Positions 1 through 43,201 of a stretch of DNA of 43,201 nucleotides are shown piece after piece (the stretch's first letter is position 1; every line of letters begins with the position of its first letter). Made by a program: the position numbers and the translations under genes. The notes under the pieces are model-generated. The model was given only the letters and a program-made list of their open reading frames with translations. It had not been told where the DNA came from and ran no database searches. The stretch is from a virus. The stretch lies in the IMG/VR virus record IMGVR_UViG_3300021962_000208, positions 1-43,201 of that record. One strand, written 5' to 3'.

Positions 1-30
1 GATGTATCAAACAAAACCACCAACCAACAT

Positions 31-456
31 ATGAAGAAAACACCAATCGCTTCAATGGCTAATGCGATAGGTGCTTCTATTGAATCGCTTCCTTTAGTAT
101 ATCGCCATCCACATGGTAAGCATTCAATTGTTGGTGACTCTCATTTCATACAATGTGGGGCTAAAAATTGTGGCACATGTAAAGAACACATTGCCCTCAT
201 GAATGCTGTGGTAGTACCGATAGATGGGCCACAATACGAATCACCATTCCCAGTGGATGAGTCTGTAACGATGTTTGATGCTCTCAAAGAATTGAGCCTT
301 AACCCATATACTCCAAACGCACCTATTGCTCTCGCTAAGATTATGAAAACCCCACTTCCAACAAAAGCACACAAATACATAGCCAGCATTGTTTCATGCT
401 TCACCTTTGAGCAACTGCAAGAGTTCGCCAAGCATCAAAAGAAAGGAGATGAATGA
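31..456 (+). CDS. Hypothetical protein with a possible zinc knuckle
   Basis: A 141-residue protein that I do not recognise. Its only visible motif is a Cys/His cluster (C42, C47, C50, H53) that could bind one zinc ion. The C-terminal third looks helical and ends in the acidic tail GDE, because the SD sequence GGAG of the next gene (445..448) lies in its last codons. The window begins 30 bases upstream, so its promoter cannot be judged and an earlier start cannot be excluded. It is probably an inner gene of an operon that begins outside the window. Confidence 0.7.
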   Translation: MKKTPIASMANAIGASIESLPLVYRHPHGKHSIVGDSHFIQCGAKNCGTCKEHIALMNAVVVPIDGPQYESPFPVDESVTMFDALKELSLNPYTPNAPIALAKIMKTPLPTKAHKYIASIVSCFTFEQLQEFAKHQKKGDE

Positions 457-521
457 AGTGGGTAAGAAAGGAAAAAGAAGAAAAGCACAACGAAGAAAAG
501 ATAAACAGAATGAGGAGATGA
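453..521 (+). CDS. Possible 22-residue charged peptide
   Basis: A 22-codon frame starts in an ATGA overlap with the stop of the preceding gene and follows GGAG by four bases. It ends in TGA at 519..521, just before the start of the phosphatase gene at 527. The peptide is almost all Lys, Arg, Glu and Asn. The ATGA junction is the usual coupling in this genome, but a frame this short can arise by chance. It may serve only to carry ribosomes to the SD at 514..517. Confidence 0.25.
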   Translation: MKWVRKEKEEKHNEEKINRMRR

Positions 522-526
522 ATAAA

Positions 527-1648
527 ATGAGTTACCCAAACAACTACAAGACGACAACGACAACGACATGGAAAGCACCAAAGCCTGCATGTCATACAGG
601 ACAGAACAAAGTGTTCACCACCACAGGCGGCATTGATGTGTACGCTGGTGGTCGTAACCGCAGTGGTGGCTGGTGGGTCATGCACCCTGCACCCGACCTC
701 GCCATTGGGCCGGACGAAACCATGTCACCTTCGTATTCCAAATCAGCATCAACCATTGTACCCGAAGGTTGGTCTTGCGACCAGTTCATTGGTCGCACTG
801 ACCCACCCAAGTACATGATTGAAATGGACTTTCCCGACTTCGGTGTTCCCAAAGTGGATGACTACTTTTGGTATGCCTTGCATGACGACATCTTGGAGTA
901 TGGTATCAAGTCCATCTCCACACAATGTGCTGGTGGTCATGGTCGCACAGGTGTGCAACTTGCTATCCTGTACTACTTGCTCAACGATGATGATGTAAAG
1001 GCGAGCATCACCGATGCCGCACAACTCATCTTACTCATCCGTGACTTACATTGTAGTCATGCTGTGGAAACCAATGAGCAACAACGCTACATCGCTCGTG
1101 TCCTTGACATCCCTGTTGGTGAATCTCTTATCGTTGAAACGAAGTGGGGTGGCTACTCTTGGCCTACGGGTGGTGATAAGGGAAAAGCGAATCCGACTAT
1201 TGGAGCGACCTTAGCAAAGACTACGACGGTAGGTACTGGATATAATCTCAATGAGAAGTGGGACATGACACCCAAGCCAGCCAACACCAAACCTCTTGTC
1301 ATGGAGGATGAGTTTGATAAGTGCGAGTGTTGTGATGAGCACGACTACTCTCTTTACGATGACTTTTGTTTCAATTGCGGTTGGCAATTACCCGATGATG
1401 TGGAACAATTGAAATGCCTTCATTGTGATACGAACAAACATTCATGGGAGTTCTTGTCCCCCAAAGACGAATCATGTATGTCTTGCTTAGCAAAAGAAAA
1501 CAACATCTATCATTCCATCACAAAGGTATTCTGTAGTGGATGCAAGTCAATGAGAGAAATGGACATGGTGGGTGAGTTCATCAATGGAGGATTCCTGTGC
1601 CTCGCTTGCGAGGCTAATACACCAGCAACAAAGGAAGTGAAAGAATGA
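527..1648 (+). CDS. Cys-based protein phosphatase with three C-terminal zinc ribbons
   Basis: A 373-residue protein. C134-AGGHG-R140-T141 is the CX5R(S/T) phosphate-binding loop of the protein tyrosine and dual-specificity phosphatases, so removal of phosphate from protein or nucleotide substrates is the likely reaction. After the phosphatase domain come three pairs of Cys motifs (CECC with CFNC, CLHC with CMSC, CSGC with CLAC) that look like three zinc ribbons and may select the target. I chose the ATG at 527 because GGAG at 514..517 lies nine bases upstream. The frame is open back to 389, but that part is lysine-rich and overlaps the previous gene. Another Cys-phosphatase lies at 13950. The substrate is unknown. 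Confidence 0.7.
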   Translation: MSYPNNYKTTTTTTWKAPKPACHTGQNKVFTTTGGIDVYAGGRNRSGGWWVMHPAPDLAIGPDETMSPSYSKSASTIVPEGWSCDQFIGRTDPPKYMIEMDFPDFGVPKVDDYFWYALHDDILEYGIKSISTQCAGGHGRTGVQLAILYYLLNDDDVKASITDAAQLILLIRDLHCSHAVETNEQQRYIARVLDIPVGESLIVETKWGGYSWPTGGDKGKANPTIGATLAKTTTVGTGYNLNEKWDMTPKPANTKPLVMEDEFDKCECCDEHDYSLYDDFCFNCGWQLPDDVEQLKCLHCDTNKHSWEFLSPKDESCMSCLAKENNIYHSITKVFCSGCKSMREMDMVGEFINGGFLCLACEANTPATKEVKE

Positions 1649-1926
1649 ATTGGAAAGATGCAAAAAGATACATGCAACGACATGAGGATGGAGAACTGAC
1701 ACCGCAGGGTTATGACGAACTGCTCAACTTCTTGTACGCACAACACGAAGAGGCCGGACAGTTCTTGAACACAGGTTGTCCTTGTGGTACATGCGTACCA
1801 AGAAAAATGATGGGCATGTCATGGTGGAAGCGACTCGGCTTCAACTCAGCGACAGACTGTGCCGAGGCACTGCAAGAAGAAGGACACCAACACTTCAACG
1901 ATTGGTACAGGGGGCGACTTGAATGA
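1645..1926 (+). CDS. Hypothetical protein with a GCPCGTC motif
   Basis: A 93-residue protein of unknown function, coupled by ATGA overlaps to the genes on both sides. C45, C47 and C50 form a close cluster that could bind metal or a cofactor. The rest is charged and aromatic, with no membrane segment. It resembles no family I can name. Its position just after the phosphatase suggests co-expression and nothing more. Confidence 0.6.
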   Translation: MNWKDAKRYMQRHEDGELTPQGYDELLNFLYAQHEEAGQFLNTGCPCGTCVPRKMMGMSWWKRLGFNSATDCAEALQEEGHQHFNDWYRGRLE

Positions 1927-2255
1927 ACTGGACAAACGAAGCATGGGAAGAAGAACAGATGAGCAACTTAGGTTGTAAAAGCGTGAGCGATTTGATTGCG
2001 CTGGTGAAGGGTGAGCAAGAGAAACCATTTGAAATACAGATATGGTTTCACGCACAAATACATGAACACACAGAACAATTGGAATACTTGGCCGAGCCTC
2101 ATGTTGTTATCAAACACCACGACATAGACTCAGCCTACCGAGAGTATGAATCAATTGTCATGCACGACCCATTCCACATTCAACTGGTGGAATACGATAG
2201 CAACGGTAATGGAGAAATGTTGGAAGAAGGCGGCACATGGGAGATGAGCGAATGA
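1923..2255 (+). CDS. Hypothetical acidic protein
   Basis: A 110-residue, strongly acidic, soluble protein of unknown function, with several histidines in the middle (FHAQIHEH, IKHHD). It starts in an ATGA overlap and also ends in one. It begins MNWTNEAW, echoing the MNWKDAK of its upstream neighbour, so the two may share a start region, though the remainder does not obviously align. Confidence 0.6.
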   Translation: MNWTNEAWEEEQMSNLGCKSVSDLIALVKGEQEKPFEIQIWFHAQIHEHTEQLEYLAEPHVVIKHHDIDSAYREYESIVMHDPFHIQLVEYDSNGNGEMLEEGGTWEMSE

Positions 2256-2425
2256 TTGACACAGACAAATACGAATACATGGTGACACATTCCAAAAGTG
2301 GAGAGTCCGATGGGCCATTTGCGACATACGAAGAAGCGAAGGCTCACTACGAATACCTGTGCGCCGAGGCTGACCCTGATAGCGCACGATACTATTTCAT
2401 TGAGGAAGTGATGAAGAATGATTGA
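2252..2425 (+). CDS. Small hypothetical protein, MIDTD start (57 aa)
   Basis: A 57-residue protein of unknown function that starts in an ATGA overlap at 2252. An in-frame ATG at 2237 lies inside the previous gene and is less likely. The first 18 bases around the start (2250..2267) recur exactly at 2416 and 5825, so three genes here begin with MIDTD. The middle (FATYEEAKAHYEYL) looks like a short amphipathic helix. Confidence 0.55.
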   Translation: MIDTDKYEYMVTHSKSGESDGPFATYEEAKAHYEYLCAEADPDSARYYFIEEVMKND

Positions 2426-2570
2426 CACAGACACAGTGAGAGAAGTGCTTGAGGCATATTGGAAAATGCAAAGCCAAATCTATGAAGGTGGGATGGACAT
2501 GTCCGATTTCACCGAAGAAGATATGGTTGCATGGGTAGCAGAACTATTGGAAGGAGATGAAGAGGAATGA
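2418..2570 (+). CDS. Small hypothetical protein, MIDTD start (50 aa)
   Basis: A 50-residue acidic protein of unknown function. It overlaps the end of the previous gene by eight bases and begins with the same MIDTD-coding block as the genes at 2252 and 5827. The C-terminus is GDEEE, encoded by GGAGATGAAGAGGAATGA, which also carries the SD and the ATGA start of the SNF2 gene. Confidence 0.5.
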   Translation: MIDTDTVREVLEAYWKMQSQIYEGGMDMSDFTEEDMVAWVAELLEGDEEE

Positions 2571-5146
2571 ACACCACAACAATCCACAGAATGATTCGGG
2601 TGTTCACTGGCTATGGCGCACCCGACATCAAAGATGATGTCGGCCCTAACAAAGCCGACTGGCCCTTCTTCAATTCGGTTGCACACCAAGACGAGATGCA
2701 AGACTACCAACTGCTTGAAGCGGCTGAACGATTCCACAAGTATCGCAACACGCAACTGCCATCCATCATGGCTGACGCTGGACTCATCAGCAAAGCAAGT
2801 CAAGTGGAGTCCTACCTTGAGAAGATGAAGGTGCGAGGCACACAGGCTAAGGTTGAGTACGAGCGACAGCAAGCCACCATCCGTAAGCGTGACCAATTGC
2901 GTAGCGATGCTCGCCTCTATGTCCGTAGTCGGTTGAACAAACAGTTGCCCTTCCGTGAGCGACAGGTTGAGATTGCACTCAACAATTTCATGGAAGCCTA
3001 CGAGTGTGAGCGTGATGAAGCGATGTCCCTCTTTGAACAGACGAAGGCTGAATGGAAACCACCAGCCAGCAAGGTTGTGTCCTTCTCCAATGTGGATGAC
3101 ACATGGACAAACCGATGGGGCAAACAATTCACCAGCAAACGAATTGCACTTGACTACACCTACAACCCCGAACTCAACAACGCACTCAAGAATGCTCTTG
3201 GCTTTCCTGCCGTCAAGTGGGATGGTAAGATGAGGAAGTGGACACTGCAAGACGACGCTGATGTTCTCGCTAAGGCTAAAGCCATCATGATTGAACAGGG
3301 TATGTTCTTCAACGAGCAGTCCCTACAACACATTGAGGTATCAGCACCGAAGGAAGAATCTATAGAACGCAAGACCACAACTGTATCGGCTCGCATTGTT
3401 GGCAACTCAATGATTGAAATGGAGTGGCCTTACATTGAGGACTTCGTTCTGCGTGGTGACTTGCTCTCCGTTGTCAAGGCAACACAGGGTCGCAAGTTCA
3501 ACCCAACCAATAAGACTTGGAGTGTGGGTGTGGGTGAGGCTGGCCCATTGATTGACCGCTTGCGTAAGCATGATGAGAATACATGGTGTCTCCAACTCGC
3601 AGACGCACTACAGGTTATTCCCGAAATTGAAACCTACATGGAGGAGCGAGCCAACCGTATCGCTATCAGTGGTGCGGCCACCCTTGACCAAGAGATGATA
3701 GTCGCTCAATTGCAGGAGGATTTGAGCAACCACTTCCCTGCTGGCCGTGAACTGTACCCGTTCCAATATGTCGGTGTTCACTTTGCACAACTCGCTGGTG
3801 GGCGTTGCCTTATCGGTGACGACATGGGAGTGGGTAAGACCATCCAAGCCATCGCACACATCGCACTCAACACCGACCAGTTGCCCGCACTCATCGTTTG
3901 CCCTGCCTCGGTCAAGTACAACTGGGCCAAAGAATGCAGGGCGTGGCTACCCAACATGACCGTTGAAATCCTTGAGGGTCGTAGTGGTGTGATTCCAACG
4001 GCTGACATCATCATCTGTAACTACGACATCATCAGTGGGCGTAGTGCCGCACTGCTTGGTTATGGCTTCAACATCGTGGTGTGTGACGAGAGCCATTATC
4101 TCAAGAACATTAAGGCCAAACGCACACAAGCAACCCTTGAGGTGGCTGGTGAGTCCGAGTCTGTTATCTGTCTGTCGGGTACTGCCGTGACCAACCGGCC
4201 AAGCGAGTTCTTCACCACACTCAATCTCCTTCGCCCCAATGAGTTCCCCTCCTTCTTCCCTTACGGTCAACGCTATTGCGATGGCTACAACACAGGTTGG
4301 GGATGGGATTTCAGTGGAGCGAGCAACACCGATGAACTACACGCTCGCACAAGAGACTTCTGTATTCGCCGCCTCAAGCAAGAGGTACTGACTGAACTGC
4401 CCGACAAGGTGCGTACCATCATGGACATTCAACCAAGCAAGGCCGAACTCAAGCGTTACAGTGACCTGCACCGAGCATGGATGGAGGATTATGAGATGCA
4501 CCAAAATCACGGCACACTCCCTGCTGGTTTCGTTCTCAACATGCTCACGGCCCTGCGCCACGAATGCGGCCTCATCAAAGTCCCTTCCACTGTTGAATAC
4601 ATCAAGGAACACTATGACATCACAGGCGGCAAGCCGTTGGTTGTCTTTGCTCACCACACCGATGTACTGAAAGGTTGTGTTGAAGCACTGCGAGCCGACA
4701 AAGACCGTAAGTGGCGAGTCGGTGGTATCACTGGTGACATGCCAGCCGACAAGAGGCAAGCCAATGTTGAAGCATTTCAAGCAGGGGGTATTGATGTCCT
4801 GTTCTGTTCAACTGTTGCCGCCAAGGAAGGTATCACCCTCACTGCCGCTAACACTGTTGTATTCGTGGAGCGTGAGTGGGTGCCCGGTTGGGAAGAGCAA
4901 GCCGAGGACAGGGTGTACCGTATCGGTCAAGAGAGCGATTCAGTCCATGCCGTGTACCTCTCGGTGGCTCGCACCATTGACGAGAAGTTCAACACCGTTA
5001 TTGAAGAGAAGCGTAAGGTCGTGAAGGCCGTGCTGGATGGTGGTGACATGGAAGAGCGTGAAGGTATTGCCAACGCACTGATACAGTCCATGATTGATAG
5101 CGGGGATTTGCCCGCCAACTTTGGAAAAATGAAGGTGAAAGCATGA
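2567..5146 (+). CDS. SNF2-family helicase with HARP-like repeats
   Basis: An 859-residue superfamily 2 DNA translocase of the SNF2 group. Walker A is GDDMGVGKT (417..425), motif II is DESH (507..510), motif III contains LSGTA, and motif VI is AEDRVYRIGQ (779..788). The N-terminal 400 residues contain two segments, around FPAVKWDGKMRKWTL and around KFNPTNKTWSV, that resemble the HARP repeats of the eukaryotic annealing helicase SMARCAL1. From that family I infer fork remodelling or annealing of single strands during viral replication; the enzymatic detail is not visible in sequence. The start is an ATGA overlap. It is the last large gene before the first TATA element, and only an 11-codon frame follows it. 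Confidence 0.85.
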   Translation: MNTTTIHRMIRVFTGYGAPDIKDDVGPNKADWPFFNSVAHQDEMQDYQLLEAAERFHKYRNTQLPSIMADAGLISKASQVESYLEKMKVRGTQAKVEYERQQATIRKRDQLRSDARLYVRSRLNKQLPFRERQVEIALNNFMEAYECERDEAMSLFEQTKAEWKPPASKVVSFSNVDDTWTNRWGKQFTSKRIALDYTYNPELNNALKNALGFPAVKWDGKMRKWTLQDDADVLAKAKAIMIEQGMFFNEQSLQHIEVSAPKEESIERKTTTVSARIVGNSMIEMEWPYIEDFVLRGDLLSVVKATQGRKFNPTNKTWSVGVGEAGPLIDRLRKHDENTWCLQLADALQVIPEIETYMEERANRIAISGAATLDQEMIVAQLQEDLSNHFPAGRELYPFQYVGVHFAQLAGGRCLIGDDMGVGKTIQAIAHIALNTDQLPALIVCPASVKYNWAKECRAWLPNMTVEILEGRSGVIPTADIIICNYDIISGRSAALLGYGFNIVVCDESHYLKNIKAKRTQATLEVAGESESVICLSGTAVTNRPSEFFTTLNLLRPNEFPSFFPYGQRYCDGYNTGWGWDFSGASNTDELHARTRDFCIRRLKQEVLTELPDKVRTIMDIQPSKAELKRYSDLHRAWMEDYEMHQNHGTLPAGFVLNMLTALRHECGLIKVPSTVEYIKEHYDITGGKPLVVFAHHTDVLKGCVEALRADKDRKWRVGGITGDMPADKRQANVEAFQAGGIDVLFCSTVAAKEGITLTAANTVVFVEREWVPGWEEQAEDRVYRIGQESDSVHAVYLSVARTIDEKFNTVIEEKRKVVKAVLDGGDMEEREGIANALIQSMIDSGDLPANFGKMKVKA

Positions 5147-5180
5147 GTGATACCTGTTCGCTCAAGGAATTGAATTAAAG

Positions 5181-5217
5181 AGTATTTAAACCAACAAAGA
5201 GAAAGGAGATGAGAAAG
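5181..5217 (+). promoter_or_regulatory. Repeated promoter element, copy 1
   Basis: TATTTAAA (5183..5190) is followed by CCAACAAAGAGAAAGG and GAGATGAG. The block recurs at six other places, always in front of a gene on the + strand. The ATG at 5218 begins 28 bases after the last base of the box. An archaeal TATA box would start transcription near 5210..5216, so the message has almost no leader. GGAG at 5205..5208 is also nine bases from the ATG, so an SD role is possible if transcription starts earlier. Confidence 0.75.
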
Positions 5218-5418
5218 ATGACGAAAAGCAAAATGAGTACGAGAGCAATAAGCAGAAAATGCCAAGGCCGACCCATGCGGCAGGCCGAAGAACGAATGAG
5301 TCTCAAGGAGAGGCATCGCCTTCACAGGCTACGCCACCCCAACGAGAAGAGTATTGAATTGCTTGAAAAAATCAAACGCTCCCTACAAAATCGTGTTGAT
5401 TGGGAAGGTGATGAGTGA
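5218..5418 (+). CDS. Small basic hypothetical protein
   Basis: A 66-residue protein, very rich in Arg and Lys in its first 45 residues and therefore possibly nucleic-acid binding. It has no recognisable fold. I chose the ATG at 5218 over the one at 5209: it gives the same TATA-to-ATG distance as the other operons, and the ATG at 5209 lies inside the repeated element. It is the first gene of its operon and ends in EGDE before a TGATG junction. Confidence 0.6.
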   Translation: MTKSKMSTRAISRKCQGRPMRQAEERMSLKERHRLHRLRHPNEKSIELLEKIKRSLQNRVDWEGDE

Positions 5419-5516
5419 TGTACCGAATGACACCACACGGCATGGCCCGTCATGTCATGACCATTGAAGATGAGGCCACAGGTATGATTGAAATTATTTT
5501 GGAGTTGGTTGAATGA
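5418..5516 (+). CDS. Small hypothetical protein (32 aa)
   Basis: A 32-codon frame joined to its neighbours by TGATG upstream and ATGA downstream, which is the main reason to believe it. It is Met-rich at first and then acidic. Function unknown. Confidence 0.4.
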   Translation: MYRMTPHGMARHVMTIEDEATGMIEIILELVE

Positions 5517-5830
5517 CTTATCCTATAGAGCAGACGAAACTTGACCGAATGGTGGAGAACATCAAAGCGTTAGGGCTGGACAAAACCCCCATTCACTTCT
5601 ACAGCACAGACTTCACGAAGGGGCATATTCTAACCGTCTATGATGACAAGCGTGGCGAAGAAATAGGGATTGGAAGCATCAAAGACTTTTGGCTTCCCGA
5701 ATTGTTTTCTTCAGCACCCGAACTTGCCTTAGAAGTCAAGCAGTTGCGTGAACAGTTACACACTCTTAACGGGATGTACAATGCCCTATGCATTGCTATT
5801 GAGAACTATGAGAAGGAGTTGATTGAATGA
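5513..5830 (+). CDS. Hypothetical protein with a C-terminal coiled coil
   Basis: A 105-residue protein. After a mixed N-terminal half, SAPELALEVKQLREQL and the residues after it form a predicted coiled coil. Many small phage proteins have such an end after an alanine/proline turn. The next gene ends its middle part with a similar segment (DAPLILEAYKEKCEEVKQLR), so the two may be related or act together. Role unknown. It is coupled by ATGA on both sides. Confidence 0.6.
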   Translation: MTYPIEQTKLDRMVENIKALGLDKTPIHFYSTDFTKGHILTVYDDKRGEEIGIGSIKDFWLPELFSSAPELALEVKQLREQLHTLNGMYNALCIAIENYEKELIE

Positions 5831-6372
5831 TTGACACAGACAGATACGAAGGACACACAGAAGGTAAGTGGGAATGCACAGACGATGCTGACGGAGGGGT
5901 TGAACTCTTTTCTTCTCACTCCAAAGAGTTCCACCAACAATGGCTCGCTGATGCTTCGCTTCGTCACAAAACGCAACAAGACAAGGATGGGATGGGACTT
6001 AGGGTGGATGATGGCATCATCACCAACATAGCCCATGTCCTCCATCCCGATGATGAGGGAATTGGTGGTGGATGGTTTCACGAACACAACAGGCTCGTTC
6101 CCCATGAGATTTGGCAAAAAGAACAGAAAGCAAACATGCGACTCATCGCAGACGCACCACTAATCCTTGAAGCATACAAAGAGAAATGCGAGGAAGTCAA
6201 GCAGTTGCGTAAAGCATTGGAAATTGAACAACAGATTGTGCAAGCCTTCTATGAGTACAGGGAGGACTGTTGTTTTGACCACTGCGAAGCGTGGATGCTT
6301 GAGAAAGGTCATCGTGTCATGGTGAATATAGGCGATGATGAGCAGAGTGAATGGAAGGTGGAGATTGAATGA
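5827..6372 (+). CDS. Phage-type hypothetical protein, MIDTD start
   Basis: A 181-residue acidic protein. The N-terminal part resembles a class of phage early proteins in which a variable beta-rich region leads into NMRLIADAPLILEAYKEK and a coiled coil. C263-type disulfide or metal pairs are not evident, although CCFDHC lies near the C-terminus. It begins with the same MIDTD block as the genes at 2252 and 2418. Function unknown; the resemblance is to a pattern common in phage accessory genes and not to a characterised protein. Confidence 0.6.
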   Translation: MIDTDRYEGHTEGKWECTDDADGGVELFSSHSKEFHQQWLADASLRHKTQQDKDGMGLRVDDGIITNIAHVLHPDDEGIGGGWFHEHNRLVPHEIWQKEQKANMRLIADAPLILEAYKEKCEEVKQLRKALEIEQQIVQAFYEYREDCCFDHCEAWMLEKGHRVMVNIGDDEQSEWKVEIE

Positions 6373-6605
6373 CAATGAGCGACCATCAAGACAGCGAACA
6401 CTTCACCTATGACAGAACATGGGAAGAGATTCAAGAGATGTTGGACAGGGCGGAGCGCAAACAGAATCAACACCTCACGGCCATGCAGACTTGTCCCAAA
6501 GACAAGCGTATGTTCCACATGAGGAATTACAAGGCACTGGAAGGTGTCGTCAAATCCCTGCGTTGGGTGTTGGGGGATAAACAAATTGAACACCCGTTGG
6601 AGTGA
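6369..6605 (+). CDS. Small helical hypothetical protein
   Basis: A 78-residue charged, helical protein of unknown function. It starts in an ATGA overlap. A second in-frame ATG six bases further on (6375) is equally possible. Confidence 0.55.
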   Translation: MTMSDHQDSEHFTYDRTWEEIQEMLDRAERKQNQHLTAMQTCPKDKRMFHMRNYKALEGVVKSLRWVLGDKQIEHPLE

Positions 6606-6610
6606 GAAGA

Positions 6611-6862
6611 ATGAAAGCATACATACGCACAGTAAATGGATTAGTGAACATGGATGATGTCCAAGCAATCAGTTGGAAGTCACGAAAAGAAGTACCCGAA
6701 GATGACCCCTTCCCTATCTCACTCATTTTCTTTATGAAGGGTGGTACGACATTCCTTGCCAATGCGAGCATCAAGTCACTGTACAAAACACAAGAGCGTT
6801 TCAAGGAAATGTGGACACAAGAATACGAAGTCTTGGACATTTCGGAAGGTGATGAAGAATGA
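6611..6862 (+). CDS. Small hypothetical protein (beta-rich)
   Basis: An 83-residue protein whose opening (MKAYIRTVNGLVNMDDVQAI) looks like a small beta barrel or PH-like strand pattern seen in short phage and bacterial proteins. I chose the ATG at 6611, with GGAG (6599..6602) eight bases upstream, over the GTG at 6602 that overlaps the previous stop. It ends EGDEE. Function unknown. Confidence 0.55.
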   Translation: MKAYIRTVNGLVNMDDVQAISWKSRKEVPEDDPFPISLIFFMKGGTTFLANASIKSLYKTQERFKEMWTQEYEVLDISEGDEE

Positions 6863-6990
6863 CAAACACGAAGAAAGACATACTGGAATGGGTAAAGGTG
6901 CGACTGGCGGGTGTACCCGATGACGCAGAAATGGAAGTGAACATTATGTTGTCGTACTTATGCGAAGAAGGATATTATGTAGAAGTTTGA
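6859..6990 (+). CDS. Small hypothetical protein (43 aa)
   Basis: A 43-residue acidic protein that starts in an ATGA overlap. It is the last gene of this operon, 15 bases before the next TATA element. Function unknown. Confidence 0.45.
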   Translation: MTNTKKDILEWVKVRLAGVPDDAEMEVNIMLSYLCEEGYYVEV

Positions 6991-7005
6991 GGATTTCAAT
7001 TGAAC

Positions 7006-7042
7006 AGTATTTAAACCAACAAAGAGAAAGGAGATGAGAAAA
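7006..7042 (+). promoter_or_regulatory. Repeated promoter element, copy 2
   Basis: TATTTAAA at 7008..7015 is followed by the same block as copy 1, and the ATG at 7043 stands 27 bases after the box. Upstream is TTGAACAG, shared with copies 3 and 4. The element separates a small gene pair (7043..7529) from the preceding operon. Confidence 0.75.
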
Positions 7043-7297
7043 ATGATTAACAGACTGGTAACATTTGTGAATGATAAGCAAGCAAAGCACTTTGAAATTG
7101 AGGGTGAATTATGGGCCTTCAGTGACATGGGGTGGCGAAACGGAAGTGCGGAAAATATCTCCCTTTTGTATCAAGACGGATTGGGCTTCGTGTGTATTGA
7201 AGTGAATGCGGAAGGTAACATTTCTCGCTCACGCTACGACCATGTGGCTAAACGATGGGAAACAGAAAGAGGTGAGGGAAATGAAATTGATGGATGA
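7043..7297 (+). CDS. Hypothetical protein
   Basis: An 84-residue soluble protein of unknown function, first of a two-gene unit. I chose the ATG at 7043 over that at 7034 because it fits the fixed distance from the TATA element. The sequence alternates strands and charged turns and has no motif I can name. Confidence 0.55.
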   Translation: MINRLVTFVNDKQAKHFEIEGELWAFSDMGWRNGSAENISLLYQDGLGFVCIEVNAEGNISRSRYDHVAKRWETERGEGNEIDG

Positions 7298-7529
7298 ACG
7301 AAACCTTAAGGGTTTATTACAAGTCGTTAAAGTGGGCGAAAGGGTATCAGCGAGAGAAGCGTTGGACAGGCTTATTGAATGGCGTACCGCCAAGGGTGGT
7401 AACTTGATGTACATTCCAAATGTGAACAGACTGGCAACAACCATGAGAGTGTCGGGTCATTTTAGAAAAGAACGGGTTACGAAGATTGATGGTTCGGGAG
7501 AGCGAACCATTTACTTAAGAGCATATTAA
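7281..7529 (+). CDS. Possible winged-helix DNA-binding protein
   Basis: An 82-residue protein. Helices around VSAREALDRLIEWR and NVNRLATTMRVSG, followed by a basic strand pair (FRKERVTKIDGSGERTIYLR), suggest a winged helix-turn-helix. The start at 7281 is supported by GAGGTGAG directly upstream, although it overlaps the previous gene by 17 bases. The protein shares the pattern ISAKDAWEQL/VSAREALDRL with the next gene at 7573, so the two may be distant paralogues. A role as an archaeal-type regulator is an inference. Confidence 0.5.
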   Translation: MKLMDERNLKGLLQVVKVGERVSAREALDRLIEWRTAKGGNLMYIPNVNRLATTMRVSGHFRKERVTKIDGSGERTIYLRAY

Positions 7530-7535
7530 CTGAAC

Positions 7536-7572
7536 AGTATTTAAACCAACAAAGAGAAAGGAGATGAGAAAC
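7536..7572 (+). promoter_or_regulatory. Repeated promoter element, copy 3
   Basis: TATTTAAA at 7538..7545 is followed by the full block, with the ATG at 7573 again 27 bases after the box. It lies only 530 bases from copy 2 and is identical to it from CTGAAC/TTGAAC through GATGAGAA. Confidence 0.75.
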
Positions 7573-8124
7573 ATGGCTAAAACGAAGCGAATGGAAAATG
7601 AAGGCAAGACTGTGTTTGCGGCAAGAGTGGTTACCCAGTACGGTGACTTCATCAGTGCTAAAGACGCATGGGAACAACTGGTGGACAAGCGAGGTGTAGG
7701 TGTAAGCGACTGGCAACGATTCCAGTCTAACCTTACTGATGCAGTACGCTTTGGTATGTTGTCCAAGAAACGAGGCGAGGACAGCAAGGGCAGGATGCGT
7801 GTACTGTACGGCCCGAAGCGACCCGACTTCATTATTGAAAAGACCACAATGACCACAGAAGAGTTGAATGCGAGGTTTGAAGCACCGTTCCTTGAGGGTG
7901 CGTTGCCCCTACCCGACATCGTGGTGGAGAAAGTACAACGACCCAACCGACTAACCATTGAGGACATTCCCCTTGGCGACATCCTATCCTACAACCATGT
8001 GGAGCGTGACGACATTATGAGTGTGCTTGAAGATTTGATTTACGACACACCTCTTAGTGATTTGCGTGCCCGCTACCCCACCTTTGAGGATTTGGTGTGG
8101 AACATTGTGAGAGGTGATGAGTGA
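7573..8124 (+). CDS. Probable winged-helix protein with C-terminal extension
   Basis: A 183-residue protein. Residues 10 to 80 look like a winged helix: a helix at ISAKDAWEQLVDKR, a second at DWQRFQSNLTDAVRFGML, then a basic hairpin ending in VLYGPK. The remaining 100 residues are acidic and of unknown fold. The first half matches the pattern of the protein at 7281. Being first in a long operon, a regulator role is plausible but not shown. The ATG at 7573 fits the TATA spacing; the ATG at 7564 is inside the repeated element. Confidence 0.5.
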   Translation: MAKTKRMENEGKTVFAARVVTQYGDFISAKDAWEQLVDKRGVGVSDWQRFQSNLTDAVRFGMLSKKRGEDSKGRMRVLYGPKRPDFIIEKTTMTTEELNARFEAPFLEGALPLPDIVVEKVQRPNRLTIEDIPLGDILSYNHVERDDIMSVLEDLIYDTPLSDLRARYPTFEDLVWNIVRGDE

Positions 8125-8657
8125 TGGGTAGTGCGGTTTGTACTGCTGGCCCGTTCTTCATTGTCGGCAAGCCCGACTACGAAGCACCGAAGCGACTTCT
8201 TGAACAAGAGTTAGCCGATGCTGGCTTTGTCAACGAAGATGGTGGGCGATGGGAGTTTGGCGACAACCTGTGCTACAAGATTGCCGAAGAAACATGGGTG
8301 TATGCTGAAGATTTTGATAGACATGATGGAGTGGATGCGAAATTGTTGGATGTCATGCTTGACGGTGGATGGGATGACCGAGACTACGAGGATGGCTTTG
8401 AAGCCTTTGAGCGCATCTCTGCTGAGATACAACATTCGTATCAAGATTGGGCAAGGGGTGATATGTGGCGAACCCATCTAAGTGGTGGTTTTACTGGCGG
8501 TGGTCAATGGTTCATGCACGCTGGTGAAGATTATGGTTCGTATGGAAACGAGGTTGCTGACATCAGCCGTGCGCTTGAGAGTAAGTGGTTTCGTGCTACA
8601 GGATGGAACAACGAATCGGAATATACATTGATTGATATTGAAATTAAAGGAGAGTGA
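8124..8657 (+). CDS. Hypothetical protein
   Basis: A 177-residue acidic protein of unknown function. It is glycine- and tryptophan-rich in the second half (HLSGGFTGGGQWFMHAGEDYG). The start at 8124 makes a TGATG junction and follows GAGGTGATGAG; a GTG one codon earlier is less likely. It ends in KGE because the SD of the next gene (AAAGGAGAG) lies there. Confidence 0.6.
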   Translation: MGSAVCTAGPFFIVGKPDYEAPKRLLEQELADAGFVNEDGGRWEFGDNLCYKIAEETWVYAEDFDRHDGVDAKLLDVMLDGGWDDRDYEDGFEAFERISAEIQHSYQDWARGDMWRTHLSGGFTGGGQWFMHAGEDYGSYGNEVADISRALESKWFRATGWNNESEYTLIDIEIKGE

Positions 8658-8663
8658 AGAACA

Positions 8664-9134
8664 ATGAATAACGAATGGAAAGAAATGAAAGAAATTGGAG
8701 TGGATGGAGAAGCATTCATTCAAGTAAGACGAAGCGCAGGAGAAAACTTCATGCACATACAAGCGTATGGAGAATCTCTTGACAATGGAAATCGTGAATA
8801 CGGGTATGCAGATAAGTTCACTGTTCCACCTGTTGTAGCAGATGCAATTGCTGAGTTACATGACAATTCGCATCAACATAAACTGTTTCCATCCTTGACA
8901 TCCGATACATCACCAATGTATTATCGTGGTTTGTTGAGTGTACACGCTTATGCTGATGGTGTGCAACTTCATGTTGCTGTACCCCATGGAGAAAACAACA
9001 GTGAAGGTATGTTCATCACTGACTTGCCAGCACAACGCTTTGGTAAACTCATTGCTTTTCTTGATGACAATGGGTTACTCATCAATCATGAGGGCGAGCA
9101 ACGGTTTGTTGCATCACTACAGGAGGATGAGTGA
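8664..9134 (+). CDS. Hypothetical protein
   Basis: A 156-residue soluble protein, probably a small alpha/beta domain. I recognise no family. The start is supported by AAAGGAGAG upstream. Base composition here looks more AT-rich than in the methyltransferase region that follows. Confidence 0.55.
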   Translation: MNNEWKEMKEIGVDGEAFIQVRRSAGENFMHIQAYGESLDNGNREYGYADKFTVPPVVADAIAELHDNSHQHKLFPSLTSDTSPMYYRGLLSVHAYADGVQLHVAVPHGENNSEGMFITDLPAQRFGKLIAFLDDNGLLINHEGEQRFVASLQEDE

Positions 9135-9743
9135 ATGACTTGGATGGATGAAATGAATACTCTTCAATCAAAAATGATTGAGGCCAGTCCTATTTCAATC
9201 AGTGATGAATTGTTTCATGCAGTGAACTTGTTCATTAACGCACGCAATGAAATCTTGCGAAACGGTGCTACAAAAATCCACCTCTCACCATTTTGGTCGG
9301 AGGCCGGATTCATTCTCGCACCCCCAGTTAATCCGAACATTGTGAATTATTTGCTCTTGAAAGATATTGCTCAAGAAGCGAAAGTACCGATTACATGGTT
9401 ATACATGTTGCCTTTCACTGTACAAATTGATAGTGCGGCTCGGCACATTAGATTCCAAAATAAGGAAATCATGTATGTGGATGATGATGGAAATGCTACA
9501 CCCGAATGCTTGATGGCTTACCATGATGGGGTGGAGGCTCAGTTAATTGACAAAGATGAGCCGTTTATCTTTTTGAACACGGAGTTTGTACAATCCTACA
9601 TTGACACGACAAAGGAATTATTGCAGAACATGGCTGATGAAAATGGCATGACCGTTGAGATGGTGCTGGAAACTATGTCACCCACGCACATTGACGCACC
9701 ATTCCCGTATGAGAATGATGATAGTCCTTGGGGGGATGTGTGA
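9135..9743 (+). CDS. Hypothetical protein
   Basis: A 202-residue protein of unknown function that begins on the base after the previous stop. SD-like AGGAGG lies in the previous gene's last codons. The sequence has no clear motif; its C-terminal third is helical and acidic. Confidence 0.6.
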   Translation: MTWMDEMNTLQSKMIEASPISISDELFHAVNLFINARNEILRNGATKIHLSPFWSEAGFILAPPVNPNIVNYLLLKDIAQEAKVPITWLYMLPFTVQIDSAARHIRFQNKEIMYVDDDGNATPECLMAYHDGVEAQLIDKDEPFIFLNTEFVQSYIDTTKELLQNMADENGMTVEMVLETMSPTHIDAPFPYENDDSPWGDV

Positions 9744-9955
9744 TGAGTTGGTGGGATGAGAAGGACAAGTACCTGTGGCAAGCGATGGGCAAAGAGAACT
9801 TTGACATCAACAACGAAGTGACTGACAAGCAGTGGACTGACTTCGTGGAGCAGTACGCTGATGTATTCGCAGAACGAGCCAGCGAGTTGGCTTACGAACT
9901 GTGGCTTGATTGGTGGTGGCGATGCTGGAACGCTGACATTGAAGAGGAGGAATGA
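9743..9955 (+). CDS. Small Trp-rich hypothetical protein
   Basis: A 70-residue protein that contains nine tryptophans and ends in IEEEE. The C-terminal half (ELAYELWLDWWWRCW) is an aromatic helix. It starts in a TGATG junction at 9743. Such short Trp-rich proteins are common among phage early genes, but no function can be assigned. Confidence 0.5.
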   Translation: MSWWDEKDKYLWQAMGKENFDINNEVTDKQWTDFVEQYADVFAERASELAYELWLDWWWRCWNADIEEEE

Positions 9956-9958
9956 AAC

Positions 9959-10201
9959 ATGAAAGGGAGACTTGAAATTGGACAGAACAAATGGCTGATA
10001 CTTGAAAATGTGATGGGGGAGTGGTTTCAAATCACCGAGTCTCACCGATGCACCGAGGTTGAGGTTGGCGAGATGGGGCGGTCAATGAATCGTGGTTGGT
10101 CATTCTATAGAACGCTGGACACACCCGTACCTACGCATACCTATCCTCCAACGGTGCGCCTCTATTTATTCGCTGATGAAACGGATGGTGAAGAAGAATG
10201 A
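9959..10201 (+). CDS. Hypothetical protein ending in an ETDGEEE tail
   Basis: An 80-residue protein of unknown function, preceded by GAGGAGG. Its last codons contain a 25-base block (10175..10199) that is repeated exactly at the end of the next gene (10852..10876), so both proteins end DETDGEEE. It couples by ATGA to the methyltransferase. Confidence 0.55.
   Translation: MKGRLEIGQNKWLILENVMGEWFQITESHRCTEVEVGEMGRSMNRGWSFYRTLDTPVPTHTYPPTVRLYLFADETDGEEE
10175..10199 (+). repeat. 25-base direct repeat, first copy
   Basis: The block that begins GATGAAACGGATGG occurs here at the end of one gene and again at 10852..10876 at the end of its neighbour, without a mismatch and in the same reading frame. 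The copies lie 677 bases apart and frame the methyltransferase gene. Confidence 0.85.
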
Positions 10202-10878
10202 AAGTTCTTGTAGCCTGTGAGTTTAGTGGCCGAGTGCGAGAAGCATTCCGAGCGAGGGGTCATGATGCTTGGTCGTGCGACCTACTACCTGCTGATGACG
10301 ATTCGCCCTATCATTACCAATGCAATGTCTTTGATGTACTTGACAAGGGGTGGGACTTGATGATTGCACACCCACCATGTACATATCTTACAGTTACGGG
10401 TAACAAATGGTATTACCATCCCGATGACAAACACCTACCAATGGATGAGCGCAGACCTCATCCACGATTTCCAAACAGGCGACAGCACAGGGAACATGCG
10501 GTTATTTTCTTCATGGAGTTGATGAGAGCCGACATTCCCAAGATAGCCGTTGAGAACCCTGTGGGTATCATGTCCACGAGATTCCGTAAGCCCGACCAAT
10601 ACATTCAGCCATACGAGTTCGGTGACCCTGAGCGTAAGAAGACAGGGCTGTGGTTGAAAGGACTACCATGCCTTGTGCCTAATGACATCGTTGAACCGAA
10701 CATTGTTCAGTACAAGAACGGTAAAGGCACAGACTCAAAGTGGCACATGGACACAATTAAGTTGCCACCACTTGAACGCATGAAAGCACGCAGTATCACA
10801 TTCCAAGGCATTGCTGAAGCAATGGCTGACCAATGGGGGAGCCTACTTGGAGATGAAACGGATGGTGAAGAAGAATAA
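10198..10878 (+). CDS. Phage-type DNA cytosine methyltransferase
   Basis: A 226-residue protein of the short phage family annotated as C5-cytosine methyltransferase-like. It opens with a Rossmann-type strand and loop (VLVACEFSGRVREAF), has the PPC motif with C61 as the expected catalytic cysteine, and an ENP motif at 119..121. The segments GIMSTRFRKPDQ and FGDPERKKTGLWLKGLP are typical of that family. It is shorter than usual C5 methyltransferases (300 or more residues), with a reduced target-recognition region. No partner restriction enzyme is visible, so protection of viral DNA from the host or marking of DNA is likelier than a restriction-modification role. It ends in DGEEE although no SD-dependent gene follows directly. 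Confidence 0.7.
   Translation: MKVLVACEFSGRVREAFRARGHDAWSCDLLPADDDSPYHYQCNVFDVLDKGWDLMIAHPPCTYLTVTGNKWYYHPDDKHLPMDERRPHPRFPNRRQHREHAVIFFMELMRADIPKIAVENPVGIMSTRFRKPDQYIQPYEFGDPERKKTGLWLKGLPCLVPNDIVEPNIVQYKNGKGTDSKWHMDTIKLPPLERMKARSITFQGIAEAMADQWGSLLGDETDGEEE
10852..10876 (+). repeat. 25-base direct repeat, second copy
   Basis: Exact copy of 10175..10199 at the end of the methyltransferase gene. Here the stop codon becomes TAA and the ATGA junction is lost. Confidence 0.85.
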
Positions 10879-10909
10879 CGGTTAAACAAAATGACTCCAT
10901 GCATTAACC

Positions 10910-11560
10910 ATGTCGCCCTTTGAGCAAGCGTTCCAATACCTGCGGCAGAACAGGCCGCAGGGACGCTTCATGGGCGGCAGTACAGGGGCACGAGGCTACG
11001 ACCTACCGATGGGGCAGTTCGTTGGTAAGCGTGGAAACAGTCCTGCACACATTCAAAACGAGTTTGACATGAACAGATACCTCAACGAACTGGGCGTACC
11101 CGTACCACAAGCACAGATGCAAGACGGACTCATGCTGACACAAATGGAGGAGGGACAACAAATGGGCTTCAATCCATCAGCAAGAGATATTCGTCAACTG
11201 CAAAGGGACTTCGTTCCCCACGCTACGATTGCGAACTGGGACATGCTCGGTTTAGGCCGAGACAATGTTATTCGCCGTCCCGATGGTACACTCTCCTATG
11301 TTGATGTAGGGGGCGCAGGGGCGTTCCGTGCCCAAGGCGCACCGAAGGGTGGAGCATTCAGCCCCACGGTTGGCGAACTTGACACGCTACGAGACAAGAA
11401 TCCCGAACTGGCCGGTATCAGCGAGGCTGACCTTGGCCGTTCATTTGACACATACGGGGGTGAAGATGCGATGACCCAAGCACTCAATGTGCTACGCAAT
11501 CCTACCACCCGTAACATCATGCAACAACGAGTACAAGATGTTGCACGACGAGTGGCTTGA
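10910..11560 (+). CDS. Kinase-fold protein, phage type
   Basis: A 216-residue protein. HATIANWDMLGL with N109 and D111, then DN (118..119), then YVDVGG with D132, follows the order of the catalytic loop and metal-binding aspartate of the HipA/PI3K-like and phage polyvalent-protein kinase domains. K40, and an acidic helix beginning near E51 before GVPVPQ, fit the N-lobe. The ending AQGAPKGGAFSPTVGELDTLRD is also typical of that domain. It may phosphorylate a host or viral protein; the substrate is unknown. It begins 31 bases after the methyltransferase with no clear SD, and it is the last gene before promoter copy 4. Confidence 0.5.
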   Translation: MSPFEQAFQYLRQNRPQGRFMGGSTGARGYDLPMGQFVGKRGNSPAHIQNEFDMNRYLNELGVPVPQAQMQDGLMLTQMEEGQQMGFNPSARDIRQLQRDFVPHATIANWDMLGLGRDNVIRRPDGTLSYVDVGGAGAFRAQGAPKGGAFSPTVGELDTLRDKNPELAGISEADLGRSFDTYGGEDAMTQALNVLRNPTTRNIMQQRVQDVARRVA

Positions 11561-11572
11561 AATTACTTGAAC

Positions 11573-11600
11573 AGTATTTAAACCAACAAAGAGGAAGGGG
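11573..11600 (+). promoter_or_regulatory. Repeated promoter element, copy 4 (diverged tail)
   Basis: TATTTAAA at 11575..11582 is followed by CCAACAAAGAG and then GAAGGGG in place of the usual tail. The next ATG is at 11625, 42 bases after the box, and it has its own GGTGAT at 11614..11619. A start site about 23 to 25 bases after the box, near 11605, would here give a message with a short leader and SD. This is the only copy with a longer spacing. Confidence 0.7.
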
Positions 11601-11624
11601 TTAGCGAAAGCAAGGTGATAAAAC

Positions 11625-11879
11625 ATGATGAGCAAACGAATTAAGATTGGCGGAGCGTGGTACGAGATTGACTGGCACAGGGACATTGATTCCTTTTGCG
11701 ACGATTGCTATGACCGCTGTAGGTATGAGCATGTCGGTGACTTAGGCAACATGAAGGTGTACGAACTGTACGCTCACGGTGAGGCTTATTACATTGAATA
11801 CTACTACGACGATGAGAGTTACACTACTGGCATCGCTGGTACACCAACGAAGAAATGTGACTACGCTGAGGAGGAATGA
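11625..11879 (+). CDS. Cys-containing hypothetical protein
   Basis: An 84-residue protein, rich in Tyr and Asp, with C25, C28 and C32 and another Cys near the end that might form a metal site. First gene of its operon; GGTGAT lies five bases before the ATG at 11625 (a second ATG is the next codon). Ends YAEEE. Function unknown. Confidence 0.55.
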   Translation: MMSKRIKIGGAWYEIDWHRDIDSFCDDCYDRCRYEHVGDLGNMKVYELYAHGEAYYIEYYYDDESYTTGIAGTPTKKCDYAEEE

Positions 11880-11882
11880 AAC

Positions 11883-12161
11883 ATGAAAGTGAAGATTGAA
11901 AAAGAAACAAAATACGACGAACTGACGGATGAGCAATACGAATTGCTTGACGGCATCCGAAGTATGATTGACGAGATGAAGGATGTTGTGGCGGCACTTA
12001 ATGAAGCCATTGAATACAACGACCCAAGGCTCGGTGGCTTCAAGCCAGCATTTCCAGCGGGTTTCCGCTACACCATCACGGCAGACATGACGAAGTTCCG
12101 TATGTTGAAGGAACGGATTGACAACTTGTTTGATGCCTACACAAAGGCAGTGAATTACTGA
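11883..12161 (+). CDS. Helical hypothetical protein
   Basis: A 92-residue, largely helical acidic protein, preceded by GAGGAGG. Its stop overlaps a six-codon frame (MFEEE, 12161..12178) that carries the SD for the next gene, probably as a spacer. Function unknown. Confidence 0.55.
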   Translation: MKVKIEKETKYDELTDEQYELLDGIRSMIDEMKDVVAALNEAIEYNDPRLGGFKPAFPAGFRYTITADMTKFRMLKERIDNLFDAYTKAVNY

Positions 12162-12180
12162 TGTTTGAGGAGGAATGAAC

Positions 12181-12660
12181 ATGGCATGGGATAATATGAA
12201 TGACGAACAATTGAAAGCATCGCTTTGGATAAATGTGACAGAAGAGATGGGTGTGACGGCTGAGGGTATCGCTCTCGCCATCCACCTCAAAGACAAGGGC
12301 ACTTTTACGGCTGAGGATTTTGAGGAAGCACAGTCATTGGTTGATGACGAGGACTACTTGGTTCTCACAGACGAGCAAGCAGACGAGCGTTGTAAGGAAG
12401 AGATTGAAGAGATGGTGTGGGCATTCACCCCATCGTTCCTACAAGCACACACAGGAGTTGATGCTGATGCAATCAAGAAAATACAGGAGATGTGTGAGGG
12501 TGCAAACGAGCCACTCACGGCGATGATAAAGGACTTTGATTGGTTCGTTGAGGACGCTGTTAGATGCGATGGACGAGGGCACTTCCTTGCTGGCTACGAC
12601 CACGAGGAGAATGAAGTCACTTACAATGGCACGACCTATTACATCTACCGGAGGAACTGA
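12181..12660 (+). CDS. Conserved phage protein of unknown function
   Basis: A 159-residue protein whose core resembles a conserved family I know from bacterial phages: LVLTDEQADERCKEEIEEMVWAF in the middle and FVEDAVRCDGRGHFLAGYDHEENE near the end, with YYIYRRN closing. Its function is not established. I chose the ATG at 12181, seven bases after GGAGG, over the one at 12175. Its presence with archaeal replication genes points to exchange between phages and archaeal viruses. Confidence 0.65.
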   Translation: MAWDNMNDEQLKASLWINVTEEMGVTAEGIALAIHLKDKGTFTAEDFEEAQSLVDDEDYLVLTDEQADERCKEEIEEMVWAFTPSFLQAHTGVDADAIKKIQEMCEGANEPLTAMIKDFDWFVEDAVRCDGRGHFLAGYDHEENEVTYNGTTYYIYRRN

Positions 12661-12661
12661 C

Positions 12662-12958
12662 ATGACACGAGAAAAACAAATTGCTGATGAATTAAAAGAA
12701 GAGATGGCCGCCCTCAACCGTCGCATTGCACGGTTGAACCAATGGAAAGAGAGTGGGTACGAAGAGCCGTGCCATGAACACCCTTGGCAGTATGTTGAGA
12801 TGCACCAAGACATCAACGCTGACCCCACCACCTACATCCTACGATTCAAGTGCCCTCGTTGCGGTATGACGATGGAGCAACAGGCTGTTGTTGAGCAGGA
12901 AACCCTGTTTGACGAGTGGCAAGAATACCGAGAAAACAAAGGAGATGAAGAAGAATGA
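12662..12958 (+). CDS. Coiled-coil plus zinc-ribbon-like protein
   Basis: A 98-residue protein. Residues 5 to 27 form a basic/acidic helix likely to coil. C37 with nearby His, and C64-P-R-C67, make a plausible zinc site. The start at 12662 follows GGAGG; the open frame upstream of it overlaps the previous gene. Ends GDEEE in front of an ATGA junction. Function unknown. Confidence 0.55.
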   Translation: MTREKQIADELKEEMAALNRRIARLNQWKESGYEEPCHEHPWQYVEMHQDINADPTTYILRFKCPRCGMTMEQQAVVEQETLFDEWQEYRENKGDEEE

Positions 12959-13134
12959 CGAAGAAAGTATGTGCGGAATGCGGAACAAACATCGTGGTCA
13001 CATCATGTGACAAATGTAACCTTATGACATGTCGCAGTTGTGCCTATTTGATGCCAAAGAAAGACCAACTGGATGTGTTACATCGGGGATGTGTGCCGAA
13101 GAAGCACTGGAAACAATTGGAGGTGAAAGCATGA
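12955..13134 (+). CDS. Small zinc-finger protein (59 aa)
   Basis: A 59-residue protein with C6/C9, C18/C21, C26/C29 and H43/C46. Four pairs spaced like this suggest a cross-braced B-box- or ZZ-like fold that binds two zinc ions. It is coupled by ATGA on both sides. It has lysines around the fingers, so it may bind protein or nucleic acid. Role unknown. Confidence 0.6.
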   Translation: MTKKVCAECGTNIVVTSCDKCNLMTCRSCAYLMPKKDQLDVLHRGCVPKKHWKQLEVKA

Positions 13135-13430
13135 CGCTATCATTGACAATGGAAAGTTTTTCCTTTTGGGCTAAGGACAAAAAAGATTTGGAGAACAGCA
13201 TTAAGGCGTTGCTGAATAGCAAGCACCATTTGAAACTACGAATGACGACCAGCACGGAACTTGCGAATGACTTGTACGAGGTTGACCTCATGGTGAGAAA
13301 GTTGGATGTTCAAATGTTGATTGATTATGAGATTGATGAGAGTTACAGCAACAAACCCGCACGGGTAGTTGTCCACCTCAATCCCAACTACACCTACAGC
13401 GGCAAGAGTAAATCGGAGAGTGATGAGTGA
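13131..13430 (+). CDS. Hypothetical protein
   Basis: A 99-residue protein of unknown function, probably a small alpha/beta domain. It starts in an ATGA overlap with GGAGGTGAAAGC upstream, a strong SD. The frame is open 102 bases further back, but that part overlaps the zinc-finger gene. Ends SESDE. Confidence 0.55.
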   Translation: MTLSLTMESFSFWAKDKKDLENSIKALLNSKHHLKLRMTTSTELANDLYEVDLMVRKLDVQMLIDYEIDESYSNKPARVVVHLNPNYTYSGKSKSESDE

Positions 13431-13756
13431 TGTGGGTTGCATTGAGTGAAGGCTGGCTGAGCATCGTTGCTCACCGTGACAAGCCCGACCACCTACTGGT
13501 GCGGGCACGCAACCCCAAGCATATTCGTCGTACCTTTCCCGATGAGGAGATGTACACCAACGCTGATGCTGATTATCCGTTTCGTGCTGATGTGCTACGA
13601 GAGGATGTTGCTCGCTTCTTGGTGCGTCGTCTTGAACACATGACCTATGACAACTTCAAGAATACGATTGACGATGACCGCTACCATGATGCGGCACTGG
13701 ATGTGTGGCGCACGATGTACCGATACGGACGAGACTACCGAGGTGAGGAAGAATGA
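13430..13756 (+). CDS. Conserved phage/bacterial small protein
   Basis: A 108-residue protein of a family I recognise from phages and bacterial genomes: it opens with a strand pair ending in SIVAHRDKPDHLLVRAR, continues with DADYPFRADV, and has the block YDNFKNTI before a C-terminal VWRTMYRYG. Function is not known. ATG at 13430 (TGATG junction) is preferred to the GTG one codon earlier. Confidence 0.65.
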   Translation: MWVALSEGWLSIVAHRDKPDHLLVRARNPKHIRRTFPDEEMYTNADADYPFRADVLREDVARFLVRRLEHMTYDNFKNTIDDDRYHDAALDVWRTMYRYGRDYRGEEE

Positions 13757-13953
13757 GTGCAAGAGAGCAGACCTGTGAAGAAAGCATTTACGGCGACAAA
13801 AGGCACGATTGGGAGCATGTCGGCACTGACAATCCACACGGCCAATGCCGACTTTTTGACTACAAATGCCTATTCTGTGGGGCGAAGAAATGGATTGCTA
13901 TAGACCCCACCGAATCATTTTACGACGCAGTGTATTGGGAGGCTGAGGAATGA
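13753..13953 (+). CDS. Small Cys-rich protein
   Basis: A 66-residue protein with C8, C32 and C39-LF-C42, a possible single zinc ribbon. ATGA junctions lie on both sides. The pattern (a short line of text, CxxC, then GAKKWIAID) is common among phage zinc ribbons. Function unknown. Confidence 0.55.
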   Translation: MSAREQTCEESIYGDKRHDWEHVGTDNPHGQCRLFDYKCLFCGAKKWIAIDPTESFYDAVYWEAEE

Positions 13954-14402
13954 ACACAGCAATCAAACTGGGCGAAGGCTCGCTGACGATGTGCGACATC
14001 AACGACTTTCGTGACACGCTACGCAAAGAGCATACGGTGGTCACGCTGTGCCGCTTCCCTCCTAAGTGGAGCATGGTGGACAAGAACGAGCGACACCACT
14101 ACTACTTTCGGGCGCACAACAATGACCCCAAGATTTGGGCACATGCAGTGGGTATCGTCATGGATTTAATTGAGGATGGAAAGAATGTCCTCTTGCACTG
14201 CGTTCATGGCCGTGACCGTACAGGCGGGGTGGCTTACGCAGTATTACGACTCTTCGGCTATGAGCACGACCAAGCGCATCTTGCGATGGTGGATGCTCGC
14301 CCTTCGCAGGAAGCGGAGTGGGCTATCAAAATCCCATACCGCCGTCCACTGTACGAGGAAATAGTTGAGGAGTATTTAAACCAACAAAGAGAAAGGAGAT
14401 GA
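13950..14402 (+). CDS. Dual-specificity-type phosphatase
   Basis: A 150-residue protein with H83-C84-VHGRD-R90-T91, the HCX5R(T) signature of dual-specificity and tyrosine phosphatases, followed by a helix (GGVAYAVLRLFG). The size fits a minimal single-domain phosphatase. Arg, Asp and His residues before the loop could supply the general acid but cannot be picked by eye. Its last ten codons are the TATA element of the next operon, read in frame as EYLNQQRERR, so the C-terminus is set by the promoter. It is a second phosphatase besides that at 527. Confidence 0.75.
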   Translation: MNTAIKLGEGSLTMCDINDFRDTLRKEHTVVTLCRFPPKWSMVDKNERHHYYFRAHNNDPKIWAHAVGIVMDLIEDGKNVLLHCVHGRDRTGGVAYAVLRLFGYEHDQAHLAMVDARPSQEAEWAIKIPYRRPLYEEIVEEYLNQQRERR

Positions 14403-14407
14403 GAAAC
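14371..14407 (+). promoter_or_regulatory. Repeated promoter element, copy 5 (inside a gene end)
   Basis: TATTTAAA at 14373..14380 followed by the full block, with the ATG at 14408 standing 27 bases after the box. The element lies within the last 32 bases of the phosphatase gene, whose TGA (14400..14402) is part of the GAGATGAG tail. It is upstream of the DUF932 gene. Confidence 0.75.
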
Positions 14408-15421
14408 ATGCACAATTTAGCACAAACAAAGAACGGACAATACATGACGGCATGGGCTGGCGACACCCCATGGCACGCACTGGGAACACAAGCAGAAGGA
14501 CTGATGACCGCTACCGAGGCGTTGCAGTACGCACACCTTGACTGGTTGGTTGAAAAGCGACCACTTTACAATCGCAATGAAGCGGGTGAGTTGGAGGTCG
14601 TTCCCGATACTTTCGGTGTGTTCCGCAGGGATGAGAACGAAGATGGGAGTATCAACTGGATTCCCCTCAATCGTGGCACTGCGGTGGGGCGGGTGTATCA
14701 AGTGTTCCAAAATGTAGCAACGCTTGATTTTCTTGACGAACTAACCCAAACCCAAGAGGCCAAGATTGAGGTCGTAGGCGCATTGGGTAACGGTGAGAAG
14801 GTATGGGTACTTGCGAAGTTGCCCGACAGCATTCTCATCAACGGCGTGGATAAGATTGACCAGTATATCCTCATCGTGAACAGCCACGATGGTAGCGGAG
14901 CACTGAAGATTTTCCTCACACCTATTCGTGTGGTCTGTCAAAACACGCTTACCATGGCACTGCAAGGCCGACAAGGTGGTTACAACATGCGACACACTGG
15001 CAAGATTTATGACCGCTTGGAAGAGGCACGCAGGGTCTTGGGTATGGTGAACAAGGACTTCAAGGAGTGGGGTGAATTGGCTCAAGAGTTGGTGCAGGTC
15101 AAACTAAGTGAGGATGAGATGGAGTCTTATTTCATTGACGCTCTCAACCTCACCTTCAATGACAAGGGCGACCTTACGACCCGTTCAGCCAACATACTGA
15201 ACACGGTCAAGGGCTTGCTCGGCAACGAGAAGAACACTCTCAACGGTATGGAAGGCACGGCATGGGCGGCATACAACGCCGTTACCGAGGCCATTGACCA
15301 CGAGTTCACCACGCTGGCCAACGGTAAGGTGAGTGAGAAGCGCATGGAGTCGGCACTCTTCGGTACCTACTCCCGCACCAAGCAGAAGGCATTCGTGAAG
15401 GCATTGGAGTTGACGGTATAA
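14408..15421 (+). CDS. DUF932 family protein
   Basis: A 337-residue member of the phage/plasmid family DUF932. Recognisable parts are the opening GDTPWHALGTQ, the strand FGVFRRDENEDG, the block VGALGNGEKVWVLAKLP, and FLTPIRVVCQNTLTMAL in the middle. The family is widespread in plasmids and phages; its function is not established and it is often found beside replication or recombination genes. Length is typical. The ATG at 14408 is preferred to that at 14399 because of the TATA spacing. Confidence 0.8.
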   Translation: MHNLAQTKNGQYMTAWAGDTPWHALGTQAEGLMTATEALQYAHLDWLVEKRPLYNRNEAGELEVVPDTFGVFRRDENEDGSINWIPLNRGTAVGRVYQVFQNVATLDFLDELTQTQEAKIEVVGALGNGEKVWVLAKLPDSILINGVDKIDQYILIVNSHDGSGALKIFLTPIRVVCQNTLTMALQGRQGGYNMRHTGKIYDRLEEARRVLGMVNKDFKEWGELAQELVQVKLSEDEMESYFIDALNLTFNDKGDLTTRSANILNTVKGLLGNEKNTLNGMEGTAWAAYNAVTEAIDHEFTTLANGKVSEKRMESALFGTYSRTKQKAFVKALELTV

Positions 15422-15927
15422 TGAACATCTTCGTACTACACACTGACCCCATCATCGCCGCACGGATGCACTGCGACAAACATGTGCCCAAGATGTGCGT
15501 TGAAGCCGCACAAATGATGGCCTCAGCCCTGCGCCGACATGGTGCTACTGATGAGCAGATGCCGCTGACCAAAGCGGGTACACCCTACAAGGGTGGCTAC
15601 GCTCATCACCCTTGCACCGTATGGGCAGGAGATAATCGTGCTAACTTTCAATGGTTGGCTAATCATGCACAAGCGTTGTGCTTTGAATATCTTTCACGAT
15701 TCAGTAAAGTACATTCTTGCGAGAAACCTATACGACAAATGCACAAGTTGTATCAAACAATCATCAAAGGTGACCTCACACCATTTACACAAGCCATGCC
15801 CGACGAATATCGTGATGATGATGCGGTCAAGGCATACCGAGCCTACTACCATTCCAAGCAGTTCGCCAAGTGGGAGAAGGGTACACCTGCCCCCGACTGG
15901 TGGCAAGGCGTGGAGGTGACGGCGTGA
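15421..15927 (+). CDS. Conserved phage protein, CDKHV family
   Basis: A 168-residue protein of a conserved phage family of unknown function. Typical features are the opening NIFVLHTDP, the block HCDKHVPKMCVEAAQMM, HHPCTVWAGDNRANFQWL, and LTPFTQAMPDEYRDDDAVKAYRAYYHSKQ. Conserved His, Cys and Asp residues suggest an enzyme, but no activity is known to me. Start overlaps the previous stop by one base (TAATG). Confidence 0.65.
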   Translation: MNIFVLHTDPIIAARMHCDKHVPKMCVEAAQMMASALRRHGATDEQMPLTKAGTPYKGGYAHHPCTVWAGDNRANFQWLANHAQALCFEYLSRFSKVHSCEKPIRQMHKLYQTIIKGDLTPFTQAMPDEYRDDDAVKAYRAYYHSKQFAKWEKGTPAPDWWQGVEVTA

Positions 15928-15938
15928 AAGGAATAAAT

Positions 15939-16280
15939 ATGGACATGGAACAACAAATAAAAATGATGGACTGGGAAATGACAGCGAACACTTACGGCAG
16001 TGAGATGTACGAAGCGATTTTTTACTGCAAGCATGATGATAATTTCTACATGGTGAAGTGGGACTTTGACTTTGACAGTGTGCCGTTTGAGAATGTGGAG
16101 CACAGTGATTACAATTTCAACTTCTCGCCACACAGCCCCGAAGGTTCCTTTTTCTTTTACGGTGAAGAGGATGTATGGGAAAGACCCTATACGGGCAACA
16201 TGACTGTGGAGCCGTTTATCGGAACGGACAACCGCACGCTACTTAACGAACACATGGATTGGAGGAATGAAAATGAATGA
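15939..16280 (+). CDS. Hypothetical acidic protein
   Basis: A 113-residue protein of unknown function, rich in Phe, Tyr and Asp. The ATG at 15939 follows AAAGGAATAA. It overlaps the next gene by eight bases. Confidence 0.55.
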   Translation: MDMEQQIKMMDWEMTANTYGSEMYEAIFYCKHDDNFYMVKWDFDFDSVPFENVEHSDYNFNFSPHSPEGSFFFYGEEDVWERPYTGNMTVEPFIGTDNRTLLNEHMDWRNENE

Positions 16281-16701
16281 AGAATATGTACCCGAAAAGA
16301 AAGACTTGGGAAGGCGTGCCTTAGAACTGAACCTTGAACAGCGCAAAGACTTGTTCTTTGACATCGTGAGGGATAGGCTGGATGGAGGATGGGACTTGTC
16401 CTTTGTGGAGTACGCTCCCGACTATGCCTACACTTTCAACTACGAGCCTGTACGAAAGTTCTCTATCACTGAAGAGTGGTACGACCAATTCAATTCAGAC
16501 AAAGAAATGTTTGATGCGTTTTGTGAGTTGATGGAGGATGGTAAGTTCCCACATCAATACGGCAAGTGGGAGAAAGAGATTTGTAACACAATCAACGAAC
16601 ACATGATTGACAACTACATTTGGGAGGAGTGCCAAGACGACGACTGGCAATACAGATTGTCATTGTGGAATCAAATTGAATCTATGTTAAAGGAGAAATG
16701 A
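16273..16701 (+). CDS. Hypothetical protein
   Basis: A 142-residue acidic, aromatic protein of unknown function. I chose the ATG at 16273, seven bases after GGAGG (16261..16265), over the ATG at 16267, which is too close. Its last codons carry AAAGGAGAAATG, used by the next gene. Confidence 0.55.
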   Translation: MNEEYVPEKKDLGRRALELNLEQRKDLFFDIVRDRLDGGWDLSFVEYAPDYAYTFNYEPVRKFSITEEWYDQFNSDKEMFDAFCELMEDGKFPHQYGKWEKEICNTINEHMIDNYIWEECQDDDWQYRLSLWNQIESMLKEK

Positions 16702-16703
16702 AC

Positions 16704-16850
16704 ATGGGAAGAATGAATGACGGAACTGAATGCCTGCTGTGCGAACTGTGGCAAGACCTTGACAGTGCTGACGACTTGGACGAGTGCTGTAAAGAATGCC
16801 GAGAAGAAATTGAATGGTTGCTTAATCAACGAAGAGCGGGGAATGAATGA
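16704..16850 (+). CDS. Zinc microprotein (48 aa)
   Basis: A 48-residue protein with C10/C13 and C28/C29/C32, consistent with one zinc ribbon. Upstream AGGAG and the TGATG link to the following gene support it. Two zinc microproteins follow one another here. Confidence 0.5.
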   Translation: MGRMNDGTECLLCELWQDLDSADDLDECCKECREEIEWLLNQRRAGNE

Positions 16851-16987
16851 TGGCAACCATTGTGTGTGCGTGTTGTGGGTGTTGGGTTCCCGTCCACCTT
16901 GCGAAAGAAACAGGTGAACTGTCGGAGGATGTTCACCGAGAACCACTCTACGCATGTTGGGACTGTTACAATGAGGAAAGTGATTAA
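16850..16987 (+). CDS. Zinc-ribbon microprotein (45 aa)
   Basis: A 45-residue protein with CACCGC (C6 to C11) and C36-WD-C39, the usual two-knuckle zinc ribbon. It starts in a TGATG junction. Function unknown; it may be an adaptor for a host protein. Confidence 0.5.
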   Translation: MATIVCACCGCWVPVHLAKETGELSEDVHREPLYACWDCYNEESD

Positions 16988-16989
16988 GC

Positions 16990-17181
16990 ATGACCGAAGT
17001 AATTGACGCTGAGATGAAGGACGAGTGCAACATCATGCTCTTTGTGCGGCGTAGTAACAATGACCAATGGGAAAACCACGGTAGCATCCTGCGAGTACGC
17101 CGTGCAATTTACGATGGACTCCTTAATTGGACTGGTAAGAATGAGCCGCCCGAATGGTGGGAAGGAAAGAAGAATGTATGA
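16990..17181 (+). CDS. Small hypothetical protein
   Basis: A 63-residue protein of unknown function. It is separated from its upstream neighbour by two bases. A further 20-codon frame (17174..17236) overlaps its end and the start of the next gene and may only carry ribosomes across. Confidence 0.5.
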   Translation: MTEVIDAEMKDECNIMLFVRRSNNDQWENHGSILRVRRAIYDGLLNWTGKNEPPEWWEGKKNV

Positions 17182-17216
17182 ACAACTTGATAATGGAGAG
17201 GTAAGTGGTGAGGTCA

Positions 17217-17939
17217 ATGGAATGGCAACCGAGTGAAGAATTGATAACATGGGGCAACGAGCATTTTAGTAAAATGCCAGTGGATAGCGTGTGGTCGCCC
17301 GATAACAGCGGCGTGCAGTACCGTAAGATGAGCGAGACAAGTTACGCACTCATCTTCATGCTCAACCACCCGCTGGCTCAAGAACACCACGAGAAGTTCA
17401 CGCTCCTTATGGAAGCGTGTGGCTACACCGTGGAGAAGCCCGATGGGTTGGAAATGGTGACACCACCGATTGACCCCATGGCGCAAGCCGAAATGAACTT
17501 CCGTGCGAAGCAGGAGGTCGCTCAGTCGTGGACTTGTGAGTGTGGCTTTCCACTGGCGAATAACGACTTCTCTTCATCGGTTTATGAGTATGTGGAAACA
17601 ATTGATGCTGAAACAAGTAACGGTGGCACTACGCCGATTGATTTGTGGCGTGTTGTTCTTGGGTGTATTTCCTGTGGTAATGACCTAACAATTGACCCCG
17701 ATGATTTCCACTTGTTGGCCGGTGATGATGAGTTCATGCGTTGGCGCAACGGAGACAAGGAGTATGTTGCTCTTACAAGGGAACAACTCAAAGACTTCGC
17801 TGATAGCGGTATGTTTGACGAAGGTTACACCAACCGTACCGTGACGGTCATGGGCAAGTTCCGTGGTGAGGATAGAGTACCACCGTGGTTGTGGGGCATA
17901 AGTTGTTTGATGAAAACCATAAATAATGAAGAAGAGTGA
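17217..17939 (+). CDS. Hypothetical protein with a CxC...CxxC zinc site
   Basis: A 240-residue protein. C107-E-C109 and C150-IS-C153 may form one zinc ribbon in the centre; the flanks are acidic. I placed the start at the ATG at 17217, just after GGTGAGG. A GTG at 17205 is possible and would add four residues. It ends NNEEE. I do not recognise the family. Confidence 0.55.
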   Translation: MEWQPSEELITWGNEHFSKMPVDSVWSPDNSGVQYRKMSETSYALIFMLNHPLAQEHHEKFTLLMEACGYTVEKPDGLEMVTPPIDPMAQAEMNFRAKQEVAQSWTCECGFPLANNDFSSSVYEYVETIDAETSNGGTTPIDLWRVVLGCISCGNDLTIDPDDFHLLAGDDEFMRWRNGDKEYVALTREQLKDFADSGMFDEGYTNRTVTVMGKFRGEDRVPPWLWGISCLMKTINNEEE

Positions 17940-17943
17940 GCAC

Positions 17944-19188
17944 ATGCTAACTTTAGCGAGAGCAACTGAACTGCTCTCCCGAATGCCAAAACGATTGCGG
18001 GTAAAACAAATTACCAAGCAAGAGTGTGAAGAACTTTGGGAGTTCATCAACAGTAAGGATAGACTTTCTATTTCTCAGCACATGCTGAAAGTGGAATTGG
18101 CTAATGAATGCGGTGTGATGCTTGAGCGGTTGCTTGATGTGTTAGGCGATACTCCTTTCATTGAGGGGTTGATAATGGAGGCTCGTGAAGAGTCAAGTGA
18201 GTTCACACTCTTGCAAGCCACCGAAGTTATGCGTAATGCTCATCTCAACAAGAATTGGATTCTTCCTTTCTGTCGCTCTATGAGCGTTGAAGAATCATAC
18301 CTTATTTGGAAGTGGGCTACAGAGTATTATTGGAAACCCCAACGCAATCGCTTTCTCAAGTGGCTTAAATTACACAGTAAATTAAATGGGGATTATTCTT
18401 TTGATGTTCACCTTTCGGTTATATTTGATAAACTCAAAGTGACCAATGACATCAAGCCATTCAAGCGATTAGAACCTTGGGAGGGTGGTGTACCCGACCA
18501 ATGGTGGTTCGTGACCGATTGTGGTACGCTGAAGTACATTGGCGGAGGCATCGTGCGTAACCGAAACGGTACACTGAACACCGAACTGACACCTATGCTT
18601 GACAGTAATGTGGAATGTTGGATGTGGAGAAACCCGTTGGACACCGGATATAACCACTCAGCAAATGTCAACTTACCCTTTTCATCGTATAAAAATCCAA
18701 TGACTGAAAACTTTCTTTGGTATGAATCACAGGTACTATTGGATTCATACGCCAAGGGTGGATTTTTAATCGCTCATGAAATAGAGAGTGCATATAAAGA
18801 ACCCAAAAAATTGGCGTTTTATTTGCTGACGAAAGGAACCAATGTATTGTATGCACAAGTAATGACGATACGCAATTTGAACAAAGGAGGCTATGAACTT
18901 GTTATCGGTTTTAATGATGCTGGCGAGGTTGTTGAAACAACAACGCACACCATGAATGAACTACCATTTGCACTGGACAATGCGCTGAGGCGGCGTGGGG
19001 TGAATGCTAACATTCGCCACGCTTTTCATCCTGTGAATGATTGTTTAGTTGCTAAGTTCAAATACACTTGGACACCCAATGAAGAGTGGCACATGAAGTT
19101 CGTTGAAGTAGAGGACAACATGGGTATGGATGATGTGGATGACATACTGGATTACTTTGCGATTGTAGGTGGAGAAGATGAATCTTGA
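17944..19188 (+). CDS. Large hypothetical protein
   Basis: A 414-residue protein that I do not recognise. The first 150 residues are helical and basic, the centre is beta-rich (WWFVTDCGTLKYIGGGIV), and the C-terminal third again mixes strands and helices. It vaguely resembles an ATP-dependent ligase in layout, but the KxDG nucleotidyl motif is missing, so I do not name it so. Start at 17944 follows GAGTGAG; 17926 is an alternative without SD. The centre is more AT-rich than the neighbouring replication genes. Confidence 0.55.
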   Translation: MLTLARATELLSRMPKRLRVKQITKQECEELWEFINSKDRLSISQHMLKVELANECGVMLERLLDVLGDTPFIEGLIMEAREESSEFTLLQATEVMRNAHLNKNWILPFCRSMSVEESYLIWKWATEYYWKPQRNRFLKWLKLHSKLNGDYSFDVHLSVIFDKLKVTNDIKPFKRLEPWEGGVPDQWWFVTDCGTLKYIGGGIVRNRNGTLNTELTPMLDSNVECWMWRNPLDTGYNHSANVNLPFSSYKNPMTENFLWYESQVLLDSYAKGGFLIAHEIESAYKEPKKLAFYLLTKGTNVLYAQVMTIRNLNKGGYELVIGFNDAGEVVETTTHTMNELPFALDNALRRRGVNANIRHAFHPVNDCLVAKFKYTWTPNEEWHMKFVEVEDNMGMDDVDDILDYFAIVGGEDES

Positions 19189-19609
19189 ATGGGTCGGGCT
19201 TGGACTTGCATTAACCCACATTCAATACAACGCTATGGTTGTAAGAAGCCCTGTTGCCTACGGCTTCAAAATAATCATGTTCGCTAAACCGAGGAAAACT
19301 TGTACCGATGAGCAGTTGAAGTGTATGGAAGTGTGGGCGCAAGCCAACGGCTTTACCTTCATGGAAACTGCTCAACTCCACGGTGACAAACTCAACAGAC
19401 TGTTAGAAGTCTTGGAGCCTTTTCATTCACTGATGAAACAAACCGACCTTAACACCATCAAAAAGATTCGTTGGTTACAAGAGAATCCTATACCCAAGAC
19501 GCTGTGGCGAGATGATGGTACACGGCGCAAAGTCAAGATAGGTAGGAACTGGAAGAAGTTCATGTATTGGGCTGAGGCATGGGACGCATTCTGTGAGGGA
19601 TTGGAATGA
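19178..19609 (+). CDS. Hypothetical protein
   Basis: A 143-residue basic protein of unknown function. Its ATG (19178) lies 11 bases inside the previous gene and follows GGTGG by five bases; a GTG at 19169 is possible. It couples by ATGA to the HNH gene. Confidence 0.55.
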   Translation: MNLEWVGLGLALTHIQYNAMVVRSPVAYGFKIIMFAKPRKTCTDEQLKCMEVWAQANGFTFMETAQLHGDKLNRLLEVLEPFHSLMKQTDLNTIKKIRWLQENPIPKTLWRDDGTRRKVKIGRNWKKFMYWAEAWDAFCEGLE

Positions 19610-20544
19610 AAAAGACATGTAAGCAGTGTGGCATTTCATTTACACCCTCAAGAAAAGACAAGCAGTATTGCAGTGAGCGTTGTGGGCACATCTTCCGTAG
19701 CCGTGCCAAAAGAAAGCGAGAGCGAAAAGATAGGTATTGCCTCGTTTGCGGAACGCTCATTACTGACAAATACAAAACGAAGTATTGCGGTGATGTTTGT
19801 GTTAAGAAGGTAAATAGTGAAAGAGAGTGTGCTAAAGCAAGAAAAGAAGTTCGTGAACGGCAAAAACGAAATCCAAAGTATTGTGTGTCATGTAATGTAC
19901 AACTGAAAACCACTACAAGAAATTACCATCAAAAGAAACATTGCAACCCCTGTGGGGAAGTACATTTGAAAGCATATCAAGAACAACACAGGAAGGAAAA
20001 CGACTACACTGAGTATTTTAGAAAGAATCACGCTAAGAAAATGCAAGACCCTACCTACAGAAAGAAGCGAAGGCTTGCTCAAAAAAGCAGAAGAGAAAAC
20101 AACCCTGTAATTGTTGATTGCGAAGAGTGTGGGACTCCATTTAGACGAATGCGATATGAGAGATATTGTACACATTCTTGTCGTAAAGTTGCAGAATTGA
20201 AGAGGCGGAACAAACCATCCAACATACTGAGTAATCGTTTTCGGAGAGGTATTCGTAAATCACTCAAGGGTGGAAAAAGTAAGTCAACATTTGAAGCACT
20301 TGATTTCACACCCGATGAATTGCGTGCCCACTTTGAGTCATACTTCACGGAAGAAAATGGGTACTCATGGGACAACATAGGCAAGTGGCACATAGACCAC
20401 ATCCGACCTGTATCATCGTTCAACTTCACGACCACGGAATGTGAGGACTTCAAGAAATGTTGGGCGTTGGAGAACCTACAACCCTTGTGGGCCGCTGACA
20501 ACTTGGCTAAGGGTAATGAGTGGGATAGCGAAGTGAACGCTTGA
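19606..20544 (+). CDS. HNH endonuclease with four zinc knuckle pairs
   Basis: A 312-residue protein. The nuclease domain is at the C-terminus: WHIDHIRP with H262, D264 and H265, then ENLQPLWAADN with N290 and N299, as in HNH enzymes related to phage homing nucleases. In front of it are four Cys pairs (CKQC/CSERC, CLVC/CGDVC, CVSC/CNPC, CEEC/CTHSC) that look like zinc ribbons and a long Arg/Lys-rich linker, likely for DNA binding. The gene is AT-rich (23 of 60 bases G or C at 19801..19860, against 33 of 60 at 20701..20760 in the RFC gene) and ends an operon, which fits a mobile free-standing homing nuclease. Whether it cuts DNA as a homing enzyme is an inference. Confidence 0.75.
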   Translation: MKKTCKQCGISFTPSRKDKQYCSERCGHIFRSRAKRKRERKDRYCLVCGTLITDKYKTKYCGDVCVKKVNSERECAKARKEVRERQKRNPKYCVSCNVQLKTTTRNYHQKKHCNPCGEVHLKAYQEQHRKENDYTEYFRKNHAKKMQDPTYRKKRRLAQKSRRENNPVIVDCEECGTPFRRMRYERYCTHSCRKVAELKRRNKPSNILSNRFRRGIRKSLKGGKSKSTFEALDFTPDELRAHFESYFTEENGYSWDNIGKWHIDHIRPVSSFNFTTTECEDFKKCWALENLQPLWAADNLAKGNEWDSEVNA

Positions 20545-20554
20545 TTTGGTGAGG

Positions 20555-20592
20555 AGTATTTAAACCAACAAAGAGAAAGGGGTTGAGAAGAA
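20555..20592 (+). promoter_or_regulatory. Repeated promoter element, copy 6 (replication operon)
   Basis: TATTTAAA at 20557..20564 is followed by CCAACAAAGAGAAAGG and GGTTGAG. The ATG at 20593 stands 28 bases after the box. It drives the longest operon here, from the RFC gene to the XPF nuclease (20593..33690), with no further copy inside. Confidence 0.8.
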
Positions 20593-21531
20593 ATGTCATG
20601 GAACGAAGTGTTGCGGCCTGTTCACCCATCCCAAGTGGTGGGTAATGACCAGTTCGTAATGGATGCCGAAGAGTGGGAGAGGTCGGGGGAGTACCCCTCA
20701 GCCTTGCTCTTTATCGGAGAACCCGGCACAGGCAAGACCAGTGCCGCCAATGCTATTTCTCGCACCATGCTCGGTGGTGCTTACAATGACATGAATGTAA
20801 TGTGGACAAACGCCAGTGACGACAGGGGTATCTCTCACATCCGAGAGGAAGTGAAGAACTTCGCACGACTAAGCGGTATCGGTACAAAGCGGAAGGTGGT
20901 AGTGCTTGACGAGGCAGACGGCCTCACCAGTCAAGCGCAAGACGCTATGCGAGGTATCATGGAAAAGTATGCCTCAAAGGTACTCTTCATCCTTACCGCC
21001 AACTATGCTGACAAAATCCGCCCTGCAATCAAGAGTAGGTGTACGGTCTATGTATTCCACCGAGTTTCAGCCGAGCATGGTGCATCTCACCTTACACGGC
21101 TCACCGAGTCGTGTGGTGTCCCAGTGGATTGGGAGCCATACTACGGTGATGTTGTTGAATATCACGGCGGCGACCTGCGAGCGGCGGTTGCCTCCCTTGA
21201 GCGCATCCCCAAAACGGCTGATGCTATTAAACAATTCACGGTCAAACAAACTGAGGACGAGTGGTGGGACTTCGCCATTAGCAACAAGTGGAACGAGTTG
21301 CGAGAGTACCTCATTGAAGTATTACATTCATCGGGCGATAAGTTGCACTTCATGAACAACTTTCATCATGCCATTCGGAAGCATTTTGAAAACGATGCTG
21401 ACACCACCTTTGCGATAATGGAGGTGTGGGGTGAAATGATGAAGTATGTCTATGAATGGGGCGGTTCGGGAGAATCCTATGTGGATGTCCTTGTCGCACG
21501 ATTGAAAAAACAAATTGAGGTGAAAACATGA
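20593..21531 (+). CDS. rfcS: Clamp loader small subunit (RFC-like AAA+ ATPase)
   Basis: A 312-residue AAA+ protein that loads the sliding clamp. Walker A is GEPGTGKT (42..49), Walker B is VVLDEAD (DEAD at 106..109), and the SRC motif at 148..150 is the arginine finger of RFC small subunits. The N-terminus WNEVLRPVHPSQVVGND matches the start of archaeal RfcS. It is close to the archaeal small subunit length. No large subunit is seen in the window, so the virus may use a homo-oligomer or borrow the host's large subunit. It opens the replication operon and overlaps the next gene by four bases. Confidence 0.92.
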   Translation: MSWNEVLRPVHPSQVVGNDQFVMDAEEWERSGEYPSALLFIGEPGTGKTSAANAISRTMLGGAYNDMNVMWTNASDDRGISHIREEVKNFARLSGIGTKRKVVVLDEADGLTSQAQDAMRGIMEKYASKVLFILTANYADKIRPAIKSRCTVYVFHRVSAEHGASHLTRLTESCGVPVDWEPYYGDVVEYHGGDLRAAVASLERIPKTADAIKQFTVKQTEDEWWDFAISNKWNELREYLIEVLHSSGDKLHFMNNFHHAIRKHFENDADTTFAIMEVWGEMMKYVYEWGGSGESYVDVLVARLKKQIEVKT

Positions 21532-22862
21532 GTACATGGGAAAACGATGATGAATACGGTGACATTGACGAGAACAGTGCAGGCAATGGCTTCGGAGCGG
21601 CATCCGAAAGCAACGCCAATGCTGGACTACCAAGCGGTGTCATTGACAGACTGAAAGCATATGCCGAGCGAGTGGGTAAGAAACTGAATGAAGTCGTGGA
21701 TGATTTCATTACCATGTGTAAGGAGTATTCCGCAGACCCCACAAGCGAAGATGAGGATTTGCTCATTGATTGGGCTGAACAACTTGTCGTTGAAACACGC
21801 CGTGCAAGCGGTGGCGGTAACAGCAAGTTACAAACTTGGGTTGGGTGTTTCCTCGGTGTGGCTGACAAGAAGGCTGACCGACTCGCTAACATTGTGCGAG
21901 CCAATCTCAAGTTGTTCAAGGATGACCCCGAAGAGGCCATCAGTAGTGGTCGCCTTGGCGTGTATTCCAAGAACGATGGCGTATGGAACTTGACCACCAA
22001 AGAGGGTACTGAGAGCACGGGCCTTTCTATTGAGGAAAATCCTACCCCACCTCACGGCATCAAGCACGAGAACATGTGGGTTTGTCTTACTACCTACGAC
22101 AACAAGGCGGCTCCATCCAAGAAGATGGGTCGCTACGCATACTTCCTTGGTGGGGAAGAAGAGGACTTCGTGAAGAATGGTAACATTGCACTGTGGCGTG
22201 TTGACCTCACTGGTGAACATGTGTATCACAACCTCACCATTGGTCGCCCTTGTAAGATACCCGTTGTTCCTCCTCGTGATGGAGCAAGTGATGCTTTTAG
22301 CGATGTCCTTAGCATTTACTCGGACTTTGAAGTAAACTACACTGACGAGTTCGTAAACGAAGAGTTGCGACCCCTGTTGCACCCTTCTCGCTTTTGGACG
22401 AACCCCGACTTCCATGAGTTGTATGTCCCTGTTGATTCCTTGGAGGAAGCATACGAAGAGCGTAAGCAATTCTATGACGCTGGTGGAGAGCGGCGTTCCT
22501 ACGGCCCATTGGTTATCACCAAAGGAACGGTTACACGCATGAGCACTGAGGCTCGTGAAAGCGATTACGACGAAGAGGGACACAATTACAACTTGACCCT
22601 CTCAAGCAGTGTGAGTGGTGATATTGATTGTTGGGTGCCCGGTGCCGTCGGCAAGTGTTCTCAACCATTCGTGGCTCATTGGGGCGAGGACTCTTTCCCC
22701 TATGCTGAACGCTCAACCGTATTCGTGTTTGGTCGTATTGGTTTGAAAGCACGAGATGGTCTTACTACTCCCAAACTGACGGTGTTCGGTGTCTATGCCG
22801 ACCCACGCCGCTCTCGCCGCCGTATGACTGGCGGGGACACTGGTACGGAGCAATTCAACTGA
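21528..22862 (+). CDS. Putative OB-fold / single-stranded DNA-binding protein
   Basis: A 444-residue acidic protein between the clamp loader and the recombinase. The N-terminal 60 residues are disordered and acidic. A beta-rich section near the end (LVITKGTVTRMS to LTVFGVYADPRR) has the strand, turn and glycine pattern of an OB fold. By position and shape it could be the RPA-like single-strand DNA-binding protein of this replisome. I cannot show it from sequence alone; a structural protein is possible. Confidence 0.4.
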   Translation: MSTWENDDEYGDIDENSAGNGFGAASESNANAGLPSGVIDRLKAYAERVGKKLNEVVDDFITMCKEYSADPTSEDEDLLIDWAEQLVVETRRASGGGNSKLQTWVGCFLGVADKKADRLANIVRANLKLFKDDPEEAISSGRLGVYSKNDGVWNLTTKEGTESTGLSIEENPTPPHGIKHENMWVCLTTYDNKAAPSKKMGRYAYFLGGEEEDFVKNGNIALWRVDLTGEHVYHNLTIGRPCKIPVVPPRDGASDAFSDVLSIYSDFEVNYTDEFVNEELRPLLHPSRFWTNPDFHELYVPVDSLEEAYEERKQFYDAGGERRSYGPLVITKGTVTRMSTEARESDYDEEGHNYNLTLSSSVSGDIDCWVPGAVGKCSQPFVAHWGEDSFPYAERSTVFVFGRIGLKARDGLTTPKLTVFGVYADPRRSRRRMTGGDTGTEQFN

Positions 22863-22873
22863 GGTGAAGAAAC

Positions 22874-23848
22874 ATGGCAGGATTTGGACAAACAGCGAAT
22901 GCACAAAAGGAATTGAAAGAAGAGCAAGCACAGCCATCCATGGTTGTCACCACCATGACAGGTGGAGACATGTTCGCTGACATGCGAGCAGAAGAAGCGA
23001 AGATGATTGAACAAGAGATTCAACACATGTTCGTTGGGATTGCTGGTTTTGATGGTACGGGTAAGTCGGGCATTGTCACCCACGCTTTCGGAGAATACCT
23101 CAAGACACATCCCGATGCTTCCATGCACGCTATTGATTTTGACATGGGTGTTGCCATGCTTAATTCAGCAGTAAACAACAACCCCAACATCATTTCTTGG
23201 AAGCCATGGCAAATGGGTATCAATGACCGCACGGCCTACGACTACCCCGGTACTCATGACCGAGTGATGAAAATTATGCGCTACATCCTCCACCAAGTGG
23301 AGAATGAAGGGGCGCATGTATGGGGTGTGTTGGTGAGTGGTCTTGATTCATGGTTGGAGATTTGTACCAATAACATGCGAATCATTGACTTGGGGCTGGC
23401 CAAAGATGGTATTGAGTCGGCTGACATTCGTGGTGCTGGTGATGCAAAGCGTGTGGAGCGACAGTCCGACTGGGCAATTCGCAACACTCGGTTTCACCAA
23501 CTCACGGCTTTGTCCCGTAGCCTCGTGCGTGCGGGTGTTCGTGTGTTTTGGGAAACTCACTTGCGTGCTACGAACTTCTCTTACGGTGCTGACGATAGCA
23601 ACAAAACATCGTGGCAACCCGAATGGGAGAAGAAAACCAACAACTACCTTCCTACCATCATTTGGATGGAACAGGAAGAACACTACGACGATGAGAATGA
23701 ATTGATTAAAACAGAATACAGGGCACGATTCAAGAAGTGTAAGACAAATCCCGAACTTCAAGACCAGTCACGCACTGTATTTGTGACTCGTCCTAATGGA
23801 CAACCCGAATGGTTTGGCTTGCCCGAACTGTACAATGGGAGTTTGTGA
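22874..23848 (+). CDS. Sak4/RecA-like recombination ATPase
   Basis: A 324-residue P-loop ATPase. Walker A is GFDGTGKS (58..65); Walker B is likely at VLVSGLDSWLE; the strand VRVFWETHLRATN follows. The short RecA core without the canonical RecA C-terminal domain is that of phage single-strand annealing-assisting Sak4 ATPases. It probably helps pair single strands during viral replication and repair with the OB-fold protein beside it. The first 45 residues look disordered. Its stop is TGA at 23846, and the frame stays open for 53 more codons. Confidence 0.7.
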   Translation: MAGFGQTANAQKELKEEQAQPSMVVTTMTGGDMFADMRAEEAKMIEQEIQHMFVGIAGFDGTGKSGIVTHAFGEYLKTHPDASMHAIDFDMGVAMLNSAVNNNPNIISWKPWQMGINDRTAYDYPGTHDRVMKIMRYILHQVENEGAHVWGVLVSGLDSWLEICTNNMRIIDLGLAKDGIESADIRGAGDAKRVERQSDWAIRNTRFHQLTALSRSLVRAGVRVFWETHLRATNFSYGADDSNKTSWQPEWEKKTNNYLPTIIWMEQEEHYDDENELIKTEYRARFKKCKTNPELQDQSRTVFVTRPNGQPEWFGLPELYNGSL

Positions 23849-23990
23849 TACTCGTTGCATCCCGTAACTGAGAGAGGTTTTAGGCAGGTAATGAACGGAA
23901 AAGGTTTGCTGGTTACATTCACACTCCTTGTGACCGCCAATGGGGGTAGGGGTACCTCCTTTCGTTCCCCTCTCTTACGAGGTGATATTG
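23849..23990 (+). other. Structured spacer before the clamp gene
   Basis: This 142-base gap is the longest non-coding piece between + strand genes. GTAACTGAGAGAGG (23864..23877) can pair with CCCCTCTCTTAC (23967..23978), with a two-base bulge and one mismatch, closing the gap into a long fold. TCACA/TGTGA (23919..23933) makes an inner hairpin with loop CTCCT. ACCTC (23954..23958) can pair with GAGGT (23979..23983), part of the SD of the clamp gene. It could thus be a translational control element or a small RNA. A 39-codon hydrophobic frame starts at 23891. No TATTTAAA element is present. Confidence 0.35.
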
Positions 23991-24743
23991 ATGACAAAAA
24001 TAACGATTAACAGAAAAGACTTGCTGGACTTCCTTACCTTTTTTGGTAAGGGGGTAACTGATGTTCGCATGAGTTGTGCAGGCAATCGTCTTACGGTTGA
24101 AGTGGGCTTCTCTACCTACTACCTACGAAAGCAACTTGTGGGTGCTTCCGTTGAGGAAGAAGGGTTCATCCACATCGCTTTACTTGAGAAAGCAATTGCT
24201 TTCCTCAAAGCCAGCAAGCAGACTTCTGTTACACTGCGACAAGCCGAAGAAACGAAGCCCCTTCATATGGAGGCGGGGGGCAACAAGTTGCAACTACCAA
24301 GCACTGACGACATCCTCTCAGCGGCCAAGACCGTAGTAGTGCGTAACCTCCTTGAAAAATCATCAGCAAATGGATGGAGTAGTTTTGGTGAAGATGAACT
24401 AATCGTACACGCTACACTCAAAACCAATGATTTGATTTCCCTTGCTGGCATGAAGGGCTTGCTTGCTGATGACTCATTGTACAAAATGCGTATTCACTGT
24501 GGTGAAAATGAGTTCGGTATTGTTGCCGGTAAAGCCGCTACGGGTCGCTTGTTCACCACGCTACCCGCCCTTGACAGCGATGGGCCAAACGCTACGGTAG
24601 AGACTTACTTTGGCGACTGGCTTCCTACTTGCTTGCAGTTCCTTGACGAAGGTGAAGCACGCCTTCACATGGGTGACAGTACATTGGTTATCTTTGAGCA
24701 ACAGAATACTTTACTGATGATTGTAAACGAGAGTGATGTATGA
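23991..24743 (+). CDS. pcn: Sliding clamp (PCNA-like)
   Basis: A 250-residue protein with the usual length and strand pattern of archaeal PCNA. The opening KITINRKDLLDFLTFFGKG, the internal KASKQTSVTLRQ and the closing GDSTLVIFEQQNTLLMIVNE fit the two-domain clamp fold. It would form a trimer that holds the polymerase on DNA. GAGGTGAT at 23979..23986 supports the ATG at 23991; the frame is open back to 23940 but that part overlaps the structured spacer. The polymerase gene follows with a four-base overlap. Confidence 0.75.
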   Translation: MTKITINRKDLLDFLTFFGKGVTDVRMSCAGNRLTVEVGFSTYYLRKQLVGASVEEEGFIHIALLEKAIAFLKASKQTSVTLRQAEETKPLHMEAGGNKLQLPSTDDILSAAKTVVVRNLLEKSSANGWSSFGEDELIVHATLKTNDLISLAGMKGLLADDSLYKMRIHCGENEFGIVAGKAATGRLFTTLPALDSDGPNATVETYFGDWLPTCLQFLDEGEARLHMGDSTLVIFEQQNTLLMIVNESDV

Positions 24744-27139
24744 TGATTATTGACTTCATCTCCAACGACCCCTACGAACCGCTCACCATCTACGAGCGTA
24801 CCCGTGGGGCTGACGGGGTGTTGAAAGAACGCTACATCACCCACGAGGATGAGGGGTATGTGTACCCCTTCTGTTGGTTGCGGCAAAATGCTCCCACTTG
24901 GGTTATCAACCGCCTTAGCAACCTCCATGCTCGCATCAATAAGAACGAGGTAGCCACTGGACTTGACGGTGGTGAGTTGTGGAAAGTTGAAGTGAATGAC
25001 CCTAATGTATTGTGGGAAATTAAAGAGTTGGTTGGTAAGTGGACATACGAGGCTGACTTAAATTATCTTGACCAAATCCTTCTCACCAATTACCCCGACA
25101 AATTGCCGGAGTTTCACCCACGCAAGTGGTATTACGACTTGGAGTGGCAAACAACAGGCGAAGGTGCCATCACGGTCATGGCCGTGGCCGATACGCACGC
25201 TGAACACAATGTTGTGTTTGCTTGGAGTCAAGACTCTATTCGTGACACTATTACCAAGACCGAGTGGATTGACCGCTACGAAGGGTACGAGTTGCGTACC
25301 TATCCCAATGAGGACAAGATGCTCATTGGTTTCCTTGAACATCTCAAGGAGTGCGACCCCGATATGTTGATTGCTCACGCTGGTGGGTGGGCTGACCTGC
25401 CGAAATTACATGACCGATTGGGTGCTTTGCGCCACGACATGTCACCCCTCGGTATCTTCCTTGCACCTAAAAAGGACGGGTCGGGTTACAAGACTACGGC
25501 TCAGCCTATCAAGGGGCGACTGGTCTTTGACACAGCGGCACGGTGGGAAGAAGGCAGTGGCTTTGAAGGCGTGTGGCAAAAGAGTGGGCGTGGCAAAGCA
25601 CAACAACGCAAGTTGAATTGGTTCGCTACTGAACTTGGATTGGGCCACAAACTTACTGATGAAATAGATGGCATGACCGTACACAATGGTTGGGCTGAAT
25701 ACTACGATGACTTTGTGGATTACTGTTTAGTTGATACCACCTTGCTTCGTGACATTGATAACAAACTCAACTGCACTGATTTTCACATTGCGCTACAACA
25801 AGTTGCTGGTGTACAGTTCGGTAGCACACACAATGTGAGCCGCTACTTCCGTGGTTTGATTGGTCGTAAAACAAATCTCAAAGCACCTACTTCTTACATT
25901 GAGGACAGACCCGAACTACAGGCCGCATGGGTTATGCCTCCCGTCGCTGGTCGTCATGAGAATGTGGCACTGGTGGACTTCGCATCTCTATACCCTAACA
26001 TTATTCTCTCAGCCAACTTATGCTGGACAACGCTGACTGACCAAGCGGGGCCGAATGTTCTCACGCTTGACATACCCCCTAAGATGGATGATAAGGGTAA
26101 CTACATTCCCGGTACGGGTGGTGTGTTCCATTGGCGACAAGATAAGGAGGGTTTGCTTCCGAAGGTTGTCAAGGACATGCTCGCTCTTCGTAAGCACTAC
26201 AAGGGGTTAATGAAGGCGGCAACCGACCCCGATGAAAAGTTAGGCTACAACATGTTACAGATGGCCGTCAAGGTCGCTGTGAATGCTGTGTACGGTATGG
26301 TGGGAAGCCGTAAGGTTCGTGGACAGTGGAGCAGTTATGAGATTGCTCAATCTATTACCTATCTTGGCCGTGAGTCTATCAGTATGCTGGTGGAGCGTAG
26401 CGAAGAAATGGGGTATCGTGGGTTGGCTGGTCACACCGATTCGTGCTACATTCAAGTGCCTTTAGACGAGGCTGAAGTTGTGGCTCAACGACTCAGTGGT
26501 ATTGCACAAAATGAAATGGGGTTAAAATATCTTGATGTGGAGTTGGAGGCTTTCTTCCCGTACTGGTTTACGGCCAATGTGAAGAACCGTAACTTCGGTA
26601 TTAAGTCGTGGCCTCCCGAAGATGCGGGTGACATGAAGGTGACAGGTTTCTCCATCAAGGCTTCAAATGCACCTCCGCTGACAAAAGAATTACTGGGCAA
26701 AGTATTCCATATGATTTCTACTGGGAATGAAGAAGATGAAATCTTTAACGAGATTCGTCCTGCTATTCGTGAGGTGTACATGGGTAAGCGACCTGCTACG
26801 GATGCCTCATCTTATGGTGCTGTCAAGAAGGACTTGGATGAATACGGTGTGGTAGTGCCTAACCCTGCGAAAGCGGCACGATATTCCAACGAATATCTTG
26901 GTACGGACTACAAGAAGAATGACAGTGTACAATGGGTATTCATTGATGATGTACCCGAAGGTCAACCGTTCTGTAATGTGATTGCGTATGATGATGAGCG
27001 ACAACTCAGTGAGTATGGAATTGATTGGGCGACCATTGTACAAAAATGGATTCATGATAAATTGAAGTCGGTGTATGAAACACTTGACTGGGATTTGGAA
27101 AGGCTGACGGCACGCCGAGTGCCGAGAAAACTATGGTGA
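24740..27139 (+). CDS. polB: Family B DNA polymerase with an altered motif C
   Basis: A 799-residue replicative polymerase. Exonuclease motif I is DLE (D133, E135), Exo III is at YCLVDTTLL, motif A is DFASLYP (413..419), and motif B is KVAVNAVYG (511..519). Motif C reads GHTDS (564..568), so the usual DTD is HTD; D567, which matches the metal-binding second aspartate, is kept. Exo II is AHAGGWADLP, with Asp but without the usual Asn. The polymerase should copy viral DNA with the clamp and loader from the same operon, with 3'-5' proofreading. The start may equally be the second ATG, at 24743. Confidence 0.93.
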   Translation: MMIIDFISNDPYEPLTIYERTRGADGVLKERYITHEDEGYVYPFCWLRQNAPTWVINRLSNLHARINKNEVATGLDGGELWKVEVNDPNVLWEIKELVGKWTYEADLNYLDQILLTNYPDKLPEFHPRKWYYDLEWQTTGEGAITVMAVADTHAEHNVVFAWSQDSIRDTITKTEWIDRYEGYELRTYPNEDKMLIGFLEHLKECDPDMLIAHAGGWADLPKLHDRLGALRHDMSPLGIFLAPKKDGSGYKTTAQPIKGRLVFDTAARWEEGSGFEGVWQKSGRGKAQQRKLNWFATELGLGHKLTDEIDGMTVHNGWAEYYDDFVDYCLVDTTLLRDIDNKLNCTDFHIALQQVAGVQFGSTHNVSRYFRGLIGRKTNLKAPTSYIEDRPELQAAWVMPPVAGRHENVALVDFASLYPNIILSANLCWTTLTDQAGPNVLTLDIPPKMDDKGNYIPGTGGVFHWRQDKEGLLPKVVKDMLALRKHYKGLMKAATDPDEKLGYNMLQMAVKVAVNAVYGMVGSRKVRGQWSSYEIAQSITYLGRESISMLVERSEEMGYRGLAGHTDSCYIQVPLDEAEVVAQRLSGIAQNEMGLKYLDVELEAFFPYWFTANVKNRNFGIKSWPPEDAGDMKVTGFSIKASNAPPLTKELLGKVFHMISTGNEEDEIFNEIRPAIREVYMGKRPATDASSYGAVKKDLDEYGVVVPNPAKAARYSNEYLGTDYKKNDSVQWVFIDDVPEGQPFCNVIAYDDERQLSEYGIDWATIVQKWIHDKLKSVYETLDWDLERLTARRVPRKLW

Positions 27140-27144
27140 GAACA

Positions 27145-28596
27145 ATGGGAAAAAGAACACTGCAAATGGAGAGCAACAACGAATTGATGGCAAATACAAT
27201 GTCCAAGAGTGGATTTACATTCACTTCGGCATTGCACGAGTTGGTGGATAACGCCATCGTGACAGCGAAGAACATTTCTGTCAATTTGTTGGTGGACAAT
27301 CAAGGACAACGAAGTATCAAGAAAATCTCAGTGATTGATGACGGGTGTGGCATTTCTCTTGAGGATTGTGCCGTTGCATTGAGTGTTGGTGCGAGGACAA
27401 ATCAAGGCATTCATGAACACGGTGTGGGAATGAAAAGTGCCATCGCATACTTTGGCGATACCGATATTTCCAAAGGATTGGACAAAATCTTCTCTTACGA
27501 TGGAGTGGATTCATACGCAATCGTTGGTTACGAAGGAAACAATTTACACATTGATGACGACATTTCTGTTCCCGATTCAACAGGCACAAAAATTGTGATG
27601 AATGTTTTGTTGAATGTCTTTGCGGCAAAACGGGTAAATAGCCTGCGAGATTCACTCGGTGTACGCTATGCTAACTTTATCAACGGGGGAGGTAAAATCG
27701 TCATTAACGAAGTTGATTTGATTAGTAATAAAGTAATCAAAGATGCAAAGGGTAATCCAACATCCATTACAGTGCCAGCAATCACTCCACCATACTTTCA
27801 CCCTACAACGCTTACCAATGTTCATCTTCTCAAAACTGAAGTAGCAACGCAAAATGTTGTTGCAGAACTTACCATTGGAATGAGTCCCGAAGATTATGAG
27901 GGGGTGTGGGCGAGACAAAGTTATGGAGGTGGTATTGATGTCGTACAAAATGACCGAGTTATTATGCACCGTGAGTACGAACCACTAACCGTATGGCGAG
28001 CAAAGAATCACACCTCATTGAATGGACTTGTCGGACAACTCGTTGTTAAAGAAGGACACTTGCCTACTACTCCAAAGAAAGACAATATCCAACAAACCGA
28101 TGAATGGTACGAAATGAAAAAGGCCATTGCGGAAGCAATCAAAGATGCCAAAATTACTTCTTTCTTCAATCCACCCGAAAACGAAGATGATTACGATAAC
28201 CTCAGTGAATCTCTCATTCGTGATGGTTTAGCCAATTACCTTGAATCACAGGTCTTACCGAATGGTGAAAAGATATGGACTGATGTAAAAACAGAAGAGT
28301 CCACAGATACAAACCTCAGTATGGATGTTACAGCATACAGTGGTGACACTTTGTATGTTTTTGAGGTTAAAAAGGGTAACTTCAATGCTCAAGACATGAA
28401 TCAACTCGTTGGTTACATGGTGACAGTTGGTGCCACACACGGTGTTGTGTTTGCGAAAAATGTGCTGGCTAATGCAAAGAAACAATTTAACGAACATTGG
28501 AAGCCATTGCTTAATGATTTTAACATTCAATACTGGGAAGAGTCAAGTGCACAACACAAAACTGTACTTACTACATATGTTGATGTGGGGAATTGA
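27145..28596 (+). CDS. GHKL ATPase fused to a PD-(D/E)XK-like nuclease domain
   Basis: A 483-residue protein with a Bergerat-fold ATPase at the N-terminus: N box ELVDNA (N36), G1 box DDGCGI (65..70) and G2 box HGVGMKS (92..98). The region to about residue 320 continues like the transducer part of MORC/Hsp90-type proteins. The C-terminus has D394, then E407-V-K409, the D...ExK spacing of restriction-type nucleases, followed by a helix (DMNQLVGYM). MORC-like ATPases joined to nuclease domains are known from bacterial restriction systems, so DNA clamping plus cleavage is the best guess. The gene is AT-rich (22 of 60 G or C at 27541..27600 and at 28321..28380; 33 of 60 in the polymerase at 25441..25500). 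The ATG at 27145 follows GGTGAG. Confidence 0.7.
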   Translation: MGKRTLQMESNNELMANTMSKSGFTFTSALHELVDNAIVTAKNISVNLLVDNQGQRSIKKISVIDDGCGISLEDCAVALSVGARTNQGIHEHGVGMKSAIAYFGDTDISKGLDKIFSYDGVDSYAIVGYEGNNLHIDDDISVPDSTGTKIVMNVLLNVFAAKRVNSLRDSLGVRYANFINGGGKIVINEVDLISNKVIKDAKGNPTSITVPAITPPYFHPTTLTNVHLLKTEVATQNVVAELTIGMSPEDYEGVWARQSYGGGIDVVQNDRVIMHREYEPLTVWRAKNHTSLNGLVGQLVVKEGHLPTTPKKDNIQQTDEWYEMKKAIAEAIKDAKITSFFNPPENEDDYDNLSESLIRDGLANYLESQVLPNGEKIWTDVKTEESTDTNLSMDVTAYSGDTLYVFEVKKGNFNAQDMNQLVGYMVTVGATHGVVFAKNVLANAKKQFNEHWKPLLNDFNIQYWEESSAQHKTVLTTYVDVGN

Positions 28597-28597
28597 A

Positions 28598-28708
28598 ATG
28601 GGATTTTGGGACAGACTGTTTAAACGATTGAGAACGCAAGAGGAAGAGCGTATCATTGAGGGGTACTACGAGCAAGCGAAACGATTGTACGGAGATGAGG
28701 AAGAATGA
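28598..28708 (+). CDS. Charged microprotein (36 aa)
   Basis: A 36-residue protein (opening MGFWDRLFKRLRTQ, ending GDEEE) in an amphipathic helical pattern. GGGG lies seven bases upstream, and an ATGA junction links it to the next gene. The start resembles phage and plasmid micro-proteins that bind membranes; function unknown. Confidence 0.45.
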   Translation: MGFWDRLFKRLRTQEEERIIEGYYEQAKRLYGDEEE

Positions 28709-28953
28709 GTGCTAATTTCCCTTGGCATTGTGAGTTTCATGCTGAGCACGGGCCGGGTGCTTTTGAGGCAGATTGTGGTTGTTATCCTCGTATGTTAAAA
28801 TGGCTTGAGGAACATCTTTCATCTTGTCCTTCGTGTGTTAATTTGGATGAAGAAGAGAAAGATTTCATGTTATATATCCGAGGGGGAATAAAACTTGATT
28901 TGTGGTGGAACGGTACTGGGGCTATGCACGAAGAACGAGGTGAAGAAGAATGA
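28705..28953 (+). CDS. Small Cys-rich protein
   Basis: An 82-residue protein with C9, H12, C24, C26, C41 and C44, enough for one or two zinc sites, and an acidic tail (RGEEE). It is coupled by ATGA on both sides. No family recognised. Confidence 0.55.
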   Translation: MSANFPWHCEFHAEHGPGAFEADCGCYPRMLKWLEEHLSSCPSCVNLDEEEKDFMLYIRGGIKLDLWWNGTGAMHEERGEEE

Positions 28954-29126
28954 GAAGAGATGTATGTTGGCTTTGTGGTGGAAAACTGATTTGGGGTGCT
29001 GACTTTGATGCGGAAGATTACGGTTATGAGGGTGATGGCATAGTTGCTACATTGTCATGTTCTAATTGTAATGCTGATGTAACTTATGTACTTTTAAACG
29101 AGGATGAAAAGAATGAGCAGAATTGA
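28950..29126 (+). CDS. Zinc-ribbon microprotein (58 aa)
   Basis: A 58-residue protein with C6/C9 and C37/C40, the spacing of a classic zinc ribbon, separated by an acidic hairpin. Short phage proteins of this pattern (CWLCGGKLIWG, then CSNCNADVTY) are common. It overlaps the next gene by 14 bases. Role unknown. Confidence 0.6.
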   Translation: MRRDVCWLCGGKLIWGADFDAEDYGYEGDGIVATLSCSNCNADVTYVLLNEDEKNEQN

Positions 29127-29298
29127 AGATGAAGTATGCGCCAAGATTCAGCAACGGGCTGAGGTCGGCAAGGCCAAGTATGGCGTGACGATGGAGCGTG
29201 GCGACCTTTCCCTCATTGAGTGGCTTACTCACCTACAAGAAGAACTGATGGATGCCGCCGTATATGTTCAACGCTTGATTGAAGAGGTGAAGGAATGA
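29113..29298 (+). CDS. MazG-like protein (all-alpha NTP pyrophosphatase family)
   Basis: A 61-residue protein whose RAEVGKAKYGVTMERGDL is followed by EWLTHLQEELMDAAVYVQRL. This matches a short phage family related to MazG, in which the EExxD motif (E43, E44, D47) binds magnesium. It may hydrolyse nucleotide triphosphates, but it is shorter than full MazG, so activity is uncertain. The ATG at 29113 is ten bases after GAGG; the ATG at 29104 is too close. Confidence 0.65.
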   Translation: MSRIEDEVCAKIQQRAEVGKAKYGVTMERGDLSLIEWLTHLQEELMDAAVYVQRLIEEVKE

Positions 29299-29435
29299 AT
29301 ACGATTAAGACGGCTACCGTTCACATGCGGGATTACCAACTTGAGTTCACGGACTTGACATTGGATGACATCAATTGGTTGCGCCAAGCGTTGAATCAAT
29401 TGGAACAACACATCTTGAGTGGTGAAGAAGAATGA
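29295..29435 (+). CDS. Small hypothetical protein (46 aa)
   Basis: A 46-residue protein with a strand region and then an amphipathic helix (LTLDDINWLRQALNQLEQHIL), ending SGEEE. It has ATGA junctions on both sides. Function unknown. Confidence 0.45.
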   Translation: MNTIKTATVHMRDYQLEFTDLTLDDINWLRQALNQLEQHILSGEEE

Positions 29436-30361
29436 GTGAAGTCCAATTTTGGGTAGCGTATGATAGCGTGGGCGAAAGCCGTGTTACCATCAATGAGGCT
29501 AAGCGAGGCGAGCAGTACGAATGCTTGGAGTGCAAGGGCATCATGATACCCAAAAAGGGCGACATCAACCGACACCACTTCGCTCACAAGGCCGATTTCT
29601 CTTGTACGGGTGAGGGCCAACGACATTTGTACATCAAAGAAACAATGTATTCGTTTCTTCAAAATAACCTTGAGCGTTTGCATCCACTTACAAACAAATC
29701 GTTGTCCGTTGAAATGGAAAAGAAGTTCAAAGGGCACATACCCGATGTGATTCTTAAGTGGCACAGTGGAAGAAAAATGTGTTATTTAGCGATTGAAGTG
29801 TGTGACACATCACCTTGCACAAAGGAGAAGATTGACGCTTATGGTAAGAAGAATATCTGCGAAATAAAAATTACTGACTGGAAAGAAGAACAAATGAATA
29901 ACCCGTTTTTCATCGCCATCACTCTATACGATGCTGTATATCAGCAATTGATGAAGGTACACCATGCGAATATATTGAAGCGAATAACTGAAAAAGAAAA
30001 AGACCTCAAAATCATTCGTAGTAAATTAACTTCAGTTAGGCAACAGGTAAAACACGCAGAAGAGATGTTAGAAGAAGAGATTCGTGATAAACATAAGAGA
30101 TTTTTTATTGGGAAATGGAGGAAGCATAGTGACGGTGAGTTTTATGCCTACTTACCAAGTTCGTGTGCAATGGGGGATTTAGCAATTTTGAAAAATAAGA
30201 AAAATGACTATTTTGAGTTGGTGGTTGTGACGCAACATATTGAGACAGATTGGAAGTACAACTATGCGTGGTTCAGTTATACAACTATTGCAAATAAAAG
30301 GGAGAGAGATTCTTTTGATTTTGCTAACGGGGATAACTCTAATCGGTGGTGGGCTGAATGA
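29432..30361 (+). CDS. CoiA-like nuclease
   Basis: A 309-residue protein. The first 70 residues hold a zinc finger typical of CoiA-like proteins (YECLECKGIMIPKKGDINRH with C31 and C34, then HFAHK and a Cys at 58). The nuclease-like part has D105 (PDV) and E122 (AIEVCD), in place of the D...ExK/Q pattern; the last position is Cys. CoiA is a competence protein that processes DNA, and viral relatives may do so in recombination. The C-terminal 130 residues are AT-rich and of unknown fold, with a coiled coil near residues 190 to 225. It lies next to the Cas4-like gene with a four-base overlap. Confidence 0.65.
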   Translation: MSEVQFWVAYDSVGESRVTINEAKRGEQYECLECKGIMIPKKGDINRHHFAHKADFSCTGEGQRHLYIKETMYSFLQNNLERLHPLTNKSLSVEMEKKFKGHIPDVILKWHSGRKMCYLAIEVCDTSPCTKEKIDAYGKKNICEIKITDWKEEQMNNPFFIAITLYDAVYQQLMKVHHANILKRITEKEKDLKIIRSKLTSVRQQVKHAEEMLEEEIRDKHKRFFIGKWRKHSDGEFYAYLPSSCAMGDLAILKNKKNDYFELVVVTQHIETDWKYNYAWFSYTTIANKRERDSFDFANGDNSNRWWAE

Positions 30362-31389
30362 GGTGGAACCCCAACGGCGATGATAGTCGCCCGTCCATTG
30401 ACGACTACCTCGCTGAGACAGGCCACGAGGAAGAGGCTGAGTCCTACCGCATGAGTACCTATGCGTGGAATCCAACCCTTACACCCGACAAGAAACTGCG
30501 GGTCACCAAGTCAAGCCTCGGCACTTTCGGCTGGTGTCCCGAACAATACTACCTTGAGAAGTTCAAGGGCTTGCAAGGCGAGCAACAAGACCACCATATT
30601 CGTGGGCTGAATGTCCACGATATGATGGAGTGGTTTTGGGCGAACTTCACCAAGGAGCAAGAAGAGCGTGTCTTGGAATTAGTGCATGTTGAGAACAAAC
30701 CACGAGAAGCACGAGAGGTTTTCTTCAGTGCTATTCCTCAGCCACCCGAACCGTACATCTACGGTGAGGATGAGCAGATTGCACAGTGGGCTGAGTGGCA
30801 GTTCCAACGCCTTCTGCATACGGGTGGCAAGCAATGGCGACCCGTAGGGGTTGAGGCTAACATTCACGCCACCCGCTATGTAGAGGTGGATGGTGAAGGC
30901 ATACCTATTCACATCAATGGTTTCATTGATACTTTGTTTGCCGATGAAGATTCTTTCGCATTGATGGAATTAAAGAGTGGCAAATACAACGCACGAGGCA
31001 AACCCGGTAGTATGCGAAAAGAAATGGCATTTTACAAGATGATGCTGGAACATAGCAAACACGATGAGTACCTTCCTATATCTCATTGGGGATGGGAGTT
31101 CCCCGGTGGGGGCATCAATGGTGGAGATGGGCCTACTATCCATTATGAAAACGAGCGACCTACGGCCATGGCATCTGTTGAGAAAGCATTACAGAAGTTG
31201 GTAAAGGCGCATATTGAAATGGACTTTCCGCCCGACCCGTGGATGAAACAAAAATTGCATGATGAAGAAACTCTTGAGGAAATGTTGGAACGCAATGCAC
31301 TAAAGTGCTCGTGGTGCGACTTCAAAGAACATTGTTCTTTTTGGTCGCTAACTGATGATTTCCTTGATGAGATAATGGAGGGAGAATGA
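30358..31389 (+). CDS. Cas4/RecB-like Fe-S nuclease
   Basis: A 343-residue PD-(D/E)XK nuclease. D191 (FIDTLF) and E204-L-K206 (MELKSGK) are the catalytic residues. C60 near the start and C317, C320 and C326 near the end match the four-cysteine iron-sulfur site of Cas4 and AddB-type exonucleases. It probably resects DNA ends for recombination or replication. There is no CRISPR gene nearby. Viral Cas4-like proteins are known in archaeal viruses. It starts in an ATGA overlap and overlaps the next gene too. Confidence 0.8.
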   Translation: MRWNPNGDDSRPSIDDYLAETGHEEEAESYRMSTYAWNPTLTPDKKLRVTKSSLGTFGWCPEQYYLEKFKGLQGEQQDHHIRGLNVHDMMEWFWANFTKEQEERVLELVHVENKPREAREVFFSAIPQPPEPYIYGEDEQIAQWAEWQFQRLLHTGGKQWRPVGVEANIHATRYVEVDGEGIPIHINGFIDTLFADEDSFALMELKSGKYNARGKPGSMRKEMAFYKMMLEHSKHDEYLPISHWGWEFPGGGINGGDGPTIHYENERPTAMASVEKALQKLVKAHIEMDFPPDPWMKQKLHDEETLEEMLERNALKCSWCDFKEHCSFWSLTDDFLDEIMEGE

Positions 31390-31706
31390 TGAGAAACGCA
31401 GTGATACTTTTAGAAAAAGTGTTGAACGATAAATTGAGCATGAAAGACAAAGCCAAGTACAACATCCTTGTACATGCATCAAGTAGTGGGAACTTGCCTA
31501 ACCGTGTGCCGTTTATTCGGCAGGTGTACAGGCAAACCACTCTTGATGAGTTCATAGATGTAGGAGTGGGTGACATTAAGCAAAATGTTGGAAAGATGGA
31601 CATTATTTATACTGTTCACACTCGCCAATTGCAAGAAGATAAAATTGCAAAAACACATGAAATGCTGATTAAGGATTTGGATGATTATATTTTCAGCAAG
31701 CGGTGA
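31386..31706 (+). CDS. Hypothetical protein
   Basis: A 106-residue, mildly basic, helical protein of unknown function between the Cas4-like and primase genes. Two ATGs (31386 and 31389) are possible. Its end carries GGTGAG, used by the primase gene. Confidence 0.55.
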   Translation: MMRNAVILLEKVLNDKLSMKDKAKYNILVHASSSGNLPNRVPFIRQVYRQTTLDEFIDVGVGDIKQNVGKMDIIYTVHTRQLQEDKIAKTHEMLIKDLDDYIFSKR

Positions 31707-31711
31707 GCAGT

Positions 31712-32800
31712 GTGCCATTCGTGCCCATTGATTATCCTCGTGAGGTGCTTGAGTTATCAAGCACTGGCGAGAAAGGTTGGCGGCGCATAGTAAAAAACGC
31801 TGATGAATTAGAATCCTATTGGCGGGGTAAAAACGGTAGCGGCAATGTGTATTTCACAGCCTATGGCTACACAGCAACCCAAGCACCGAAGCACCACCGA
31901 GTGGACTACAACACACCACTCATACACCACTTCGTGATGGACTTTGATTGCAAGGATTTCAACAATCGTGGGGCTGAGGTAGCGTTTGATGTACCGCATG
32001 AAGAAGTGAAGCGACTTCACCAATTCCTGTTGAGCAACAACACCCTTCACTATGTGTGGTTTAGCGGCGGCGGTTTCCATGTTTGGATTCCGCTTTCCGA
32101 ATCTCTCACACCGAAAAGCGGGGGAGAAGTATCTCGTATCAAACAGTCGGGGCGGGTGCTAATTAAATCATGGGAAAAGGAAATCGGGCCGTTGAACTGT
32201 AACGACCCTACCGTGATGTTTGACACCAGCGGTATGATTCGCATACCCAACTCGTACAATGCTAAGCGTGGCGTGTGGTCATTTCCTTTGACCAGTGAAG
32301 AAATCATGACCTTTACCTTTGACGATTTCATGAACAGGGGGATGGAGTCACACAGTGGGTACATCGCCCACGGCGAAAACAAATTACTCATGAATCTAAT
32401 TGAGAATAAGTTCGCTGAGAACTATGACCTCAAGCCTGTGGATTTGCCTACGGTATCGTTAAATGACATTCACATTCTTCCTTGTTTGTCGCAAGCGGCG
32501 ATGGGTGGGGGCAACCCTCCCCACCGTGCGAGATACCACTTTGCCTCCTACTTGGCTGACAGGTTTCGCATGTTCTTTCCCGCTTGGCGAGTTGGGAACG
32601 AAGAGAAGGAGGAGCATATACGAAGTATCGTGAGCATCTGTGAACAGCAGGAATGGGTGGACTACCGATACGAGAAAACAGAAGAGCAAGTAAGAAGCAT
32701 TGTTATGACAGGTTACTCACATGCGACATGTTCAACGCTATATACCGAAGGCTTCTGTATGGGTAAGTGCAAGTATTACGATGGTACAGGAGTGAATTAA
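31712..32800 (+). CDS. Archaeo-eukaryotic primase with PriS and PriL-like parts
   Basis: A 362-residue primase. In the catalytic part, D77-F-D79 and the S118-GGGF-H123 motif are those of PriS-type enzymes, followed by IRIPNS. The C-terminal part (from LPCL, about residue 255) has PCL, CEQQEW, CSTL and GFCMGKC cysteines, matching the iron-sulfur domain of PriL, so both subunits appear to be joined in one chain. It would make primers for viral DNA. There is no ATG before the DxD region. The start is a GTG at 31712, four bases after GGTGAG (31702..31707); a GTG at 31703 is possible. Confidence 0.85.
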   Translation: MPFVPIDYPREVLELSSTGEKGWRRIVKNADELESYWRGKNGSGNVYFTAYGYTATQAPKHHRVDYNTPLIHHFVMDFDCKDFNNRGAEVAFDVPHEEVKRLHQFLLSNNTLHYVWFSGGGFHVWIPLSESLTPKSGGEVSRIKQSGRVLIKSWEKEIGPLNCNDPTVMFDTSGMIRIPNSYNAKRGVWSFPLTSEEIMTFTFDDFMNRGMESHSGYIAHGENKLLMNLIENKFAENYDLKPVDLPTVSLNDIHILPCLSQAAMGGGNPPHRARYHFASYLADRFRMFFPAWRVGNEEKEEHIRSIVSICEQQEWVDYRYEKTEEQVRSIVMTGYSHATCSTLYTEGFCMGKCKYYDGTGVN

Positions 32801-32995
32801 ATGAGGAATAAATGGATTGTAAATAGATTGATGAAAATGTTGCAAAATGCAGATACAATGCTTTCAATTGAGGAATTGTACGAAGGTGTATTATCTCTCA
32901 AGCGATGTCCTACACGCCAACACTTGGGTGTAATTCTCTCATCATTGCCCAATGTAGTAGCAGAAGAAGAAGGCATGTGGAGGCTGAAAAAATGA
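32801..32995 (+). CDS. Small winged-helix-like protein
   Basis: A 64-residue protein with helices around LMKMLQNADTMLSIEELYEGV and CPTRQHLGVILSSL and a short wing before MWRLKK, a winged helix-turn-helix pattern. GGAG lies nine bases upstream. It may bind DNA or control the operon. It is linked by ATGA to the XPF gene. Confidence 0.5.
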   Translation: MRNKWIVNRLMKMLQNADTMLSIEELYEGVLSLKRCPTRQHLGVILSSLPNVVAEEEGMWRLKK

Positions 32996-33690
32996 AACCC
33001 CAGTTGATAATTGATAGTAACGAGCGTGGCTTGCTTTGCGAATCTGTTGAGCGCAAGGCCGCTAATGCAGGGCTGACAGTGGTTCGCCAGCCATTGGTAG
33101 TGGGGGACTACCAGTTGGGCGGGGCATGTGTTGAGGCTAAGAGTATTGGTGACTTGTTTCAGTCAAGTCACAGCGGCCACTTATGGCGGCAACTTGACAA
33201 CATGGATGCAAATTATGAGCGTTTCTTTCTTGTTGTACACGGTGACATAGCCAAACACATAGCCATGGCAAAAAGTAATGGTAAAACAAATGTCTCTTAT
33301 TCTAAGGTACAAAATGAATTGATGGGTACAATAGCACGCTTGATGGCTGATTTTGATTGTCAAGTATTTTACTGCAACAATGTAAGTGAAGCCGCATCTT
33401 TCATTGTGCGATTACATGGTAAATTGCATAAACCAGCCAGTAAGCATGGTGCACAGTCTGTACGCCGTGTAGCATCAAACGACCTACGACTTGACATGCT
33501 CATGACCGTGCCGGGTATCGGACAGGAAACAGCCGAGAAGTTGCTTGAGAAATGTGGAAGCATAGAAGAGATGTGCTTTCCCGACTCTATCAAACAGGTG
33601 AAAGGACTTGGAGAAGTGAGAAGAAAAATGTTGGTTGATGTGCTAACAAGCGAAGAGCCTGTACGCCAAGAACGCACGGTTCGTCGTTAA
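32992..33690 (+). CDS. XPF/ERCC4-family structure-specific nuclease
   Basis: A 232-residue protein of the XPF/Mus81/Hef type. GDY (38..40), then E48-A-K50 and D54 form the nuclease core (the usual ERKxxxD is EAK...D here, with Ala for Arg). A helix-hairpin-helix pair (VPGIGQETAEKLLEKCG and VKGLGEVRRKMLVDVL) is at the C-terminus and binds DNA. It would cut forks, flaps or recombination intermediates. There is no helicase domain, unlike Hef. The start at 32992 follows GGAGG by nine bases; the frame continues back to 32905 but overlaps the previous gene. Confidence 0.85.
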   Translation: MKPQLIIDSNERGLLCESVERKAANAGLTVVRQPLVVGDYQLGGACVEAKSIGDLFQSSHSGHLWRQLDNMDANYERFFLVVHGDIAKHIAMAKSNGKTNVSYSKVQNELMGTIARLMADFDCQVFYCNNVSEAASFIVRLHGKLHKPASKHGAQSVRRVASNDLRLDMLMTVPGIGQETAEKLLEKCGSIEEMCFPDSIKQVKGLGEVRRKMLVDVLTSEEPVRQERTVRR

Positions 33691-33727
33691 AGTATTTAAA
33701 CCAACAAAGAGAAAGGGAATGAGTTAC
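33691..33727 (+). promoter_or_regulatory. Repeated promoter element, copy 7
   Basis: TATTTAAA at 33693..33700 starts two bases after the XPF stop; the tail is GGGAATGAG. The ATG at 33728 stands 27 bases after the box. It drives the last + strand operon, 33728..37466. Confidence 0.78.
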
Positions 33728-35122
33728 ATGTTAATGAATAAATACCGTGCCGTTGAGCGATTCCCTATTTTGAAGGCTTACCTTCACCATTTCTCTCAAA
33801 CTTCAATGAAGAACGAGATGCCGGGTCTGTTGTCGTTTTTCTTTATTCAAGGACAAACGACCCTACCGTATATTCGCCTTCCTACAGGTGACACCCATCT
33901 TGATTTGCGAGTGCATGTATTTTGGATTCAACCTTCTCGTACAGGAAAATCAATCGCTTGGAACTTCATTAGCGACATTATGAATGAGGCTGAGATTCCC
34001 TTTGAGTTGTTTGCATCGGGTACAGATGCAGGGCTGATTGGTTCAACAAACAATGTCGTGGATGACAATGGAAAGCCTACAGGTGAAGTGGAAACCATTG
34101 AGGGATTGCTTGCGGGGCGTAAAGCCATTAACTTTGATGAAGGGTCTATTCTTCTTACACCTAACAAGCACAGTCAAGAAACGGTGTTGTATCTTCAAAC
34201 AGCCTGTAACCCTGTAGGTAGCGGCAACAACACGCTTGTTAAGCACATGAAGGGAAACAAAGTTGAGTGTCCCTCGTTGGTGTCCTTATGGATTACTACT
34301 TACCCACCAAAAGGAGTCAAGGACTATGTTCTCACAAAGGGTATTTTCCAGCGTGTCCTGTTATACTACCGACACTGGGACATGGACGAGCGACAAGAAG
34401 TAAGCAATCGCCGTCTTGGTACATTCTTTAACCGACCCGATAAAGCGGAAATCACCAAAGAAGATTTGTACGCTTATTTCAAAAACACCGAAAAGCGTAT
34501 TCGTGACCGCCTACTTAACATGGCGGAGATTTCTTTTATGCAGTGGACTGAATCCTCCAATGAAGAGAAAGAAGAAATTGTACAGGAATATATGTGGGAG
34601 ATGTTCACCACAACCGATGATTACGAAACGGCTTTGTACCAAGCATCCGATGAGTTGTACGACCTGTTGCGAGACATGACTCCTTCTATGTCCGAGATTG
34701 TAGCATCCTTTACACCCGCCATTGAAAATTACTTGGGCATCTTCTCGGTACACATGGCCATTCTTGATGAGTCATGGGTAGTCACTGCGGAGCATGTTGA
34801 TTTGGCTCACGAGATTTTGATTGACCTATTCCAAAACCTCATCGCATGGCTTGAAGATTCTGTTGAAGTCGGTGGGAACAAGCAAAAGGAAAATAAATCA
34901 CAAGAAGGTATGATTGCCGCTTACAACGAATGTCAAGCCTATGAGATTGAGGGCTACGGTGATGGGTGGAGATTGCGCTCAACATTCTTCAATACCTACA
35001 TGGAAAAATCCAAGGTGTCCAAGAGTACCGCCGAAAGGCACTTCAAGGATTACGGTGGGTCACTGTTCAAGACCAAGAAGAGCGGAGGGCGTGTGTTCAT
35101 TCGCAAGGTAGGTGATGCATGA
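33728..35122 (+). CDS. Putative replicative helicase (AAA+, MCM-like)
   Basis: A 464-residue ATPase. QPSRTGKS (68..75) is a Walker A in which the first glycine is replaced by Gln, and INFDEGS (D137, E138) looks like Walker B. A winged helix (VSKSTAERHFKDYGGSLFKTKK) closes the chain. By layout and by position beside replication genes it may be the viral helicase; MCM-like ATPases with a C-terminal winged helix are known from archaea and their viruses. The sequence does not align clearly by eye with MCM, so the assignment is tentative. I chose the ATG at 33728 for TATA spacing; 33719 is the alternative. Confidence 0.5.
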   Translation: MLMNKYRAVERFPILKAYLHHFSQTSMKNEMPGLLSFFFIQGQTTLPYIRLPTGDTHLDLRVHVFWIQPSRTGKSIAWNFISDIMNEAEIPFELFASGTDAGLIGSTNNVVDDNGKPTGEVETIEGLLAGRKAINFDEGSILLTPNKHSQETVLYLQTACNPVGSGNNTLVKHMKGNKVECPSLVSLWITTYPPKGVKDYVLTKGIFQRVLLYYRHWDMDERQEVSNRRLGTFFNRPDKAEITKEDLYAYFKNTEKRIRDRLLNMAEISFMQWTESSNEEKEEIVQEYMWEMFTTTDDYETALYQASDELYDLLRDMTPSMSEIVASFTPAIENYLGIFSVHMAILDESWVVTAEHVDLAHEILIDLFQNLIAWLEDSVEVGGNKQKENKSQEGMIAAYNECQAYEIEGYGDGWRLRSTFFNTYMEKSKVSKSTAERHFKDYGGSLFKTKKSGGRVFIRKVGDA

Positions 35123-35724
35123 TGAGCGACATACTGGCACTTGACATTGAAACTGCAAACTTTTCTCATGAAATAGGAGGGTGGCACAACACACACTTGT
35201 TTGAGCCATCGGTAGCCGCTACATGGAATGGGCACGAAGGAACAATTTACTGCAACGAGGGGCTGGATGTAGATAACACCGTCAAAGCCCTACACCCACG
35301 CACTCTTGGTGACGACTTAGCCGACCATGTGGATAAGGGTGGTAAAATCCTCGGTCATAACATTAAAGCATTTGACTTACCAGTGCTAAGGGATGCACTG
35401 GATTGCTGGACGGCCAGCGACTTGATGAAGTCGGACTCCGTTCTTGATACTCGCAACTTGGTTAGCAAGGCCGCACTAAGTGTTGAAAAGGTGGCTACAT
35501 CGCTTGATATTCTCGTCAAGCATACTTTAGACACCAACAAATTGATGAACAGTGCTGATGCCCCCATTGCTTGGAGAGAAGGACGATATGACGAGGTAGC
35601 GAAGTATTGCTTAAACGATGCTCAACTTACCTATGACTTGTATCAGTTTGGAAAAGCCGAGGGGCATGTCCTCTCAAGGAGTCTTGAGACAGGAAAAGTT
35701 GTTGAGATAGAAGTGGACTGGTGA
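35122..35724 (+). CDS. DEDDy 3'-5' exonuclease (DnaQ-like)
   Basis: A 200-residue protein. D8-I-E10, D85 (KAFDLP) and Y162...D166 (YCLND) form the DEDDy active site, as in PolB-type proofreading domains and DnaQ relatives. The set agrees with a free-standing exonuclease that removes 3' ends or RNA. It begins at the second of two ATGs and overlaps the helicase stop (TGATG). Confidence 0.8.
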   Translation: MSDILALDIETANFSHEIGGWHNTHLFEPSVAATWNGHEGTIYCNEGLDVDNTVKALHPRTLGDDLADHVDKGGKILGHNIKAFDLPVLRDALDCWTASDLMKSDSVLDTRNLVSKAALSVEKVATSLDILVKHTLDTNKLMNSADAPIAWREGRYDEVAKYCLNDAQLTYDLYQFGKAEGHVLSRSLETGKVVEIEVDW

Positions 35725-35731
35725 AGGAAAC

Positions 35732-37237
35732 ATGACAGAAAAAGATAGCGCAAAAGGTGGAAAAGCACAGATACACAACATTCGGGCGGCAAAGACGGTT
35801 GCAGAAACCGTCAAGAGTACGCTTGGCCCGATGGGTATGGACAAAATGATGGTTGATGGTGGCGGTAATGTCATCGTCACCAATGACGGAGCAACCATTC
35901 TACGAGAGTTGGATGTCTCCCACCCCGGTGGGAAAATGATTGCTGAAGTCGCTCGTACCCAAGAATCCCTGTGTTACGATGGAACAACGAGTACAGTCGT
36001 GTTGGCTGGTCAATTGCTTGGCAACAGCGAGATGCTGTTTGAGAAGGGATTGCATCCCAATGTGATATGTCGTGGCTATCACGAGGCCGCTCAAATGGCG
36101 GTGAAATATCTTACCGAAGAAGTGGCACAAAATAGCAATGACCGTAGAAGGCTTGTAAATGTAGCCAAGACTGCCATCACGGGTAAGACCCTTGAAACAG
36201 CCCTTGATGCTGTGTCCGAGTTATGTGTGAGTGCAGTGGAGAGGGCTGGTGATGCTGAAAGCGTCAAGGTCGTATCTTTCCCCGGTGGCTCGCTTGAAGA
36301 TTCATACTTGTACAATGGTGTGATTGTAAACAAAGACTTCGTGCTTGAAGGTAATGACTTTTACAACAACTTGTTGCTTATCAACACGGGTCTTGAAACT
36401 GAGAAGGCTGAGGATAATGTACAGGTGCAACTTGATGCTAAGTCGTATCAATCCTTCAAGGGTGCAAGCAAGGCTGATTTGGTAGCCAGTGCTAAACACA
36501 TCGTGGACGCTATGCCTAATGGTGGTGTTGTTTTTGTGCGTGATGGTGTGAGCGACATGGTGTGTTCATATCTCAAGAAAAACGGCATCATGGTTGTGCG
36601 TCGTATGCCCGAATCTTCTATGCGTGCGTTGAGTCGCATGACGGGCTTAGACATCGTGCAAGTACCCGAAGAAATTGAGGGCAACGCCGATGTTTCAATT
36701 ACTCGTGAAAGGAAAAACGATGTTTGGTACTTGTTTGTCAATAGCAAGGAAGAGAGTGAAGAGGCTACGCTGGTCTTGCACGGTGCTACATCGCACACAC
36801 TGGAAGAAGTTGAGCGTGGTTTTGATGACGCACTGGGTGTTGTCTCGCTGGTCATGAAGAGCGGGCAATTCGTCGTGGGTGGAGGCAACGCCTATGTGCG
36901 TATGGCCACGCATCTGCGCCAACACGCCGCTTCGGTGGGTGGTCGGGCACAGATGGCCATTGAATCGTTTGCTGATGCTTTGGAGGTCATTCCTGCTACC
37001 ATCGCTGAGAACGCTGGCCACGACCCGTTGGACACGATTCTTGCTATGCGCCACGAAATCTTACAGGGCAGGTTGTCGGTTGGCCCCGATGTCACCGAAG
37101 GTGGTGTACGAGACTTGCTGGCTGATGGTGTGATTGAGCCTGTTGTATTGGTGCGACAAGCCGTATTGAGTGCCAGCGAAGTCACCAATGCTATTCTACG
37201 CATTGATGACATCGTGGCTCGCCGCCCGGTACAGTGA
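35732..37237 (+). CDS. ths: Group II chaperonin (thermosome)
   Basis: A 501-residue subunit of the archaeal/eukaryotic-type chaperonin, a little shorter than host thermosomes (about 540). NDGAT (51..55) and DGTT (83..86) bind ATP; ERGFDDAL (D366) has the hydrolytic Asp. ALEVIPATIAENAGHDPLD near the end is a hallmark. Gly before DGTT is Tyr. A chaperonin that helps fold viral proteins such as capsid or tail proteins is the usual explanation in magroviruses. It is the largest gene in this operon and lies just before the structural cluster. Confidence 0.95.
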   Translation: MTEKDSAKGGKAQIHNIRAAKTVAETVKSTLGPMGMDKMMVDGGGNVIVTNDGATILRELDVSHPGGKMIAEVARTQESLCYDGTTSTVVLAGQLLGNSEMLFEKGLHPNVICRGYHEAAQMAVKYLTEEVAQNSNDRRRLVNVAKTAITGKTLETALDAVSELCVSAVERAGDAESVKVVSFPGGSLEDSYLYNGVIVNKDFVLEGNDFYNNLLLINTGLETEKAEDNVQVQLDAKSYQSFKGASKADLVASAKHIVDAMPNGGVVFVRDGVSDMVCSYLKKNGIMVVRRMPESSMRALSRMTGLDIVQVPEEIEGNADVSITRERKNDVWYLFVNSKEESEEATLVLHGATSHTLEEVERGFDDALGVVSLVMKSGQFVVGGGNAYVRMATHLRQHAASVGGRAQMAIESFADALEVIPATIAENAGHDPLDTILAMRHEILQGRLSVGPDVTEGGVRDLLADGVIEPVVLVRQAVLSASEVTNAILRIDDIVARRPVQ

Positions 37238-37241
37238 TAGC

Positions 37242-37466
37242 ATGGGTAGATTGATGGACAAATTGAGGCAGAAATGTCCCATGTGCGGAGAACATGAGAT
37301 TCCTCGCCGTCTTACTGGCCGCTTCATTGACTACGACAACGAGCGTGTGTATCTTTTGCATTGCCGAAAATGTGGTTTATTTTGGCTTGACCCATCCATT
37401 AAGAAACTCAAGCCCTATCGTTTGAAGGGTATTTATTTGCACCCTTCAATGGATGAAGAAGAGTAA
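37242..37466 (+). CDS. Zinc-ribbon protein
   Basis: A 74-residue protein with C12/C15 and C41/C44, a single zinc ribbon, ending DEEE. Four bases follow the chaperonin stop. There is no + strand gene after it, so this acidic tail does not serve as an SD. An ATG at 37254 is also possible. Function unknown. Confidence 0.65.
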   Translation: MGRLMDKLRQKCPMCGEHEIPRRLTGRFIDYDNERVYLLHCRKCGLFWLDPSIKKLKPYRLKGIYLHPSMDEEE

Positions 37467-38615
37467 TCATTGCAAGCGCACGAAGGTAGGCGTGCTGGCG
37501 TGGCTTACGGTACAGACAAAACGCCCGTAGCCGCTGGCCGCAATTGTTTCACCAGCAAATGTAGCGGTGTCACCTGCATCTTGATTCTTGATTTCAACGA
37601 TGTAGCCAGCGGGGAATGCTCCGCTTGTTGTGATAGCACATGTACCACTGCGTGTGGTGAGGATGAGGATGTTAGCGTCTGCTGATGTGATGGTGAGGGA
37701 AGTAGCGGCGGTGGTCAGCACACGGTCAAACACGGAGCGGGTAAAACGGTCGGCGTGGGTGCCGCTGTAGTACAACACATCTCTTCCATCATCATCTGCT
37801 GTGGTGCTGGCGATTTGTGCGCCAAACGATTGCCACATTCCACCGAGGCGGCTGGTCGTAAAGTTACCAGTATCGCCGTTGAACGCATCAAGTTCAGTGT
37901 GTGAATCAACGGGTGTAGTGGCGGCCACGGCACCCGTTGTAACAGGGGTGAAATAAATTGGTGAAGGGCGAATGAAAATACGCTTATCGTTGCTCTCGGT
38001 AATACTGATGTTAAGGTCACCACCCGATGCCGAGTACACTACACGAATGACCGCAAGCACCACGCTTTGTGTCACATCAAGCCCACTCGTTTTTGGATTG
38101 CTGAGGAAAGCAGATGGGGTGGTAGGGTAGGTGTTGGAGGCTGTCGTAACAGGCGTACCCATCTCCCATGTGATGCACTGGTTAGCCGTATCGGTTGAAA
38201 CATACACAACAATGAGGGCTTCTTCTCCACTGCTTAACGCACTGTAAGTAGCACGCTTGTGTGCGCTTGTCGTGGTGAATGCTACATCAACGAAACTTTG
38301 AGCAGGTGATGTGGTGTGCCCAAACTTGTACAACACACCATCAATGACAGCGTTCCCGCCTTGAACACGCACCGTATAGGTGTTGGTGACTTGCTCGCAT
38401 ACTCCGGGTAAATCTTCGGGAGTGTTTCGTTGTGCATCGCCCGAAGCCGTATCTTCTTCAAGGATGATACCGTTACCATGCACACCCTCAAGCATGTTTG
38501 TGAGGGAGGGGCTGGTGATATGCTCGCCGTCCTCCAAACTGTCCGTAAAGACCCCGCTACCCGTCATGGATGCTTGATTTGCCGCTGTGTGTCCCGATAA
38601 TGGATTGCCTGTCAT
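37467..38615 (-). CDS. Putative tail fibre or virion-decoration protein
   Basis: A 382-residue protein with no cysteine-rich or enzyme motif, Thr/Ser/Ala/Gly-rich and beta-strand-like throughout, with a C-terminal half that repeats short Thr-rich strands. This composition and its place after tail genes suggest a fibre or surface protein. Its stop abuts the stop of the zinc-ribbon gene on the other strand. It starts in a TAATG overlap after GAGGTGG. Confidence 0.5.
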   Translation of the reverse strand: MTGNPLSGHTAANQASMTGSGVFTDSLEDGEHITSPSLTNMLEGVHGNGIILEEDTASGDAQRNTPEDLPGVCEQVTNTYTVRVQGGNAVIDGVLYKFGHTTSPAQSFVDVAFTTTSAHKRATYSALSSGEEALIVVYVSTDTANQCITWEMGTPVTTASNTYPTTPSAFLSNPKTSGLDVTQSVVLAVIRVVYSASGGDLNISITESNDKRIFIRPSPIYFTPVTTGAVAATTPVDSHTELDAFNGDTGNFTTSRLGGMWQSFGAQIASTTADDDGRDVLYYSGTHADRFTRSVFDRVLTTAATSLTITSADANILILTTRSGTCAITTSGAFPAGYIVEIKNQDAGDTATFAGETIAASGYGRFVCTVSHASTPTFVRLQ

Positions 38616-38959
38616 TATGCCACCTCAATTGCGATTTGGATTTTGAGTTCATTTGCTGATGATTTAGTTATCGGTGAAATAGTGTATCGTGCCACAGGCG
38701 TGAACTCGTTTGTGTCACGGAACTGGATGTACACCTCCTTGATTTGGTCAGCAAATGTGGTATCGTAGGGCAGTTTGGCCTCAACAAGCAGGGAGGTGTC
38801 ATCAACCACCGTGATGGTGGGGGTGAGGGTGATAGCGGGGCGACCCGCTGAGCCATCGTCCGTGGTGGCTGGTGTACCATCAAAGCCCAAAATAACCTCG
38901 TTGATGTTGCTGGCGAGCGTGTCAAGCAACAACCGCCGCATGTAGTCACTAATCGGCAT
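38615..38959 (-). CDS. Putative baseplate or tail-fibre accessory protein
   Basis: A 114-residue protein, likely beta-rich. It begins with a helix (MPISDYMRRLLLDTLASNIN) and then has the alternating hydrophobic pattern of small phage tail proteins. GGAGGAAC lies upstream of the ATG at 38959. It overlaps the hub gene by 11 bases. Function inferred only from neighbours. Confidence 0.45.
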   Translation of the reverse strand: MPISDYMRRLLLDTLASNINEVILGFDGTPATTDDGSAGRPAITLTPTITVVDDTSLLVEAKLPYDTTFADQIKEVYIQFRDTNEFTPVARYTISPITKSSANELKIQIAIEVA

Positions 38960-40364
38960 AGATGTTCCTCCGTTCCCTCGTCTTGTTCACACCGATGGGC
39001 AAGCCGTTCTTGCCGATTTTGCCCCTATCGTGGGTTCCCTTCACGCCACCGATGAGGTATGCTGTGTTAAATACTCCTCTTTCCTTAACCACTGATACGA
39101 TACGCAACTCCACTTTGCCGAACAAGGCTAAGTTCTGTTCCACCACCTGTACATAGGTAGCGGGGTTGGTGGCGTTTGCACCCACGCTGGTGCCCTCAGC
39201 CACGCCCTGTAGGATGCCCTCAATGCCCGTGTCAAGGTTCATCATCGTAAGGTCGCTCATGTTCTTCATCGGCATGTGCTTAACCTCGGTAACCACTTTG
39301 TTGCCACCATCGTACTTGACCGTCATACCGGGCCGCAAGTTGAGCAAGTTGAGATGGCCTGCGCTGGATATGGAGCCACGCATAAGCGAGCGTGATTTGA
39401 GCACTTGCCGTGCGACACGGCGGGCGGCGTTGGTAGTGCGGGCGGTATTGTCCACGATGGGTGCGCTGTCCTCACGCACTTCCTCCACCTGTCCTTCCAC
39501 ATCATCCACCGTAACAATCACCAAATCGTTGAGAGCCAACGGCTGGCCCTGCACTGTTACACGGTTGGAGATGTTTTCAATCGGGTTGTCGGTCTTGCCA
39601 CCAAATCGCAAGTTCTTGTCCACGAACACACTCGCCTCGCTGAATGTGATGGGAATGTACAGCAGGTTACCGAAGCGGTCAAGCAACAGCATACGGCTGT
39701 CGTGACGGCCAAGGAATCGCAGGGCGGTCATGAGGTTCATGTTGTTGAAGTCTTGACCCACGAAGCGTGTGCTGTGCTTGCGTGCTGAAGATGCGGTGAC
39801 ATTCTTTGGGCGTGAGATGTTCACGCTGGTTGCTCCGCTGTTGATGGACTCACCGAGGCGCACGGCCAAGTCCGTTGTACGCAGGCCCACATCCACAGGC
39901 TGGCCAAGTTTGACAGTGCGGCCAGTAAAGCCGATGCCGTCAAGCGTCTTACCCTTCATGTTGCGTAGGTTCACCAGCACACCAAACGATGATGATTCAA
40001 CCGTGTGCGGCAACAGGCGTTGCGCTGATGCGTCAGCGTTGTAAATGAGCATGGGGCTGTTGGTGCTGGAAATTAAATCATCAGCAAAGAAAGGGGCCGT
40101 ATTGAGCGAATGGCCGGGGGTGTTGTTATGCGACAACTGGATGTACGATTCGCCCTCAAGGATGCGGTAGTTGCGTTGCGGCATCACTTGTAAATTACGA
40201 GTGTTTTTCTTCTCCACTGTGACCTTTGCCTTGTTCGCCTTTTGCACGCTGATGCGACCGTGATGAATGGCGTTGTCCACAAACACAGGCTTACGCACAT
40301 GGGTCATGACCTCATCTGCGTCAGTGCTGTACCGACCAGTCCTTGTGTTTTTAAGAACGGTCAT
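38949..40364 (-). CDS. Putative tail/baseplate hub protein
   Basis: A 471-residue protein. A basic N-terminal part is followed by a region (about 200 to 370) whose GNLLYIPITFSE, SNRVTVQGQPL, RVARQVLKSRSLMRGS and LNLRPGMTVKYDGGNKVVTEVKH recall hub proteins such as late control protein D and T4 gp27, which form the ring at the end of the tail tube. The C-terminal RDRGK-type tail is basic. I chose the ATG at 40364, which follows GGAGGAATACG; the frame is open to 40394. Confidence 0.5.
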   Translation of the reverse strand: MTVLKNTRTGRYSTDADEVMTHVRKPVFVDNAIHHGRISVQKANKAKVTVEKKNTRNLQVMPQRNYRILEGESYIQLSHNNTPGHSLNTAPFFADDLISSTNSPMLIYNADASAQRLLPHTVESSSFGVLVNLRNMKGKTLDGIGFTGRTVKLGQPVDVGLRTTDLAVRLGESINSGATSVNISRPKNVTASSARKHSTRFVGQDFNNMNLMTALRFLGRHDSRMLLLDRFGNLLYIPITFSEASVFVDKNLRFGGKTDNPIENISNRVTVQGQPLALNDLVIVTVDDVEGQVEEVREDSAPIVDNTARTTNAARRVARQVLKSRSLMRGSISSAGHLNLLNLRPGMTVKYDGGNKVVTEVKHMPMKNMSDLTMMNLDTGIEGILQGVAEGTSVGANATNPATYVQVVEQNLALFGKVELRIVSVVKERGVFNTAYLIGGVKGTHDRGKIGKNGLPIGVNKTRERRNIYAD

Positions 40365-41064
40365 CGTATTCCTCCGTTTGAGGCCACCATCCAAGTTCTT
40401 TTACAGAGTTTTCGTAATCAATGAACTCTTGGTCACGCTTTTGCTGTTCGGGATATAGGCTATTATTCAATCTCGCCCACTCACTTGTTCTTCCGATTCT
40501 CACAAGTGCTTCGGGTGGAATGTTTTGTGGAATTGCATATGAATTGAAAATCTGCCTTTCCCCGAACTCATCGGGAGAATACGATTCATCCAAATAAGCA
40601 TCGTTAAGCCTATTACCTCTTATTCCCCATACATCCATCGCTCCTGTGGGTGAACGAGCCGATACTTCACCACCCATATTGTGTACCATCCTTACGACTT
40701 TCTCCATGTTGCTCGTTGTGGGTTCAATGTTGTTATTGAGCATCCATGCCCAAACTGCTTTTTCGGGCATACTTTCACCATGATAATGTTTCCAACCTTT
40801 TGTTGGTAAAGCCTTCATACCCTCGCTTTGGATTTGTTTTCTGCGAGGCTCTTTTGTGTAGCGTGCGCCTCTCACCGGCCCATACGAACTGGGAAAGTCG
40901 GGATGGAACTCACCCAACTCAGTTTGGCGTGATGCCTTGAGGAAAGCCCATGCTTTTTTCATGGGTAATTTTTTGTCTTTTGGAGTTTTTTCTTCAAACT
41001 CACGAGCCATTTTCGGGTGTTTCGCATACATGAAACGCCGCTGTGCTTGGCTCACAAATGGCAC
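40351..41064 (-). CDS. Conserved phage protein, MPFVSQAQRRFMYAKHP family
   Basis: A 237-residue protein. The first 37 residues belong to a very common phage motif of unknown role (MPFVSxAQRRxMxAxHPxMA, then TPKxKKLP). The remainder is not recognisable and is AT-rich. The start is a GTG at 41064 that follows GGTGAGGT; an ATG one base before is out of frame. It lies in a structural operon, so a virion or packaging role is possible. Confidence 0.6.
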   Translation of the reverse strand: MPFVSQAQRRFMYAKHPKMAREFEEKTPKDKKLPMKKAWAFLKASRQTELGEFHPDFPSSYGPVRGARYTKEPRRKQIQSEGMKALPTKGWKHYHGESMPEKAVWAWMLNNNIEPTTSNMEKVVRMVHNMGGEVSARSPTGAMDVWGIRGNRLNDAYLDESYSPDEFGERQIFNSYAIPQNIPPEALVRIGRTSEWARLNNSLYPEQQKRDQEFIDYENSVKELGWWPQTEEYDDRS

Positions 41065-41070
41065 ATGACC

Positions 41071-41394
41071 TCACCACTTTACCTTGTTAGCCCAGTATGC
41101 GGCACTCATTGGCCCACGGGCGATGTTCTTAGCGTGGCGGGATTTGAACGACTTGCGCTTGTTCTTCATGCGCTCCGATTCACCAGCCTTTGGTTTGCCA
41201 GCCACGCTTGCACCCTGCTCACCAAAGCGAATCGTCTTAGTTTGTCCACCCGACCGAGCCACCACGATATGCGACTTCTTGGGATGGTTGGGGGTGCGCT
41301 TAGGCTTGTTGTACCCGCTCACGCCCGCACGAGCGAGGCGTGGGTCACGCTTGCTTTCTTTGAGAAGCATCCATGCGTCATTCATTGGATTCAT
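41071..41394 (-). CDS. DUF6321-like basic phage protein
   Basis: A 107-residue, strongly basic protein. RDPRLARAGVSGYNKPKRTP, then GGQTKTIRFGEQG, and SRHAKNIARGPMSAAYWANK are typical of a conserved phage family that I recall as DUF6321, widespread in marine phages; its function is unknown, and its high charge suggests nucleic acid binding or packaging. It overlaps the LamG protein gene by four bases (ATGA). Confidence 0.65.
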   Translation of the reverse strand: MNPMNDAWMLLKESKRDPRLARAGVSGYNKPKRTPNHPKKSHIVVARSGGQTKTIRFGEQGASVAGKPKAGESERMKNKRKSFKSRHAKNIARGPMSAAYWANKVKW

Positions 41395-43201
41395 GAAGCA
41401 TCACCACTGTGGTCATTTGAATTGTAGGTTACATCTCCTTTATGTCCTTTTGGATGGAGAGATTGCGAGAAGCGGGGTTGAACGGTGTAATCCATGCGCT
41501 CTTCCTTGCTCTCACCCTCTTGGTGCGTGCGTCGGCGTGATGCGTCAGCACGGTAATGTTGCAGGGTGTTTTCACTGATAATGACACGAGTAATCTCGTT
41601 GTCCAATAGCGATGAATCAAAGCCAGTAGCGGCTGTGCCGATAATCTTTGGGCCTTGACTCATTGGCACGGTGTCGCTTGTACTGATGTCCATGTAGTAT
41701 GCGGGCGCATAAGGTGGGTTGGTGTCGGGATTGGTGCTACGGATGTAAGAGCCTGCCGATGCTTGACCGCTGGTTGTCTCGTACACATACAGCCCGTATT
41801 TACCACCAGCGGTGGCACTGAAGTAGTTACTACCATACTGTGGACTTGATGAGTGCAAGTTGAGGTTGGAGCGGAACATCTCAGCGTGTTGTTTGTCCAG
41901 CAAACGAACTGGGCGCAACATGTAGGAAATGCGCTTGTCGGTGAGGTTGGTACGCTGGTGCCCGTTGGTGTCAGTTTGATACGGGTTACTGGACTTCCAT
42001 TGTGAAACATTGTATGTAAATCCATACTTTTCCGCAAGGTAACCTTCCACTTGCCTTTCTTCCTCAATTGTTAATGCACGATTATACTGTATTACTTCCG
42101 CAATTTTTCCATTCAAGTAATATGAAATGGGTACATTCCCAACAATGTAATTACCCTCATCTGCTTTCCAATAATTGCCTGTTGCAGTGTAATTTCCTGC
42201 ACCTTGTAAGTTCATTTTGATTGTAGCAGTGCTTCCATTACCATCACCACCAGTAATAGAAGCAGTGACCAACTCGGCTTGTCCACCCACTGCGCTGTTT
42301 GTTGCTGAACTTAATGTTGTCCATGTGGTGTTGCTACCTGCCCACCATTGCCATCGGTTGTTTGAATCCATTCGGATGTATAAATTGAATCCACTGCGAT
42401 TAACTGGACTTGTTGCTCTTGATTCAATAATACCATGAATAGCGTTATCGTCACTATCTGCCCATGCAACGACAAATACTGTTACTTCAGCGGTGTTTAA
42501 ACGAGCATCAAATGGAGTTTCCAATTTATCATCACCGTCGCAATCTATGACCGGCATGTTGTTTACATTAGGTGATGAGGCAATGTATGTTGGTTGAGCA
42601 CTGGCTGTTGATTGAGTGAACTCGTGCCCGTTTCCACTCACATCTTTCCACGAGGTAACAGCCGCCCCATCAGCCAAATCAAGACTATCTGCTTTGAGCC
42701 ACAACGCCATACCCGATGTTGGTATGCCTCCCCAATCAGTATCGTCAATGGGAGATACGAAATTGCGGGCTTCTGCGATGTAGGTGCCGCCGAGCGGGTT
42801 GAAGTTAGAGGTATGGGAGAGGCGCATAACACCACCCTGCGGTTGGCCACCAAAGTCCAGTGAGGTAAGGTCGTAATGCCCAATTGATTGCGAGCCTGCT
42901 TGCATACCACCATGCACGATAACACGCTGGCCTACGCCACGGTCGGTATGCAGGCTGTGAGCCTCAGTGTTAATGGCAATGAGGTTATCATCCACGCCCT
43001 CCACATTCTCGGTGTCAAGTCCAATACGGGGCGCACTACGGCTTACAGCGTCCTTGTGTGGAGAGTCGCCGCTCACCGTTTCCACACGGTCACTCACCAC
43101 GGCTTCGGGCTTGAGCAGGCCATCCTCAGCGATGTTAAGGCGTGCGCTAATTCCACGGGGCACTTCAAACGGTTGTAAAATATCGTTACGAGCACGGATA
43201 T
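41391..43201 (-). CDS. LamG-domain tail protein, 5' end outside window
   Basis: At least 603 codons remain in the window. The first GTG (43163) is not a proven start: the frame stays open to the edge. The central part (about 42710 down to 42010), from GMALWLKADS to VEGYLAEKYGF, is a concanavalin-like LamG fold that often binds sugars, suggesting a receptor-binding fibre or virion surface protein. That part is much more AT-rich (64 of 180 G or C at 42061..42240) than its flank (67 of 120 at 42841..42960), which hints at a swapped domain. Confidence 0.65.
   Translation of the reverse strand, partial: IRARNDILQPFEVPRGISARLNIAEDGLLKPEAVVSDRVETVSGDSPHKDAVSRSAPRIGLDTENVEGVDDNLIAINTEAHSLHTDRGVGQRVIVHGGMQAGSQSIGHYDLTSLDFGGQPQGGVMRLSHTSNFNPLGGTYIAEARNFVSPIDDTDWGGIPTSGMALWLKADSLDLADGAAVTSWKDVSGNGHEFTQSTASAQPTYIASSPNVNNMPVIDCDGDDKLETPFDARLNTAEVTVFVVAWADSDDNAIHGIIESRATSPVNRSGFNLYIRMDSNNRWQWWAGSNTTWTTLSSATNSAVGGQAELVTASITGGDGNGSTATIKMNLQGAGNYTATGNYWKADEGNYIVGNVPISYYLNGKIAEVIQYNRALTIEEERQVEGYLAEKYGFTYNVSQWKSSNPYQTDTNGHQRTNLTDKRISYMLRPVRLLDKQHAEMFRSNLNLHSSSPQYGSNYFSATAGGKYGLYVYETTSGQASAGSYIRSTNPDTNPPYAPAYYMDISTSDTVPMSQGPKIIGTAATGFDSSLLDNEITRVIISENTLQHYRADASRRRTHQEGESKEERMDYTVQPRFSQSLHPKGHKGDVTYNSNDHSGDAS

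What the first reader, a model, noticed from the sequence alone, without database searches (positions are those of the whole stretch)
27145..28596. GHKL (MORC-like) ATPase joined to a nuclease-like domain, inside a viral replication operon
The sequence shows N, G1 and G2 boxes of a Bergerat-fold ATPase (N36, DDGCGI, HGVGMKS) and, near the C-terminus, D394 with E407-V-K409 of a restriction-type nuclease. MORC-like ATPases linked to restriction nucleases are known from bacterial defence systems. In an archaeal virus the pair could be an anti-host or superinfection-exclusion nuclease, a DNA-end clamp, or a topology enzyme for replication. The gene is AT-rich compared with polB and lies directly after it, so it looks acquired.
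Basis: partly seen in the sequence, partly recalled or inferred. Interest (0 to 1): 0.85.

Follow-up and report, generated by a model that had tools for sequence, protein, structure and literature searches.

The report
Swappable viral MORC-type ATPase–nuclease gene
Some tailed viruses thought to infect marine archaea carry, directly behind their DNA polymerase gene, a single swappable gene for a DNA-clamp-like ATPase fused to a restriction-type nuclease; its design matches a proven bacterial antiviral enzyme, so it is probably a weapon against competing DNA rather than part of the viral replication machine.

Summary
ORF 27145-28596 (+, 483 aa) is a GHKL/Bergerat ATPase with an S5 transducer, fused to a PD-(D/E)XK nuclease. 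Pfam, a diversity-assisted AlphaFold model (pLDDT 79) and Foldseek support both halves. The ATP-site residues, the S5 lysine K312 and the nuclease residues E355, D394, E407, K409, Q420 and Y424 are invariant in 13 viral proteins sharing down to 20% identity with the window protein, and in two bacterial plasmid proteins. The S5 domain carries the published MORC signature (GIDVVQNDRVI), so 'MORC-like' is tested rather than only recalled. The nuclease has a RecB/Cas4-type QxxxY motif and is not a Shedu SduA_C domain by sequence. The gene is not core replication machinery. It occurs in 7 of 33 magrovirus lineages, its presence/absence needs 7 changes on the polB tree, it is present or absent between viruses with near-identical polB, and its own tree contradicts polB (AU p about 1e-4). 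It is under strong purifying selection (dN/dS about 0.04). Best explanation: a horizontally traded one-gene accessory nuclease, ATP-gated like bacterial paraMORC3/VcSduA, acting against foreign DNA. No biochemical test exists; target and self-protection are unknown. The architecture is known in bacteria; the archaeal-virus, polB-slot cargo form appears new.

The parts
27145..28596 (+). GHKL-S5-PD-(D/E)XK fusion protein, 483 aa plus stop
27145..27609 (+). GHKL (Bergerat-fold) ATPase domain, about residues 1-155
   Evidence: PF13589 E=1.8e-8; Foldseek to Hsp90, GyrB, SMCHD1, TopoVI-B; boundary approximate
27238..27252 (+). N box E32-L-V-D35-N36
   Evidence: E32, D35 and N36 invariant in 13 viral proteins
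27337..27354 (+). G1 box D65-DGCG-I70
   Evidence: D65, G69 and I70 invariant
27418..27438 (+). G2 box H92-GVGMK-S98
   Evidence: H92, G93, G95 and K97 invariant
27583..27591 (+). G147-T148-K149, fourth ATP-site motif
   Evidence: G147 and T148 invariant
27610..28164 (+). S5/transducer domain, about residues 156-340
   Evidence: AlphaFold model; GyrB-43K and SMCHD1 matches; boundary approximate
27931..27963 (+). MORC signature G263-IDVVQND-R271-VI (GhXhhpXXRhl)
   Evidence: motif scan: 0.23% of shuffles have it anywhere; also in the Priestia relative; definition from PMC2292703
28078..28080 (+). S5 lysine K312 (candidate ATP-sensing lysine finger)
   Evidence: invariant
28192..28584 (+). PD-(D/E)XK nuclease domain, about residues 350-480
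28207..28209 (+). E355, first acidic residue of the nuclease, on the opening helix
   Evidence: invariant
28324..28326 (+). D394, predicted metal-ligand aspartate
   Evidence: invariant
28363..28371 (+). E407-V-K409, the (D/E)XK motif
   Evidence: E407 and K409 invariant
28393..28416 (+). D417..Q420-L-V-G-Y424, RecB/Cas4-type QxxxY motif
   Evidence: D417, Q420, L421 and Y424 invariant
27137..27144 (+). polB stop and junction: the point at which the gene is present or absent in sister viruses
   Evidence: L016/L017, L031/L029, L045/L048
24740..27139 (+). polB, the conserved upstream neighbour
   Evidence: PF00136 E=1.4e-41
28597..30357 (+). rest of the variable slot up to the PDDEXK_1 gene (small ORFs and a CoiA-like protein)
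   Evidence: slot length 193-4027 nt across 47 loci

Best explanation
The gene is a one-gene accessory nuclease carried as exchangeable cargo in the slot between polB and the RecB-like nuclease gene of some magroviruses. Shown: GHKL+S5+PD-(D/E)XK architecture with complete active-site motifs, patchy presence, transfer between viruses, purifying selection. Inferred mechanism: as in other GHKL+S5 enzymes, two protomers dimerise through their ATPase domains when ATP binds, the S5 lysine K312 senses the nucleotide, and the closed clamp holds or loops DNA so that the C-terminal RecB-like nuclease is licensed to cut. Inferred role: destruction of DNA other than the producing virus's own, most likely a competing virus in the same cell (superinfection exclusion), possibly host DNA as well. 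Self-sparing is unexplained; no partner methyltransferase travels with the gene in general.
For: Full set of ATPase and nuclease residues invariant at down to ~20% identity, so both activities appear selected together. dN/dS 0.037-0.055 against 0.065-0.124 for polB in the same pairs. Presence scattered: 7 of 33 lineages, 7 changes on the polB tree, shuffled mean 6.4. Scarless presence/absence between near-identical viruses. Transfer: L016 and L031 share 94% in this protein but 67% in polB; AU tests reject each gene's topology on the other (p=0.0003 and 0.0001). A bacterial full-length relative (hhalign 99%, E 8e-18) lies in a plasmid island with dcm, SNF2 and restriction endonuclease genes. 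In magrovirus lineage L021-L023 the same slot also holds an HNH nuclease and a C5 cytosine methyltransferase. The matching architecture in V. cholerae VcSduA is an experimentally proven anti-phage restriction enzyme that needs both ATPase and nuclease residues (PMC12137116).
Against: No activity has been measured. VcSduA's nuclease is a SduA_C/DUF4263 domain and this one does not match it, so the analogy is of architecture, not orthology. The gene sits in the replication operon. Neither the window's methyltransferase nor the C5 methyltransferase is coupled to it, so self-protection is unexplained. 'Foreign DNA' as target is inferred.
Confidence: 0.5

Rival explanations
1. Accessory repair or recombination factor: a MutL-like, ATP-gated nickase or clamp that works with PolB and PCNA during viral replication or repair.
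For: Directly behind PolB and in the same direction as the clamp-loader, primase-like and ERCC4 nuclease genes; MutL models are among the best NCBIfam hits to the ATPase (1.7e-6).
Against: Near-identical viruses lack it; 7 changes on the polB tree; the nuclease is PD-(D/E)XK, not the MutL endonuclease; distant viral relatives sit in other gene contexts.
Confidence: 0.2
2. Host-chromosome degradation: a nuclease that destroys host DNA for nucleotides or takeover, sparing viral DNA.
For: A lytic lifestyle is proposed for magroviruses (PMC10768690); nuclease motifs intact.
Against: Such a function would be expected to be kept in a lineage, whereas this gene is absent from most relatives.
Confidence: 0.12
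3. Counter-defence or lysis-protection protein analogous to T4 RIIA, which also has GHKL+S5 and a variable C-terminus.
For: RIIA proteins are among the structural matches in BFVD; patchy distribution suits an arms-race gene.
Against: RIIA is not reported to have a nuclease domain (own knowledge); here the nuclease residues are among the most conserved positions.
Confidence: 0.1
4. Selfish intronless homing-type nuclease that spreads by cutting the polB junction of viruses that lack it.
For: Same insertion point after the polB stop in all magrovirus lineages found; transfer between divergent viruses.
Against: No co-conversion tract: polB flanks of L016 and L031 stay 94-100% identical to their gene-less sisters up to the junction and are not closer to the other carrier; an ATP-gated MORC module is not known from homing enzymes (own knowledge).
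Confidence: 0.06

Closest known systems
paraMORC3 family (Iyer et al. 2008, PMC2292703)
   Same: GHKL + S5 + C-terminal RE-fold domain with E-D-ExK motif and similarity to RecB nucleases; some members are standalone genes.
   Different: The published family is cellular; paraMORCs are said to lack the MORC S5 motif, whereas this protein has it. No paraMORC3 reference sequence was available for direct comparison.
VcSduA, type I-D Shedu (PMC12137116)
   Same: N-terminal GHKL ATPase and C-terminal PD-(D/E)XK nuclease in one protein; single-gene system.
   Different: VcSduA is longer (catalytic K557), bacterial, and its nuclease is SduA_C/DUF4263; this nuclease gives no Pfam or profile match to SduA_C.
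'ATP-binding protein' WP_241097392 on Priestia megaterium plasmid NZ_CP092389
   Same: Full-length homologue with the same motifs, including the MORC S5 signature.
   Different: About 23% identity; bacterial plasmid restriction-modification island.
Phage GHKL proteins of the RIIA type
   Same: GHKL + S5 in a virus.
   Different: Different C-terminus; not reported as nuclease fusions (own knowledge).
GHKL-nuclease relatives in IMG/VR contigs L188, L189, L190, L192, L195
   Same: Same three-domain architecture with all catalytic residues.
   Different: 20-24% identity to the window protein, other virus or mobile-element contexts.

Membership tests
MORC family | All four GHKL ATP-binding motifs | tested here: met
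MORC family | S5-fold domain after the GHKL domain | tested here: met
   AlphaFold and Foldseek to GyrB-43K, SMCHD1, TopoVI-B
MORC family | S5 signature GhXhhpXXRhl | tested here: met
   GIDVVQNDRVI at 263-273 in the window and equivalents in the other 7 magrovirus-clade proteins tested; absent in 5 distant viral relatives
MORC family | Groups with MORCs before other GHKL families in sequence searches or a tree | tested here: inconclusive
   PDB profile search gives TopoVI-B and MORC4 at similar, insignificant E-values; no tree with MORC references was built
paraMORC3 | GHKL + S5 + C-terminal RE-fold nuclease with E-D-ExK | tested here: met
   E355, D394, E407, K409
paraMORC3 | Lack of the MORC S5 signature | tested here: not met
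   signature present
paraMORC3 | Sequence grouping with published paraMORC3 members | not testable with these tools
   no reference sequences held
Shedu (type I-D, SduA) | SduA_C/DUF4263 nuclease domain (PF14082) | tested here: not met
   no Pfam hit at E<=1; no hmmsearch match; hhalign of profiles 0.1%
Shedu (type I-D, SduA) | GHKL ATPase N-terminal domain | tested here: met
RecB/Cas4-type nuclease | D...ExK...QxxxY motif series | tested here: met
   D394, E407-K409, Q420-Y424; weak Cas_Cas4 hits in 8 of 9 members
RecB/Cas4-type nuclease | Fe-S cluster cysteines (Cas4, AddB) | tested here: not met
   no cysteine in residues 345-483
MutL | Full-length MutL equivalog score | tested here: not met
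   27 bits against cut-off 180, N-terminal domain only
Topoisomerase VI-B | Partner TopoVI-A (Spo11-like) subunit encoded nearby | tested here: inconclusive
   none among the neighbours scanned with Pfam, but the record may be a fragment
Homing endonuclease | Co-conversion of flanks around the insertion | tested here: not met

The most novel reading that the evidence does not exclude
Magroviruses trade a self-contained, ATP-gated MORC nuclease as a weapon in virus-virus conflict: a one-gene restriction or exclusion system without a methylase partner that tells self from non-self DNA by topology, ends or replication state. It would be the first such enzyme used by a virus of archaea.
Probability: 0.33. 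Interest if true: 0.8.

Novelty: new variant of a known kind. Interest (0 to 1): 0.58.

Why it matters
GHKL-nuclease fusions have so far been discussed as cellular restriction or Shedu-like defence genes. Finding the same design as rapidly exchanged cargo inside archaeal virus replication operons suggests that viruses use it themselves. It provides a small (483 aa), naturally diverse family, with matched gene-plus/gene-minus viruses, for asking how an ATP-driven clamp licenses a nuclease and how such enzymes spare self DNA. [quoted passage not shown]

Tried and rejected
Shedu membership: tested with Pfam SduA_C, SduA_C proteins fetched from 299 genomes and profile-profile comparison; negative. 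Core replication enzyme: rejected because of presence/absence among near-identical viruses. Homing-type spread: no co-conversion tract. Partner genes: the SNF2 helicase, the window methyltransferase and the C5 methyltransferase are not coupled to the gene; records are fragments, so absence is weak evidence. Cellular orthologues: none in genome contigs by pattern; in about 1,180 sampled genomes of three phyla only generic GHKL proteins without this nuclease. Poseidoniales genomes could not be drawn as a group. The first AlphaFold model (9 close sequences) failed on the ATPase half (mean pLDDT 44.5); adding five distant viral relatives gave 79. Foldseek ranks Hsp90 first, probably helped by its length; not read as Hsp90 membership. 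Philosof 2017 (magroviruses) and Gu 2025 (Shedu classes) were not held and could not be checked.

Full report
The observation. The ORF at 27145-28596 (+) encodes 483 aa and follows polB (stop at 27139) by five bases. HATPase_c_3 scores above its curated cut-off at residues 25-103; weak NERD and Cas4 signals fall on residues 363-442. Close viral relatives (77-100% identity), plus a 67% group found later, gave a first AlphaFold model in which only residues ~350-480 were confident; Foldseek matched it to the restriction enzyme EcoT38I (probability 1.00), the RPB5 fold, CRISPR nuclease Can2 and RecU.

Distant relatives. A single-protein search of plasmid records found a Priestia megaterium 'ATP-binding protein' covering 88% of the query (E 2e-9) and a Ligilactobacillus one. 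Profile comparison aligns the Priestia protein over 393 columns (E 8e-18) and the Ligilactobacillus protein over 378 (E 5e-13), through the nuclease motif. The Priestia gene lies among dcm, SNF2 and restriction endonuclease genes. An alignment including these was used to scan viral contigs and returned full-length relatives at 20-24% identity to the window protein in other contigs of 38-327 kb (L188-L193; L195, on a 9 kb contig, in a further scan). In the alignment of 13 viral proteins the ATP-site residues (E32, D35, N36, D65, G69, G93, G95, K97, T148), the S5 lysine K312 and the nuclease residues E355, D394, E407, K409, D417, Q420 and Y424 are all invariant. With this alignment AlphaFold reaches mean pLDDT 79, and Foldseek finds Hsp90, SMCHD1, GyrB 43K and TopoVI-B at E about 1e-11 to 1e-15, confirming GHKL plus S5.

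Is it MORC-like? Iyer et al. (PMC2292703) define MORCs against other GHKL proteins by an S5 motif GhXhhpXXRhl. Residues 263-273, GIDVVQNDRVI, fit exactly, as do all eight magrovirus-clade proteins tested and the Priestia protein; 0.23% of shuffled versions of the protein contain the motif anywhere. The five distant viral relatives lack the strict motif. The same paper describes paraMORC3, a GHKL+S5 protein with a C-terminal RecB-like E-D-ExK nuclease, which is the architecture seen here. VcSduA, described as having this organisation, protects against phage and needs both the ATPase and the nuclease (PMC12137116). The nuclease here is however not a SduA_C domain by sequence.

Where it sits and how it moves. 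In every magrovirus locus where polB is also on the held DNA, the gene lies directly behind polB. Across 47 loci with both flanks located, the space between polB and the next conserved gene is 193-4027 nt, and twelve of them carry the gene. After merging near-identical polB proteins it is in 7 of 33 lineages. On the polB tree the label needs 7 changes, no fewer than for shuffled labels (mean 6.4). Sister viruses with 93-96% identical polB DNA (96-99% identical protein) differ by clean presence or absence of this one gene, starting at the polB stop codon (L016/L017, L031/L029, L045/L048). L016 and L031 share 94% of this protein but 67% of PolB, and AU tests reject each gene's tree on the other gene. 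dN/dS is 0.037-0.055, lower than for polB in the same pairs; since dS is near saturation for most pairs, these ratios are rough. Flanks show no co-conversion tract, against homing. One pair (L014/L015) is 98-99% identical in PCNA and polB and about 50-60% identical from the PDDEXK_1 gene onward, so the slot borders a recombination breakpoint, unless L015 is a chimeric assembly.

Mechanism and rivals. Shown: domain composition, intact motifs, patchiness, transfer, purifying selection. Inferred from GHKL+S5 enzymes in general: ATP-driven dimer closure around DNA that licenses the nuclease. Inferred from VcSduA, from the restriction-modification island of the Priestia relative, and from the HNH plus C5 methyltransferase in the slot of lineage L021-L023: action against foreign DNA. 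Not shown: activity, substrate, or how self DNA is spared; methyltransferases are not generally coupled to the gene. The repair/replication rival is weakened because close relatives lack the gene; host-DNA degradation and RIIA-like counter-defence remain possible.

Context. The window carries PolB, an RFC-like clamp loader, an ERCC4-type nuclease, a SNF2 helicase and a chaperonin. The names 'magrovirus' and Poseidoniales host rest on this gene set as described in PMC10768690 and PMC10160649 and were not tested independently. None of the magrovirus papers that were searched mentions a GHKL, MORC or Hsp90-like gene; Philosof 2017, the founding description, was not available.

Limits. Virus records are metagenomic fragments; presence/absence pairs could in principle include assembly errors, but several states recur in separate records (L016/L050; L031/L053; L029/L030; L021-L023). 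The genome survey covered three phyla only and not Poseidoniales.

Noticed in passing
L021:14840-16415 (also L022, L023): In this gene-bearing lineage the same slot also holds an HNH endonuclease (PF14279, 1.4e-6) and a C5 cytosine DNA methyltransferase (PF00145, 1.4e-44), a restriction-modification-like neighbourhood.
   Followed up: partly
window 29432-30361: CoiA-like protein (PF25164, 8.8e-11), patchy among magroviruses; a 41% identical relative sits in the same slot of L015.
   Followed up: no
window 10198-10878: DNA methyltransferase family phrog_757 (1e-64), patchy among magrovirus records and not linked to the GHKL gene.
   Followed up: partly
L014/L015, between polB and the PDDEXK_1 gene: Viruses 98-99% identical in PCNA and polB but only about 50-60% identical downstream: a recombination breakpoint in or beside the slot (or a chimeric assembly).
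   Followed up: partly
window 35732-37237: Viral chaperonin (thermosome-like) whose best cellular match in the pattern scan is only 37% identical.
   Followed up: no
window 14399-15927: DUF932 protein (1.3e-55) followed by a pyrimidine-dimer glycosylase-like protein (PF03013, 6.9e-7).
   Followed up: no
window 19606-20544; L045:10739-11698; L058:10412-11347: HNH-like protein with treble-clef Cys motifs, placed differently in relatives (before RFC in the window, before the ERCC4 gene in L045 and L058): another mobile nuclease gene.
   Followed up: no
L195:800-5997: A distant GHKL-nuclease relative sits between two serine recombinase genes, so the family also rides on other mobile elements.
   Followed up: no
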